Source: Anaeromyxobacter sp.
Lineage (GTDB): Bacteria; Myxococcota; Myxococcia; Myxococcales; Anaeromyxobacteraceae
Direction of reading: 5' to 3'
NCBI GenBank assembly: GCA_025360965.1
Contig: JANYBC010000259.1
Coordinates: forward strand, 1-50,594
Length of the DNA stretch: 50,594 nt
Under the pieces are notes generated by a model. That model was not told the DNA's origin and did not search any database. It worked only from the letters and a program-made list of their open reading frames with translations. A program made the translations under genes and the position numbers. This document shows positions 1-50,594 of the stretch, in pieces. Positions within the stretch are counted from its first letter, which is position 1. Each line of letters opens with the position of its first letter.

Positions 1-128
1 CGGACCTGGCCCGACTGGATGACGTAGAGCCGGCTCCCCGGGTCACCCTCGTCGAAGATGACCGCCCCGGCGGGGAAGTCCCTGCCGTAGAGGTCGGCGG
101 CGGCGCGATGAGGAGTCGAGGTGACCAT
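1..128 (-). CDS. Cyclic-nucleotide-binding domain protein, N-terminal part (cut by window edge)
   Basis: Only the first 42 codons are present; the gene runs off the left edge. The ATG at 128-126 opens a frame reading MVTSTPHRAAADLYGRDFPA, then AGAVIFDEGDPGSRLYVIQS and GQV. The pattern F..G..IF.EGD.G..LY.I.SG.V is the opening beta-roll of the cNMP-binding domain in Crp/Fnr regulators and related sensors. Nucleotide-binding residues and any output domain lie outside the window, so transcription factor, kinase regulatory subunit or channel cannot be told apart. It is divergent from the acyltransferase at 268. The domain call is fairly sure; the overall function is unknown. Confidence 0.75.
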   Translation of the reverse strand, partial: MVTSTPHRAAADLYGRDFPAGAVIFDEGDPGSRLYVIQSGQV

Positions 129-267
129 GCTGGGCGTGCGGTGGCGGCGCGGAGACGGCGAAAGCCGTGGAGATCCGGGACGCTACACCGGGAACACCGA
201 CCGTTCAAGACAACGGCCCGCCGGCGGCGGCGACGCCGGCCGGCCCCGCGCGTGCTAGATCCCGGGC

Positions 268-1122
268 GTGGCGGCGCCGAGCGAGAGCCTGCAGCAGAAG
301 CTGCGTGAATGGACCTACGAGCTGGGCGGCCCCGGGACCCGGGAGCGCCTGGAGAAGCTCACCGCGCCTCGCAACGAGTTCGGGGTCGATCCCTACGGCT
401 TCGACGTCGACTTCGCCACCGCGGCGGTGGCCCCCTTCGCCTGGCTCTACCGCAAGTACTTCCGGGTGACGCTGCACGGCATCGAGCGGGTCCCCGCCGA
501 CGGCCGCGTCCTGCTCATCGCCAACCACTCCGGCCAGCTCCCCTTCGACGCCGCCATGATCGAGGTGGCGCTGCTGCTCGAAATGGATCCGCCGCGCATC
601 GCCCGGGCGCTGGTGGAGCGCTGGGTCCCGACCCTCCCCTTCGTCTCGCCCTTCTTCGCGCGCATCGGCCAGGTGGTCGGCACGCCGGAGAACTGCCGGC
701 GGCTGCTGGCCGCCGACGAGGCGCTGCTGGTCTTCCCGGAGGGGGTGCGCGGCCTCAACAAGCTCTTCTCGGAGCGCTACAAGCTTCGCAGCTTCTCCTC
801 CGGCTTCATGCGCCTGGCGCTCGAGGCCAACGCGCCCATCGTCCCCATCGGCGTGGTCGGCGCCGAGGAGCAGGCGCCGGCCCTCGTCGACCTGAAGCCG
901 CTGGCCAGGATGCTCGGCATTCCGGCGCTCCCCATCACGCCGTACCTCCTGCCCCTGCCGCTGCCGGTCCACTACCACATCTACTTCGGCGAGCCGCTGC
1001 GCTTCACCGGGTCCCCCGACGCAGATGACGCCGAGCTGGAGCGCCAGGCGGGCGAGGTGCAGGCGGCCGTGCAGGGGCTGGTGAACCAGGGGCTGGCCGA
1101 GCGGCCCGGGGTCTTCCTGTGA
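268..1122 (+). CDS. Lysophospholipid acyltransferase-family protein (PlsC-like)
   Basis: A 284-residue protein starting at GTG 268. It has acyltransferase block I as NHSGQLPFD (residues 86-94) and block III as FPEGVRG (156-162), followed by IVPIGVVG. This NHSG.LP.D form belongs to the LPLAT branch near MGAT/diacylglycerol acyltransferase-like bacterial proteins rather than classical PlsC (NHxSxxD), so a membrane-lipid or glycerolipid acyl transfer is likely but the acceptor is unknown. No clear TM helix is seen; such proteins usually sit on the inner face of the membrane. The stop overlaps the GTG of the next gene in a GTGA arrangement, which suggests translational coupling with the SDR protein and hslO. 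Confidence 0.85.
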   Translation: MAAPSESLQQKLREWTYELGGPGTRERLEKLTAPRNEFGVDPYGFDVDFATAAVAPFAWLYRKYFRVTLHGIERVPADGRVLLIANHSGQLPFDAAMIEVALLLEMDPPRIARALVERWVPTLPFVSPFFARIGQVVGTPENCRRLLAADEALLVFPEGVRGLNKLFSERYKLRSFSSGFMRLALEANAPIVPIGVVGAEEQAPALVDLKPLARMLGIPALPITPYLLPLPLPVHYHIYFGEPLRFTGSPDADDAELERQAGEVQAAVQGLVNQGLAERPGVFL

Positions 1123-2072
1123 TCGGGCCGGAGCCGGCCGCGCCCGCGCCGCTCCCCGGCCCGGTGCTGGTGACCGGGATCGCCGGCAACCTGGGCCGCG
1201 CCCTGGCCAAGCAGCTCCACCTCGAGACCACCGTGATCGGCGTCGATCGGCGTCCCTTCCACGATCGGCCCAAGGACGTGGAGCACCACCAGCTCGACCT
1301 GCGAAAGGCCCGGGTCGACGACCTCTTCCGCCGGCGCCGCCCCGAGGCGCTCATCCACCTCGGCATCGCCCACGACCCGCGCATGCCCTTCTCCGAGGCC
1401 CACAGCTTCAACGTGGTCGGAACCCAGAAGATCCTCGAGCTCTGCGTGCGCCACGGCGTGAAGAAGGTGGTGGTGCTCTCCAGCGCCAACGTCTATGGCC
1501 CGCTGCCCAACAACTCCAACTTCCTCGCCGAGGAGACGCCGCTCATGGCGGCCGACCGGTTCAGCGGGGTGCGCGACCTGATCGAGCTCGACATGTACGC
1601 GCAGTCGTTCGTCTGGCGCCACCCTGAGGTGGAGACGGTCATCCTGCGCCCCTGCAACATCGTCGGCCCGACGGTGCGCAACGCCCCCTCCAACTACCTG
1701 CGCCTGGCTCGCCCGCTCACGGTGATGGGCTTCGACCCCATGATCCAGCTCATCCACGAAGCCGACGTGGCCAGCGCCCTGCTGCAGGCGCTCCGCCCCG
1801 GCTCGCGCGGCGTCTACAACGTGGTCGGCCCCGGCGAGGTGCCGCTCTCGGCGGTGATGCGCGAGCTGGGGCGCGAGCCGGTGCCGGTCCCCGACTTCCT
1901 GCTGCGCCCGACGCTGCGCCGGCTCTTCCAGGCCGGGGTCATCTCCTTCCCGCCCGAGGAGCTCGACCACCTGCAGTACCTCTGCGTGGTGGACGGCTCG
2001 CGGGCCCAGCGCGAGCTCGGCTGGGCGCCCCGCTTCTCGCTGCGCGAGACCATCCGGAGCGTCCTGCCGTGA
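1119..2072 (+). CDS. Extended SDR-family NAD-dependent epimerase/dehydratase-like protein
   Basis: 317 residues from GTG 1119, overlapping the acyltransferase stop by GTGA. The Rossmann motif TGIAGNLG lies at about residues 19-26, an acidic NAD-selective position follows (VIGVDRRPF), then the SSANVYGP strand and ILRPCNIVGP, all typical of NAD-dependent epimerases. The catalytic YxxxK is not visible: where it should be, the sequence reads DLIELDMYAQSFVW, so this may be an atypical SDR with altered chemistry or a binding role. An acyltransferase next to an SDR recalls a mycobacterial pair (Rv0501/Rv0502, from memory), suggesting a joint lipid-modifying role; that is inference. The stop again overlaps the next start (GTGA). 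Confidence 0.8.
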   Translation: MIGPEPAAPAPLPGPVLVTGIAGNLGRALAKQLHLETTVIGVDRRPFHDRPKDVEHHQLDLRKARVDDLFRRRRPEALIHLGIAHDPRMPFSEAHSFNVVGTQKILELCVRHGVKKVVVLSSANVYGPLPNNSNFLAEETPLMAADRFSGVRDLIELDMYAQSFVWRHPEVETVILRPCNIVGPTVRNAPSNYLRLARPLTVMGFDPMIQLIHEADVASALLQALRPGSRGVYNVVGPGEVPLSAVMRELGREPVPVPDFLLRPTLRRLFQAGVISFPPEELDHLQYLCVVDGSRAQRELGWAPRFSLRETIRSVLP

Positions 2073-2965
2073 TCGACCGGCTCTCACGGGCCCTCCACCC
2101 GACGCGCGGACTGCGCGCCCTGGTGGTGCAGGTCGGCGACATCGCCCGCATGACCCGGCTCCTCCACGGGCTGGCGCCGACCAGCGCCCAGCTCTTCGGC
2201 GAGGGGCTGGCCGCGGCGGCGCTGGTGGGGGCGCTGCAGAAGGACGAGGAGCGGATCAACCTGCAGCTGGAGTGCGCCGGGCCGCTGCGCGGCCTCTTCG
2301 TCGACGCCGACCCGGCCGGCAACCTGCGCGGCTACGTGCGCGGCGCCGACGTGGGCCTGCCGGGCGAGGCCTCTGCGGCGGCCATCGCGGCGATGGGCGG
2401 GGGCGGGTTCCTCTCCGTGCTGCGGGTGCGGGCCAACGGCACCTTCTACCGGAGCTCGGTGGAGCTGCGGCGCGAGCGGCTCTGCGGGGCGCTGCGCCGC
2501 TGGTTCACCGCCAGCGAGCAGGTGGAGACGGCGCTGGAGCTCGAGGTGCTCCCCCGCGGCGACGAGCCGCTCGGGCAGGTGGCCGGGCTGCTGGTGCAGC
2601 GGCTCCCCGACGGCGACGCTGCTGCGGTGGCGGCGGCGCGCCAGGCCATCGACGCCGGGGCCTTCGGCGAGGCGCTGGAGCGGGGCTCCCCGGCGCTGGG
2701 GCTGGTGCAGGCGGTGGCCGGCGACGGCTGGGAGTTGCTGGCCGAGCAGGAGGTGGCCTACCGCTGCGGCTGCAGCCTGGACCGGGTGCGCAACGCCGTC
2801 ACCGCGCTGGGGGCCGACGGCGTCGCCGACCTGGCGGCCACGGTGGGGCGCGCCGAGGTCGACTGCGAGTTCTGCCACGCCCACTACGTGCTGGAGGCCG
2901 ACGAGCTGCGCGAGCTGGAGCGGCGGATGCGCCAGGCCCGGCAGGAGCCGGGCAGAGCGACCTAG
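2069..2965 (+). CDS. hslO: Redox-regulated holdase chaperone Hsp33
   Basis: 298 residues from GTG 2069, coupled to the SDR gene by a 4-base overlap. The N-terminal core shows the Hsp33 features LRGLFVDADPAGNLRGYV and a glycine-rich GGGGFLSVLR segment. The C-terminal zinc switch is complete: C233-G-C235 and C266-E-F-C269, the CXC plus CXXC set that binds zinc when reduced and forms disulfides on oxidation, unfolding the linker to expose the client site. Length matches the family. It protects cytoplasmic proteins against oxidative unfolding, which fits an organism with two oxygen/redox-binding haemerythrins nearby. Why it shares an operon with a lipid acyltransferase is not evident. Confidence 0.96.
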   Translation: MIDRLSRALHPTRGLRALVVQVGDIARMTRLLHGLAPTSAQLFGEGLAAAALVGALQKDEERINLQLECAGPLRGLFVDADPAGNLRGYVRGADVGLPGEASAAAIAAMGGGGFLSVLRVRANGTFYRSSVELRRERLCGALRRWFTASEQVETALELEVLPRGDEPLGQVAGLLVQRLPDGDAAAVAAARQAIDAGAFGEALERGSPALGLVQAVAGDGWELLAEQEVAYRCGCSLDRVRNAVTALGADGVADLAATVGRAEVDCEFCHAHYVLEADELRELERRMRQARQEPGRAT

Positions 2966-2995
2966 TGCCGCGGAACACCGGACCGCCTACCTGGC

Positions 2996-3544
2996 TCACT
3001 CCCTCTCCTTCATCACCCAGCGCTGCGCCATCCCGGCGGCGAAGGCGAAGCATGCGCCGAGGGTGCGGAAGACCTCCTCGACGACGCGCACCGTCCGCCC
3101 GTCGAGGCCGGCCACCCCGCCGTAGGCGTCGGTGGCGTCGAGCCCCGTGGCGCGCCAGGCGCGGGAGAGCAGCAGGAAGCCGGTCACCGCCAGGGCACCG
3201 GAGGCCACGCTGGTGAGGGCGTTGACCCAGGGCGTCCGCTCCACCATCGCGGCCAGGCCGCTGGCGCTCGGCCCCAACCGGATCCGGCCAGGCACCAGGA
3301 CCAGGTAGGAGGCCGCCAGCAGCAACCAGCCCGAGCGCAGCGGCTCGCCGGGCTCGAAGGTGAGCGCCGCCACCAGCGTGCCGCCAGCGGCGAAGAGATA
3401 GAGGGCGATGGCCCAGCCGAAGTAGGCGCCGGCCAGCGACACCGGCTCGTGGACGGAGAGGGCGAAGAGGGCCGGGAGCGGGCCGATGGCCAGCGCGCCG
3501 AGCGCCAGCGCCTGGAGGCGGAGCTTCCGCCTGGGGTGGTTCAT
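2996..3544 (-). CDS. Hypothetical integral membrane protein
   Basis: 182 residues from ATG 3544. Hydrophobic stretches at roughly residues 11-29, 38-60, 70-85 and 105-125, plus a short one near 160-175, suggest four to five membrane helices. A basic start (MNHPRRKLRLQ) would keep the N-terminus in the cytoplasm. No family is recognised. It is the last gene of a minus-strand group: its ATG overlaps the stop of the upstream small gene (ATGA), so the two are probably translated together. It converges with hslO, with 30 bases between stops. Confidence 0.6.
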   Translation of the reverse strand: MNHPRRKLRLQALALGALAIGPLPALFALSVHEPVSLAGAYFGWAIALYLFAAGGTLVAALTFEPGEPLRSGWLLLAASYLVLVPGRIRLGPSASGLAAMVERTPWVNALTSVASGALAVTGFLLLSRAWRATGLDATDAYGGVAGLDGRTVRVVEEVFRTLGACFAFAAGMAQRWVMKERE

Positions 3545-3780
3545 TGGAACTCCCGGGTGATCTCGTCGAGGAGGTGCTCGGCTGTGGCCGCACCCAGCAG
3601 CGTGCGCAGCGCCGGCCGGAGCGCCGCCAGCAACCGCGGGACGTCGGCCGGCGTCAAGGCCGCCGGCTCCATCTGCAGGGTGCGCTGGCAGAAGGTGCGC
3701 GTCGCGTTCCGGGCCATGTTGGGCCCGAGGAGCGGTGCGAGCCTCGCTTCGATGCGCGCGCTGGTGGTGCCGACCGTCAT
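3541..3780 (-). CDS. Small hypothetical protein (79 aa)
   Basis: A 79-residue soluble protein from ATG 3780. It is alpha-helical in character, with a repeated leucine pattern (PRLLAALRPALRTLLG), and begins with a segment reminiscent of a regulatory or oligomerisation domain (RIEARLAPLLGPNMARNATR). No family is recognised. Its TGA overlaps the ATG of the membrane-protein gene downstream, and it lies 24 bases after the STAS-like gene. Position in the same minus-strand group suggests a role with the sensor-GGDEF-haemerythrin protein, but nothing in the sequence shows this. Confidence 0.55.
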   Translation of the reverse strand: MTVGTTSARIEARLAPLLGPNMARNATRTFCQRTLQMEPAALTPADVPRLLAALRPALRTLLGAATAEHLLDEITREFQ

Positions 3781-3804
3781 CGGAGCTGGAGCCCTAGCCC
3801 AAGC

Positions 3805-4161
3805 TCACTCGACGAGGAAGTCGAGCGCTTCCTGGCGGGATCGGAAGGCCCGGGTCTGTTGCTCGCCAGTGGCCTTCAGGTAGGCGTTGAAGAAGATGAT
3901 CTTGAGGCCGCTGATCCCGATGAGCGACGAGCGGCCGATGAGCCGGCTGTTCTGACGGCCCACCTGCTTGACGCGCTTCATGAAGGCGCTCCCGATCACC
4001 GAGCCCTCGAAGTCGTTGTAGAGGAGCGCGGGATGGAGCAGCGCCTGCATCATGGCGCTGCCAGCCTCGAGCGTGGCGATCAGCTCGGCGTCCGACCGCT
4101 GGCCGCGGTAGTCGAAGAAGAGGACCTGGCGCCCGCCATGTTCGATCCAGCTCGCCGGCAT
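3805..4161 (-). CDS. STAS/SpoIIAA-like small protein
   Basis: 118 residues from ATG 4161. The fold signature is an N-terminal beta strand (RQVLFFDYRGQ), a helix, then LLYNDFEGSVIGSAFMKRVK and a later hydrophobic strand GLKIIFFNAY. This resembles the small STAS or SpoIIAA-like proteins that often accompany signalling genes; assignment is by pattern only. It starts 9 bases after the stop of the sensor-GGDEF-haemerythrin gene and is almost certainly co-transcribed. A regulatory partner role for that protein is plausible. No serine-phosphorylation motif can be assigned with confidence. Confidence 0.55.
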   Translation of the reverse strand: MPASWIEHGGRQVLFFDYRGQRSDAELIATLEAGSAMMQALLHPALLYNDFEGSVIGSAFMKRVKQVGRQNSRLIGRSSLIGISGLKIIFFNAYLKATGEQQTRAFRSRQEALDFLVE

Positions 4162-4170
4162 GGGGACATC

Positions 4171-6444
4171 CTACCCCCTCCCCGCCGGAGCGTGGAGGGG
4201 CCGGGCCGGGGTCCGGACCTGGACCAACTCCGGGATCGCAGCAGCGTCCTGGGCGGCGGCCTGGAGGAGGAACTGACCGAACTGGAGGTCGTGCTCGATG
4301 ATGTGGAGCCGGAACCACTCGGGCAGGCGCCCCACCGACCAGCGCCGGAACGAGACGGTGACGCCCGACTGCCCGAGTTCGGCGAGCAGGCGGAGCGCCT
4401 CGCTGGTGAAGCGGGCGTGCTCCCCGGCGTGGCGCACCCGGTCCGGGTGGCGGTGGGCGTTCATGAGCCGCTCCTCGTGGCGGAAGTGCGCGCCGGTTGA
4501 AGCCAGGATCGACTCGAACGCGACCTCGACCTCCTCGCTCCTCCCCGTCGGGATCATCTCCGCGAACGAGTTGATGGCCTCGCTGAGCGCCCGGTGCTCC
4601 ACGTCGATGGGTTGGTACCCGGTCGCGGCGTAGATCGACGACCCGTCCAGCATGGGCCGCACCGGGGCCGCCTCCGGGGCGCTGGCCGCCAGCACGTCCG
4701 CCACGCTCACCTCGCCGCACTCCACCCGGTTGCGCCCACCGCTCTTGGCCCGGTAGAGCGCCTCGTCGGCCCGGTGGAGGAGCGTCTCGGCCGTGTCGGA
4801 GGGGAGCAGCTCGGCCACGCCGAAGCTCCCGGTCATCCGTCCGGCCGGGCCCAGCGCGGTGGCCGCCATCAGGGAGCGCAGCTTCTCGGCCAGCGTCACC
4901 GCGCCTGTGGCCGGCGTGGACGGCGCCAGCACCACGAACTCCTCCCCCCCGAGGCGCCCGACGGTGTCGGAGTCCCGGACGTTGACCTCGACGAGCCGGG
5001 TGACGCCGACCAGCACCTGGTCGAGGAGGGCCGGGAGCGCTTCCCGCTCCTGGTTCGCCGAGGTCGGCCCGAAGCTGGCGCCAACCACCTTCTTGCTCCA
5101 GAGGGGACGGTTCTCCTGGCCCTCAGCGTTCGAGAGGATGACCCGGCCCTCGGCCGTGACCAGGTAGGCGACGTCGACCCCGCCCGGTCCGAGCTGCGCC
5201 TTGCCCAGGTTGCTCTTGACTACCGCCACCGCCACCACCTGCCCGTCGGCGCTCCTGACCGGCTCGCTGGCATAAAAGCCTGGGATGTTGCTCACGATCC
5301 CCACGCCGAGGAAGCGGCCGGAGCGCCCGTGAAGCGAGTCCTTGATGTAGGAGCGGCTGGCGAAGTTTTTCCGCAGGAAGCTGTCCGGCCGGCCTCGGTT
5401 CGAGGACGAGATGACCCGGCCGGTCGGGTCGATCACGTAGACCACCCAGTCTTCCGAGGCGAGCGCCATCGAGTCGACCACCTCGTCGAGCCGGGAGAGG
5501 TCGATGGCAGCCCCCGCGACATGGAAGTGGCTCAGCAGTTCGGCCATGGTTCTGGCGCCGCCGTTCGCCTTGCTCATCTTGTCGGTCAGGTGGCCGTAGA
5601 TCTTGGAGGCCGACGCCTCGGCCTCGTCGATGACGTCCTTCTCGTGCAGCGTTCCCAGCCGGTCGGTGAAGAGCCAGCCGCCGGCCAGCAGGCCGGTGAG
5701 GGCGGCCGCCATCGCCCAGAACTGGAGCCGCTTCTTGCCGACGATCGTCACGCTCCGGTCGAAGGAGGCGGCCAGCGCCCAGACCGAAAGCGCCATCATG
5801 CAGACCGTCGCCCCTCGCAGGAGCTCGATGGGAATCCCGGTCTGCGCCAGGAGGGCCTCTCCCGAGGGCCAGTGGACCGGGATGAATGGGGCGCTCGGCA
5901 CCACCAGCCCGGCGGTCACGCCGAAGAGCGTGAAGTAGATGCTCGCAAGGATACGGGCGCGCTGCGCGTCCAGCCCGCCGCCCGACTCCTCGGTGTGCCG
6001 GGCGGCGAAGAGGAAGAGCCAGGCGGTCCAGAAGATGGCAGGCGCGGCGATCAAGGGCCGCACCGCCGAGATGACGTACCCGGGGCCGTGAGCCAGCCCG
6101 AGGGCCAGCACCGCGCCGCTCGGCAGGAGGTGGAGCCAGCGTCCCGGCGTCCGCCCGTGCAGCACCCGGTGTGTCCGGCGGGCGAACTCGAGCAGCAGCA
6201 GGAAGCTCGCTCCGAGCAGCAGGTCTCGCGCCAGGCGGAAGGCCGTCGAGTCGCCGCCGATCAAGGCGACCAGGTGCAGCCACTCCGCCAGACCGTGGGT
6301 GAAGGCGAAGGCGCCGAGGAGCCACCAGGGCGTCGCGAGCGAGGTGGTCCTCGAAATCGAGACGCAGACCGCGCCCAGCAGGAAGAAGACCAGCCCGTAG
6401 AAGAAGTAGATGTAGTCGAGCTGCGCCAGCAGGGTGTTGGTCAT
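4171..6444 (-). CDS. 8-TM sensor / PDC-like / half GGDEF / haemerythrin fusion protein
   Basis: 757 residues from ATG 6444; the frame stays open to 6639, but the membrane domain begins right at this ATG. Residues 11-260 hold about eight TM helices. Residues 265-460 look like an extracytoplasmic PDC/dCache sensor (VVYVIDPTGRVISSSNRGRP, then FASRSYIKDSLHG). A GGDEF segment covers about 476-575 with the signature GGEEF at 499-503 and DEALYRAKSGGRNRV. The C-terminus (610-730) is a bacteriohaemerythrin with di-iron ligands H617, H653, E657, H672, H676, H714 and D719 in canonical spacing. The first half of GGDEF (the D-LTGL-NRR and DIDHFK-N regions, with a metal-binding Asp) and the TM helix expected between sensor and GGDEF are absent. 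The join lies near residues 468-477, genome about 5015-5045. As read, it cannot be an active cyclase; the intact ancestor would link oxygen or redox sensing to c-di-GMP. Confidence 0.85.
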   Translation of the reverse strand: MTNTLLAQLDYIYFFYGLVFFLLGAVCVSISRTTSLATPWWLLGAFAFTHGLAEWLHLVALIGGDSTAFRLARDLLLGASFLLLLEFARRTHRVLHGRTPGRWLHLLPSGAVLALGLAHGPGYVISAVRPLIAAPAIFWTAWLFLFAARHTEESGGGLDAQRARILASIYFTLFGVTAGLVVPSAPFIPVHWPSGEALLAQTGIPIELLRGATVCMMALSVWALAASFDRSVTIVGKKRLQFWAMAAALTGLLAGGWLFTDRLGTLHEKDVIDEAEASASKIYGHLTDKMSKANGGARTMAELLSHFHVAGAAIDLSRLDEVVDSMALASEDWVVYVIDPTGRVISSSNRGRPDSFLRKNFASRSYIKDSLHGRSGRFLGVGIVSNIPGFYASEPVRSADGQVVAVAVVKSNLGKAQLGPGGVDVAYLVTAEGRVILSNAEGQENRPLWSKKVVGASFGPTSANQEREALPALLDQVLVGVTRLVEVNVRDSDTVGRLGGEEFVVLAPSTPATGAVTLAEKLRSLMAATALGPAGRMTGSFGVAELLPSDTAETLLHRADEALYRAKSGGRNRVECGEVSVADVLAASAPEAAPVRPMLDGSSIYAATGYQPIDVEHRALSEAINSFAEMIPTGRSEEVEVAFESILASTGAHFRHEERLMNAHRHPDRVRHAGEHARFTSEALRLLAELGQSGVTVSFRRWSVGRLPEWFRLHIIEHDLQFGQFLLQAAAQDAAAIPELVQVRTPARPLHAPAGRG

Positions 6445-6760
6445 GCGCCGGTCTCCGGTGGGGCTGCGCGGTGGCCTGGCACCGGGCCGGCAGCCCCACT
6501 CTTCGAAGTTCGCAAGTGGCATGCCGGAGCCCTGGCGTCCCGCGCTTGGGCCCACTGCGGCCAAACGACCGTGATGTGGTGCGCCTCGCCCCGGCTCCCG
6601 GTTCCAGGCCCGGGCCGGAGCCGGGTCGCCACCTCTCATGGGTGCCGGAGGACCCTCGGGGAAGGACCCGGGGCGAGGCCGGGCCGGGACCGAAACAGCT
6701 TCGAGTCCGGCCCTCAGGGTCTACAATCGCCACTTCCCCGCCTGGCAGGACGGAGGTCAC
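6445..6760. other. Divergent intergenic region, 316 bases
   Basis: Separates the minus-strand sensor gene from the plus-strand amidase. Both strands remain open here because of high GC, but I see no protein-like sequence. The only recognisable signal is a TACAAT box at 6722-6727, 34 bases before the amidase ATG. Proximal sequence for the sensor gene shows no clear promoter. Confidence 0.5.
6722..6727 (+). promoter_or_regulatory. Putative -10 box of the amidase promoter
   Basis: TACAAT matches five of six bases of TATAAT and lies 34 bases upstream of ATG 6761, in otherwise GC-rich DNA. A convincing -35 hexamer at 16-18 bases is not seen; CTTCGA at 6699-6704 is a poor match. Confidence 0.35.
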
Positions 6761-8245
6761 ATGCGGCTCACAGGGTACGATCGGCTCGACGCGCTCGGCT
6801 GTGGTGCGCTGGTCGCGAAGGGCGAGGTGTCCGCAGCCGAGCTGCTGGAGGCGGCGCTGGAGCGGGCCGACGCACGCAACCCGGCCCTCAACGCCATCGT
6901 CCACCGGGCCGACGAGGTGGCCCGCCGCCGTGCCGCCGGGACGCTGCCGGCAGGGCCGCTCAGCGGCGTCCCCTTCCTGATCAAGGACCTGTTCACGGCC
7001 TGGAAGGGCCAGCCCATGACCTTCAGCTCGAGGCTCGGCGCCGGCTTCCGGCCCGGCTTCGACTCGGAGGTGGTGCGGCGGCTCGAGGCGGCCGGGCTGA
7101 ACCTCTTCGGCACCACCAACGCCCCGGAGTTCGGCATCCTGGCCCACACCGAGCCGAAGCTCCACGGTCCCTGCCGGAACCCCTGGAGCCTCGACCACAC
7201 CCCGGGCGGCTCCTCCGGCGGCTCGGCGGCGGCGGTGGCAGCGCGCATCGTGCCCGCCGCGCACGGCAACGACGGCGGTGGCTCGCTGCGCATCCCGGCC
7301 TCCCACGGCGGGCTCTTCGGACTCAAGCCGACGCGTGGCCGCGTCTCCTTTGCGCCGGGCAGCGACGGCTGGGATGGGATGGCCTGCGAGGGTGTGATGA
7401 CGAGGAGCGTGCGCGACTCGGCCGCCTTCCTCGATGTCCTGGCCGGCCCGGTGGCCGGGGACACCTTCACGCCGCCCGCGCCGGCCCGCCCCTGGCTCGA
7501 GGAGGTGGGGCGGCCGCCGGGCAAGCTCCGCATCGCCTTCACGGAGGGCTCATTCTTCGGACGCACCACCCACGACGAGTGCCGGGCGGTGGTGCGCGAG
7601 GCGGCCGCGGCGCTGGCCGGGCTCGGCCACGAGCTGGTCGAGGACCGCCCCCCCTTCGATCGCGAGGCGATGGTCCGCGCCTACCTGGTGGTGGTGGCGG
7701 CCGGCGTCAGCGCCGCCGTCGACACCGCCTCGCGGCTGACCGGCCGCGCCGTCCACCAATCGCTCCTCGAGCCGGAGACGGTCGGACTGGCTGCGGCGGG
7801 TCGGACCTTCTCGGCCACCGAGCACGTGGCGGCCCTCGACACCATGCGCGCCTGGTCCCGGGAGATCGGCCCCTTCTTCGAGCGGTACGACCTGCTCCTC
7901 ACCCCCACGGTCGGCCAGCCGCCGGTCCGGGTCGGTGCGCTCCAGCCCAAGCCGCTCGAGGCGCTCGGGATCCGCTTGGCCGGTGCGCTCGGCAGCCGCC
8001 GCCTCCTCGACCTGATGTTTGCCGAGATCGGCGACCGCTCCTTCGAGGCGACCGGCTTCACGATGCCCTGGAACCAGACCGGCCAGCCGGCCGCCAGCGT
8101 CCCCATCCGCTCGACCCCCGACGGCCTGCCGCTCGGCGCCCAGCTGGTGGGCCGGTTCGGCGACGAGGCCACCCTCTTCCGCGTCGCGGCCCAGCTCGAG
8201 GTTGCCCGGCCCTGGGCGGGACGCACGCCCCCGGGGATCGGATAG
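6761..8245 (+). CDS. Amidase signature-family hydrolase
   Basis: 494 residues from ATG 6761, chosen because GGAGGT precedes it at 6752-6757 and the family N-terminus (YDRLDALGCGALVAKGEVSA) starts there. The Ser-cisSer-Lys triad is complete: K75 in FLIKDL, S151 in TPGGSSGGSAA and nucleophile S175 in NDGGGSLRIPAS. It hydrolyses a carboxamide to acid plus ammonia. The substrate is not predictable, and GatA is unlikely because gatB and gatC are absent and the C-terminal half differs. No signal peptide is seen, so it is cytoplasmic. It stands 62 bases before the phosphoribosyltransferase with no obvious pathway link. Confidence 0.92.
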   Translation: MRLTGYDRLDALGCGALVAKGEVSAAELLEAALERADARNPALNAIVHRADEVARRRAAGTLPAGPLSGVPFLIKDLFTAWKGQPMTFSSRLGAGFRPGFDSEVVRRLEAAGLNLFGTTNAPEFGILAHTEPKLHGPCRNPWSLDHTPGGSSGGSAAAVAARIVPAAHGNDGGGSLRIPASHGGLFGLKPTRGRVSFAPGSDGWDGMACEGVMTRSVRDSAAFLDVLAGPVAGDTFTPPAPARPWLEEVGRPPGKLRIAFTEGSFFGRTTHDECRAVVREAAAALAGLGHELVEDRPPFDREAMVRAYLVVVAAGVSAAVDTASRLTGRAVHQSLLEPETVGLAAAGRTFSATEHVAALDTMRAWSREIGPFFERYDLLLTPTVGQPPVRVGALQPKPLEALGIRLAGALGSRRLLDLMFAEIGDRSFEATGFTMPWNQTGQPAASVPIRSTPDGLPLGAQLVGRFGDEATLFRVAAQLEVARPWAGRTPPGIG

Positions 8246-8295
8246 CGCAACGCGTGGTACATTCCCCGGGTCGGCCGCGCGTTCGGCCACCTGCT

Positions 8296-8302
8296 GGAGG
8301 GG
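8296..8302 (+). promoter_or_regulatory. Strong Shine-Dalgarno pointing to an ATC start codon
   Basis: GGAGGGG is five bases upstream of ATC 8308, where the protein sequence of the phosphoribosyltransferase would naturally begin (ATC-GCC-CGC-TCG-AAG). No ATG, GTG or TTG is in frame at a suitable distance; the nearest in-frame GTG is at 8254, upstream of this site and lacking its own Shine-Dalgarno. Confidence 0.55.
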
Positions 8303-8307
8303 ACGCC

Positions 8308-8988
8308 ATCGCCCGCTCGAAGAAGAAGACCGCCCGCAAGGTCCCAGTCCGCCGCGCCACGCGGCCGGCCGCCCCGGCCCGCCGGCCCGCGCCGCGGCGA
8401 AAGCCCACCTCCGCCTCCCAGGCCGACCACCCGCTCGGCGAGGGCGTCGCCGACGGCTTCGCCCTGCGCCGGCTGAAGGCACCGGCCCGCCTCTCCCGCA
8501 CCCCCAGGAAGGCGGTGCGCGAGCTCGGCTGGGCCGCTTTCGGCGAGGAGGCCAAGGCCCTGGCCGACCGCATCTCCCTCCGCTTCCACCCCGACATCGT
8601 GCTCGGCATCGTCAAGGGCGGCGTCTTCGTGGGAGGCGCCCTGGCCTCGGCGCTGCAGGCCGACTTCCAGACCATCCGGCTGGAGAAGCGGCGGCGCGAC
8701 ACCACCGCCCTCACCGAGCCGGTCGAGCAGCTCCCCGACCTGACCGGCAAGAAGGTCCTGGTGGTGGACGACGTCTGCGCCAGCGGCTCGACGCTGGCCA
8801 AGGGGAAGGCCGTGGCCCGAAAGGCCGGGGCCAGGAAGATCCAGACGGCGGTGCTGGTGAAGCGCCCCACCGGCGCCAGGCCCGACTGGTTCGCCTTCGA
8901 GACCGACGAGCTGATGCTCTTCGGCTGGGATTACGAGCTGCAGGCCACCGACCAGGTCGACTTCGATCCGGGCGAGGCCGGCGCCTAG
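8308..8988 (+). CDS. Phosphoribosyltransferase with a basic N-terminal tail, probable ATC start
   Basis: 226 residues if started at ATC 8308. Residues 1-40 form a Lys/Arg/Ala/Pro-rich tail (ARSKKKTARKVPVRRATRP), similar in style to histone H1-like tails. Residues 70-215 are a type I PRTase: DIVLGIVKGGVFVGGALA, then the PRPP-binding loop VLVVDDVCASGSTL (150-163) followed by a hydrophobic strand and WDYEL near the end. Purine (hypoxanthine/xanthine-type) salvage is the nearest guess, because the hood region resembles those enzymes; the base is unproven. The alternative GTG 8254 would add 18 residues. The tail could bind nucleic acid or polyphosphate, which is inference. Confidence 0.8.
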   Translation: MARSKKKTARKVPVRRATRPAAPARRPAPRRKPTSASQADHPLGEGVADGFALRRLKAPARLSRTPRKAVRELGWAAFGEEAKALADRISLRFHPDIVLGIVKGGVFVGGALASALQADFQTIRLEKRRRDTTALTEPVEQLPDLTGKKVLVVDDVCASGSTLAKGKAVARKAGARKIQTAVLVKRPTGARPDWFAFETDELMLFGWDYELQATDQVDFDPGEAGA

Positions 8989-9015
8989 CGGCAGGGCCGC
9001 GAACCCGGTCCAGCC

Positions 9016-12561
<3,546 letters not shown>

Positions 12562-12565
<4 letters not shown>

Positions 12566-13965
12566 CCGAACCGCTGCCACCAGCCGCGCTCCCCGCCCCA
12601 CTAGCCGGCCGCCTGCTGGTGGTCGACGACCAGAAGAACATGCGCGCCACCACCGCCATGGTGCTGCGCCAGGCCGGCTACCTCGTCGACGAGGCCGAGG
12701 ACGGCGCGGCCGCGCTCAAGCGGCTGGAGGGGGACAGCTACGACGTGGTCCTGACCGACCTGCGCATGCCCGACGTCGACGGGATGGAGGTGCTGCGGAC
12801 GGTGCGGCAGGTGGCGCCCGAGACCGAGGTCATCGTCATGACCGCCTACGGCACCATCGAGTCGGCGGTCGAGGCGATGCGGCGAGGCGCCCACGACTTC
12901 ATCGCCAAGCCCTTCAAGGAGGACGAGCTGTTGCTGCGCGCCGCCAAGGCGGTGGAGAAGCGGCGCCTGGTGGGGCAGGTGAGCGTCCTCTCCGGGGAGT
13001 TCCGCCGCCGCTTTGGCCTCGATCACATCATCGGGCGGTCGGCCGGCCTGCGCGAGGTGCTCGACCGCGTCGTGAAAGTGGCCCCCTCCGACGCCACCGT
13101 GCTCATCACCGGGGAGTCGGGGACCGGCAAGGAGGTGGTGGCCCGCGCCCTCCACGTCGCCAGCCGGCGCGGCGACCGCCCCTTCGTCCCGGTCAACTGC
13201 GCCGCCATCACCGAGACGCTGCTGGAGTCGGAGCTCTTCGGCCACGCCCGCGGCGCCTTCACCGGCGCCACCCGGGCGCGACGCGGCCTCTTCGAGGAGG
13301 CCGACGGCGGCACGCTCTTCATCGACGAGATCGGCGAGACCGCCCCTGGCTTCCAGGCCAAGCTGCTGCGGGTCCTGCAGGACGGCGAGCTCCGGCGCGT
13401 CGGCGAGTCGCTGCCGGTGCGGGTCGACGTCAGGATCATCGCGGCCACCAACCAGGACCTGCGCAAGGCGATCGGGGAGAAGCGCTTCCGCGAGGACCTC
13501 TTCTACCGGCTCAACGTGGTGCCCATCCGCATCCCGCCGCTGCGAGAGCGGCTCGAGGACGTGCCGCTGCTGGCGGTCCACTTCCTCGCCCAGTACAACC
13601 AGCGGGCCGGGACGCAAAAGGTCTTCGCCCCGGCGGCGCTGGCCGAGCTGACCGAGCACAGCTGGCCCGGGAATGTCCGCGAGCTGGAGAACATGGTGGA
13701 GCAGGCCGCGGCGCTCTCGCCGGGCGTCGAGATCGGCCCGGAGGGGATCGAGTTCGAGCCCTCCGCCCTGCCCCGCCCCGAGCCCCGGCCCGGCCAGGCC
13801 CGCACCCTGGCGGCCGCCGTCGAGGAGGCCGAGCGAGGCAGCATCCAGGCGGCGCTGCAGCGCTGCGACGGCGACCTGGGCCGGGTGGCGCTGGAGCTGG
13901 GGGTCTCCTCGACCACGCTCTGGCGCAAGATGAAGCGGCTCGGCGTCACCGTCCGTCCGGGCTGA
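12562..13965 (+). CDS. Sigma-54-dependent response regulator (NtrC family)
   Basis: 467 residues from ATG 12562, overlapping the end of the broken kinase by ATGA. The receiver domain has phosphoacceptor D66 (VVLTDLRMPDVDG) and K117 (AKPF). The AAA+ domain shows Walker A GESGTGKE (184-191), the sigma-54 contact loop GAFTGA (231-236), Walker B TLFIDEIGE and an R-finger region REDLFYRLNVVPIRIPPLRE. The C-terminal Fis-type helix-turn-helix ends in LGRVALELGVSSTTLWRKMK. All signatures are intact. The upstream kinase looks dead, so this regulator may now be orphaned or served by another kinase. Target promoters are unknown; no -24/-12 element was found nearby. Confidence 0.95.
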
Positions 13966-14003
13966 GCGCGCCCTTCAACTCTCGGAGCCGCCGCCAGCAG
14001 GAT

Positions 14004-15479
14004 CTACATCGCCATGGCGCCGGCGGCCTGCGCCAGGCGGATGAGCGGATCGGCGGCCAGCCCGAAGAGCACCACCACGACCGCGGCCAGGCCGAGCGCG
14101 AAGACCATGGCCGGAGCGGCCACCAGTTCCTGGCTGCCCTCCTCGGGCTTCATGTACATGTGGACCACCACCCGCAGGTAGTAGAAGGCGCCGAGGATGC
14201 TGCTGAGCAGGCCGATGATCGCCAGCGGATAGAGCTGGGCGCCGACCGCGGCCTTGAAGAGGTACAGCTTGCCGATGAAGCCGGCGGTGGGAGGCACGCC
14301 GGCCAGGCTGAGCAGGAAGACGGTCATGGCGAAGGCCAGCCCGGGGCGGCGCCTGGCCAGTCCGGAGAAGCGCGCCAGGTCCCACGGCTGCTTCGGCTCC
14401 AGGTCGCCGCGGGTCCGCTGCTCGATGGCGCCGACCACGGCGAAGGCCCCGATGACGGTGGCGGTGTAGGCGGCCAGGTAGAAGAGCAGGCCGGCCAGGG
14501 CCATGGAGCGCGCCCCCTCGACCCGGGCCGAGATCACGCCGACCAGCAGGTAGCCGGCGTGGCCGATCGAGGAGTAGGCCAGCATCCGCTTGACGCTGCG
14601 CTGCGGCAGCGCCAGCAGGTTGCCGAAGATCATGGTGAGCACGGCCAGCACCATGAAGACCTTCTCGAATGAGAGGTCGTGGACCGCGGGACCGACCTGC
14701 GCCGCCAGGAAGATGCGCGCCAGCAGCGCGAAGGCGGCGGTCTTCACGCCCGCGGCCATGAAGGCGGTCACCGGCGTGGGGGCCCCCTCGTAGACGTCGG
14801 GGGTCCAGGCGTGGAACGGCACGGCGCCGACCTTGAAGGCCAGGCCCGAGGCGATCAGGCCGAGGCCGCCGGTGAGCAGCATCGAGCCGGCCCCCCTGGC
14901 GCCGTGCAGGGCCGAGAAGAGCGTGGTCCCGGTGGCGCCGAAGACGAGCGAGCTGCCGTAGAGCAGCAGCGCCGACGAGACGGCGCCGAGGATCATGTAC
15001 TTGAAGGCGGCCTCGGAGGGGCGCCGGCCGCGGCGCAGGTAGGCCGCCAGCGAGTAGGTCGAGAGGCTCATGATCTCGATGGCCACGAAGGCCACCAGCA
15101 GGTCCGAGGCCATGCCGACCAGCGCCATGCCGGAGGCGGCGAAGAGCGTCAGGGCGTAGAACTCGCCGCGCTCGGCGTCGCGGGCCTGCAGCCACCCGGC
15201 GCTGGTCAGCGCCGAGAGCGCCACCCCGGCGCAGATGATGACGGTGACGAAGACCGAGAAGGCGTCGACGGTGGCCTGGCCGCCGAAGACCGCCCCGGAC
15301 GGCGGCATGAGGATGGCGGCAGCGGCGGCCAGCAGCGCCGTCACCACGGTGAGGCCGGCCTGGTAGCCGCGGCGGGTCGAGGCCAGGAAGACCTCTGTGA
15401 GCAGCAGCAGCAGCCCGCCGGAGGCGAGGATGGCGACGGGGACCAGGGCGACGAAGTCGCGGGTGGGGAAGCCGGTCAT
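14004..15479 (-). CDS. nuoN: NADH-quinone oxidoreductase subunit N
   Basis: 491 residues from ATG 15479, about the E. coli length, with some 14 hydrophobic helices. The conserved ion-channel residues are visible: E135 in [15 protein letters not shown] and K216 in [20 protein letters not shown]. This is the antiporter-like membrane subunit nearest the NuoK side of the complex I arm, moving protons in the inner membrane. It starts 1 base after the nuoM stop and is last in the nuoL-M-N unit. The stop lies 38 bases from the convergent sigma-54 regulator. Confidence 0.96.
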
Positions 15480-15480
15480 G

Positions 15481-17052
15481 TCAGTTTGCCCCTGCGGGCG
15501 GCGGGGAAGGACGGCTGGCCACGGCGGCGGAGACGGTCCCGACCTGGGTGGGAAGGCCGAGGCGGGACTCGGCCTGCTGGAAGCGCTGCACCAGCCGGTC
15601 GACGGCCGGCTTGGCCGGCGCCAGGAACGGGCCCGGCATCAGCCCCATCAGCACGATGAAGACGATGACCGGCGCCATGACGAACCCTTCGCGCACCGAG
15701 AGGTCGGCCAGGTGCCGGTTCTCCTCGTGGCGAATGGGGCCGTAGAAGACCTTCTCGACCAGCACCAGCATGTAGACGGCGCCGAGGATCACGCCGCTGG
15801 AGGCGATCACCGAGAGCAGCTGCCCGTGGGGGAGGCGGGAGAGGAAGGTGCCGGAGAGGATGAGGAACTCGCCAACGAAGCCGTTGGTGCCGGGCAGGCC
15901 GATGGAGGAGAGCGTCACCACCACGAAGGCGGTGGCCAGCCAGGGCACGCGCTTGGCGAGGCCGCCGTAGTCGGAGAGCAGCCGGGTGTGGCGCCGCTCG
16001 TAGAGCATGCCCACCAGCAGGAAGAGCCCGCCGGTGGAGACGCCGTGGTTGAGCATCTGGTAGACGCCGCCGGTCAGCCCCTCGGCGCTGAGCGCCATCA
16101 GGCCGAGCATCACGAAGCCGAGGTGGGAGACCGACGAGTAGGCCACCAGCCGCTTCATGTCGGTCTGCACGAAGCACATCAGCGCGCCGTAGACGATGCC
16201 GATGGTCGCCAGCGTGGAGATGAGCGGGCGGTAGGTGAGGGCCGCCTCGGGGAAGAGCGGCAGCGCGTAGCGGAAGAAGCCGAAGGTCCCCATCTTCAGC
16301 ATGACGCCGGCCAGGATCACCGAGCCGGCCGTGGGCGCCTCGGTGTGGGCGTCGGGCAGCCAGGTGTGGAGCGGGAACATCGGCACCTTGACCGCGAAGG
16401 CGAGCGCGAAGGCGAGGAAGAGCCAGCGCCCCTGCTCGGCGGTCACCTGCAGCGCGCTGCGCGCCTGCACGTAGTCGAAGGTCTGTCCGTCGTTGAAGTA
16501 GACGAAGAGGATGGCCAGCAGCATCAGCACGCTGGCGGCGAAGGTGTAGACGAAGAACTTGACGGTCGCGTAGAGCCGGTTGCTGCCGCCCCAGATCCCG
16601 ATCAGCAGATACATGGGGATCAGCATCAGCTCCCAGAAGACGTAGAACAGCACCAGGTCGAGCGCCGCGAAGGTGCCGATCATGGCGGTCTCGAGCACCA
16701 GGATCGCGATCATGAACTCCTTGACCCGGTCCTGCACCGCCTGCCAGGTGGAAAGGACCACCACCGGCATCAGCAGGGTGGTGAGCATCACCAGCAGGAG
16801 CGCCACCCCGTCGAGGCCGACGTGGTAGCCGATGCCGAGCGACGGCATCCAGGCCCGCTGCTCCTCGAACTGGAACTCGGCGGCGCCGGGGGAGGCGTCG
16901 AAGCCGAACCAGAGGCCGAACGAGAGCGCCAGCGTGAGCAGCGAGACCACCAGGGCCAGGGCCCGGTGCTGCCCGGCCTCGTCGCGCGGGAGGAGCGCCG
17001 CCGCCAGGGCGCCGAGCAGCGGGACGAAGGTGACGACGGTGAGCAGGTTCAT
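15481..17052 (-). CDS. nuoM: NADH-quinone oxidoreductase subunit M
   Basis: 523 residues from ATG 17052, one base after the nuoL stop. The antiporter core is intact, with E141 in [12 protein letters not shown] and K222 in [20 protein letters not shown], then [20 protein letters not shown]. About 14 TM helices. It forms the middle proton channel of the distal complex I arm. Spacing shows an operon L-M-N read on the minus strand. A short C-terminal extension after about 500 ([20 protein letters not shown]) is low-complexity and probably disordered. Confidence 0.97.
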
Positions 17053-17053
17053 G

Positions 17054-19084
17054 TTACTGGGCTCCCGCGCCGAGGACGGTCCAGAGGATGGCGGCCGCGG
17101 CCAGGGCCATGAAGGCGGCGTACCGCTGCACGTCGCCGTTCTGGGCGAGCCGCAGCACCGACCCGAGGAAGGCGACCAGCCGGGGGATGCCGTTCACGAG
17201 CAGCCCGTCGATGACCAGGACGTCGACGAACCGCCAGAGTGACTGCGCCGTGGTGCGGAGCGGCCCGATCACGGCCGCCTCGTAGAGCTCGTCGACGCGG
17301 AACTTGTCGACCATGAGTGCGTAGGTCCTCGGCAGCGCGGTGGCCAGGGCGGCCGGCAACTTGAGCCAGCCGCGGCCGTACATGGCGAAGCCGATGGCCG
17401 AGCCCCCCACCGCGATGAGCCAGGCGGCGAAGTAGGGCCAGGCCGGGTGGGCGGCGGCGTGGAAGTGGCCGACCTCGTGGAGCCGCTCGGTGCCGGGGGC
17501 GAAGACCGGCGCGATGTAGGTGGAGAAGAGCTCGGAGACCGGGCCGAAGCCGTGCGGCAGGCCGAGGACCAGCGCCACCGCGGCCAGCACCGCCAGCACC
17601 ATGAGCGGCACGGTCATGGCGGGAGAGGACTCGTGGGCGTGCTCGGCGGCGGCGGTGCGCGGCTTCCCCATGAAGGTGAGCCAGTAGAGCCGCGTCATGT
17701 AGAAGGCGGTGCCGAGGGCGGCCAGCGAGCCGATGACGTAGGCGGTGAGGCCGACGCCGTGCCAGGCCGGGTTGGCGCTGAAGAGGGCGTTGCCGAGGAT
17801 GGCGTCCTTCGACCAGTAGCCGGAGAGCGGGATGATGCCGGTGGCGGCGATGGTGGCGACCAGGAAGGTCCAGTGGGTGTGAGGCATCTTCCCGGCCAGC
17901 CCGCCCATCTTGCGGATGTCGGTCTGGTCCCCCATGCCGTGCATCACCGAGCCGGCGCCGAGGAAGAGGCAGGCCTTGAAGAAGGCGTGGGTGACGAGGT
18001 GGAGCACGCCGGCCCACCAGGCGCCGCAGCCGACGCCGATGAACATGAAGCCGAGCTGGCTGACCGTGGAGTAGGCCAGCACCTTCTTGATGTCGGTCTG
18101 GGTGAAGGCGATGACCGCGGCGAAGAGCGCGGTGGCGGCGCCGATCAGGGTGACCGTGGCCATGGCGGCCGGGGCCAGCGTGAAGAGCATCGAGTTGCGG
18201 GCCACCAGGTAGACGCCGGCGGTGACCATGGTGGCGGCGTGGATCAGGGCCGAGACCGGGGTCGGGCCGGCCATGGCGTCCGGCAGCCAGATGTAGAGCG
18301 GCAGCTGCGCCGACTTTCCGGTGGCGCCGACGAAGAGGCAGAGCATGGCGAAGGTGACGGCTGCCTGCCAGGTCCAGCCGGCGAAGACGCCCGAGGTGAT
18401 GACGGCGTCGGGGGTGACCACCCGCGCCAGGCTGGCGAGCTCGGCGTAGTTCGAGGTGCCGAAGAGGGCCAGCAGCGAGAAGGCGCCGATCAGGAAGCCG
18501 AAGTCGCCGACCCGGTTGGTGATGAAGGCCTTGCGCCCGGCTTGGGCCTTCTGCTCGTCGGTGTACCAGAAGCCGATCAGCAGGTAGCTGCAGAGGCCGA
18601 CGCCCTCCCACCCGACGAAGGTGAGCAGCAGCGAGTCGCCGAGCACCAGGGTGAGCATGGCGGCGACGAAGAGGTTGAGGTAGGTGAAGAAGCGGGCGTA
18701 GCCGGCGTCGTCCTCGTGCGACATGTAGGACGCCGCGTAGATGTGGATCAGGGTGCCGACGCCGGTGATGACCAGCAGCAGCGTCCCGGAGAGCCGGTCG
18801 AGCAGCAGCCCCCAGGTCACCTGGATGACGGCCCGGCCGTCGGGGCCGGTGACGTTGATCCACGGATCGCCGAGATAGCGCAGGTTGCGGGTGGTGAGGA
18901 CCCAATAGAAGGCGATGGCGGCGATGGCCAGCGACCCGACCATGGCGCCGATGGCGACGAGGGTGGCGTTCCCCTTGCCGAGGCGGCGGCCGACCAGCCC
19001 GTTGATGAGGGCACCGGCCAGCGGGAACAGGATGATGGCCCAGAGGCTCGCCTCGGCCGCGGCGGGGGTCGGCAGGAAGGGCAT
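17054..19084 (-). CDS. nuoL: NADH-quinone oxidoreductase subunit L
   Basis: 676 residues from ATG 19084; the frame remains open farther upstream, but those residues are not protein-like and the membrane domain begins here (ASLWAIILFPLAGALINGLV). E160 in FVGWEGVGLCSYLLIGFWY and the Lys in GATGKSAQLPLYIWLPDAM mark the proton channel. The long C-terminal part should hold the lateral helix that braces NuoM and NuoN. No good Shine-Dalgarno precedes this ATG. Upstream there is no nuoK or other nuo gene; instead a rhuM-family gene points away, so the L-M-N triad is detached from nuoA-K. Confidence 0.96.
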   Translation of the reverse strand: MPFLPTPAAAEASLWAIILFPLAGALINGLVGRRLGKGNATLVAIGAMVGSLAIAAIAFYWVLTTRNLRYLGDPWINVTGPDGRAVIQVTWGLLLDRLSGTLLLVITGVGTLIHIYAASYMSHEDDAGYARFFTYLNLFVAAMLTLVLGDSLLLTFVGWEGVGLCSYLLIGFWYTDEQKAQAGRKAFITNRVGDFGFLIGAFSLLALFGTSNYAELASLARVVTPDAVITSGVFAGWTWQAAVTFAMLCLFVGATGKSAQLPLYIWLPDAMAGPTPVSALIHAATMVTAGVYLVARNSMLFTLAPAAMATVTLIGAATALFAAVIAFTQTDIKKVLAYSTVSQLGFMFIGVGCGAWWAGVLHLVTHAFFKACLFLGAGSVMHGMGDQTDIRKMGGLAGKMPHTHWTFLVATIAATGIIPLSGYWSKDAILGNALFSANPAWHGVGLTAYVIGSLAALGTAFYMTRLYWLTFMGKPRTAAAEHAHESSPAMTVPLMVLAVLAAVALVLGLPHGFGPVSELFSTYIAPVFAPGTERLHEVGHFHAAAHPAWPYFAAWLIAVGGSAIGFAMYGRGWLKLPAALATALPRTYALMVDKFRVDELYEAAVIGPLRTTAQSLWRFVDVLVIDGLLVNGIPRLVAFLGSVLRLAQNGDVQRYAAFMALAAAAILWTVLGAGAQ

Positions 19085-19227
19085 AGGAGTGGGGCGAAGG
19101 ATTACCCGCTTGGGCAGGCCAAGGCAACGGTTTTGTTTGGGCTTTCCTGGGCGATTGCCCCAGAGTCGTTGCTGGGGCGAATGGTACCCTCGTCTGTCCG
19201 AATCGTGGGAGGGGGTTGGGCCAACTT
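19085..19227. other. Divergent spacer between nuoL and the small ORF/rhuM pair
   Basis: 143 bases without a gene. It includes the only AT-tinged patch nearby (GGTTTTGTTTGGGCTTTC at about 19130-19147) and a hairpin at 19157-19178. It must carry promoters for both directions, but I could not assign -35 and -10 boxes with confidence. Confidence 0.4.
19157..19178. repeat. Inverted repeat in the nuoL / rhuM divergent region
   Basis: GCCCCAG (19157-19163) and CTGGGGC (19172-19178) pair perfectly over 7 bp around the 8-base loop AGTCGTTG, with partial pairing continuing outward (ATT/AAT). It could be an operator or an RNA hairpin in the nuoL leader; no T-run follows on either strand. Confidence 0.4.
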
Positions 19228-19431
19228 GTGAACGAGCCAGACGACTATCTGCTCTTCGCCGGGCTGACCCCGGTCCCGCAAGACCCGAGCGACGAGCCCG
19301 CCTCGGCGCTGCTGGCGCGACTCCGGGCATCGGCCCTCACCGAGAGCGCGCCGATCCGGCCCACCGGCCGTGGACGCCGCGGCAGGCAACCTGCACAACC
19401 AGCTTCAAGGCTTGGCGAAGGCGCCACATGA
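19228..19431 (+). CDS. Possible small protein coupled to rhuM (67 aa)
   Basis: GTG 19228 opens a 67-residue frame beginning VNEPDDYLLFAGLTPVPQDP; TTG 19216 in the same frame is an alternative. A purine-rich GGGAGGGGG lies at 19207-19215. The C-terminal part is Arg/Gly/Pro-rich and looks disordered. The TGA overlaps the rhuM ATG (ATGA), the main argument for a real coupled gene. It could instead be the N-terminal stub of a gene cut by arrival of rhuM. No family recognised. Acidic start and basic end would suit a small partner or antitoxin-like protein, but that is speculation. Confidence 0.35.
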   Translation: MNEPDDYLLFAGLTPVPQDPSDEPASALLARLRASALTESAPIRPTGRGRRGRQPAQPASRLGEGAT

Positions 19432-20477
19432 CCGAGCCCATCCACCGTGACGCAGAGGTCCTTCTATACCAGACCGAGGATGGCGAGACGCGCGTTGAAG
19501 TCAGGTTCGATGGGGCCAGCGCGTGGCTCTCGCTCTCTCAACTGGCCGAGCTGTACCAGCGGGACAAGTCGGTGATTTCCCGGCACATCAAGGGAATCTT
19601 CGCGTCTCACGAACTCGACCGGACCTCAGTTGTTGCAGAAACTGCAACGACTGCCGCCGATGGGAAGACCTATCGCGTCGAGCACTTCAACCTCGACGTG
19701 ATCCTCGCGGTCGGTTACCGGGTCACCTCACATCGAGGCACACAGTTCCGGAGGTGGGCCACGCAGCGGCTGCGTGAGCACCTGGTCAAGGGCTTCACGC
19801 TCGACGACGCGCGGCTCAAGCGCGCTGGCGGGGGAGCCTACTTCGAAGAGCTGTTGGCGCGGATCCGCGACATCCGCTCTTCAGAGAAGGTCTTCTGGCG
19901 CAAGGTGCTCGACATCTACGCCACCAGCATCGACTACGACCCGGGCGTCGACAATTCGAAGCTGTTCTTCCAGACCGTGCAGAACAAGATGCACTGGGCC
20001 GCCCATGGCCACACTTCGGCCGAGATCATCGTCGCCCGCGCCGACGGCACGAAGCCGAACATGGGGCTCACCTCCTGGTCGAGCGAAGCGCCGCGGAAGG
20101 CCGATGCGTCGGTCGCCAAGAACTACCTGGCCGCTGACGAGCTGGAGGCCCTCAATCGGATCGTCACCGCCTACCTTGAATTCGCCGAGGTACAGGCCCT
20201 CAATCGGCGCCCGATGCACATGGCCGACTGGAACACCAAGCTCGACGATTTCCTCAAGCTGTCCGACCGGGAACTCCTTAGCCACGCTGGCAGCGTGTCG
20301 CGGGAGACGGCCGTGGCCAAGGCGGAGCAGGCGTACGACCAGTTCTCCGAGGCCAGGGCTATCCTGGCGTCACCAGTCGAGCGCCACTTCGAGGAGGCCG
20401 TCGGCGCGGTACAGCGGCTGGCCAAGAAGCAGGTTCGCCCAGCCCGGCCGAAGAAGCACCCGCCAAAGGGGAGGTGA
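19428..20477 (+). CDS. RhuM-family protein
   Basis: 349 residues from ATG 19428. The frame is open far upstream, but the family start (IHRDAEVLLYQTEDGETRVE) begins here. It shows the RhuM pattern: WLSLSQLAELYQRDKSVISR (a winged-helix-like DNA-binding segment), HFNLDVILAVGYRVTSHRGT, FRRWATQRLREHLVKGFTLD, and a C-terminal half with NKMHWAAHGHTSAEII. RhuM was named from a Salmonella pathogenicity island and is common in mobile and defence islands; its biochemical role is unsettled. Base composition is slightly less GC-extreme than neighbours, in keeping with transfer. A Lys/Pro-rich tail (KKHPPKGR) ends it. It lies between nuoL and selA, so it probably arrived by insertion. Confidence 0.88.
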   Translation: MTEPIHRDAEVLLYQTEDGETRVEVRFDGASAWLSLSQLAELYQRDKSVISRHIKGIFASHELDRTSVVAETATTAADGKTYRVEHFNLDVILAVGYRVTSHRGTQFRRWATQRLREHLVKGFTLDDARLKRAGGGAYFEELLARIRDIRSSEKVFWRKVLDIYATSIDYDPGVDNSKLFFQTVQNKMHWAAHGHTSAEIIVARADGTKPNMGLTSWSSEAPRKADASVAKNYLAADELEALNRIVTAYLEFAEVQALNRRPMHMADWNTKLDDFLKLSDRELLSHAGSVSRETAVAKAEQAYDQFSEARAILASPVERHFEEAVGAVQRLAKKQVRPARPKKHPPKGR

Positions 20478-20542
20478 GTCGTGCGCCCATGCCAGACCTT
20501 CGATGAACAGGGTCGCCAGGCCCGCGGGTTGGGGGCTGGCCG

Positions 20543-22015
20543 ATGACGCCCACTGAACCTGACGCGACCACCCCTGAACTGCGGAAGCTCCCCAGGGCCG
20601 ACCGGCTCCTGCTGGCGGCCGAGCGCGCCGGCCTGCTGGTCCGGCTCGGCCACGCGCCGGTGATGGAGGCGATCCGGGCCGAGCTCGAGGGGCGCCGGGT
20701 CACGGTGCTGGCCGGGGCGCCCTGCCCCCCGGCCGAGGAGATCGAGGCGGCGCTGCTGGCTCGGCTGGCCGCCGGCGTCCCGGGGGCGCTGCGGCGGGTC
20801 ATCAACGCCACCGGCGTGATCCTCCACACCAACCTGGGGCGAGCCCCGCTCTCGCCGGCCACCGCCGACGCCATGGCCGCCGCCGCCGAGGGCTACTCGA
20901 CGCTGGAGTTCGACCTGGACCAGGGCGAGCGCGGCGACCGGCACCACCACGCCGCGGCGGCGCTCTGCCGGCTCACGGGAGCCGAGGATGCGGTGGCAGT
21001 CAACAACTGCGCCGCGGCGGTGCTGCTCTCGCTGGCCGCCCTCTCCGGCGCCCGCCCCTCGGGCCAGCCGCCCGGCGGGGCCTCCCCGGAGTTGCCCGCG
21101 CCCGGCTTGCCGGAAGTGCCCGCACCCGGCTTGCCGGAAGTGATAGTGAGCCGCGGCCAGCTCATCGAGATCGGCGGCGGCTTCCGCATCCCCGACGTGC
21201 TGCGCCGCTCCGGCGCGGCGCTGGTCGAGGTCGGCACCACCAACCGGACCTACCTCGCCGACGTCGAGGAGGCGCTCACGCCGCGGACCCGCGCCCTGCT
21301 CTCGGTCCACCGCTCCAACTTCCGGCTCGACGGCTTCGTGACCGAGCCGACCCTGGCCGAGCTGGTGGCGCTGGCGCGGCGGCGCGATCTCTGGGTGGTC
21401 GACGACCTCGGCTCGGGGACGCTGCTGCCGACCGCCCCTTATGGTTTGGCCGCCGAGCCGACCGTGTCCGAGCGGGTCGCGAGCGGCGTCGACCTGGTCT
21501 GCTTCTCGGGCGACAAGCTGCTGGGCGGGCCACAGGCCGGGCTGATCGTGGGGCGGGGCCCGGCCGTGGCGCTGGTGAAGCGCCACCCGCTGCTGCGGGC
21601 GCTGCGGCTCGACAAGGTGGCGCTGGCCGGCCTCTCGGCGACGCTGGCCAGCTACGAGCGCGGCGAGGCGCTGCGCGAGCTCCCGATCTGGCGGGCCATC
21701 GCCCGGCCGCTCGACGAGCTGGAGGCGACGGCGCGCCGCTGGCTGCTGCGGACGGCGGCGGTCGCTCCCCGGGCCGAGGTGCGGCGGGGCGAGTCGGCGG
21801 TGGGGGGCGGGACGCTGCCGGGCGAGACGCTGCCGACCTGGCTGCTGGCGCTCCCCTGCCCCGATCCGGCGGCGCTGCTGGCGGCGCTGCGCCGTGGGCC
21901 GGTGCCGGTGGTGGCCCGCATCTCCGACGGGGCGGTGCTGCTCGACCCGCGCACCGTGCTCGACGGCGAGGAGGCTGGGCTGCTGGAGTCGCTCGAGGCG
22001 GCGCTGCGTGGATAG
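20543..22015 (+). CDS. selA: L-seryl-tRNA(Sec) selenium transferase
   Basis: 490 residues from ATG 20543. The SelA landmarks are present: INATGVILHTNLGRAPLS (88-105), YSTLEFDLDQGERGDRH (118-134), the VNNCAAAVLL loop, IVSRGQLIEIGGGFRIPDV, and the PLP lysine K325 in CFSGDKLLGGPQAG. The enzyme converts seryl-tRNA(Sec) to selenocysteinyl-tRNA using selenophosphate. It is slightly longer than usual because of an insert at about residues 168-198 rich in Pro, Gly and Ala, encoded partly by a 24-bp tandem repeat (21091-21138). selB is upstream on the same strand, but an NADH dehydrogenase block and rhuM lie between them. Confidence 0.97.
   Translation: MTPTEPDATTPELRKLPRADRLLLAAERAGLLVRLGHAPVMEAIRAELEGRRVTVLAGAPCPPAEEIEAALLARLAAGVPGALRRVINATGVILHTNLGRAPLSPATADAMAAAAEGYSTLEFDLDQGERGDRHHHAAAALCRLTGAEDAVAVNNCAAAVLLSLAALSGARPSGQPPGGASPELPAPGLPEVPAPGLPEVIVSRGQLIEIGGGFRIPDVLRRSGAALVEVGTTNRTYLADVEEALTPRTRALLSVHRSNFRLDGFVTEPTLAELVALARRRDLWVVDDLGSGTLLPTAPYGLAAEPTVSERVASGVDLVCFSGDKLLGGPQAGLIVGRGPAVALVKRHPLLRALRLDKVALAGLSATLASYERGEALRELPIWRAIARPLDELEATARRWLLRTAAVAPRAEVRRGESAVGGGTLPGETLPTWLLALPCPDPAALLAALRRGPVPVVARISDGAVLLDPRTVLDGEEAGLLESLEAALRG
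21091..21138 (+). repeat. 24-bp tandem repeat inside selA
   Basis: Two copies (21091-21114 and 21115-21138) differ at 3 of 24 positions. Each contains the palindrome CCGGCTTGCCGG. In protein they read PAPGLPEV twice. The reading frame is kept, so the repeat adds a Pro-rich loop to SelA. Confidence 0.85.
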
Positions 22016-22018
22016 GGC

Positions 22019-22041
22019 CCGCTCGGGGTCCGGGCGAGCGG
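22019..22041 (+). terminator. Hairpin after selA
   Basis: CCGCTCG (22019-22025) pairs with CGAGCGG (22035-22041) around a 9-base loop, starting 4 bases after the selA stop. There is no T-run. It lies between the convergent selA and OmpR-type regulator genes, where a terminator is expected. Confidence 0.4.
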
Positions 22042-22119
22042 CTCCGATCGGCGAACCAGAGGCGTAGCTCAGCACCGCCCGACCCCCACCGCGCGGTCAA
22101 CGCTGAAGCCGTCCCGGCC

Positions 22120-22812
22120 TTACGGATTGAACCGGTACCCCACCCCGCGCACCGTCTCCAGGTGGCGCGGGTCCTCGGCGTCGTCGCCGATGTGGGCGCG
22201 CAGCCGGGCCACGAAGTTGTCGACGGTCCGCGCCGTGCCGAAGTAGCGCGAGCCCCAGACCGATTCCATGAGCTGCTCGCGCGAGAAGACCCGGTCCGGG
22301 TGGGTGACGAAGTAGAGCAGCAGGTCAAACTCTCGGGTGGTCAGGTCGAGCGGCCTGCCGTTGGCGGTGGCCCGCCGCGCCTGCAGGTCGACCTCGATCG
22401 GCCCGGCCTTCTTGACGCTGCGGACCTCGCCGGTCTCGCCCCTGGCCCGGCGGCGCCGCAGCAGCGCCCCGATGCGGGCCAGCAGCTCCTTCAAGCTGAA
22501 GGGCTTGACCATGTAGTCGTCGGCCCCGAGCTGCAGGCCGGCCACCTTGTCGGTCTCCTGCCCCTTGGCCGAGAGGATCAGCACCGGCAGGTCGGCGTCG
22601 TCCCGGCGCAGCTCGCGGATCAGCTCCAGCCCGCCCAGCCGCGGCAGCATGACGTCGACCACCAGCAGGTCGAAGCGCTCGCTCCTCGCCAGCTGCAGCC
22701 CGGTCTCGCCGTCCGCGGCGGAGCGGACCGCGTACCCCTCCATGGTCAGGTTGAGCTGCAGCCCGCGAAGGATGGAGGGGTCGTCCTCGATGACCAGGAT
22801 GCGCTCGCTCAC
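22120..22812 (-). CDS. OmpR/PhoB-family response regulator
   Basis: 230 residues from GTG 22812, overlapping the kinase stop (GTGA). The receiver has acidic pair E9-D10-D11, phosphoacceptor D53 in LLVVDVMLPRLGG and Lys in YMVKPFSLKEL. A winged helix follows: PLDLTTREFDLLLYFVTHPD, then VFSREQLMESVWG, the recognition helix in TVDNFVARLRAHIGD and ETVRGVGYRFNP at the end, typical of OmpR/PhoB regulators. It is paired with the adjacent kinase. The signal is unknown; the next gene upstream is the nine-haem cytochrome, so control of that gene is possible but unproven. Confidence 0.95.
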   Translation of the reverse strand: MSERILVIEDDPSILRGLQLNLTMEGYAVRSAADGETGLQLARSERFDLLVVDVMLPRLGGLELIRELRRDDADLPVLILSAKGQETDKVAGLQLGADDYMVKPFSLKELLARIGALLRRRRARGETGEVRSVKKAGPIEVDLQARRATANGRPLDLTTREFDLLLYFVTHPDRVFSREQLMESVWGSRYFGTARTVDNFVARLRAHIGDDAEDPRHLETVRGVGYRFNP

Positions 22813-23702
22813 GGCGTGGTCTCCGCGGCCGGCAGGGTGATGGAGAAGGCGGCGCCGCGGCCCACCTCCGAGCTGACGGCGACCTTGCCGCCGTGGGCGC
22901 CGACGATGTGCTTGACCATGGCCAGCCCCAGCCCGGTACCCTCGATGGAGCGCTGCAGCGGATCGCGGGCCCGGTAGAACTTGTCGAAAATGCGCTTCTG
23001 GTCCGGACCGGAGATGCCCGGGCCGTTGTCGGCCACCGTGATCACCACCGCAGGGCCGTCGCGCTCGGCGCTCACCGTGATGCGCTTCTCCGGACCGGTG
23101 TACTTGAGGGCGTTGTAGAGCAGGTCGAGCAGGGCGCCGCTCAGCGCGCCGCGGTCGGCCACCACCTCGGGCAGGTCGCCGCCGAAGTCGCGGGTCAGCG
23201 CGACCGGGTGGGTCAGCATCTGCGGCTCGAAGGCGTGGAGGGCGTCCTCGATGATGGGGAGCACCAGCTGGCGCTCCAGGTCGAAGCGCCGCTTCCCCGA
23301 CTCCATGCGGGCCCAGTCGAGCAGCCGGTTGATGAGGGTGGAGAGCCGGGCGGTCTCGTCGGCGATGATCCCGAGCGCCTCGGCGCGGCGGGCGTCGTCG
23401 GTGAGCCGGCCCATCTGCAGGGTCTCGACGAACATGCGGATCGAGGTGAGCGGGGTGCGCAGGTCGTGCGACACCTTGTTGACGAAGTCTGTCTGCAGCC
23501 GGGCCACCCGGGCCTCGCGCTGCACCACGATGAGGGTGGCGGCGCTGCCGGCCACCGTGGTGGCCACCAGGGTGAGGATCAGCGCACCGAAGACGTAGTC
23601 GCGCGGCGCCGCGCCGAAGACCAGGATCAGCACGCCCACCGTCAGCATGAGGGCGGCCGGGATGAAGACGAAGCCGATGATCAGGGGCAGGATGCGGCGC
23701 AC
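22809..23702 (-). CDS. Membrane sensor histidine kinase
   Basis: 297 residues from ATG 23702. Two TM helices (about 5-30 and 38-60) with almost no loop between them leave no real periplasmic sensor domain, so it may sense the membrane or a partner protein. HisKA follows with H79 in NKVSHDLRTPLTSIRMF, then the N box LLDLLYNALKYTG, G1 VADNGPGISG, F box RIFDKFYRARDP and G2 GTGLGLAMVKHI. All catalytic boxes are intact. It is coupled to the OmpR-type regulator by a 4-base overlap. Confidence 0.94.
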   Translation of the reverse strand: MRRILPLIIGFVFIPAALMLTVGVLILVFGAAPRDYVFGALILTLVATTVAGSAATLIVVQREARVARLQTDFVNKVSHDLRTPLTSIRMFVETLQMGRLTDDARRAEALGIIADETARLSTLINRLLDWARMESGKRRFDLERQLVLPIIEDALHAFEPQMLTHPVALTRDFGGDLPEVVADRGALSGALLDLLYNALKYTGPEKRITVSAERDGPAVVITVADNGPGISGPDQKRIFDKFYRARDPLQRSIEGTGLGLAMVKHIVGAHGGKVAVSSEVGRGAAFSITLPAAETTP

Positions 23703-23747
23703 GGGGTGCCGGCAGTCTAGCGGATGCGCGGGCCGCTGGCATGCGAA

Positions 23748-23777
23748 GGCCGGCGAGCCCCTGGGGACTCGCCGGCC
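23748..23777 (-). terminator. Strong hairpin after the nine-haem cytochrome gene
   Basis: GGCCGGCGAG (23748-23757) pairs perfectly over 10 bp with CTCGCCGGCC (23768-23777) around a 10-base loop. It starts 40 bases after the cytochrome stop on the minus strand and precedes the kinase gene. Only a short TT follows on that strand, so rho-independent action is uncertain, but position and strength suit a terminator. Confidence 0.6.
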
Positions 23778-23816
23778 GGATCCACCCGCGGACGGGTGGT
23801 GAAGCCAGGCGGCTCG

Positions 23817-26591
23817 CTACCTGGTGAAGCCGCTCACGTGCGAGATGGTGGTGTCCATCACCTCGTACTCGAAGCTCGGGTTGTGGACGCCGCGGCTGGC
23901 GTCATCCTGCACCAGCACGGTGTTCCAGAGCGCCTTGGCGATGACCGGGTTGAAGCCGGTGGCCGAGACGGTGCCGTCCTTGGTGGTGTCGGTGAAGACG
24001 ATCCCGGGCGCGCCGGCCAGGTAGCCGGTGCAGTTGGCCGAGATGGCGTCGACCATCGTGCAGCCCTGCACCAGCCCCCCGTTGTTGGGATCGGTGAGGA
24101 AGGCGTCCTGGCCGGTCTTGTTGGCGATGAAGTAGCGCAGGGTGGTGGCGCCGACGGTGACGTCCACCATGCCGCTCCGGTTGGCCACCAGCGCCGCCGT
24201 GGTCCCGGCGGGGATGACGTCGGCGTACTTGAGGCGGAGGATGGCGTTGCCCACCGCGGCCTTGGTCGCGAACAGGCGGCCGTCGAAGGCCCCCTGGATC
24301 GACTCGGTGCTGTAGGAGGTGTGGCACCTGTTGCAGAGGTCCGGCGTGGCCTTGAAGTCATGCCGCGTCTGCCCCTCCATCCCCAGGACCTTGTCGTAGT
24401 CGGTGAGCACCATGTGGCAGGTCACGCAGGTGTCGGTGATGTAGGAGTGGCGCGAGCGGGTGGTCGGGCTGTTGTACCGGTGGGCTCCGAGCCAGTAGGC
24501 GTTGCGTCCCATCAGCACGTCACCCTGGGCGGCCTCATGCGGCGCGCCGTAGCTGGTCAGGTTGCCGTAGCGGATGTCGCCGTCCTCGTGCAGGTAGGGG
24601 CCGGCCGGGATGGCCGGCGGACCGGTGACGGCGGCCGAGTAGCCCTGTCGGCTGTTGTGGCAGGAGATGCAGAGCGCGCCCTTGCCGACGCCGGCGGCCT
24701 TGAAGCCGGAGGGCAGCATCCAGGTCTCGCCCTCGACGGGGCCGACCGCCGAGAGGTTGTTCCACTCCACCTTGCCGGCCTCACCCTCGCCGTGCGAGTC
24801 GTGGCAGGCTTGGCAGCTGATGGGCTCGGCGTTGGTGACCCGCAGGTCGGCCGGCAGGACGGTCAGGCCGCGGTTGCCGTTGGCGGTGGGCAGGATCTTC
24901 CGGTAGGCCTTGAAGCCCTGGGCGCTGTGGCAGCAGGCGCAGGTGTTGGCCAGCGTGTTGTCGGGGTTCGAGTTGAAGGTGAAGGTGGCGTAGCTGGAGT
25001 GGCCGCTGTTGAGCCACTGCGGGTACCGGCCGTGGCGCGGCGCCCGGGCGTGGCAGGTGGCGCAGAGGTTGGCCGAGTAGCTGACCCGGGGGCCGACCGA
25101 CGCGCCGTTGGAGGTGGTGTGCCTGGCGGTCTGCGGGCCGTGGCAGTTCTCGCACTGCACGCCGGCGAGCTTGGCGGGGGCCGGGTACCTGGTCCAGAAG
25201 TCGGCCTCGGCGTTCAGGTCACCCTGGAGCGGCGAGAAGAGGACGTTGGCGGCGGTCATGGCGTCGGCGAAGCCGGAGGCGCCCTTCAGCCCGATGCCCA
25301 CCGTGTGGCACGGGGTGCAGGAGGCGGTGTAGTGGCCGTCGGGGAGCGGCTCCATGATTCCGGCGTACATGACCTGCTTGTGGCCGGTCTTGAGCCACGG
25401 GGTGAACTGGTCGCCGACGAGCCCGGTCGAGGTGTGGCAGGCGAGGCAGGCGGCGCTGGCCGTCCCCGGGCCGTCCATGGCGCCCGTGAAGCCACCTGCG
25501 GTGATGGTGAACCGGAGGATGTTGCCCTCGCTGACGGCGTAGTCACCGGCGCTGGTGGGCGTGAAGTCGGGGTACGGCGAGGTGGCGTCGTTGAGGACCA
25601 CGTTGGATCCGGACGGCCCGGCCAGCGACCAGCTCCAGCTCGACTTCTGCGTGAACAGGTAGTTGCCGGCGGCGGTCTTGAAGGGGTACTGGCCCTGCAG
25701 GATGACCGGGGAGTTGAGCGGCACGCTGGCCAGGCCGGTGGTGGGGACGGCGGGGATGACGGCGGCCACGCTGACAGCGGCGGTGTAGACCTTGCCGTTG
25801 ATGGTGACGTCGACCTTCAGCTGGGTGGTGTTCCCCTGCCCGACCGCCTGGTCGTAGGAGAGCGGGACCACCTGGTAGCGGTCGATGTTGATGGGCGGCT
25901 CGTCGGGGTTGGCCTTGTAGGTCGGCGCGGCCAGCTCGACCACGTGCTTCTTGAACTCCGCGGCCGAGGCCAGCGTGGCCTTCGGGGTGGCCGAGGTGGC
26001 GCTGTCGAAGGTGACCGCCGGGCCGGAGACCACCGCCCACTGGTAGGTCCTGGTGGCGCTGGCGAGCGAGGCGTCGAAGACCAGCACGTTGGCGGCCAGC
26101 GAGACCTGCGTCCCCGGGACCACCGGCGAGGTGGTGTCGGTGCGCCGGGCGCTCACGGCCACCGGGCCGGTCGGGTTGAGCGCGATGTTCAGCGTGACGG
26201 TCCTGGTCGGCTGGAGGTCGACCGACTGGGAGAAGGAGCGGTAGCCGCTCGCCGCGATGGTGACGGTCCGCGCGCCGGTCGGTATGGCCAGCGAGTAGGC
26301 ACCGGCGGCGTCGGTGGTCGTCGAGAGCAGGTCGGTGCCGACCGGTACGGTAACATTGGCCTGCGCGACCTTGTTGCCGTAGGTGTCGCTGACCACGCCT
26401 GCCAGCGTGCCGTACGCGGTGGCGTCGGCGCCGGCCGGGCCGGTGGCACCGGTCGGCCCCGTCGATCCGGTGGCACCGGTCGACCCGCCGGCCCCGTTCG
26501 CACCGGCCGCACCGTCACTGCCGGTGCAGCCCGTGATCAGCATGACGCTCGCCAGCAGGATTCCTCCAGCCCGCTTCAACATGGAATGCAT
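23817..26591 (-). CDS. Nine-haem c-type cytochrome lipoprotein with collagen-like stalk
   Basis: 924 residues from ATG 26591, chosen because a lipoprotein signal peptide begins there (ILLASVMLITGC, lipobox cysteine C22); the open frame upstream to 26795 is not protein-like. Residues 24-55 form a Gly-X-Y collagen-like tract (GSTGATGSTGPTGATGPAG). Residues 60-140 look like a carboxypeptidase-regulatory-type beta sandwich (LAGVVSDTYGNKVAQANVTV). Nine CXXCH haem sites follow, with first cysteines at 382, 425, 480, 510, 551, 593, 641, 722 and 753; one is CACCH. Many histidines between them can serve as distal ligands. The last 150 residues have no haem site. It should be exported, lipidated and haem-loaded in the periplasm or on the outer surface, and probably carries electrons out of the cell as in Geobacter and Anaeromyxobacter; the exact partner is unknown. 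Confidence 0.93.
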   Translation of the reverse strand: MHSMLKRAGGILLASVMLITGCTGSDGAAGANGAGGSTGATGSTGPTGATGPAGADATAYGTLAGVVSDTYGNKVAQANVTVPVGTDLLSTTTDAAGAYSLAIPTGARTVTIAASGYRSFSQSVDLQPTRTVTLNIALNPTGPVAVSARRTDTTSPVVPGTQVSLAANVLVFDASLASATRTYQWAVVSGPAVTFDSATSATPKATLASAAEFKKHVVELAAPTYKANPDEPPINIDRYQVVPLSYDQAVGQGNTTQLKVDVTINGKVYTAAVSVAAVIPAVPTTGLASVPLNSPVILQGQYPFKTAAGNYLFTQKSSWSWSLAGPSGSNVVLNDATSPYPDFTPTSAGDYAVSEGNILRFTITAGGFTGAMDGPGTASAACLACHTSTGLVGDQFTPWLKTGHKQVMYAGIMEPLPDGHYTASCTPCHTVGIGLKGASGFADAMTAANVLFSPLQGDLNAEADFWTRYPAPAKLAGVQCENCHGPQTARHTTSNGASVGPRVSYSANLCATCHARAPRHGRYPQWLNSGHSSYATFTFNSNPDNTLANTCACCHSAQGFKAYRKILPTANGNRGLTVLPADLRVTNAEPISCQACHDSHGEGEAGKVEWNNLSAVGPVEGETWMLPSGFKAAGVGKGALCISCHNSRQGYSAAVTGPPAIPAGPYLHEDGDIRYGNLTSYGAPHEAAQGDVLMGRNAYWLGAHRYNSPTTRSRHSYITDTCVTCHMVLTDYDKVLGMEGQTRHDFKATPDLCNRCHTSYSTESIQGAFDGRLFATKAAVGNAILRLKYADVIPAGTTAALVANRSGMVDVTVGATTLRYFIANKTGQDAFLTDPNNGGLVQGCTMVDAISANCTGYLAGAPGIVFTDTTKDGTVSATGFNPVIAKALWNTVLVQDDASRGVHNPSFEYEVMDTTISHVSGFTR

Positions 26592-26642
26592 TGCAGTTCC
26601 CCCGGGAAGGCTGCGCGCAGATTGCGCTTCAGCGAATCTGCC

Positions 26643-26671
26643 ATCAATTGTCCGGGTCAATGCCTTTTCAA
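26643..26671 (-). promoter_or_regulatory. Putative promoter of the nine-haem cytochrome gene
   Basis: On the minus strand TTGAAA (26671-26666) is followed after 17 bases by ATTGAT (26648-26643), 51 bases before the ATG. The -35 is good, the -10 matches only 3 of 6 bases. Confidence 0.3.
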
Positions 26672-26867
26672 ACAGAACATTCGGGGACCCTCGGGATTGT
26701 CCGTGAATCCGGTCGGTTGAGAGGGGCGCCAAGAAGTCGCATCCCGGGAACGCCGCCTGGTCGTCTAGACATGAAGTGGAACCATTTGTAATCACTGTAT
26801 AGTTGTCAATCTTTGCTCAACGTGAACGCACCCTGTGCGGACCGCCGCAGGGCCACCCTGGCGGTGC

Positions 26868-26991
26868 GCGTCAATCGTCCGCGCTCCGGTCGGGTTGCTG
26901 CGTCAGATTGGCCTCATTGAGTCTTGATGGCGGTCATGCCATTGACGCCATTTGACGCATCATTGGAGCACCAACGACCCTGCCTGCGTCA
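26868..26991. repeat. Array of TGACGC boxes in both orientations
   Basis: GCGTCAAT (26868-26875), TGCGTCA (26899-26905), ATTGACGC (26941-26948), TTGACGCAT (26952-26960) and TGCGTCA (26985-26991) lie within 124 bases. The two middle copies are direct repeats exactly 10 bases apart, which is one helical turn. A transcription-factor binding array is the likely meaning. CRE-like half sites are not specific enough to name the factor. Confidence 0.5.
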
Positions 26992-27083
26992 TGGTGTCAC
27001 GCACGGGGGGGGGAGGGCTTGCCTGCCCTGCTCGCCCGGGCCGTGGGCGGGACCCAGCAGGTGGACGGCGCGCCGCCGCCAGT

Positions 27084-27623
27084 TCAGCGGGCGCTGCCGG
27101 CTCCGCCGCGACGGACCCGCCGCGGCCGGGCCGCCACCTCGTGGATCGACTCCCGGGTGACGTAGGCGGTGCCGTGGAAGAGGGCCACCGCCGCCCCCTT
27201 GGCGTCGCGCACCGTGACCTCGACGCGGGAGAGGCGGGCCGAGCGCGAGACCTCGAGCGCCGTGGCGGTGAGCGTGCCGCTCCTCGTGGCCGCCAGGAAG
27301 GAGATGGAGACGTCGATGGCCAGCGCCACCGGCCCATGGCTGTTGCAGGCCACCGCGAAGGCGAAGTCGGCCAGCGTGAAGATGGCACCGCCCTGGGCCA
27401 CGTCCACGCCGTTCATGTGATCGGGCCGCAGCGTCATGCGGGCCACGCTTCGCCCCGGGCCGCAGTCGACGAGTCGGATGCCGGCGCCGGCGGCGAAGCG
27501 GTCGCGGCCGAAGAAGCGCCGCAGGAAGGCTGGGGTGGGGACGGCCGGCGGGGGCGCGCCCGGACCGCGGCGGCGGGTACCCGGTGCGGGCTTCGGTGCG
27601 GGCGCGGGCTTCGGGGTGGGCAT
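27084..27623 (-). CDS. PaaI-type hotdog-fold thioesterase
   Basis: 179 residues from ATG 27623; TTG 27668 in the same frame would add 15 residues. Residues 1-30 are Pro/Ala/Lys-rich. The hotdog domain follows: PDHMNGVDVAQGGAIFTLAD (the HxxG..QGG.IF.LAD pattern of PaaI), then AFAVACNSHG and a strand-rich C-terminal half. PaaI proteins hydrolyse acyl-CoA or aryl-CoA thioesters. It is the last gene of the fadI-fadJ operon, 62 bases after fadJ, where it could release CoA from stalled intermediates. Confidence 0.85.
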   Translation of the reverse strand: MPTPKPAPAPKPAPGTRRRGPGAPPPAVPTPAFLRRFFGRDRFAAGAGIRLVDCGPGRSVARMTLRPDHMNGVDVAQGGAIFTLADFAFAVACNSHGPVALAIDVSISFLAATRSGTLTATALEVSRSARLSRVEVTVRDAKGAAVALFHGTAYVTRESIHEVAARPRRVRRGGAGSAR

Positions 27624-27685
27624 GGGCCGGTTGACGCTGCCATGGCGGCGGGACCTGCCGCAAGGCAACCCCGCCGGGGGGACGC

Positions 27686-29842
27686 TCAGTAGAACGTCCC
27701 GCCGCTCTTCGCCTTCTCCAGGAAGAGCGGCGCCGGCGTGAAGCGGTCGCCGTGCTGCTGGCGCAGCCGCTCCAGCTTCTCCACCACCACCCTGGCCCCG
27801 AGTGCGTCGGCCAGGCGGAACGGCCCGCCTCGGAAGGGCGGGAAGCCGATGCCGAAGACCGCCCCGATGTCGCCGTCGCGCGGGCTGCGGATGACGCCGT
27901 CACCGAGCGCCCGGGCCGCCTCGTTGACCAGCGCCAGCACCAGCCGCTCGGCCAGCTCGGTCCGGTCGAAGCGCTGCCGCCCCTTCCCACCGGGGAGCAG
28001 GGCGTAGACGGTCTCGTCGACCACCTTCTTCTTCCCCTCGCCGTAGGTGTAGAAGCCGCGGCCGTTCTTGCGGCCGAGCCGGCCAGAGGCCAGGACCGCC
28101 TCGAGGGCCTCCGGCGGCTTCATCCGGTCGCCGTAGCCGGCGTGGAGGATCGTGCTCACCTTGGCGCCGACATCGATGCCGACCTCGTCGAGCAGGGTGA
28201 TGGGCCCCACCGGGTAGCCATAGGCCACCAGCGCGGCGTCGAGCTCGTCGATGGCCGCCCCCTCGGTGAGCAGCCAGGCCGCCTCGTTCATGTACGGACC
28301 GAGCACCCGGTTGGTGTAGAAGCCCGGCACGTCGCCGACGATGATCACCGTCTTGCCCTGCTTCTTGCCGACCGCACAGGCGGTGGCGATCACCTCGGGC
28401 GCGGTGCGCGGCGTGGGGATGATCTCCAGCAGCGGCATCTTGTTGACCGGCGAGAAGTAGTGCATTCCGATGACCGCCTCGGGCCGGGCGGCGGCGCTGG
28501 CGATCTCGGCGATGGGAATCGACGAGGTGTTGGTGGCGAAGATGCCGCGAGGGTTGATGGCCTCGAAGGCCTTGAGCATCTCCTGCTTGAGCGTGAGGTC
28601 CTCGAAGACCGCCTCGATGAGCAGGTCGACCTGCTCGAGCCCCTCCCAGCCGGTGCCGGCGGTGATCAGCCGCATGGCGGCGTCGCGGTCGAGCCGCTCC
28701 ATCGACTTGCGCTTGACCCGCTCGGCGAAGATCCCGCCGACGCTGGCCAGCCCCTTGGCCGCCGCGGCGTCGTTCTGCTCGCGGACCCGCACTGGCAGCC
28801 CGGCGTTGACGGTGACGTAGGCGATGCCGCTGCCCATCAGCCCCCCGCCCAGCACCCCGACCCGCGCCACCGGCCGTGCCTTGACGGCCGCGTCGGCCAC
28901 GCCGCTCTCGCGCTTCATGGCGGTCTGGGCGAAGAAGATCTCCACCAGCCGCTTCGAGACCTCGCTCACCGCCAGCTTGCCGAAGGCCGTGGCCTCGGCG
29001 GCCAGGCCGGCCGCCATCCCCTGGGCGGCGCCGACCTTGATCGCCTCCAGCGCCAGCTCCGGCGCGGGGTAGTTGCCGCGGGTCTTCTTGAGGAGCTGCT
29101 CTCTGGCCTTCGAGAAGAGCACCGACCGGCCGAAGGGGTTCGACTCGAGCAGCAGCGCTTGGGCCGCCAGCATCCCCGATGGCTTGCGCGGCATGGGGCG
29201 CCGCGGCTTCAGGGTGCCGTCGGCCAGGGCCCGGGCCCGCTCGACCGCCACCCGCCGGAGGATGGGGGCCGGACAGGCCTCGTCGATGAGGCCGAGGGCC
29301 AGCGCCTTCCTGGCCTTGACTGTCTTGCCGGCCAGGATCAGGTCGAGGGCGTTGGCGATGCCGATGAGGCGCGGCAGCCGCTGCGTCCCGCCCGCCCCCG
29401 GCAGCAAGCCGAGCTGCACCTCGGGGAGGCCGAGCGTGGTCTTCGAATCGTTGGCGGCGACGCGGTAGGTGCAGGCCAGCGCCCACTCCAGACCGCCGCC
29501 CAGGCAGGCGCCGTGGATGGCGGCCACCACCGGCTTGCCGTAGGCCTCGAGCCGATCGAAGCCGGCCTGGCCCTGGCGAGAGAGATCCTCGGCCTCGGCG
29601 GTGCTGGTGACCGCCTGGATCATCTCGATTTTGGCCCCGGCGATGAAACCCTCGCGCTTGCCGGAGGCGAGCACGATGGCCTTGACGCTGGCGTCCTTCT
29701 CGAAGCGGGTGAGGAGCGCGTCGAACTCGGCGCCGACGTCGGGGGAGAGGGTGTTGACGCTCTCGCCGGGCAGGTCGAGCAGCAGCGTGGCGACGCCGCC
29801 TTCGAGCTCGATCGTGAAGAACTTCAGCGCAGCCGTGGTCAT
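27686..29842 (-). CDS. fadJ: Fatty acid oxidation multifunctional protein (enoyl-CoA hydratase / 3-hydroxyacyl-CoA dehydrogenase)
   Basis: 718 residues from ATG 29842. The N-terminal crotonase domain has both catalytic acids, E119 in ACLGGGLEWALAC and E141 in LGLPEVQLGLLPGAGGTQR. The dehydrogenase NAD site is GVLGGGLMGSGIAYVTVNAG (329-348), with catalytic His in GMHYFSPVNKMPLLEI. The C-terminal 3HCDH domains follow, ending GFPPFRGGPFRLADALG. Length and order match FadJ/FadB alpha subunits. With FadI it forms the trifunctional beta-oxidation complex in the cytoplasm, making ketoacyl-CoA and NADH. It starts 28 bases after the fadI stop. Confidence 0.95.
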   Translation of the reverse strand: MTTAALKFFTIELEGGVATLLLDLPGESVNTLSPDVGAEFDALLTRFEKDASVKAIVLASGKREGFIAGAKIEMIQAVTSTAEAEDLSRQGQAGFDRLEAYGKPVVAAIHGACLGGGLEWALACTYRVAANDSKTTLGLPEVQLGLLPGAGGTQRLPRLIGIANALDLILAGKTVKARKALALGLIDEACPAPILRRVAVERARALADGTLKPRRPMPRKPSGMLAAQALLLESNPFGRSVLFSKAREQLLKKTRGNYPAPELALEAIKVGAAQGMAAGLAAEATAFGKLAVSEVSKRLVEIFFAQTAMKRESGVADAAVKARPVARVGVLGGGLMGSGIAYVTVNAGLPVRVREQNDAAAAKGLASVGGIFAERVKRKSMERLDRDAAMRLITAGTGWEGLEQVDLLIEAVFEDLTLKQEMLKAFEAINPRGIFATNTSSIPIAEIASAAARPEAVIGMHYFSPVNKMPLLEIIPTPRTAPEVIATACAVGKKQGKTVIIVGDVPGFYTNRVLGPYMNEAAWLLTEGAAIDELDAALVAYGYPVGPITLLDEVGIDVGAKVSTILHAGYGDRMKPPEALEAVLASGRLGRKNGRGFYTYGEGKKKVVDETVYALLPGGKGRQRFDRTELAERLVLALVNEAARALGDGVIRSPRDGDIGAVFGIGFPPFRGGPFRLADALGARVVVEKLERLRQQHGDRFTPAPLFLEKAKSGGTFY

Positions 29843-29870
29843 GGTGGTGGTCTCCGGACGGGCGGGTGCG

Positions 29871-31178
29871 CTACTCGCGCTCAAGCACCACCGCCGCGCC
29901 CAGCGCGCCGGCGGCACAGATGGTGAGCAGGGCGTACTGCTTCCTGCGCCGCCGCAGCTCGTGCAGCGTCTGGGTGAGCATGCGGGCGCCGGTGGCGGCG
30001 AAGGGGTGGCCGAGCGCGATCGAGCCGCCGTTGACGTTGAGCCGGGCCGGGTCGATCTCCCCGAGCGGCGCTGGGCGGCCCAGCTCCTTCTCGGCGAAGG
30101 CCTTGCTGGCGAAGGCCTGCAGGTTGGAGAGCACCTGGGCTGCGAAGGCCTCGTGCATGTCGACGAGGTCCATGTCCTGCAAGGTCAGCCCGGCCCGGTC
30201 GAGGGCGATGGGGGCGGCGTAGGCCGGCCCCTGCAGCAGCTGGTCCCTCGGGTCGAGGCCGGCGTACGCGTAGCTGCGGATGTAGCCGAGCGGCGTCAGG
30301 CCCAGCGCCCTGGCCTTCTCCTCCGACATGACGATGAGCGCGGCGGCGCCGTCGGTGAGCGGCGAGGCGTTTCCCGCCGTGATGGTGCCGTACTTCCGGT
30401 CGAAGACCGGTTTCAGCGCCGAGAGGGCCTCGAGGGTGGTGTCGGCGCGGACGATGTTGTCCTTCTGCGAGACCCGGTCGAAGCGCGGCGGCACGGCCAC
30501 GTGCATGACCTCGGCGTCGAACTTGCCGGCGGCCCAGGCTGCGGCGGCGCGGGTGTGCGACTGGACCGAGAGTTCGTCCTGGGCGCGGCGGCCGATGCCG
30601 TTCTTCTGCGCCATCTGCTCGGCGCTCTGGCCCATGGAGAGGCCGGTGGTCGGCTCCACCAGCGCCGGCGGCTCGGGGCGGAGGTCGGCGAGCTTGAGCG
30701 AGGTGATGATGGAGAGCCGCTGCGCCAGGGTGCGGGCCTTGGAGAGCTCGACCAGCTTCTGGGCCAGGCGATGCGAGGCGAAGATGGGGGCGTCGGAGAT
30801 CGACTCGGCGCCGCCGGCGATGGCGCAGTCGGAGTGGCCCAGCGCGATCTGGTCGGCGGCGCTGGTGGCGGCCTGCAGCGAGGTGGCGCAGGCGCGGGCC
30901 ACGGTGTGGGCCTCGACCGAGCGCGGCAGCTGCGAGCGCAGCACCATCTCGCGGCCGATCAGGGTCACCAGCTTGGAGGGGACCACCTGCCCGAAGATCA
31001 CCGAGTCGAAGGTGCCGACCGGGAGGCCGGAGCGCGCCACCAGCTCGTTGACGACCAGCGCGCCGAGGTCGATGGCGGAGAGGTCGCGGAAGTCGGTGCC
31101 GGCCTTGACGAAGGGGGTGCGCAAGCCTGCGATGACCGCCGCGCGGCGGCCGGGGCGGGGGGAGTCGATTGTGGCCAT
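29871..31178 (-). CDS. fadI: Acetyl-CoA C-acyltransferase (3-ketoacyl-CoA thiolase)
   Basis: 435 residues from ATG 31178, with GAGGG upstream. The thiolase active-site cysteine is C97 in VARACATSLQAATSAADQI, followed by GGAESISDAPI. The second half has VDMHEAFAAQVLSNLQAF, NGGSIALGHPFAATGARM with the catalytic His, and ICAAGALGAAVVLERE with the second Cys at the very end. The sequence belongs to the FadI type, not to short acetoacetyl-CoA thiolases. It is first in the fadI-fadJ-thioesterase operon and divergent from the haemerythrin gene. It cleaves 3-ketoacyl-CoA to acetyl-CoA. Confidence 0.95.
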   Translation of the reverse strand: MATIDSPRPGRRAAVIAGLRTPFVKAGTDFRDLSAIDLGALVVNELVARSGLPVGTFDSVIFGQVVPSKLVTLIGREMVLRSQLPRSVEAHTVARACATSLQAATSAADQIALGHSDCAIAGGAESISDAPIFASHRLAQKLVELSKARTLAQRLSIITSLKLADLRPEPPALVEPTTGLSMGQSAEQMAQKNGIGRRAQDELSVQSHTRAAAAWAAGKFDAEVMHVAVPPRFDRVSQKDNIVRADTTLEALSALKPVFDRKYGTITAGNASPLTDGAAALIVMSEEKARALGLTPLGYIRSYAYAGLDPRDQLLQGPAYAAPIALDRAGLTLQDMDLVDMHEAFAAQVLSNLQAFASKAFAEKELGRPAPLGEIDPARLNVNGGSIALGHPFAATGARMLTQTLHELRRRRKQYALLTICAAGALGAAVVLERE

Positions 31179-31306
31179 GTGGACCCTCGTTGACTCTGGA
31201 ATCGGTCTGGAGTCCGTCCTCTGTAGTCGGTCTCGACGAAGCCCGTCAACCCAAGAGCGCCGTTTCTTCCCTTGCGCCCACCGGTCGCCCGGCCCAGCAT
31301 CCCTCC

Positions 31307-31786
31307 ATGAAGCGGAGCCGTGAGCTGAGACCGCTCTCGTCGGAGCATCATCAGGCGCTGCTGGTCGCCTTCCAGCTCAAGAAGTCGCTGGAGGGCCACC
31401 CCGAGGCGGCCGGTGCCCCGCGCGACCTGCCCGGCCTGGTGTCGCTGGTCCGGCGCTTCGAGGCCCAGGTCTTCGCGTCGCACGCCGCGGCCGAGGAGGC
31501 GCTGCTGGGCGAGCACCTCTCCGCCGCCGATCGGAACCGCCTGGCGGCCGAGCACGTCGAGCTCAAAGGGCTGGTCGAACACGCCCGCACCGCGGCGCCG
31601 GGCGATCAGCGGGCCGTCCTGGCCGCCTTCGCCGACCTGCTGGAGCGCCACGTGCGCTGGGAGGAGCGCGAGCTCTTCCCGTACGCCGAGTCACACCTCG
31701 ACGCCGCCTCGCTGGCCGCCATCGGCGCTGAGCTGGAGCGCCGCCTGGTGCTGGCAGGGCAAGGGACCCGCCCGGCGCGGCGGTAG
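31307..31786 (+). CDS. Haemerythrin HHE domain protein
   Basis: 159 residues from ATG 31307. The four-helix haemerythrin pattern is visible: LSSEHHQALLVA (H14 or H15), FASHAAAEEALL (H59, E63), AAEHVELKGLV (H83) and LLERHVRWEERELFPYAE (H115, E119). Such proteins bind oxygen, nitric oxide or iron. It stands alone, divergent from fadI with 128 bases between starts, and is soluble. With the haemerythrin-tailed sensor at 4171 it is the second di-iron oxygen-binding module in the window, suggesting a microaerobic or oxygen-variable life. Confidence 0.85.
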   Translation: MKRSRELRPLSSEHHQALLVAFQLKKSLEGHPEAAGAPRDLPGLVSLVRRFEAQVFASHAAAEEALLGEHLSAADRNRLAAEHVELKGLVEHARTAAPGDQRAVLAAFADLLERHVRWEERELFPYAESHLDAASLAAIGAELERRLVLAGQGTRPARR

Positions 31787-31816
31787 CTCGGCTCCCGGCT
31801 CCCGGCCCGGGCCGGT

Positions 31817-31836
31817 GCGCGGGCCCGGGCCCGCGC
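31817..31836. repeat. Perfect 20-bp palindrome between haemerythrin and ABC genes
   Basis: GCGCGGGCCCGGGCCCGCGC is its own reverse complement. It lies 31 bases after the haemerythrin stop and 41 before the ABC start. All-GC composition lowers the surprise. It may be a terminator stem without a T-run, a cruciform, or a dyad operator. Confidence 0.45.
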
Positions 31837-31876
31837 CGTTGCGTGCGCGGTCGCTGGGCCGTACCGTGAGCGCACC

Positions 31877-32863
31877 GTGATCGAGGTCCGCCAGCTCAGC
31901 AAGCACTACCAGGTCCACCAGCGCCAGCCCGGCCTCGGCGCCGCCCTGGCCTCGGTCTTCCACCGCACCTACCAGACCGTCAAGGCCGTCGACGGCATCT
32001 CCTTCACGGTGCGCGAGGGAGAGCGGATCGGCTTTCTCGGCCCCAACGGTGCCGGCAAGACCACCACCCTGAAGACCCTCTCCGGCCTGCTCCACCCCAC
32101 CTCCGGCGAGGTGAGCGTGGCCGGCCGCCGCCCCCAGCTCCGCGAGCCGGACTTCCTCAACTCGATCACGCTGGTGATGGGGCAGAAGCAGCAGCTCATC
32201 TGGGACCTGCCGCCGGCCGAGACCTTCGCCCTCAACCGGGCCATCTACGACATCCCCCACCCGGTCTTCGCCGAGACGGTGCGCGAGCTCTCGACGCTGC
32301 TGGAACTAGGCGACCTCGTCAACCGGCCGACCCGGCAGCTCAGCCTCGGCGAGCGGATGAAGTGCGAGCTGGCGGCGGCGCTGCTGCACCGGCCGCGGGT
32401 GCTCTTCCTCGACGAGCCGACCATCGGGCTCGACGTCTCCATGCAGGCCACGGTGCGCGGCTTCATACGCGCCTACAACGAGCGGTTCGGCGCCACCGTG
32501 ATCCTCACCAGCCACTACATGGAGGACGTGGTGCAGCTCTGCCCGCGGGTGGTGGTGATCGACAAGGGGCAGCTGATCCACGACGGCGACCTGCGACAGC
32601 TGACGCTGCGGCTCAAGCCGGACAAGCGCATCTCGCTGCGCTTCTCCGGGGCGGCGCCGGCGCCGGCCGACCTGGCCCGCTTCGGCGCGGTGGTCTCGGC
32701 CGACGGCGTCCAGGCGGTAGTCCAGGTGAAGGCCGAGGAGGTGGCGGCCGTGGTCGGGGCGCTGCTGGCGGCGCTGCCGGTCGCCGACCTGACCGTCGAG
32801 GACCCACCGCTGGAAGAGGTGATGAAGGAGCTCTTCAGCCGGGGGAAGGCGGCGGCGGGGTAG
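31877..32863 (+). CDS. ABC-2 type transporter ATP-binding protein (orphan)
   Basis: 328 residues from GTG 31877. Walker A GPNGAGKT (55-62), Q-loop region VMGQKQQLIWDLPP, signature LSLGE (155-159, instead of LSGGQ), Walker B VLFLDEPTIGLD (175-186) and the H-loop in ILTSHYMEDV are all present, followed by an 80-residue C-terminal domain as in NatA/DrrA-type exporters. The usual two ABC-2 permease genes should follow but are absent: 338 bases of empty DNA and a broken HNH gene come next. The transporter operon may have been cut by the same deletion activity that scarred the next kilobase, or it uses permeases elsewhere. Confidence 0.92.
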   Translation: MIEVRQLSKHYQVHQRQPGLGAALASVFHRTYQTVKAVDGISFTVREGERIGFLGPNGAGKTTTLKTLSGLLHPTSGEVSVAGRRPQLREPDFLNSITLVMGQKQQLIWDLPPAETFALNRAIYDIPHPVFAETVRELSTLLELGDLVNRPTRQLSLGERMKCELAAALLHRPRVLFLDEPTIGLDVSMQATVRGFIRAYNERFGATVILTSHYMEDVVQLCPRVVVIDKGQLIHDGDLRQLTLRLKPDKRISLRFSGAAPAPADLARFGAVVSADGVQAVVQVKAEEVAAVVGALLAALPVADLTVEDPPLEEVMKELFSRGKAAAG

Positions 32864-33201
32864 AGGGGGGGGGCCGAGGGGTTGCTGGCTGCGCGGTGGG
32901 CGGGCGGTTCCGCTCGTCGGGCGAGAAGCGCCGCGAAGAGTGAGCTTGGGATTGATTGCGGCCGTGCGGTTTTCGGCCTGCCTGTACCCAAATGGCCGCA
33001 TTCGGGACTTGACGCGTTTTGCGCTCATTTCACGTTCGGGAACTGAGTCTTTACGTGAATGGCCCTGTAGCGGGCCCTGCTCGCCCCTCCCGCGCGCTTG
33101 GCGGCTCCGGCAGGGGTCGCGCGGGGTCGGTCGCGAACGCCGCGCCTGGGTCGTCTGCGTGCGTTTGGCAGGGTCCGAAATTGTCGTGAGACGATCGCCG
33201 C
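32864..33201. other. Intergenic region, 338 bases, before the HNH remnant
   Basis: No protein-like frame on either strand. It starts with a run of nine G and has a less GC-rich middle (about 32940-33060). It is unusually long for this gene-dense window and sits where ABC permease genes are expected. The 3' end (TTGTCGTGAGACGATCG at 33181-33197) should hold the expression signals of the HNH remnant. Confidence 0.45.
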
Positions 33202-33857
33202 ATGAACTCACACGCGCACCCGACCTCTTCCTCGGCCGCGGCTTTGATGCACGGAGCGGCCTCCCCTTCTCTCGAACTCCTGGAAGCACGGCAGCTCCGC
33301 GATGAGCTCAAGACTCTCCTCCGCACGGAACGGGTCGCCATGGCCGACTTCCTGGTGGCACTGGCCGACTTCGACCGGCGGCGTGGCTGGGAGCCGCTGG
33401 GCCATGGCAGCCTCTTCGGCTTCCTGAACGTCGAGCTGGGTTTGTCGAAGGGTGCGGCCTTCGTTCGCTCCTCGGCGGCCCGGCTCATCCAAACCTTCCC
33501 CGACGCGCTGGTCCCGCTGAGGGACGGGCGCCTGTGCCTCTCGAGCGTGTCAGAGCTGGCCCGCGTCGCCACGCAGGACAACTTCGCCGCCATGCTGCAC
33601 TCCCGACGCCGGTTGACTCCGAGTCGGTTCGTGCGCACGAACTCGATTTGACCCACCCCGCGCGGGTCGCCGTTCCGCGCGACGACGTCGAGCCGCTCAC
33701 CGCGGACCTGCGCCGGCTCCACGTCACGGTCAGCCGGGAGGCCAATCTTCGGGTCGTCTGCCACTCGCACAACGCCCTGGCGGCGCGGCAGGTCTTCGGG
33801 GCGCGCTTGACGGAAAGGTACTCGCGCGGACGAGGGGACGGGGCTCGGAAGAACTGA
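33202..33857 (+). pseudogene. HNH-endonuclease-family gene remnant
   Basis: The N-terminal 140 residues from ATG 33202 are well preserved (LRDELKTLLRTERVAMADFL, SLFGFLNVELGLSKGAAFVR, DGRLCLSSVSELARVAT). The frame then slips after AAMLHSRR and stops at 33651. A second frame continues with EPLTADLRRLHVTVSRE and then jumps directly into ANLRVVCHSHNALAARQVFG, the last helix of an HNH nuclease domain. The roughly 100 residues between, including the zinc cysteines and the catalytic EXDH motif, are missing (recalled from Anaeromyxobacter relatives, not searched). At least one frameshift and one internal deletion leave it inactive. Confidence 0.75.
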
Positions 33858-34044
33858 AGTAGGTCCCCGTTTGGGCGAGGTGCGAGACCAGCAGCAGTGG
33901 CAGGCCATCCTCGTTGGAGGCGACCGGGACCAGCGAGCCGTAGGGGATGCCGGCCGGCTCCAGGCCGGTGGTGGAGAGCAGGCCGTGCCTCGCCTCGCGC
34001 ACCAGCTTTCGGACCGCCTCGGCCCGTTCGGATCTCGTCGCCAT
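33858..34044 (-). pseudogene. 5' remnant of a pyridoxamine-phosphate-oxidase-like (HugZ-type) gene
   Basis: ATG 34044 with upstream GGAGGAG begins a clean family start: ATRSERAEAVRKLVREARHG, LLSTTG, IPYGSLVPVASNEDGLPLLL and VSHLAQT. At that point, genome about 33870, homology ends and the frame runs into antisense HNH sequence, stopping at 33730. Only about 58 of some 240 expected residues remain. A flavin or haem-binding split-barrel protein is implied. The cut coincides with the end of the facing HNH remnant, so one deletion probably removed the tails of both genes. Confidence 0.65.
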
Positions 34045-34117
34045 CGACGCTCCTCCCGGGGCAGCTGGTCGCCCCTTCGGGATCTCTAGCAGGGGGGCGT
34101 CGAGGCCGCTCGCCTGC

Positions 34118-35440
34118 TCAGCGCCCCACCGGCCTGCGCTTCACGCCCACCTCGACCCAGACCTCGAGCAGCTGGCGCGCCACCAGCACCGCCTTCTCCA
34201 GCCCCTCCACCGCCAGCCACTCGGTCGGCCCGTGGAAGTTGTGACCACCGGCGAAGACGTTGGGAGTCGGCAGCCCCATGGCGGTGAGGCGCGAGCCGTC
34301 GGTGCCGCCGCGGATCGGCACCCAGCGCGGCTTCACGCCGGCCCGCCGGGTCGCCTCCTCGAGCGCATCGGCCACCTCCGGCTCCGCCGCCAGCCGGTCG
34401 CGCATGTTCCGGTAGCTCGGCTTCACCTCCAGCTCGAGGCGGGCGCCGGGGTGGAGCGGCCTCACCTCCTTGAGGATCGCCTCCAGCAGCTTCTTCTGCT
34501 GCCTCAGCCCGGCCTCGTCGAAGTCGCGCAGCAGCAGCTTGACGCTGGCCAGCGCCTCCTCGCCCCCGGCGCTGTGCGGGTGGATGAACCCCTCATGCCC
34601 CTCGGTCCGCTCCGGCGAGAGGTCGCGCGGCAGCCGCACGATGACGTCGGCCAGCACCCGCAGCGCGTTGACCATCACCCCCTTGGCCTCGCCGGGGTGG
34701 ATGTTTCGGCCGTGGACGGTGATGGTGGCGCCGTCGGCGCTGAAGGTCTCCTTGTTGAGCTCGCCCACGGTGCCGCCGTCGAAGGTGTAGGCCACGTCGG
34801 CGCCGAAGCGCTCCAGGTCGAAGTAGGCGGTGCCGCGCCCCACCTCCTCGTCGGGCGTGAAGGCGATCTGCACGTCGCCATGCAGCGGCGCCCCGGGCCC
34901 GGTGAGCTGCTCGGCCAGCGTCATGATGGCGGCGATGCCGGCCTTGTCGTCCGCGCCCAGCAGCGTGGTGCCGTCGGAGGTGACGATGGTCTTGCCCACC
35001 TGCCCCTTCAGCTCGGGGTTCTCCCGGGCCCGGATCACCACCTCCGGGTTCCCCGGCAGCTTGAGGTCGCCGCCCCGGTAGGTGAGGACCTGCGGCTTGA
35101 CCCTGGCTCCGGAGGCCGACGGCGAGGTGTCGAGGTGGGCGATGAGGCCGACCCGCGGCACCTTCCCCCGCGCCAGGTGGTCCTTGGGCAGGTTGGACGG
35201 GACGGTGGCCATCACGTAGCCGTGGGCGTCGAGGGTCACCCGCTTGAGTCCCATCCCCTTGAGCTCGGCCATCAGCAGCCGGGCCAGGTCGAGCTGCTTG
35301 CTGGTGCTCGGCACCTGCACCACGTCCTCGGCCGACTGGGTGTCGATGACGGCGTAGCGGAGGAAGCGGTCGAGCGCGGACTCTCTGCGGGTGGTGGACT
35401 CCCTGCGGGGCGCGGACTCTCTGCGGGTGGCAGGCTTCAC
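34118..35440 (-). CDS. pepT: Peptidase T (tripeptide aminopeptidase)
   Basis: 440 residues from GTG 35440, overlapping the upstream transporter stop (GTGA). The M20 metal ligands are in place: H102 and D104 in GLIAHLDTSPSASG, D164 in LLGADDKAG, E198-E199 in FTPDEEVGRG, D221 in YTFDGG, and the late His in NVFAGGHNFHGPTEWL. It removes N-terminal residues from tripeptides in the cytoplasm using two zinc ions. Residues 4-21 are a threefold xxRRES repeat ahead of the usual start (ALDRFLRYAVIDTQSAED). Co-transcription with two OPT transporters indicates uptake and cleavage of small peptides as one unit. Confidence 0.95.
   Translation of the reverse strand: MKPATRRESAPRRESTTRRESALDRFLRYAVIDTQSAEDVVQVPSTSKQLDLARLLMAELKGMGLKRVTLDAHGYVMATVPSNLPKDHLARGKVPRVGLIAHLDTSPSASGARVKPQVLTYRGGDLKLPGNPEVVIRARENPELKGQVGKTIVTSDGTTLLGADDKAGIAAIMTLAEQLTGPGAPLHGDVQIAFTPDEEVGRGTAYFDLERFGADVAYTFDGGTVGELNKETFSADGATITVHGRNIHPGEAKGVMVNALRVLADVIVRLPRDLSPERTEGHEGFIHPHSAGGEEALASVKLLLRDFDEAGLRQQKKLLEAILKEVRPLHPGARLELEVKPSYRNMRDRLAAEPEVADALEEATRRAGVKPRWVPIRGGTDGSRLTAMGLPTPNVFAGGHNFHGPTEWLAVEGLEKAVLVARQLLEVWVEVGVKRRPVGR
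35379..35432 (-). repeat. Three 18-bp tandem repeats at the 5' end of pepT
   Basis: Units at 35379-35396, 35397-35414 and 35415-35432 share GACTCYCTGCGG. They encode ATRRES, APRRES and TTRRES at the N-terminus of PepT. Such in-frame repeats near a start can change copy number without breaking the protein. Confidence 0.8.
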
Positions 35441-37524
35441 GGTGAGGTGTTCCCCTCCGGCGCGGCGCGCCGGCTGACGTAGTAGACCCCCAGTGACAGG
35501 AGGGTGAAGGCGAGCAGGCCGAGCCAGTTGGACCAGCCGGCCAGCGCCGGTCCGATCCCCGGCAGGGTGGTCAAATCGGGCACGAAGCTGGTCCCGGTCC
35601 GATCCTCGATGAACTTGAGCACCGCGGCCAGGACCCCGACCAGCGCACCGCCGGCGATGAAGCCGGAGGCGATCAGCGTCCCCTGGTCGTAGCGGGCGGT
35701 GGTCACCGCGGCATCCTTCGAGGAGCGGCGCAGCAGCCAGGCCACGCCGGCGCCGACCACCAGCGGCGAGTTGAGCTCCATGGGCAGGTACATGCCGAGG
35801 GCGAAGGCCAGCCCGGAGACGCCGCAGAGCTCCACCGCCACCGCGAAGACCGCGCCGACGCCGTAGAGGAACCAGGGCGCCCCTTCGCTCCCCATCACCC
35901 CGCGCAACACCGCCGCCATGGCGTTGGGCTGCGGAGCCGGCAGCGCGGCCGGGTGGGCGGCGTCGGGCGTGAAGCCATAGACCTGCGCCATCAGGATGAT
36001 CACCGCGGTGGTGGCGGCCGAGGCCACCACCGACCCGAGGATGTTGGCGACCTCGATTGTGCGCGGGGTGGCGCCGAGCCAGTGGCCGATCTTGTACTGG
36101 GTCACCAGCGAGCCGCTCATGGAGAGGGCGGTGCAGACCACGCCGCCGATGAGGAGCGTCTGCAGCATGCCGCTGGGGCCCGAGAGCCCGAGCGCCGAGA
36201 GGGCCACCGCGGTGATGATCAGCGTGGTCAGCGTCATCCCGGAGATGGGCGTGATGGAGATGAGTGCGATGGCCCAGGCCGAGACCGCCGCGAAGAGGAA
36301 GGAGACGCCGAGCGTGAGCGCGGTGGCCACCAGCGCCAGCACCGTGGCCCGCGGCTCTGCGGCCAGCACCGAGAGCCGGAAGTAGCCGAAGATGGCCAGC
36401 CCGATCCCGGCGATGCCGAGCAGGTTGAACCACATGGGCAGCGCCCGGTCGGTCCGCTCGGTGGCCAGCGCCGCCCCGCCGCGCGCCATCCGCGCCACCT
36501 CGGCCACCGCCTGCCGCCCGGCCTGCGCGATGACCGGCGACATCTTGAGGATGGAGATGACCCCGGCGGCGAAGATGCCGCCGATGCCGATGGGCCGGAC
36601 CCAGGTGGCGAAGATGGCCTCGGCCGGCATGCCGGCCAGCGGCGCGGTGGCCGGGGGAAGCACCCCGGCCAGGTGCGGGCCGAACCAGGCGAAGAGCGGC
36701 ACCAGCGCGAAGAAGGAGACCATCGAGCCTGCCAGGATGATGGCCGCGTAGTCGACCCCCATGATGTAGCCGAGGCCGAAGATGGCGGCCGAGGTGTTGA
36801 GGGAGAAGACGGCGCGGGTTCTCTCGGTGAAGCCGGAGAGCGCGCCGATGGCGGCCGTGGAGAAGGTGTCGGAGAAGGCCTTGAGGGTCGGGCCGGCGAA
36901 GTCGTAGAGGGCCGCGGTCGCCGCCGACCAGGCCAGCACCACGGCGCTGCGGCCGCCGCGGCTGCCGGCCACCAGGATCTCGGTGGTGGCGCGCGCCTCC
37001 GGGAACGGCAGCTTGCCGTGCAGGTCGAGCGTGAAGTAGCGGCGGAACGGGGCCAGCAGCAGCACGCCGAGCACGGCGCCGAGCAGCGGGACCAGGAAGA
37101 TCTGCCAGAAGGAGGAGCGCCCCTCCAGCCCGAGGATGTAGATGGCCGGCATCGTGAAGACCGAGCCGCCGGCGATGATCCCGGAGGTGGCGCCGATGGC
37201 CAGCACGTTGACGTTCTCGAGCATGGTCGAGGCCCGGCCCAGCGCCCGCGCCAGCACCGAGGAGAGCCCCACCGTGAGGATGGCGATGGGGATGGCCGAC
37301 TCGATCCCCTGCCCCAGCTTGAGGACGATGTAGGTGGCGGCGGCCGAGAAGACTGCCGACCAGATCACCCCCTGCACGATGGTGCGCAGGGTGACTTCGG
37401 GCGGGGAGAGACCGGCCGGGGTGAGCGGCTGGTAGCGCTCGCCCGGCTCGAGCGGGCGGAAGGCGTTCTCGGGGAGGCCGCCGAGCGGCGCCGCGTCCGG
37501 TCCGGGCTCGATCTGCGTGGTCAT
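35437..37524 (-). CDS. OPT-family oligopeptide transporter
   Basis: 695 residues from ATG 37524, with GGAGG 12 bases upstream. Some 15-16 membrane helices. The N-terminal motif LPENAFRPLEPGERYQPL and the first helix with YIVLKLGQGIESAIPIAIL are typical of prokaryotic OPT proteins, as are LPFPEARATTEILVAGS and GMYLPMELNSPLVVGAGVAW. It belongs to the OPT superfamily of proton-coupled peptide or metal-chelate importers in the inner membrane. It is second in the operon, 16 bases after its paralogue and overlapping pepT by four bases. Peptide import is favoured over metal chelates because of pepT. Confidence 0.93.
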   Translation of the reverse strand: MTTQIEPGPDAAPLGGLPENAFRPLEPGERYQPLTPAGLSPPEVTLRTIVQGVIWSAVFSAAATYIVLKLGQGIESAIPIAILTVGLSSVLARALGRASTMLENVNVLAIGATSGIIAGGSVFTMPAIYILGLEGRSSFWQIFLVPLLGAVLGVLLLAPFRRYFTLDLHGKLPFPEARATTEILVAGSRGGRSAVVLAWSAATAALYDFAGPTLKAFSDTFSTAAIGALSGFTERTRAVFSLNTSAAIFGLGYIMGVDYAAIILAGSMVSFFALVPLFAWFGPHLAGVLPPATAPLAGMPAEAIFATWVRPIGIGGIFAAGVISILKMSPVIAQAGRQAVAEVARMARGGAALATERTDRALPMWFNLLGIAGIGLAIFGYFRLSVLAAEPRATVLALVATALTLGVSFLFAAVSAWAIALISITPISGMTLTTLIITAVALSALGLSGPSGMLQTLLIGGVVCTALSMSGSLVTQYKIGHWLGATPRTIEVANILGSVVASAATTAVIILMAQVYGFTPDAAHPAALPAPQPNAMAAVLRGVMGSEGAPWFLYGVGAVFAVAVELCGVSGLAFALGMYLPMELNSPLVVGAGVAWLLRRSSKDAAVTTARYDQGTLIASGFIAGGALVGVLAAVLKFIEDRTGTSFVPDLTTLPGIGPALAGWSNWLGLLAFTLLSLGVYYVSRRAAPEGNTSP

Positions 37525-37540
37525 GTCGGGTCGCCTCCGG

Positions 37541-39544
37541 TCAGGTCCTGGCCGGCGTGTCTCGCTTCACCGACGCGAACCAGAGGTAGAGGCAGAGCGC
37601 CGCGAAGGCCAGCAGGCTGACCGTCTGGGAGATCGACTCGGTGCCGTAGAACGGCAGCTTGATCCAGTCCTCGCTGAAGCCGGGGATCATCCGCAGCGCG
37701 GCGCCGAAGACGCCGCCCAGCGCCCCGCCGGCCAGCAGCCCCGAGGCGATGACGACGCCCCGCTCGCGCATGGTGCGCCCGGCGTCCCCGCCGATCCGCT
37801 CGGACTTCCGCGTCAGGAAGTGGGCGATGAACCCGCCCACCAGCGCCGGCGAGTTGAGCTCCAGCGGCAGGTACATGCCGAGCGCGAAGGTGAGCGCCGG
37901 GATGGAGAGCATCTCCATGATCACTGCGATGATCGCGCCGACGGCGAAGAGCAGGTAGGCGACCGGCTGGTGGCTCATGAAGCCCTCCACCAGCACCTTC
38001 ATGAGCGAGGCCTGCGGCGAGGCCAGCACGGTGCGGGTGTCGCCGGGGGCCGCCTCGCCGAACTGGAAGTACTGGGCCAGCAGCACGATGGTGAGCCCCA
38101 CCACCACCGCCGAGACCACCACGCCGAGGAACTTGACCCGCTCCTGGGCCCGCGGCGTCGAGCCGAGCCAGTAGCCGACCTTGAGGTCGGTGACGGTCTG
38201 GCCGGAGACCGAGAGCGCGGTGCAGACCATGCCGGCGATGGCCATGACGAAGAACATGCCGGTCCGGCCGGAGAGGCCGAACTCGAGCAGCACCACCGAG
38301 GAGACGATCACCGTCAGCATGGTCATGCCGGAGACCGGGTTGCGGGCGGTGGTGGCGATGGCGTTGGCGGCCACCGAGGTGAAGAAGAAGGAGAAGAGCA
38401 GCACCAGCCCGAGCCCGACCAGCAGCACCACGGCGCCGACCCCGAGGTTGCCGAGGAAGATGGCCACCCCCAGCGCCGAGACCACCACGCCGATGAGGAT
38501 GGTCATCACCGAGACGTCGCGGTCGGTCCGCTCCAGCGCCTGCTCGCCGCCGGCCCGGAAGGCCTTGACGGCGATGGAGAAGGAGCCGACCACGATCTTG
38601 AGCGACTTCAAGATGCCGAAGATGCCGGCGGTGGCGATGGCGCCGACGCCGATGAGCCGGACGTAGCCGCGGAAGATCTGGTTGGCATCCATGCCCGCGA
38701 TGGCCTTGGTGCCCGGGTAGACCGCCTCGGGGACGTGGCTGCCGACGAACCAGATGAGCGGCACCAGCACCAGGTTGGAGAGCACGCCGCCGGCGCAGAG
38801 CAGCAGCGACGAGCGCAGCCCCATGACGTAGCCGAGGCCGAGGATGAAGCCGAGAGCGTCGAAGGAGAGCGTCATCCTGGCCCTCTGGGCCAGGGCCTCC
38901 ACGGCCGGGATGAACCGCAGGTCGACGGTCTCCTTCCAGACCTGGAAGGTGGTGACGAAGAAGTCGTAGGCCGCGGCGATGCCGGTGGCCTGCAGCAGGA
39001 GCGCCGCCTGCGAGCCGCCCTTCTCGCCGGTCACCAGCACCTCGGTGATGGCGGTGGCCTCCGGGTAGGGGAACTGGCCGTGGGTCTCGCGCACGAAGTA
39101 GCGGCGCAGCGGCAGCAGGAAGAGCACGCCCAGCATGCCGCCGGCAATGCAGATGAAGATGGTCTGCCAGGGGTGCGGGTCGAGCTTGAGGATGTAGAGG
39201 GCCGGCAGCGTGAAGACCGCCCCGGCCACCACCGAGCCCGAGACGCCGCCGATGCCGGTGATGATGACGTTCTCGAGCAGCGTGGAGCGCCGTGCGTAGA
39301 CCCGCCCCAGGCCGATGGCCAGGATCGAGATGGGGATGGCCGCCTCCATCACCTGGCCGACCTTGAGGCCTGAGTAGGCCGAGGCCGCCGTGAAGATGAC
39401 GCAGAGGAAGATGCCCCAGAGCACCGAGCGCCAGGTCAGCTCCGGCACAGCGGCGCTGGCCGGGACGACGGGCTGGTAAGTCTCGCCCGGGGCGAGCGGG
39501 AGGTAGGCGTTCTCGGGGAGCGATCTGGTCTCGGTGGCTTCCAT
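37541..39544 (-). CDS. OPT-family oligopeptide transporter (paralogue)
   Basis: 667 residues from ATG 39544, with GAGGAG upstream. It shares the layout of the next gene (LPENAYLPLAPGETYQPVVP, YSGLKVGQVMEAAIPISILA, FPYPEATAITEVLVTGE, GMYLPLELNSPALVGGFIAH), so the pair arose by duplication, but the two have diverged strongly, implying different substrates or a heteromer. About 15 TM helices. It is first in the OPT-OPT-pepT operon, which is divergent from the metallopeptidase-like gene at 39652, so a hydrolase and a peptide importer may share the 107-base promoter region. Confidence 0.93.
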   Translation of the reverse strand: MEATETRSLPENAYLPLAPGETYQPVVPASAAVPELTWRSVLWGIFLCVIFTAASAYSGLKVGQVMEAAIPISILAIGLGRVYARRSTLLENVIITGIGGVSGSVVAGAVFTLPALYILKLDPHPWQTIFICIAGGMLGVLFLLPLRRYFVRETHGQFPYPEATAITEVLVTGEKGGSQAALLLQATGIAAAYDFFVTTFQVWKETVDLRFIPAVEALAQRARMTLSFDALGFILGLGYVMGLRSSLLLCAGGVLSNLVLVPLIWFVGSHVPEAVYPGTKAIAGMDANQIFRGYVRLIGVGAIATAGIFGILKSLKIVVGSFSIAVKAFRAGGEQALERTDRDVSVMTILIGVVVSALGVAIFLGNLGVGAVVLLVGLGLVLLFSFFFTSVAANAIATTARNPVSGMTMLTVIVSSVVLLEFGLSGRTGMFFVMAIAGMVCTALSVSGQTVTDLKVGYWLGSTPRAQERVKFLGVVVSAVVVGLTIVLLAQYFQFGEAAPGDTRTVLASPQASLMKVLVEGFMSHQPVAYLLFAVGAIIAVIMEMLSIPALTFALGMYLPLELNSPALVGGFIAHFLTRKSERIGGDAGRTMRERGVVIASGLLAGGALGGVFGAALRMIPGFSEDWIKLPFYGTESISQTVSLLAFAALCLYLWFASVKRDTPART

Positions 39545-39651
39545 CCGGTGTCGTCTCCTCGGGTCGCACGACCCGGTTGGAGGCGCACTCTAGCCGGGGG
39601 CGACGGCGGATCGACGTGATATCTGCGGCCACCTGATTTAAGGGTGTGGCC

Positions 39652-41004
39652 ATGACCGACGAGACCCTGCTTACCAGGACCACCGCCACCGCCATCCTCG
39701 GCATCGACACCCTGTTCGGCGGGGACGTCCTCGACCCCTCCGGCACCGGGCGCTTCATCGCCGACAGCTGGTTCTCCGACGAGCCGCTTCCGGCCGCCTA
39801 CACCCACCCGGCGGCGGCGGTGCTGCGCAAGGCCGGCGGCGTGGCCGCCAAGGCCCCCGACCTGGCCGCCCTCGACGCCTACCTCTCCGCCATCGACGTG
39901 GCCGCCGCGGTCAAGGAGCTCTCCCGCCTGGCCGGCGCGGTCGGCGGCCTGCGCGGCGCCTACCTGGCCGGCACCGCCGACAGCCTGCAGGCCATGTGGG
40001 AGCTGGGGCAGGAGCTGGTCGGCCGGGGGCCGAAGGTCGACTACGATCGCTGCGTCGTCACCTCCACCGGCAAGGCGCCGGAGCCGTCGAAGCCCGAGGC
40101 CAAGCGCCGGCGGGTGGCCGAGCTGCTGGCCAAGGCCGGCTACCGCTCCGGCACGCCGGAGGAGCTGCTGGCGGCGGTGGACGCCTGGCGCGGCGAGCGG
40201 CTGGTCCCGAAGAAGTCGATCGGCCAGCTGGCCGACGCCTTCATCGCCCAGCTCGACGAGGGGACGCGGCGCCACCTGGTGCCCCACCTGCCGGCCGCGC
40301 TCCGCGACGTGCCGCGCGCCAACATCACCTTCCTCCCCATCGCCGACGCCTGGTTCTCGGGCTCGATGAACTACGTCGGCCGGGCCCGCCACGCCGACGG
40401 CTCGCCGAAGTTCGAGGCCACCTACGAGATCAACGCCTCGCTGGAGATCTCGGTGCCGGAGTTCGCCCAGCTGGTGAGCCACGAGGTGGTCCCGGGCCAC
40501 GTCACCAACTTCGCCTGGACCCAGGGGCTCTTCGTCGGCAAGCGGCTCGGCTTCGAGTCGACGGTGCTCACCATGAACACCCGCGGCGCTGCGCTCTCCG
40601 AGGGGATCGCCAACAACGCCATCCTCATGGCCTTCGGCGTCACCGAGGTGGAGCAGCTGCCCGACGCCGATCTGCAGCTCGGCACGCTGCTGGCGCTGCT
40701 GCAGGACGACGCCAAGAACCAGTCCTCCTGGCTCACCTGGCGGGAGGGGCTGCCGCAGGCCGAGGTGGCCGCCGTGCTGCGGCGCGACTTCCTCTGCTCG
40801 GCCGAGCGGGCCGACAAGCTCTCCGGCGCCTGGGGGCGCCACCCGCTGCTGGGGCGCATGTACCTGCCAGCCTACCGGGCCGGCACCGAGAAGGTGGCCG
40901 AGCTGCGCCGCCGCCACCCGGCGTCGAAGGTGATCCCGGCGCTCTACAACGTCAACGGCCTCGTCGACCTGGTCACCATCGACCGCGTCCTGGAGCCGCG
41001 GTGA
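39652..41004 (+). CDS. Putative zinc metallopeptidase with HEVVPGH motif (DUF885-like)
   Basis: 450 residues from ATG 39652, preceded by AAGGG; GTG 39646 is an in-frame alternative. The motif SHEVVPGHVTNFAW (HEVVPGH at 277-283) with downstream E317 in LSEGIANN resembles the HExxPGH plus Glu arrangement of DUF885-type metallopeptidases. The N-terminal 200 residues are helical and lack recognisable motifs. No signal peptide is seen, so it is cytoplasmic. Divergence from the peptide-transport operon supports a role in peptide breakdown. The family call rests on the motif alone. Confidence 0.65.
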   Translation: MTDETLLTRTTATAILGIDTLFGGDVLDPSGTGRFIADSWFSDEPLPAAYTHPAAAVLRKAGGVAAKAPDLAALDAYLSAIDVAAAVKELSRLAGAVGGLRGAYLAGTADSLQAMWELGQELVGRGPKVDYDRCVVTSTGKAPEPSKPEAKRRRVAELLAKAGYRSGTPEELLAAVDAWRGERLVPKKSIGQLADAFIAQLDEGTRRHLVPHLPAALRDVPRANITFLPIADAWFSGSMNYVGRARHADGSPKFEATYEINASLEISVPEFAQLVSHEVVPGHVTNFAWTQGLFVGKRLGFESTVLTMNTRGAALSEGIANNAILMAFGVTEVEQLPDADLQLGTLLALLQDDAKNQSSWLTWREGLPQAEVAAVLRRDFLCSAERADKLSGAWGRHPLLGRMYLPAYRAGTEKVAELRRRHPASKVIPALYNVNGLVDLVTIDRVLEPR

Positions 41005-41041
41005 GCCGCTCGCGACGGCAGGGCTCCCGGTAGGGGCTGCG

Positions 41042-42247
41042 GTGCCGCGCACCGAGCTCTCGCTCGCCGAGGCGAGGCGCATCGCGCTGGCCGCGCAGGG
41101 CTTCGCGGCCGGCCGGCCGGCCCGGGCCGGGGTCCGCCACCTGCTGGCCACGGTGCGACGAGTCGGCCTGCTCCAGTTCGACTCGGTCGGCGTGCTGGTG
41201 CCGGCTCACTACCAGCCGCTCTTCTCACGCCTCGGACCCTACGACCGGACGCTGCTCGACGACCTGACCTACGGTCGCCGGCTCCTCACCGAGCAGTGGG
41301 CCCACGAGGCCTCGATCATCCCGGTCGAGACCTGGCCGCTGCTGCGCCACCGCATGGAGGCGCACCGGCTCCGGCCTCATGGCTTCGAGCGCGAGCTGGC
41401 GCGCCACCCGGACTACGCCGGCGCGGTGCTCGAGGCGGTGCGCACGCGGGGACCGCTCTCCGCCGAGGACCTGGAGCACCCTGCCGGATCCCAGCGCCGC
41501 CTGGCGATCGACTGGTACGGCACCTTCCCCCGGGCCACGCTGGAGGCCTTCTTCGGCCGCGGCGAGCTGGCGGTGGCGGGGCGACGGCGCAACATGGCGC
41601 GGCAGTACGACCTGGCAGAGCGGGTCATCCCGGCCGGCGCCCTGGAGCGTCGGGTCACGCCCGAGGAGGGGCGCCGCGCCCTGCTGGAACAGGCGGCCCG
41701 CGCCACCGGCGTCGGCACGGTGCGCGACCTGGCCGACTACTTCCGCATGAGCAGTGCCGAGGCCCGGCCGCGGCTCGAGGAGCTGCGCGAGGCGGGCCTG
41801 CTCCGCGCCGTCCGGGTCGAGGGCTGGCGCGAACCGGCGCTGCTCCATGCCGAGGCGGTCCTGCCGCGGCGGCTCGAGGCGGCCGCCCTGCTCTCCCCCT
41901 TCGACCCGGTGGTCTGGTTCCGGCCACGGGCGCTGCGGCTCTTCGGCCTCGACCACCGGCTGGAGATCTACACACCCGCGGCCAAGCGGCGCTGGGGCTA
42001 CTACATCCTCCCCTTCCTGCTCGGCGATCGGCTGGTGGCGCGGCTCGACCTGCGCGCCGACCGCCCGGCGGGGCGGCTGCTGGTGCTGGCGGCCCACCTC
42101 GAGGAGGGTCACCGCGCCGGCGAGGTGACCGGACCACTGGCTGCCGAGCTCAGGCTGCTGGCCGCCTGGCTCGGGCTCGGCGAGGTGCGGGTGGCGCGGC
42201 GGGGGATGCTGGCGGCGGCGCTCGCCGCCGAGGTCCGGTCGCGCTAA
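41042..42247 (+). CDS. ycaQ: Winged-helix DNA glycosylase of the YcaQ/AlkX (HTH_42) family
   Basis: 401 residues from GTG 41042. Features of the family are clear: LGLLQ-type QxD catalytic motif as Q45-F-D47 in VGLLQFDSVGVLVPAHYQPL, then FSRLGPYDRTLLDDLTYGRR, EQWAHEASIIPVETWPLLRH, and the late SPFDPVVWFRPRALRLFG with YYILPFLLGDRLVARLDLRA. The QxD form is that of E. coli YcaQ, which unhooks DNA interstrand crosslinks and N7-alkylguanines; QxQ would mark the AlkZ group. Winged-helix domains make up most of the protein. It stands between a metallopeptidase and gloA; a genotoxic-aldehyde defence theme with gloA is possible but speculative. Confidence 0.88.
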   Translation: MPRTELSLAEARRIALAAQGFAAGRPARAGVRHLLATVRRVGLLQFDSVGVLVPAHYQPLFSRLGPYDRTLLDDLTYGRRLLTEQWAHEASIIPVETWPLLRHRMEAHRLRPHGFERELARHPDYAGAVLEAVRTRGPLSAEDLEHPAGSQRRLAIDWYGTFPRATLEAFFGRGELAVAGRRRNMARQYDLAERVIPAGALERRVTPEEGRRALLEQAARATGVGTVRDLADYFRMSSAEARPRLEELREAGLLRAVRVEGWREPALLHAEAVLPRRLEAAALLSPFDPVVWFRPRALRLFGLDHRLEIYTPAAKRRWGYYILPFLLGDRLVARLDLRADRPAGRLLVLAAHLEEGHRAGEVTGPLAAELRLLAAWLGLGEVRVARRGMLAAALAAEVRSR

Positions 42248-42256
42248 GCAGGTGGC

Positions 42257-42640
42257 ATGCGCATCCTCCACACCATGCTCCGCGTCGGCGACCTGGAGCG
42301 GTCGCTCCGCTTCTACACCGAGGTGCTCGGCATGACGCTGCTGCGTCGGCAGGACTACCCCGAAGGCAAGTTCACGCTCGCCTTCGTCGGCTACGGGCCG
42401 GAAGACGAGCAGGCTGCCGTCGAGCTCACCTTCAACTGGGGCACCGACCGCTACGACCTCGGCACCGGCTTCGGCCACGTGGCGCTGGAGGTCCCGGACG
42501 CCGCGGCTGCTTGCGCGGAGATCAAGCGGCGCGGCGGGGTGGTGACGCGTGAGGCCGGGCCGATGAAGCACGGCACCACCGTGATCGCCTTCGTTCAGGA
42601 TCCGGACGGCTACAAGATCGAGCTGATCCAGCGGCGCTGA
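42257..42640 (+). CDS. gloA: Lactoylglutathione lyase (glyoxalase I)
   Basis: 127 residues from ATG 42257. The nickel/zinc ligands fall at H5, E56, H74 and E122, the same numbers as in the E. coli enzyme, and the motifs [40 protein letters not shown] and [11 protein letters not shown] are canonical. It isomerises the methylglyoxal-glutathione hemithioacetal to S-lactoylglutathione. It implies glutathione or a similar thiol in this organism. The gene starts 9 bases after the glycosylase stop, so they are probably co-transcribed. Confidence 0.96.
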
Positions 42641-42647
42641 GCCGAGC

Positions 42648-43289
42648 ATGGCCCGACACCGCGACGAGCCGGGCTGGGAGGCGGCGCTGGCCGCGCAGCT
42701 GGCGAGCGGCCTGCTGCCGAGCGACGCCCGCTTCAACCGGCTCTTCGGAGAGCGGCTGGTCCCGCTGGCCGCCCTCCACTTCACGCCGGTGGCGGTGGCG
42801 GCGCGGGCCGCGGCCTGGTTGACCGCGGGTGGAGCGACCAGCGTTGCCGACCTCGGCGCCGGAGCAGGCAAGTTCTGCCTGGTGGGCGCGGCCGTGACCG
42901 GGGCCGACTACACCGGGCTGGAGGCGAGGCCAGGGCTGGTCGAGGTGGCCCGCGACGCCGCCCGGAGGCTCGGGCTCCCGGCCGCCCGCTTCGTGCAGGC
43001 CGACGTCCTGACCGCGCCGCTGGCCCGCTACGACGCCTTCTACGTCTGCAACCCGTTCGCGGAGGGAGAGGCCGAGCCGGATGAATGGCTCGACCCGGTG
43101 CTCCCGGCGCCCGACAAGATCGCTGCCGCCACCGCCCTCGCTGCCCGGCTCGCGTCGGTGCCGGCCGGGACTCGCGTCGCGGTCCACTGCGGCCTCGGAG
43201 CTCCCATGCCCGACGGGTTTCGGTTGGTCTCGAGCGAGGCGATGGGGCGGCGGGGTGCGCTGCTCGAGTGCTGGGTGCGGCGCCGGTAG
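42648..43289 (+). CDS. Class I SAM-dependent methyltransferase-like protein
   Basis: 213 residues from ATG 42648, 7 bases after gloA. The SAM-binding motif I is [16 protein letters not shown], with acidic residue in [15 protein letters not shown] (motif II) and [25 protein letters not shown] (motif III/IV). The DAFYVCNPF stretch differs from the usual catalytic NPPY of N-methyltransferases. The substrate is unknown. It shares the gloA transcription unit, and 38 bases separate it from queF. Confidence 0.8.
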
Positions 43290-43327
43290 ACAGGACAGCC
43301 CTGGCCGGCCTGGTGTATTCCTCCCCC

Positions 43328-43696
43328 ATGCCCTCCAAGCCCTCCCGCGCCCTGGCCACCTTCCCCAACCCCAAGCCCGGGCGCCCCTTCGAGATCGCCA
43401 TGGAGTGCCCGGAGTTCACCTGCGTCTGTCCCATGACCGGCCAGCCCGACTTCGGCACGATCCGGCTCCGCTACGTCCCCAACAAGATCTGCGTCGAGCT
43501 CAAGAGCCTCAAGCTCTACCTCTGGTCCTTCCGCGACGAGGGGACCTTCCACGAGGCGGTCACCAACCGCATCTGTGACGACCTGGTGAAGGCCATCGCC
43601 CCACGCTGGATCGAGGTGGTCGGCGACTTCGCCGTCCGCGGCGGCATCCACACGGTGGTGACGGCCCGCCACGGCAAGCGGCCCGTCGAGGACTGA
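43328..43696 (+). CDS. queF: NADPH-dependent 7-cyano-7-deazaguanine reductase
   Basis: 122 residues from ATG 43328; this is the short (type I) QueF. The catalytic Cys is C34 and the Asp D41 in [20 protein letters not shown]. The substrate-binding motif [20 protein letters not shown] is complete, including the Glu and the SLK core. It reduces preQ0 to preQ1 in the pathway to queuosine in tRNA. No queC, queD or queE lies nearby. Confidence 0.97.
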
Positions 43697-43740
43697 CCGC
43701 ACCTCCACCCCGGGCAGAGACCGGTCTACACTCCGCACCC

Positions 43741-45654
43741 GTGTCGCAGCCAGCCCACCCCCACGCCTTGGATCCCGCCTCGCTGGTCGGCACCACGCTC
43801 GACGGTCAGTACCGGATCGACTGCCACCTCGCCTCGGGCGGGATGGGGGCGGTCTTTCGCGCCCACCACCTCTCGCTGCGCAAGGACGTGGCCCTCAAGG
43901 TGCTGCGCCCGGAGCTGACCACCTCGGTCGAGCTGCAGGAGCGCTTCCGGCGCGAGTCGCAGATCGCCGCGTCGCTTGAGCACCGGCACATCGTCCGCGT
44001 CACCGACTTCCGCCGCTCTCCGGAGGGGCTGCTCTACCTGGCCATGGAGCTGCTCGACGGCGAGAGCCTCTTCGATCGGCTGCGCCGCGAGGGGTTCCTG
44101 CCTCCCGACGAGGCGGTGCAGATCCTCTGGCAGCTCTGCGACGGGCTCGAGACCGCCCACGCCCGCGGCGTGGTCCACCGCGATCTCAAGCCGGAGAACG
44201 TCTTCATAGCGCGCGGCCCTGGCGGCGAGCTCGTGAAGATCCTCGACTTCGGCATCGCCAAGATGGCCGATCCGGGCGAGGGGAACGCCACGCAGTCGGG
44301 CATGGTGGTCGGCACGCCCGAGTACCTCTCACCCGAGCAGGCCACCGGCTCGCCGGTCGACGCTCGCGCCGACCTCTACACGGTCGGGCTGATCGGCTGG
44401 CGCATGCTGGTCGGCCACCACCCCTTCAAGGCCGAGGACGCCCGCGGCCTGCTGATGATGCAGGCCACCCGCCCGGTCCCGCCGCTGGGGGCTGAGCGCG
44501 CCGAACTGGCCGCCCTGCCGCTGCTGGCGGCGACCATCGCCCGCGCCTGCCAGAAGGACCCGGCGGCCCGGTATCAGACCGCGGCCGAGCTCAAGGCCGA
44601 CCTCGGCGCCGTGCTCGATCACGGGCTGGGGATGATCCCGACCGCCACGCCGCCGCCTGCGGTCAGCTACACCTCGCTCTCGCCGGTGGCGCCGCTGGCC
44701 CCGGTGGCCGCGGTCCCGGCGCTCCAGACCATCCAGCTCGGCGCCCCCTTCCAGCCCGAGCCGACCCCCTCGCTCGGCCCCCCGCTGACACGCGGGGTGG
44801 AGGCCCGGCTCCGCCGCCACCCGCGCCTCGCGGTCGGGATCGGTCTGCTCCTGATCCTGGTGGCCAGCGGCGGGGTCATTGTTGCGGTCCAGGCCCGGCG
44901 CTCCGGGATGGCCCGCCTGGACGAGGCCCGCGCCCAGGCGCTGGCCCAGGCGGAGCGCGACGCCGTGCAGCGGGCCACTGCTGCAGCAGCGGAGGCGGCG
45001 GCCGCGACGGCGGCGCGGCGCGCCGACGAGGTGCGTCGCCCGGTCTCCCAGGCCGAGCTCGAGCTGCAGGCCGGCCGCCCAGCCAGGGCCCGGGCGTTGC
45101 TCACGCCGCTGCTGGCATCGCGCGCCGACGACCCGCTCCTGCACCAGCAACTCGGCCACGCCTGGCATGACGAGGGCGAGCTGGTCAAGGCGCTCGACGA
45201 ATGGACCACGGCGATGGCCCTGGCCCCGCTCGACCGCCCCACGCTGGACCACCTGGTGGCCAACCTGGGCAGGGACAAGACCGTGGCCGACCGGTCGGCG
45301 CACCTGCTGGTGCGCGCCGGCCCGCCGGCCGGCCCGGCCCTGGCCGACATCTCCACTCGCACCTCACCCTGGGTGAAGCTTCGGGCGCTGGCCGTGGCCA
45401 GGGAGATCGGCCCGGGGGCCAGGGTCGACACCGGCGTCGGCTACTTGGCGCTGCTCGCCGACGCCGACTGCGACGTTCGCCGTGCCGCCTCGCGCGCCCT
45501 CGGCGAGCTGCGCGAGCGCCGGGCGCTCCCCAGGCTGCGTGAGCGGGCCGAGGCCCGCGACCAGCGGAAGCTCGGCAGCGTCATCATCGGCTCCAAGCCG
45601 GCCTGCGGCGCGCCCGAGGCCGCCGAGGCGGTGCGGCGCATCGAAGGGCGCTGA
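43741..45654 (+). CDS. Membrane Ser/Thr protein kinase with repeat C-terminus
   Basis: 637 residues from GTG 43741. The kinase domain (residues 24-290) has G-loop LASGGMGAVFRA, K53 in VALKVL, HRDLKPEN (147-154), DFG (169-171) and activation segment GTPEYLSPEQ, so it should be active. A Pro/Ala-rich linker (300-350) leads to one TM helix (about 362-384). Outside the membrane come an Ala-rich coiled coil (AQAERDAVQRATAAAAEAAA), TPR-like repeats (about 425-510, ARALLTPLLASRADDPLLHQ) and HEAT-type units at the end (DCDVRRAASRALGELRERRA). This layout is common in myxobacteria. Its substrate and signal are unknown. Confidence 0.94.
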   Translation: MSQPAHPHALDPASLVGTTLDGQYRIDCHLASGGMGAVFRAHHLSLRKDVALKVLRPELTTSVELQERFRRESQIAASLEHRHIVRVTDFRRSPEGLLYLAMELLDGESLFDRLRREGFLPPDEAVQILWQLCDGLETAHARGVVHRDLKPENVFIARGPGGELVKILDFGIAKMADPGEGNATQSGMVVGTPEYLSPEQATGSPVDARADLYTVGLIGWRMLVGHHPFKAEDARGLLMMQATRPVPPLGAERAELAALPLLAATIARACQKDPAARYQTAAELKADLGAVLDHGLGMIPTATPPPAVSYTSLSPVAPLAPVAAVPALQTIQLGAPFQPEPTPSLGPPLTRGVEARLRRHPRLAVGIGLLLILVASGGVIVAVQARRSGMARLDEARAQALAQAERDAVQRATAAAAEAAAATAARRADEVRRPVSQAELELQAGRPARARALLTPLLASRADDPLLHQQLGHAWHDEGELVKALDEWTTAMALAPLDRPTLDHLVANLGRDKTVADRSAHLLVRAGPPAGPALADISTRTSPWVKLRALAVAREIGPGARVDTGVGYLALLADADCDVRRAASRALGELRERRALPRLRERAEARDQRKLGSVIIGSKPACGAPEAAEAVRRIEGR

Positions 45655-45690
45655 GCCCCGGGGCGCTCCACGTCACTTTGAGGAGTTCGC

Positions 45691-46686
45691 ATGGCGACTC
45701 TCGACTCGATCTCGATGAAGCTCTCAGGCGCGGAACCGCACACGCTCCCGGCCGCCGCGCTGGCGCTGCTGCTCTTCGAGGAGGACCTGGCCGCGACCGG
45801 CGGCGCGCTGCGCGCCACCGACGCCGCGCTCGGTGGTGTGCTGCGGAAGGTGATGCGCGCCGAGCGGTTCGAGGGCAAGGCCGGCCAGCGGCTGGTGGTG
45901 CCGACCTTGGGGCGCGGCCGCGCCGAGCGGGTGGTGTTGCTCGGCCTCGGCCCCCGGGCCACCGGCGCCGCAGGCCGGCTGGCGCTGGCCCTCCCGGCCG
46001 TTGCGTCGCTCCACCTGCCGGCCGCGGCCCGCGCGGCGGTGGAGGGTTCCCTGCTCGGCGCCTACCGCTTCGAGCGCTACCGTGCCAGGAAGAAGGACGC
46101 GCCCGCCGGCCTCGACGCGCTCACGCTGGCGGTCCCAGCGGCGGCGGCGCGGCGCCGGGACCTCGTCAACCTCGGCCCGGCGCAGTGCACGCCCCGGCTG
46201 CCGGCCGAGGCCGCGGCCCGCACCGCCAGGCGGGCCGGGCTGGCCTGCCAGGTCCGCGGTGAGCGGCAGATCGCGGCGCTGAAGATGGGGCTCTTCCTCG
46301 GCGTCACCCGCGGCTCGGCCGAGCCGCCGAGGCTGGTGACGCTGAGCTGGCGCCCCCGCGGTGCCGGGGCCGGGGTCCGGCCGGTGGTGCTGGTCGGCAA
46401 GGCGGTCACCTTCGACTCCGGCGGCCTCTCGCTCAAGCCGTCCGACTCGATGATCACCATGGACACCGACATGGCCGGCAGCGCCGCGGTCATCGCCGCC
46501 ATGCGGGTCGTCGCCGCGCTGCGCCCGGCCTTCCCGGTCATCGGCGTCTTCGGCGCCTGCGAGAACATGCCTGGCGGACGGGCCTACAAGCCCTCCGACG
46601 TGCTGGCCTGGTCGGCGCGCACCTTCAAGCCGGCGGCGATGATCGACGTGGCCACGCTCGGCGGCGCCATGAGGGGCGCACCGTGA
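45691..46686 (+). pseudogene. M17 leucyl aminopeptidase, internally deleted and truncated
   Basis: 331 residues from ATG 45691, against about 480-500 for PepA. The N-terminal domain and the first metal-site residues are present: K237 and D242 in LVGKAVTFDSGGLSLKPSDS, K249, and D258/D260 in MITMDTDMAGSAAVI. After GGRAYKPSDVLAWSA the sequence jumps to RTFKPAAMIDVATLGGA, so about 25 residues carrying the signature NTDAEGRL (two metal ligands and the catalytic Arg) are missing, near genome 46610-46620. It then stops at GAMRGAP, losing the last 130 or so residues. The stop overlaps the next start (CCGTGA). Without those ligands it cannot be a working aminopeptidase; a stable non-enzymatic remnant is possible. 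Confidence 0.8.
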
Positions 46687-47789
46687 CCCTGGCCGATCAG
46701 CTGTCGCCGCTGCTCCGCCCCGCCGGCGGAGGTATCCACCTGGTCTCGACCGGACGCGACCAGCAGGCCGCGCTGGTGCGCCGCCTGGCCGGGGCGACCA
46801 CCGACGCCGAGGTCACGACGCGCTGGCGCGCCGAGCTGGAGCGCGCCGCCGGCGCCCGCGCCGTCCTGCTCGGGATCCCTTGCGACGTGGGGGCCGGCTT
46901 CCGTCGCGGCGCCAACCTGGCCCCGGCCGCGATCCGCGCCGCCCTGATCGACCGCGACCCGGCCTGGTTCGAGCGGGCCCGGGGCGCTGGCCTGGTCGAT
47001 CTCGGCGACGTCTTCACCGTCCCTCAGCTGCTCCACGACGAGATGCTCTCCGATGCGCAGCTGGCCGCCTCGCGCCGCGCCCTCTACCCCGGCCTGCCCG
47101 GCGCCGACGCCTTGCCGGTCTCGCCGCTCTCGATCGCCGAGCGGGTCTTCCGCACCCTGCTGGCGCTCAACCCGGGCCTGCGGCTCCTCACCCTCGGCGG
47201 CGACCACTCGGCGGCCTGGCCGGCGGTGGCGGCGCTGGCGTCGGCGCGACCCGGGCTGGGCGTCGTGCAGCTCGACGCCCACACCGACCTGCTGCCGGAG
47301 CGGCTCGGCGTCCGGCTCTGCTTCGGCACCTGGTCCTTCCACGCCAATGAGCTGCTGGGTCGTGGCGGGCGGATGGTGCAGGTCGGCATCCGCGCCAGCC
47401 GGCGTGACCGCGCTCACTGGGAGTCGACGCTCGACGTCCGGCAGCTCTGGGCCGACGAGGCGCGCCGCGACCCGGCGGCCGCGGTGGAGCGGGTGGTGGC
47501 GCTCTGCCGCGACGCCGGGATCAGCTCGGTCTACCTCTCCAACGACATCGACGGCCTCGACCCGGCCTTCGCCCCGGGCACCGGCACGCCCGAGCCGGAC
47601 GGCCTCTCGCTCGACTTCGCGCTGGCGCTGATCCGGCGACTGGGCCGCGAGTTCGAGCTGGTGGGAGGCGACGTCATGGAGGTGGCGCCGGACCTCGCCC
47701 CCACGCCGGAGGGGCGGTCGCTGACGCTGGCCACCGCGACCGAGTGCCTGCGCGTCACCTGCGAAGCGCTGCTCGACCTCCCGGCCTGA
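46683..47789 (+). CDS. Ureohydrolase (arginase/agmatinase/formimidoylglutamase family)
   Basis: 368 residues from GTG 46683, overlapping the aminopeptidase remnant by four bases. All six manganese ligands are present: H175 in TLGGDHSAAWP, D198, H200 and D202 in VVQLDAHTDLLPE, D288 and D290 in YLSNDIDGLDPAFAPGTGTP. The enzyme removes a urea- or formamide-like group from a guanidino or formimino compound. An N-terminal extension of about 55 residues precedes the core. The exact substrate cannot be read off; agmatine or formiminoglutamate are as likely as arginine. Expression may depend on readthrough from the broken aminopeptidase gene. Confidence 0.9.
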   Translation: MTLADQLSPLLRPAGGGIHLVSTGRDQQAALVRRLAGATTDAEVTTRWRAELERAAGARAVLLGIPCDVGAGFRRGANLAPAAIRAALIDRDPAWFERARGAGLVDLGDVFTVPQLLHDEMLSDAQLAASRRALYPGLPGADALPVSPLSIAERVFRTLLALNPGLRLLTLGGDHSAAWPAVAALASARPGLGVVQLDAHTDLLPERLGVRLCFGTWSFHANELLGRGGRMVQVGIRASRRDRAHWESTLDVRQLWADEARRDPAAAVERVVALCRDAGISSVYLSNDIDGLDPAFAPGTGTPEPDGLSLDFALALIRRLGREFELVGGDVMEVAPDLAPTPEGRSLTLATATECLRVTCEALLDLPA

Positions 47790-47811
47790 GCCCTCGCCAT
47801 GGAAACACGAA

Positions 47812-47837
47812 ACCCCGGAGCCGTGAGGCCCCGGGGT
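47812..47837 (-). terminator. Hairpin with GTGA tetraloop between convergent genes
   Basis: ACCCCGG (47812-47818) pairs with CCGGGGT (47831-47837); after one A-C mismatch GCC pairs with GGC around the GNRA-type loop GTGA. On the minus strand the stem is followed by GGTTTCGTGTTTCC-like T-rich sequence, suiting termination of the membrane-protein gene; it may also stop the ureohydrolase transcript. Confidence 0.65.
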
Positions 47838-47878
47838 CGGGTGGCCGGTGTCGGCCCGTCGCGATCGAGGCCGGTCGA

Positions 47879-48202
47879 CTAGGCGTGGTCGGAGACGGCC
47901 TTCTTGGCCGGGGCGACCTTGCCGGTGAGCGCGCCGACGGCCGCGCCGGCGACGGCGCCGAGGACGGCGAAGAGCGAGGCGATGCCGGTGACGCCGAGCA
48001 CCATGCCGAAGATGATCAGCCCCTTCACGAAGAAGGTGGGGGTCACGGGCGTGCCGACGATGCCGCCGGCCAGCAGCAGGCCCGCGTAGCCGCCGTAGAG
48101 CACGGCCGGGAGCAGGGCGATGGCGAGGAAGAGGGCGAGGCCGATGCCGGCGCCGACCAGGGTGAAGAGCTTGTTCTGGGCCTTCGGAGTATTGACGGTC
48201 AT
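47879..48202 (-). CDS. Small hypothetical membrane protein
   Basis: 107 residues from ATG 48202. Three hydrophobic helices (about 14-33, 36-52, 60-92) are rich in Gly and Ala, with helix-packing patterns (GIGLALFLAIALLPAVLYGG, ASLFAVLGAVAGAAVGALTG). A Lys/Ala tail closes it. Similar small proteins occur in Geobacter-like bacteria (recollection, not searched). No function known. It is monocistronic, facing the ureohydrolase across a terminator hairpin and divergent from hisC. Confidence 0.65.
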   Translation of the reverse strand: MTVNTPKAQNKLFTLVGAGIGLALFLAIALLPAVLYGGYAGLLLAGGIVGTPVTPTFFVKGLIIFGMVLGVTGIASLFAVLGAVAGAAVGALTGKVAPAKKAVSDHA

Positions 48203-48381
48203 GGTGTTCTCCAGTTCGAGTTCGGCGCCGTTCGTTCGGTCACCCGGGAGCTACCAAGTGCAGTTGTCCTGCCAAGTACCTTCCACCTGATCTCGCTGGG
48301 TTGGCGCCGGTGTCGTCGGGAATTCCCGACGCCCGGCCGGATTGGCCCGACGGTCGGCTCCCTGCTACCCTTGAAGGGCCC

Positions 48382-49428
48382 GTGGACGCCTTCAAACCGC
48401 ACCTCGCCGACCTCGCCGATTACCCGTACGCAAAGGTCGACGCCCGCATCAAGCTCGACCAGAACGAGAGCCCGGACGACCTCCCGCCCGAGCTCAAGTC
48501 GCTGGCCCTGGCGCGGCTGGCGGCGCTCCCCTGGAACCGCTACCCGGAGCTGCACGCCGAGGACGTCCGCGCCGCGCTGGCCCGGCACGAGGACTGGCCC
48601 GAGGCCGGCGTGGTGCTCGCCCCCGGCTCCAACCTGCTCATCCTGGCCCTGGCCTCGGCGGCGCGGCAGGTGCTCGACACCTCCCCGGCCTTCCCCTACT
48701 ACAAGGGGGGCGCCACCGCGGCCGGGACGCCCTACCGCGCCGTCCCGCTCGGCCCCGGCTTCACGCTGCCGCTCGCGCCGCTGCTCTCGGCGCTCTCCGG
48801 ACCGCCCGGCGTCCTCTTCCTCCCCGTGCCCCACGCCCCGACCGGCGCCCTCTTCACGACGGGTGACGTGACGGCGCTGGCGGAGCGGGCCCGGGCCACC
48901 GGCTGGCTGCTGGTGGTCGACGAGGCCTACCAGGCCTTCGCCGGCACCGACGCCCGGCCGCTGGCGCGCAAGAACCCGAGCGTCGCCATCCTGCGCACCT
49001 TCTCCAAGGCCTGGTCGCTGGGTGGCGTCCGCACCGGCTACCTGCTCGGCTCGCCGCGCGTGGCCGCGGTGGCCCGCGCCATGATCCCGCCCTTCTGCAT
49101 CCCGGCCACCACCGGAGCCATCCTCACCACCGCGCTGGAGCGGCCCGGCTACCTGGCGGCGCTGGTGGAGCGGATCCGCTCCGAGCGGAAGCGGCTCCTC
49201 GACGGGCTGGCGGCGGTGCAGCCGCGCTGGACCGCCTACCCCTCGGCCGCCAACTTCCTGCTGGTGCGGACCCCCGACGCCAGGGCCGCCTTCGAGCACC
49301 TGCTCTCGCGCGGGCTGCTGGTCCGGCGCCAGGACCACTACGCCGGGCTCACGGGGTGCATCCGCATCTCGGTCGGCACCGCCGCCGAGAACGACGCCCT
49401 GCTGGCGGCGGCGCGCGAGGCGCCTTGA
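48382..49428 (+). CDS. hisC: Histidinol-phosphate aminotransferase-like enzyme
   Basis: 348 residues from GTG 48382, with GAAGGG before it and the family start (FKPHLADLADYPYAKVD) right after. The PLP lysine is K209 in RTFSKAWSLGGVRTGYLLG, Asp D180 in LLVVDEAYQAF, and KLDQNESPDDLP near the N-terminus is the substrate-side motif. The PNNPTG-like loop reads PHAPTG. Fold type I, class II. HisC transfers an amino group from glutamate to imidazole acetol phosphate in histidine synthesis; no other his gene is nearby, so a paralogue acting on aromatic amino acids or cobalamin aminopropanol precursor is possible. The YitT gene overlaps its stop. Confidence 0.8.
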   Translation: MDAFKPHLADLADYPYAKVDARIKLDQNESPDDLPPELKSLALARLAALPWNRYPELHAEDVRAALARHEDWPEAGVVLAPGSNLLILALASAARQVLDTSPAFPYYKGGATAAGTPYRAVPLGPGFTLPLAPLLSALSGPPGVLFLPVPHAPTGALFTTGDVTALAERARATGWLLVVDEAYQAFAGTDARPLARKNPSVAILRTFSKAWSLGGVRTGYLLGSPRVAAVARAMIPPFCIPATTGAILTTALERPGYLAALVERIRSERKRLLDGLAAVQPRWTAYPSAANFLLVRTPDARAAFEHLLSRGLLVRRQDHYAGLTGCIRISVGTAAENDALLAAAREAP

Positions 49429-50078
49429 GCGCACCGGCTCCGCTCGAGACGAGCGACTCCATCACGGTCACGCCGATACCGGGCCCGGTCCGGCACTCCT
49501 GGTTCGAGGATGCCCAGGCGCTCTTCACGGCGGCGCTCTTCGTCTCGCTCGGCTACGGGCTCCTCAAGCAGGCCCACCTGCTCTCGGGCGGGACCGCCGG
49601 GATGGCGCTGCTGCTCACCCGGCTCACACCCTTCAGCTTCGGCCAGCTCTTCGTGGCCCTCAACCTGCCCTTCTTCTGGCTGGCGGTCCGCCAGATGGGC
49701 TGGGCCTTCACCGTCAAGACCTTCCTCACCATCGGCGCGGTCTCGCTGGCCGCCGACCGGCTCCAGCTGGTGATGGCCTTCGAGCGGGTCGAGCCGCTCT
49801 ACGCCGCGGTCATGGGCGGCTCCTGCATCGGCATCGGCCTGCTCATCCTCTTCCGCCACCAGGCCTGCCTGGGCGGCCTGAACGTGCTGGCCATCTGGCT
49901 GCAGGAGCGGCGCGGGGTGCGCGCCGGCGTCTTCCAGCTGGTGGTCGACTCGCTGGTGGTGGTGGCGTCGCTCTTCGTGGTGCCGCCCACCACCGTCCTG
50001 CTCTCGGTGGTCGGGGCGGTGACGCTCAACATGGTGCTGGCGGTCAACCACCGGCCCGGGCGTTACCTGGGGACCTGA
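49425..50078 (+). CDS. YitT-family membrane protein
   Basis: 217 residues if started at TTG 49425, which overlaps the hisC stop (TTGA) and gives SAPAPLETSDSITVTPIPGP as N-terminus. Five to six TM helices. The typical features are ALFVSLGYGLLKQAHLLSGG, TAGMALLLTRLTPFSFGQLF and FLTIGAVSLAADRL. YitT proteins are widespread inner-membrane proteins with no settled function. Normal YitT members carry a C-terminal DUF2179 domain; here the protein ends soon after the last helix, as in the short subgroup. Confidence 0.85.
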   Translation: MSAPAPLETSDSITVTPIPGPVRHSWFEDAQALFTAALFVSLGYGLLKQAHLLSGGTAGMALLLTRLTPFSFGQLFVALNLPFFWLAVRQMGWAFTVKTFLTIGAVSLAADRLQLVMAFERVEPLYAAVMGGSCIGIGLLILFRHQACLGGLNVLAIWLQERRGVRAGVFQLVVDSLVVVASLFVVPPTTVLLSVVGAVTLNMVLAVNHRPGRYLGT

Positions 50079-50080
50079 GC

Positions 50081-50096
50081 GGCCTCCCCCGAGGCC
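50081..50096 (+). terminator. Short hairpin after the YitT gene
   Basis: GGCCTC-CCCC-GAGGCC is a perfect 6-bp stem with a four-base loop, two bases after the stop. No T-run follows, so terminator function is only possible. Confidence 0.35.
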
Positions 50097-50179
50097 GGGA
50101 GGCGGCGGCGCCGGTCAGGGCCTGGCCGGCGGGGCGACCTTCTTGAGTTACTCCCGAGGGCCGAGTTGGTGACATCGCC

Positions 50180-50594
50180 TCACTCGACCAACCGCCGCCA
50201 GCCGCGCGCCGCCCGCACCGCTAGCCAGCCCCCGAAGGTCGCCGCCACGGCGCCCTGCAGCAGGGCCCGGCCGCTGCCGGGCTCGAGCCGCTGCAGCCCG
50301 GCGAGACCAGAGGGCAGGTCGGCGGCCGCCACCGAGGCGAAGGCGATCGCCGCGGCGGTGATCAGCACGACCTCCACCGTCTCCTCCTTCTTCCCCTGCG
50401 ACGGACCGGCGAGGCGCCCCAGCACGACCAGCAGCGCGCTCGCCACCAGGGTGACCACCAGCCCGGCCTCGACCAGCTCGCCGAAGTGGTCCTCGACCAA
50501 GGCCCCGGCGCAGGTCGGTTGGCGCTTGTGGAGCCGGGCCAGCTCGGCGCAGCGCTCCACGGAGAGCTCGCCGACGCGGGCGCGGTCGTCGCCG
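50180..50594 (-). CDS. Hypothetical membrane protein, C-terminal part (cut by window edge)
   Basis: The frame enters from the right edge (GDDRARVGELSVERCAELAR) and ends at 50180. GTG 50560 is an internal alternative start, but the coding look continues to the edge. Hydrophobic segments at GLVVTLVASALLVVLGRL, VEVVLITAAAIAFASVAAAD and ALLQGAVAATFGGWLAVRA suggest three TM helices. The two cysteines before the first helix and the acidic/basic N-terminal part do not form a recognised motif. No family is assigned. It converges with the YitT gene. Confidence 0.55.
   Translation of the reverse strand, partial: GDDRARVGELSVERCAELARLHKRQPTCAGALVEDHFGELVEAGLVVTLVASALLVVLGRLAGPSQGKKEETVEVVLITAAAIAFASVAAADLPSGLAGLQRLEPGSGRALLQGAVAATFGGWLAVRAARGWRRLVE

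Follow-up and report, generated by a model that had tools for sequence, protein, structure and literature searches.

Does the cyclase-like gene at this locus record the loss of half a GGDEF domain in the organism, or a fault in its assembly? The gene lies in a 50,594-nt stretch of Anaeromyxobacter sp. DNA (hereafter, the window), taken from contig JANYBC010000259.1 of the draft assembly GCA_025360965.1, which comprises 259 contigs. From the letters of the DNA, the first-pass annotation had proposed that the encoded sensor runs straight into the second half of a GGDEF domain, skipping the N-terminal half and the membrane helix that should bring the chain back into the cytoplasm, and had left the choice between a real in-frame deletion and a consensus error. 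The features discussed below are collected in Table 1.

Table 1 Features of the cyclase locus and of the two lesioned genes nearby.
Feature	Position	Strand	Basis or remark
Deleted-form gene: 8 TM, dCache without its C-terminal part, back half of GGDEF, haemerythrin	4171..6444	-	ATG at 6444, 757 aa
Eight membrane helices, codons 1-255 (approximate end)	5680..6444	-	AlphaFold helices, hydropathy
dCache_1 match, residues 335-448, ending at profile position 188 of 240	5101..5442	-	Pfam
GGDEF second half, residues 475-573; RxxD (490-493) and GGEEF (499-503) present, N-terminal half absent	4726..5022	-	Pfam
Haemerythrin domain, residues 607-725, seven of seven iron ligands	4270..4626	-	NCBIfam, ligand alignment
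Deletion junction: D475 codon (5020-5022) within putative microhomology CGACCA; orthologues have 441 bp (147 codons) more here	5018..5023	-	
Membrane-protein gene, in-frame loss of ~90 codons near 3131-3145 by comparison with G003 and weaker family homologues	2996..3544	-	No Pfam match
Pseudogene of a histidine kinase, without its start region; GAF deletion of ~260 codons near 11622, nonsense codon TAG (12176-12178), 3' end diverging beyond ~12525	10961..12562	+	Compared with G003

First, the domain content of the window protein was compared with that of its orthologues. The GGDEF profile of Pfam is matched only from position 56 to 161, versus 1-161 in the orthologues of genomes G003, G004 and G016, in agreement with the proposed absence of the N-terminal half. 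The dCache match ends at position 188 rather than at 238-239 as in the same three orthologues, and the loss thus includes the C-terminal part of the sensor, a point that the first-pass annotation did not contain. This dCache_1 match (PF02743, profile 71-188) scores 34.8 bits, below the gathering cut-off of 45, and does not amount to a whole domain, versus 53 bits over profile positions 4-238 in G004. The remaining GGDEF half retains the GGEEF signature and an RxxD motif (RDSD); this inhibitory site is common, but not universal, among diguanylate cyclases. Metal and GTP binding reside in the N-terminal half of GGDEF domains, with its DxLT..NR and D(L/I)DHFKxxND motifs. These are present in all orthologues and absent from the window protein, which therefore does not qualify as an active cyclase. 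By contrast with the cyclase domain, the haemerythrin was confirmed as fully ligated, with five histidines, one glutamate and one aspartate in place (H617, H653, E657, H672, H676, H714 and D719); it scores 64.2 bits with TIGR02481 (curated cut-off 51.75) and 22.4 with PF01814, slightly under the cut-off of 25.3. The AlphaFold model displays eight long helices at the N-terminus, in line with the 8-TM region that had been proposed, for which we found no Pfam family match. This N-terminal region (residues 1-255, with the Cache domain in some cases) is also seen in records from Omnitrophota, Nitrospirae, Sulfuricurvum and elsewhere (L020-L038); relatives sharing mostly this TM/Cache part were set aside in addressing the deletion.

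Among 195 genomes of the phylum, we found six orthologues (G003, G004, G008, G013, G016 and G018), and none in the family genera g3, g4 and g5. Orthologues of the same short form, which would have spoken against a lesion, were looked for in this set, but all six are of the long form. The distance from site A, on the sensor side, to site B, on the GGDEF side, is 147 residues in all five orthologues measured (G003, G004, G018, G016 and G013), where the first-pass annotation had named about 100 or more codons; the sixth, G008, is likewise of the long form, but lacks the GTxW motif at site A and does not enter this spacing. The missing residues comprise the C-terminal strands of the Cache domain, the ninth (return) membrane helix, a coiled linker, and the DxLT, NR and DLDHFKxxND motifs (with DIDHFK in place of DLDHFK in G018). 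By hydropathy, the return helix ranks first among the segments of each orthologue (for example, residues 520-538 of G003, mean hydropathy 2.77), and it is absent from the window protein, as had been claimed. Synteny between G003 and the window extends to both flanks of the cyclase gene, and nucleotide alignment places the flanking blocks 71 bp apart in the window versus 509 bp in G003. These data show that the deletion is present in the sequence, and that the sensor does run directly into the second half of the GGDEF domain, at D475; both the residue range 468-477 and the positions given for it by the first-pass annotation contain this codon.

We consider that the gene probably encoded a membrane-bound diguanylate cyclase, regulated by its sensor, until a recent and real deletion inactivated it. 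In the intact relatives, the 8-TM region and the periplasmic dCache domain would signal, by way of the ninth TM helix and the coiled linker, to a GGDEF domain in the cytoplasm, to which a C-terminal di-iron haemerythrin would add a redox or oxygen input in most cases. The loss of 441 bp between two short stretches of matching sequence would then have joined the sensor in frame to the back half of the GGDEF domain. Since the product is devoid of both the GTP/metal-binding half and the return helix, it would be expected to make no c-di-GMP, and its tail would end outside the membrane or be degraded.

How might such a deletion have occurred? The D475 codon is embedded in CTCCTCGACCAGGTGCTGGTCGGC. 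The window junction shares CTCCTCGACCA with site A of G004 and CGACCAGGTGCT with site B of G016, and because these two matches overlap in CGACCA, about 6 nt could derive from either side. We infer from this overlap a microhomology of ~6 nt at the junction, deduced from the relatives and not from the window's own ancestral site A. A search of the window junction region for direct repeats returned none, and two inverted repeats only. In the orthologues, the similarity between the two breakpoints at the 441-bp spacing is uneven (positions at least as similar, 0 to 0.20, at the best of 12 offsets), so that the case for microhomology comes from the junction matches and not from any strong repeat. 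The in-frame status of the deletion was also considered as a sign of selection, and rejected: in these GC-rich genes, 60-83% of the short direct repeats with a separation of 150-900 bp are spaced by a multiple of three, and an in-frame deletion therefore needs no selection.

A short overlap at the junction is also what one would see if the organism kept an intact gene of about 904 codons and the contig had been joined at this overlap across the missing 441 bp, as may happen in a draft assembly. However, ~6 nt is well below the usual assembly word lengths, and no other contig carries the missing piece: a 150-aa probe run against the whole assembly retrieved GGDEF paralogues only, at no more than 50% identity. 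The GC content of the missing segment in the orthologues is ordinary (69.6-71.0%). Two genes near the cyclase gene bear on this question. The stretch of ~90 codons missing from the membrane-protein gene is present in G003 and spanned by the weaker family homologues, and longer forms of the histidine kinase occur in other genomes. Losses of similar size in these two genes fit an assembly artefact, and the occurrence in a draft assembly of three neighbouring intragenic losses of ~270-780 bp, each of them in frame, argues against a dead cyclase gene: gap-closing in variable regions could be their source, and the fast-evolving genes that bear the lesions could also be those where strain variation misleads the assembler. 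On the other hand, the TAG of the histidine-kinase gene aligns with a glutamine in G003, and such a nonsense codon is inexplicable by skipped sequence. Furthermore, the colinear blocks shared by G003 and the window between 12.6 and 50 kb showed no intragenic gap of this kind, and about 25 other genes look intact on comparison, a rough count, as the automatic gene pick was approximate and some of the chosen frames spurious. Lesions in two nearby genes, one of them with a nonsense codon, among otherwise intact genes speak for a real, local decay of genes rather than for an assembly error. Formally, both a real deletion and a consensus error thus stand, as the first-pass annotation had left them, with a tilt towards the former; an artefact is possible, if doubtful.

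Does the remnant behave as a dead gene? The branch of the GGDEF C-terminal half is 0.267 long for the window and 0.276 for G003, in a tree of low backbone support (33-50), indicating that the remnant is not accelerated. A half-domain that evolves at the rate of intact copies suggests that the loss is either recent or not real: such a remnant without decay is in favour of an assembly artefact, and is also what a recent inactivation would give. The reading frame, otherwise open across 757 codons, counts against a dead gene. Together with the normal substitution rate and the retention of GGEEF, RxxD and all haemerythrin ligands, it would suit a functional short form: the fused protein would have been retained either as a sensor without catalysis or as a haemerythrin in the periplasm, tethered by the membrane region. 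However, none of the six orthologues is short, the Cache domain is cut as well, and decay affects nearby genes. In addition, the half GGDEF fold is poorly predicted by AlphaFold, with pLDDT values of 41-74 versus 82-92 (10-residue blocks) for the same region of G004, both being shallow-alignment models built from the same seven sequences. We therefore regard a functional short form as unlikely, and its most specific version, in which selection has kept a membrane-anchored, periplasm-facing haemerythrin and a single in-frame deletion has turned a cyclase into a non-catalytic di-iron sensor, as very unlikely.

The haemerythrin tail itself varies in the family. G004 and G016 combine a complete GGDEF domain and a haemerythrin in one protein, which the window copy does not, and the tail is absent from the G003 and G018 proteins, showing that it is variable. 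Two genomes, G018 (C450, L073) and G009 (C14, L088), encode stand-alone haemerythrins that closely resemble the C-terminal one of these cyclases, which suggests a fusion or fission of the tail. Such stand-alone members of the subfamily raise the question of whether the haemerythrin is made alone from an internal start, in which case deletion of the cyclase half would leave a working small haemerythrin. Indeed, codon 595 of the window gene is a GTG with a GGAGG 8 nt ahead of it, and G004 carries a GAGGA-ATG pair at the same linker. The same scan found no such pair in the linkers of G016, G013 and G008, however, and since start-like pairs are expected by chance ~0.11 times per 40 codons, the single pair of the window is weak evidence. 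This candidate start, at about chance level, was rejected, and separate production of the haemerythrin appears very unlikely.

The first-pass annotation had viewed the intact architecture as a rare oxygen-to-c-di-GMP switch. It is not new in kind: Bhr-DGC of Vibrio cholerae, characterised in 2012 (Schaller 2012, as reviewed in PMC9388753), is a diguanylate cyclase regulated by an N-terminal haemerythrin and ~10-fold more active when diferrous, and a survey of 56 architectures counted 22 N-terminal haemerythrin-GGDEF proteins (PMC4919030). Like Bhr-DGC, the intact family joins a haemerythrin to a GGDEF cyclase domain. Whereas the haemerythrin of Bhr-DGC is N-terminal and its cyclase active, that of the present family sits at the C-terminus of an 8-TM/dCache protein, and the window copy lacks half of the cyclase domain. 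The best sequence match of the window haemerythrin is DcrH of Desulfovibrio vulgaris (PDB 2AWC/2AWY), also a membrane receptor with a periplasmic region and a C-terminal haemerythrin, but its output is a chemotaxis (MCP) domain, as opposed to GGDEF in the intact family. Membrane diguanylate cyclases of the dCache-GGDEF type share the order dCache, TM helix, GGDEF with the intact orthologues, which add the 8-TM N-terminal region and the C-terminal haemerythrin; the window copy is a deleted version. The intact architecture (8 TM, dCache, TM, GGDEF, C-terminal haemerythrin) is a rearranged known theme, and the family looks like a two-input version of Bhr-DGC- and DcrH-like systems. Passages of the literature on hemerythrin, GGDEF and Cache did not contain this domain order, and we do not claim it as unreported. 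If the deletion is real, one lineage would have lost an oxygen- or redox-linked input to c-di-GMP, with the intact relatives as controls; these relatives offer a testable two-input sensor, whose tail is absent in two of them and has close stand-alone kin in two genomes. A domain scan would still label the window ORF a diguanylate cyclase, which calls for caution.

Other differences were observed around the locus. On the downstream side of the cyclase gene, after a gap of 9 bp, a 118-aa protein without Pfam or NCBIfam match is encoded at 3805-4161 (- strand); it was not found at those orthologue loci that were checked. The amidase gene at 6761-8245 (+ strand) has no counterpart at the syntenic position of G003, where the flanking blocks are 229 bp apart. 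Finally, G003 is longer than the window by ~2.8 kb at 22027-22118, a gene boundary in the window, and by ~3.8 kb at 43279-43324.
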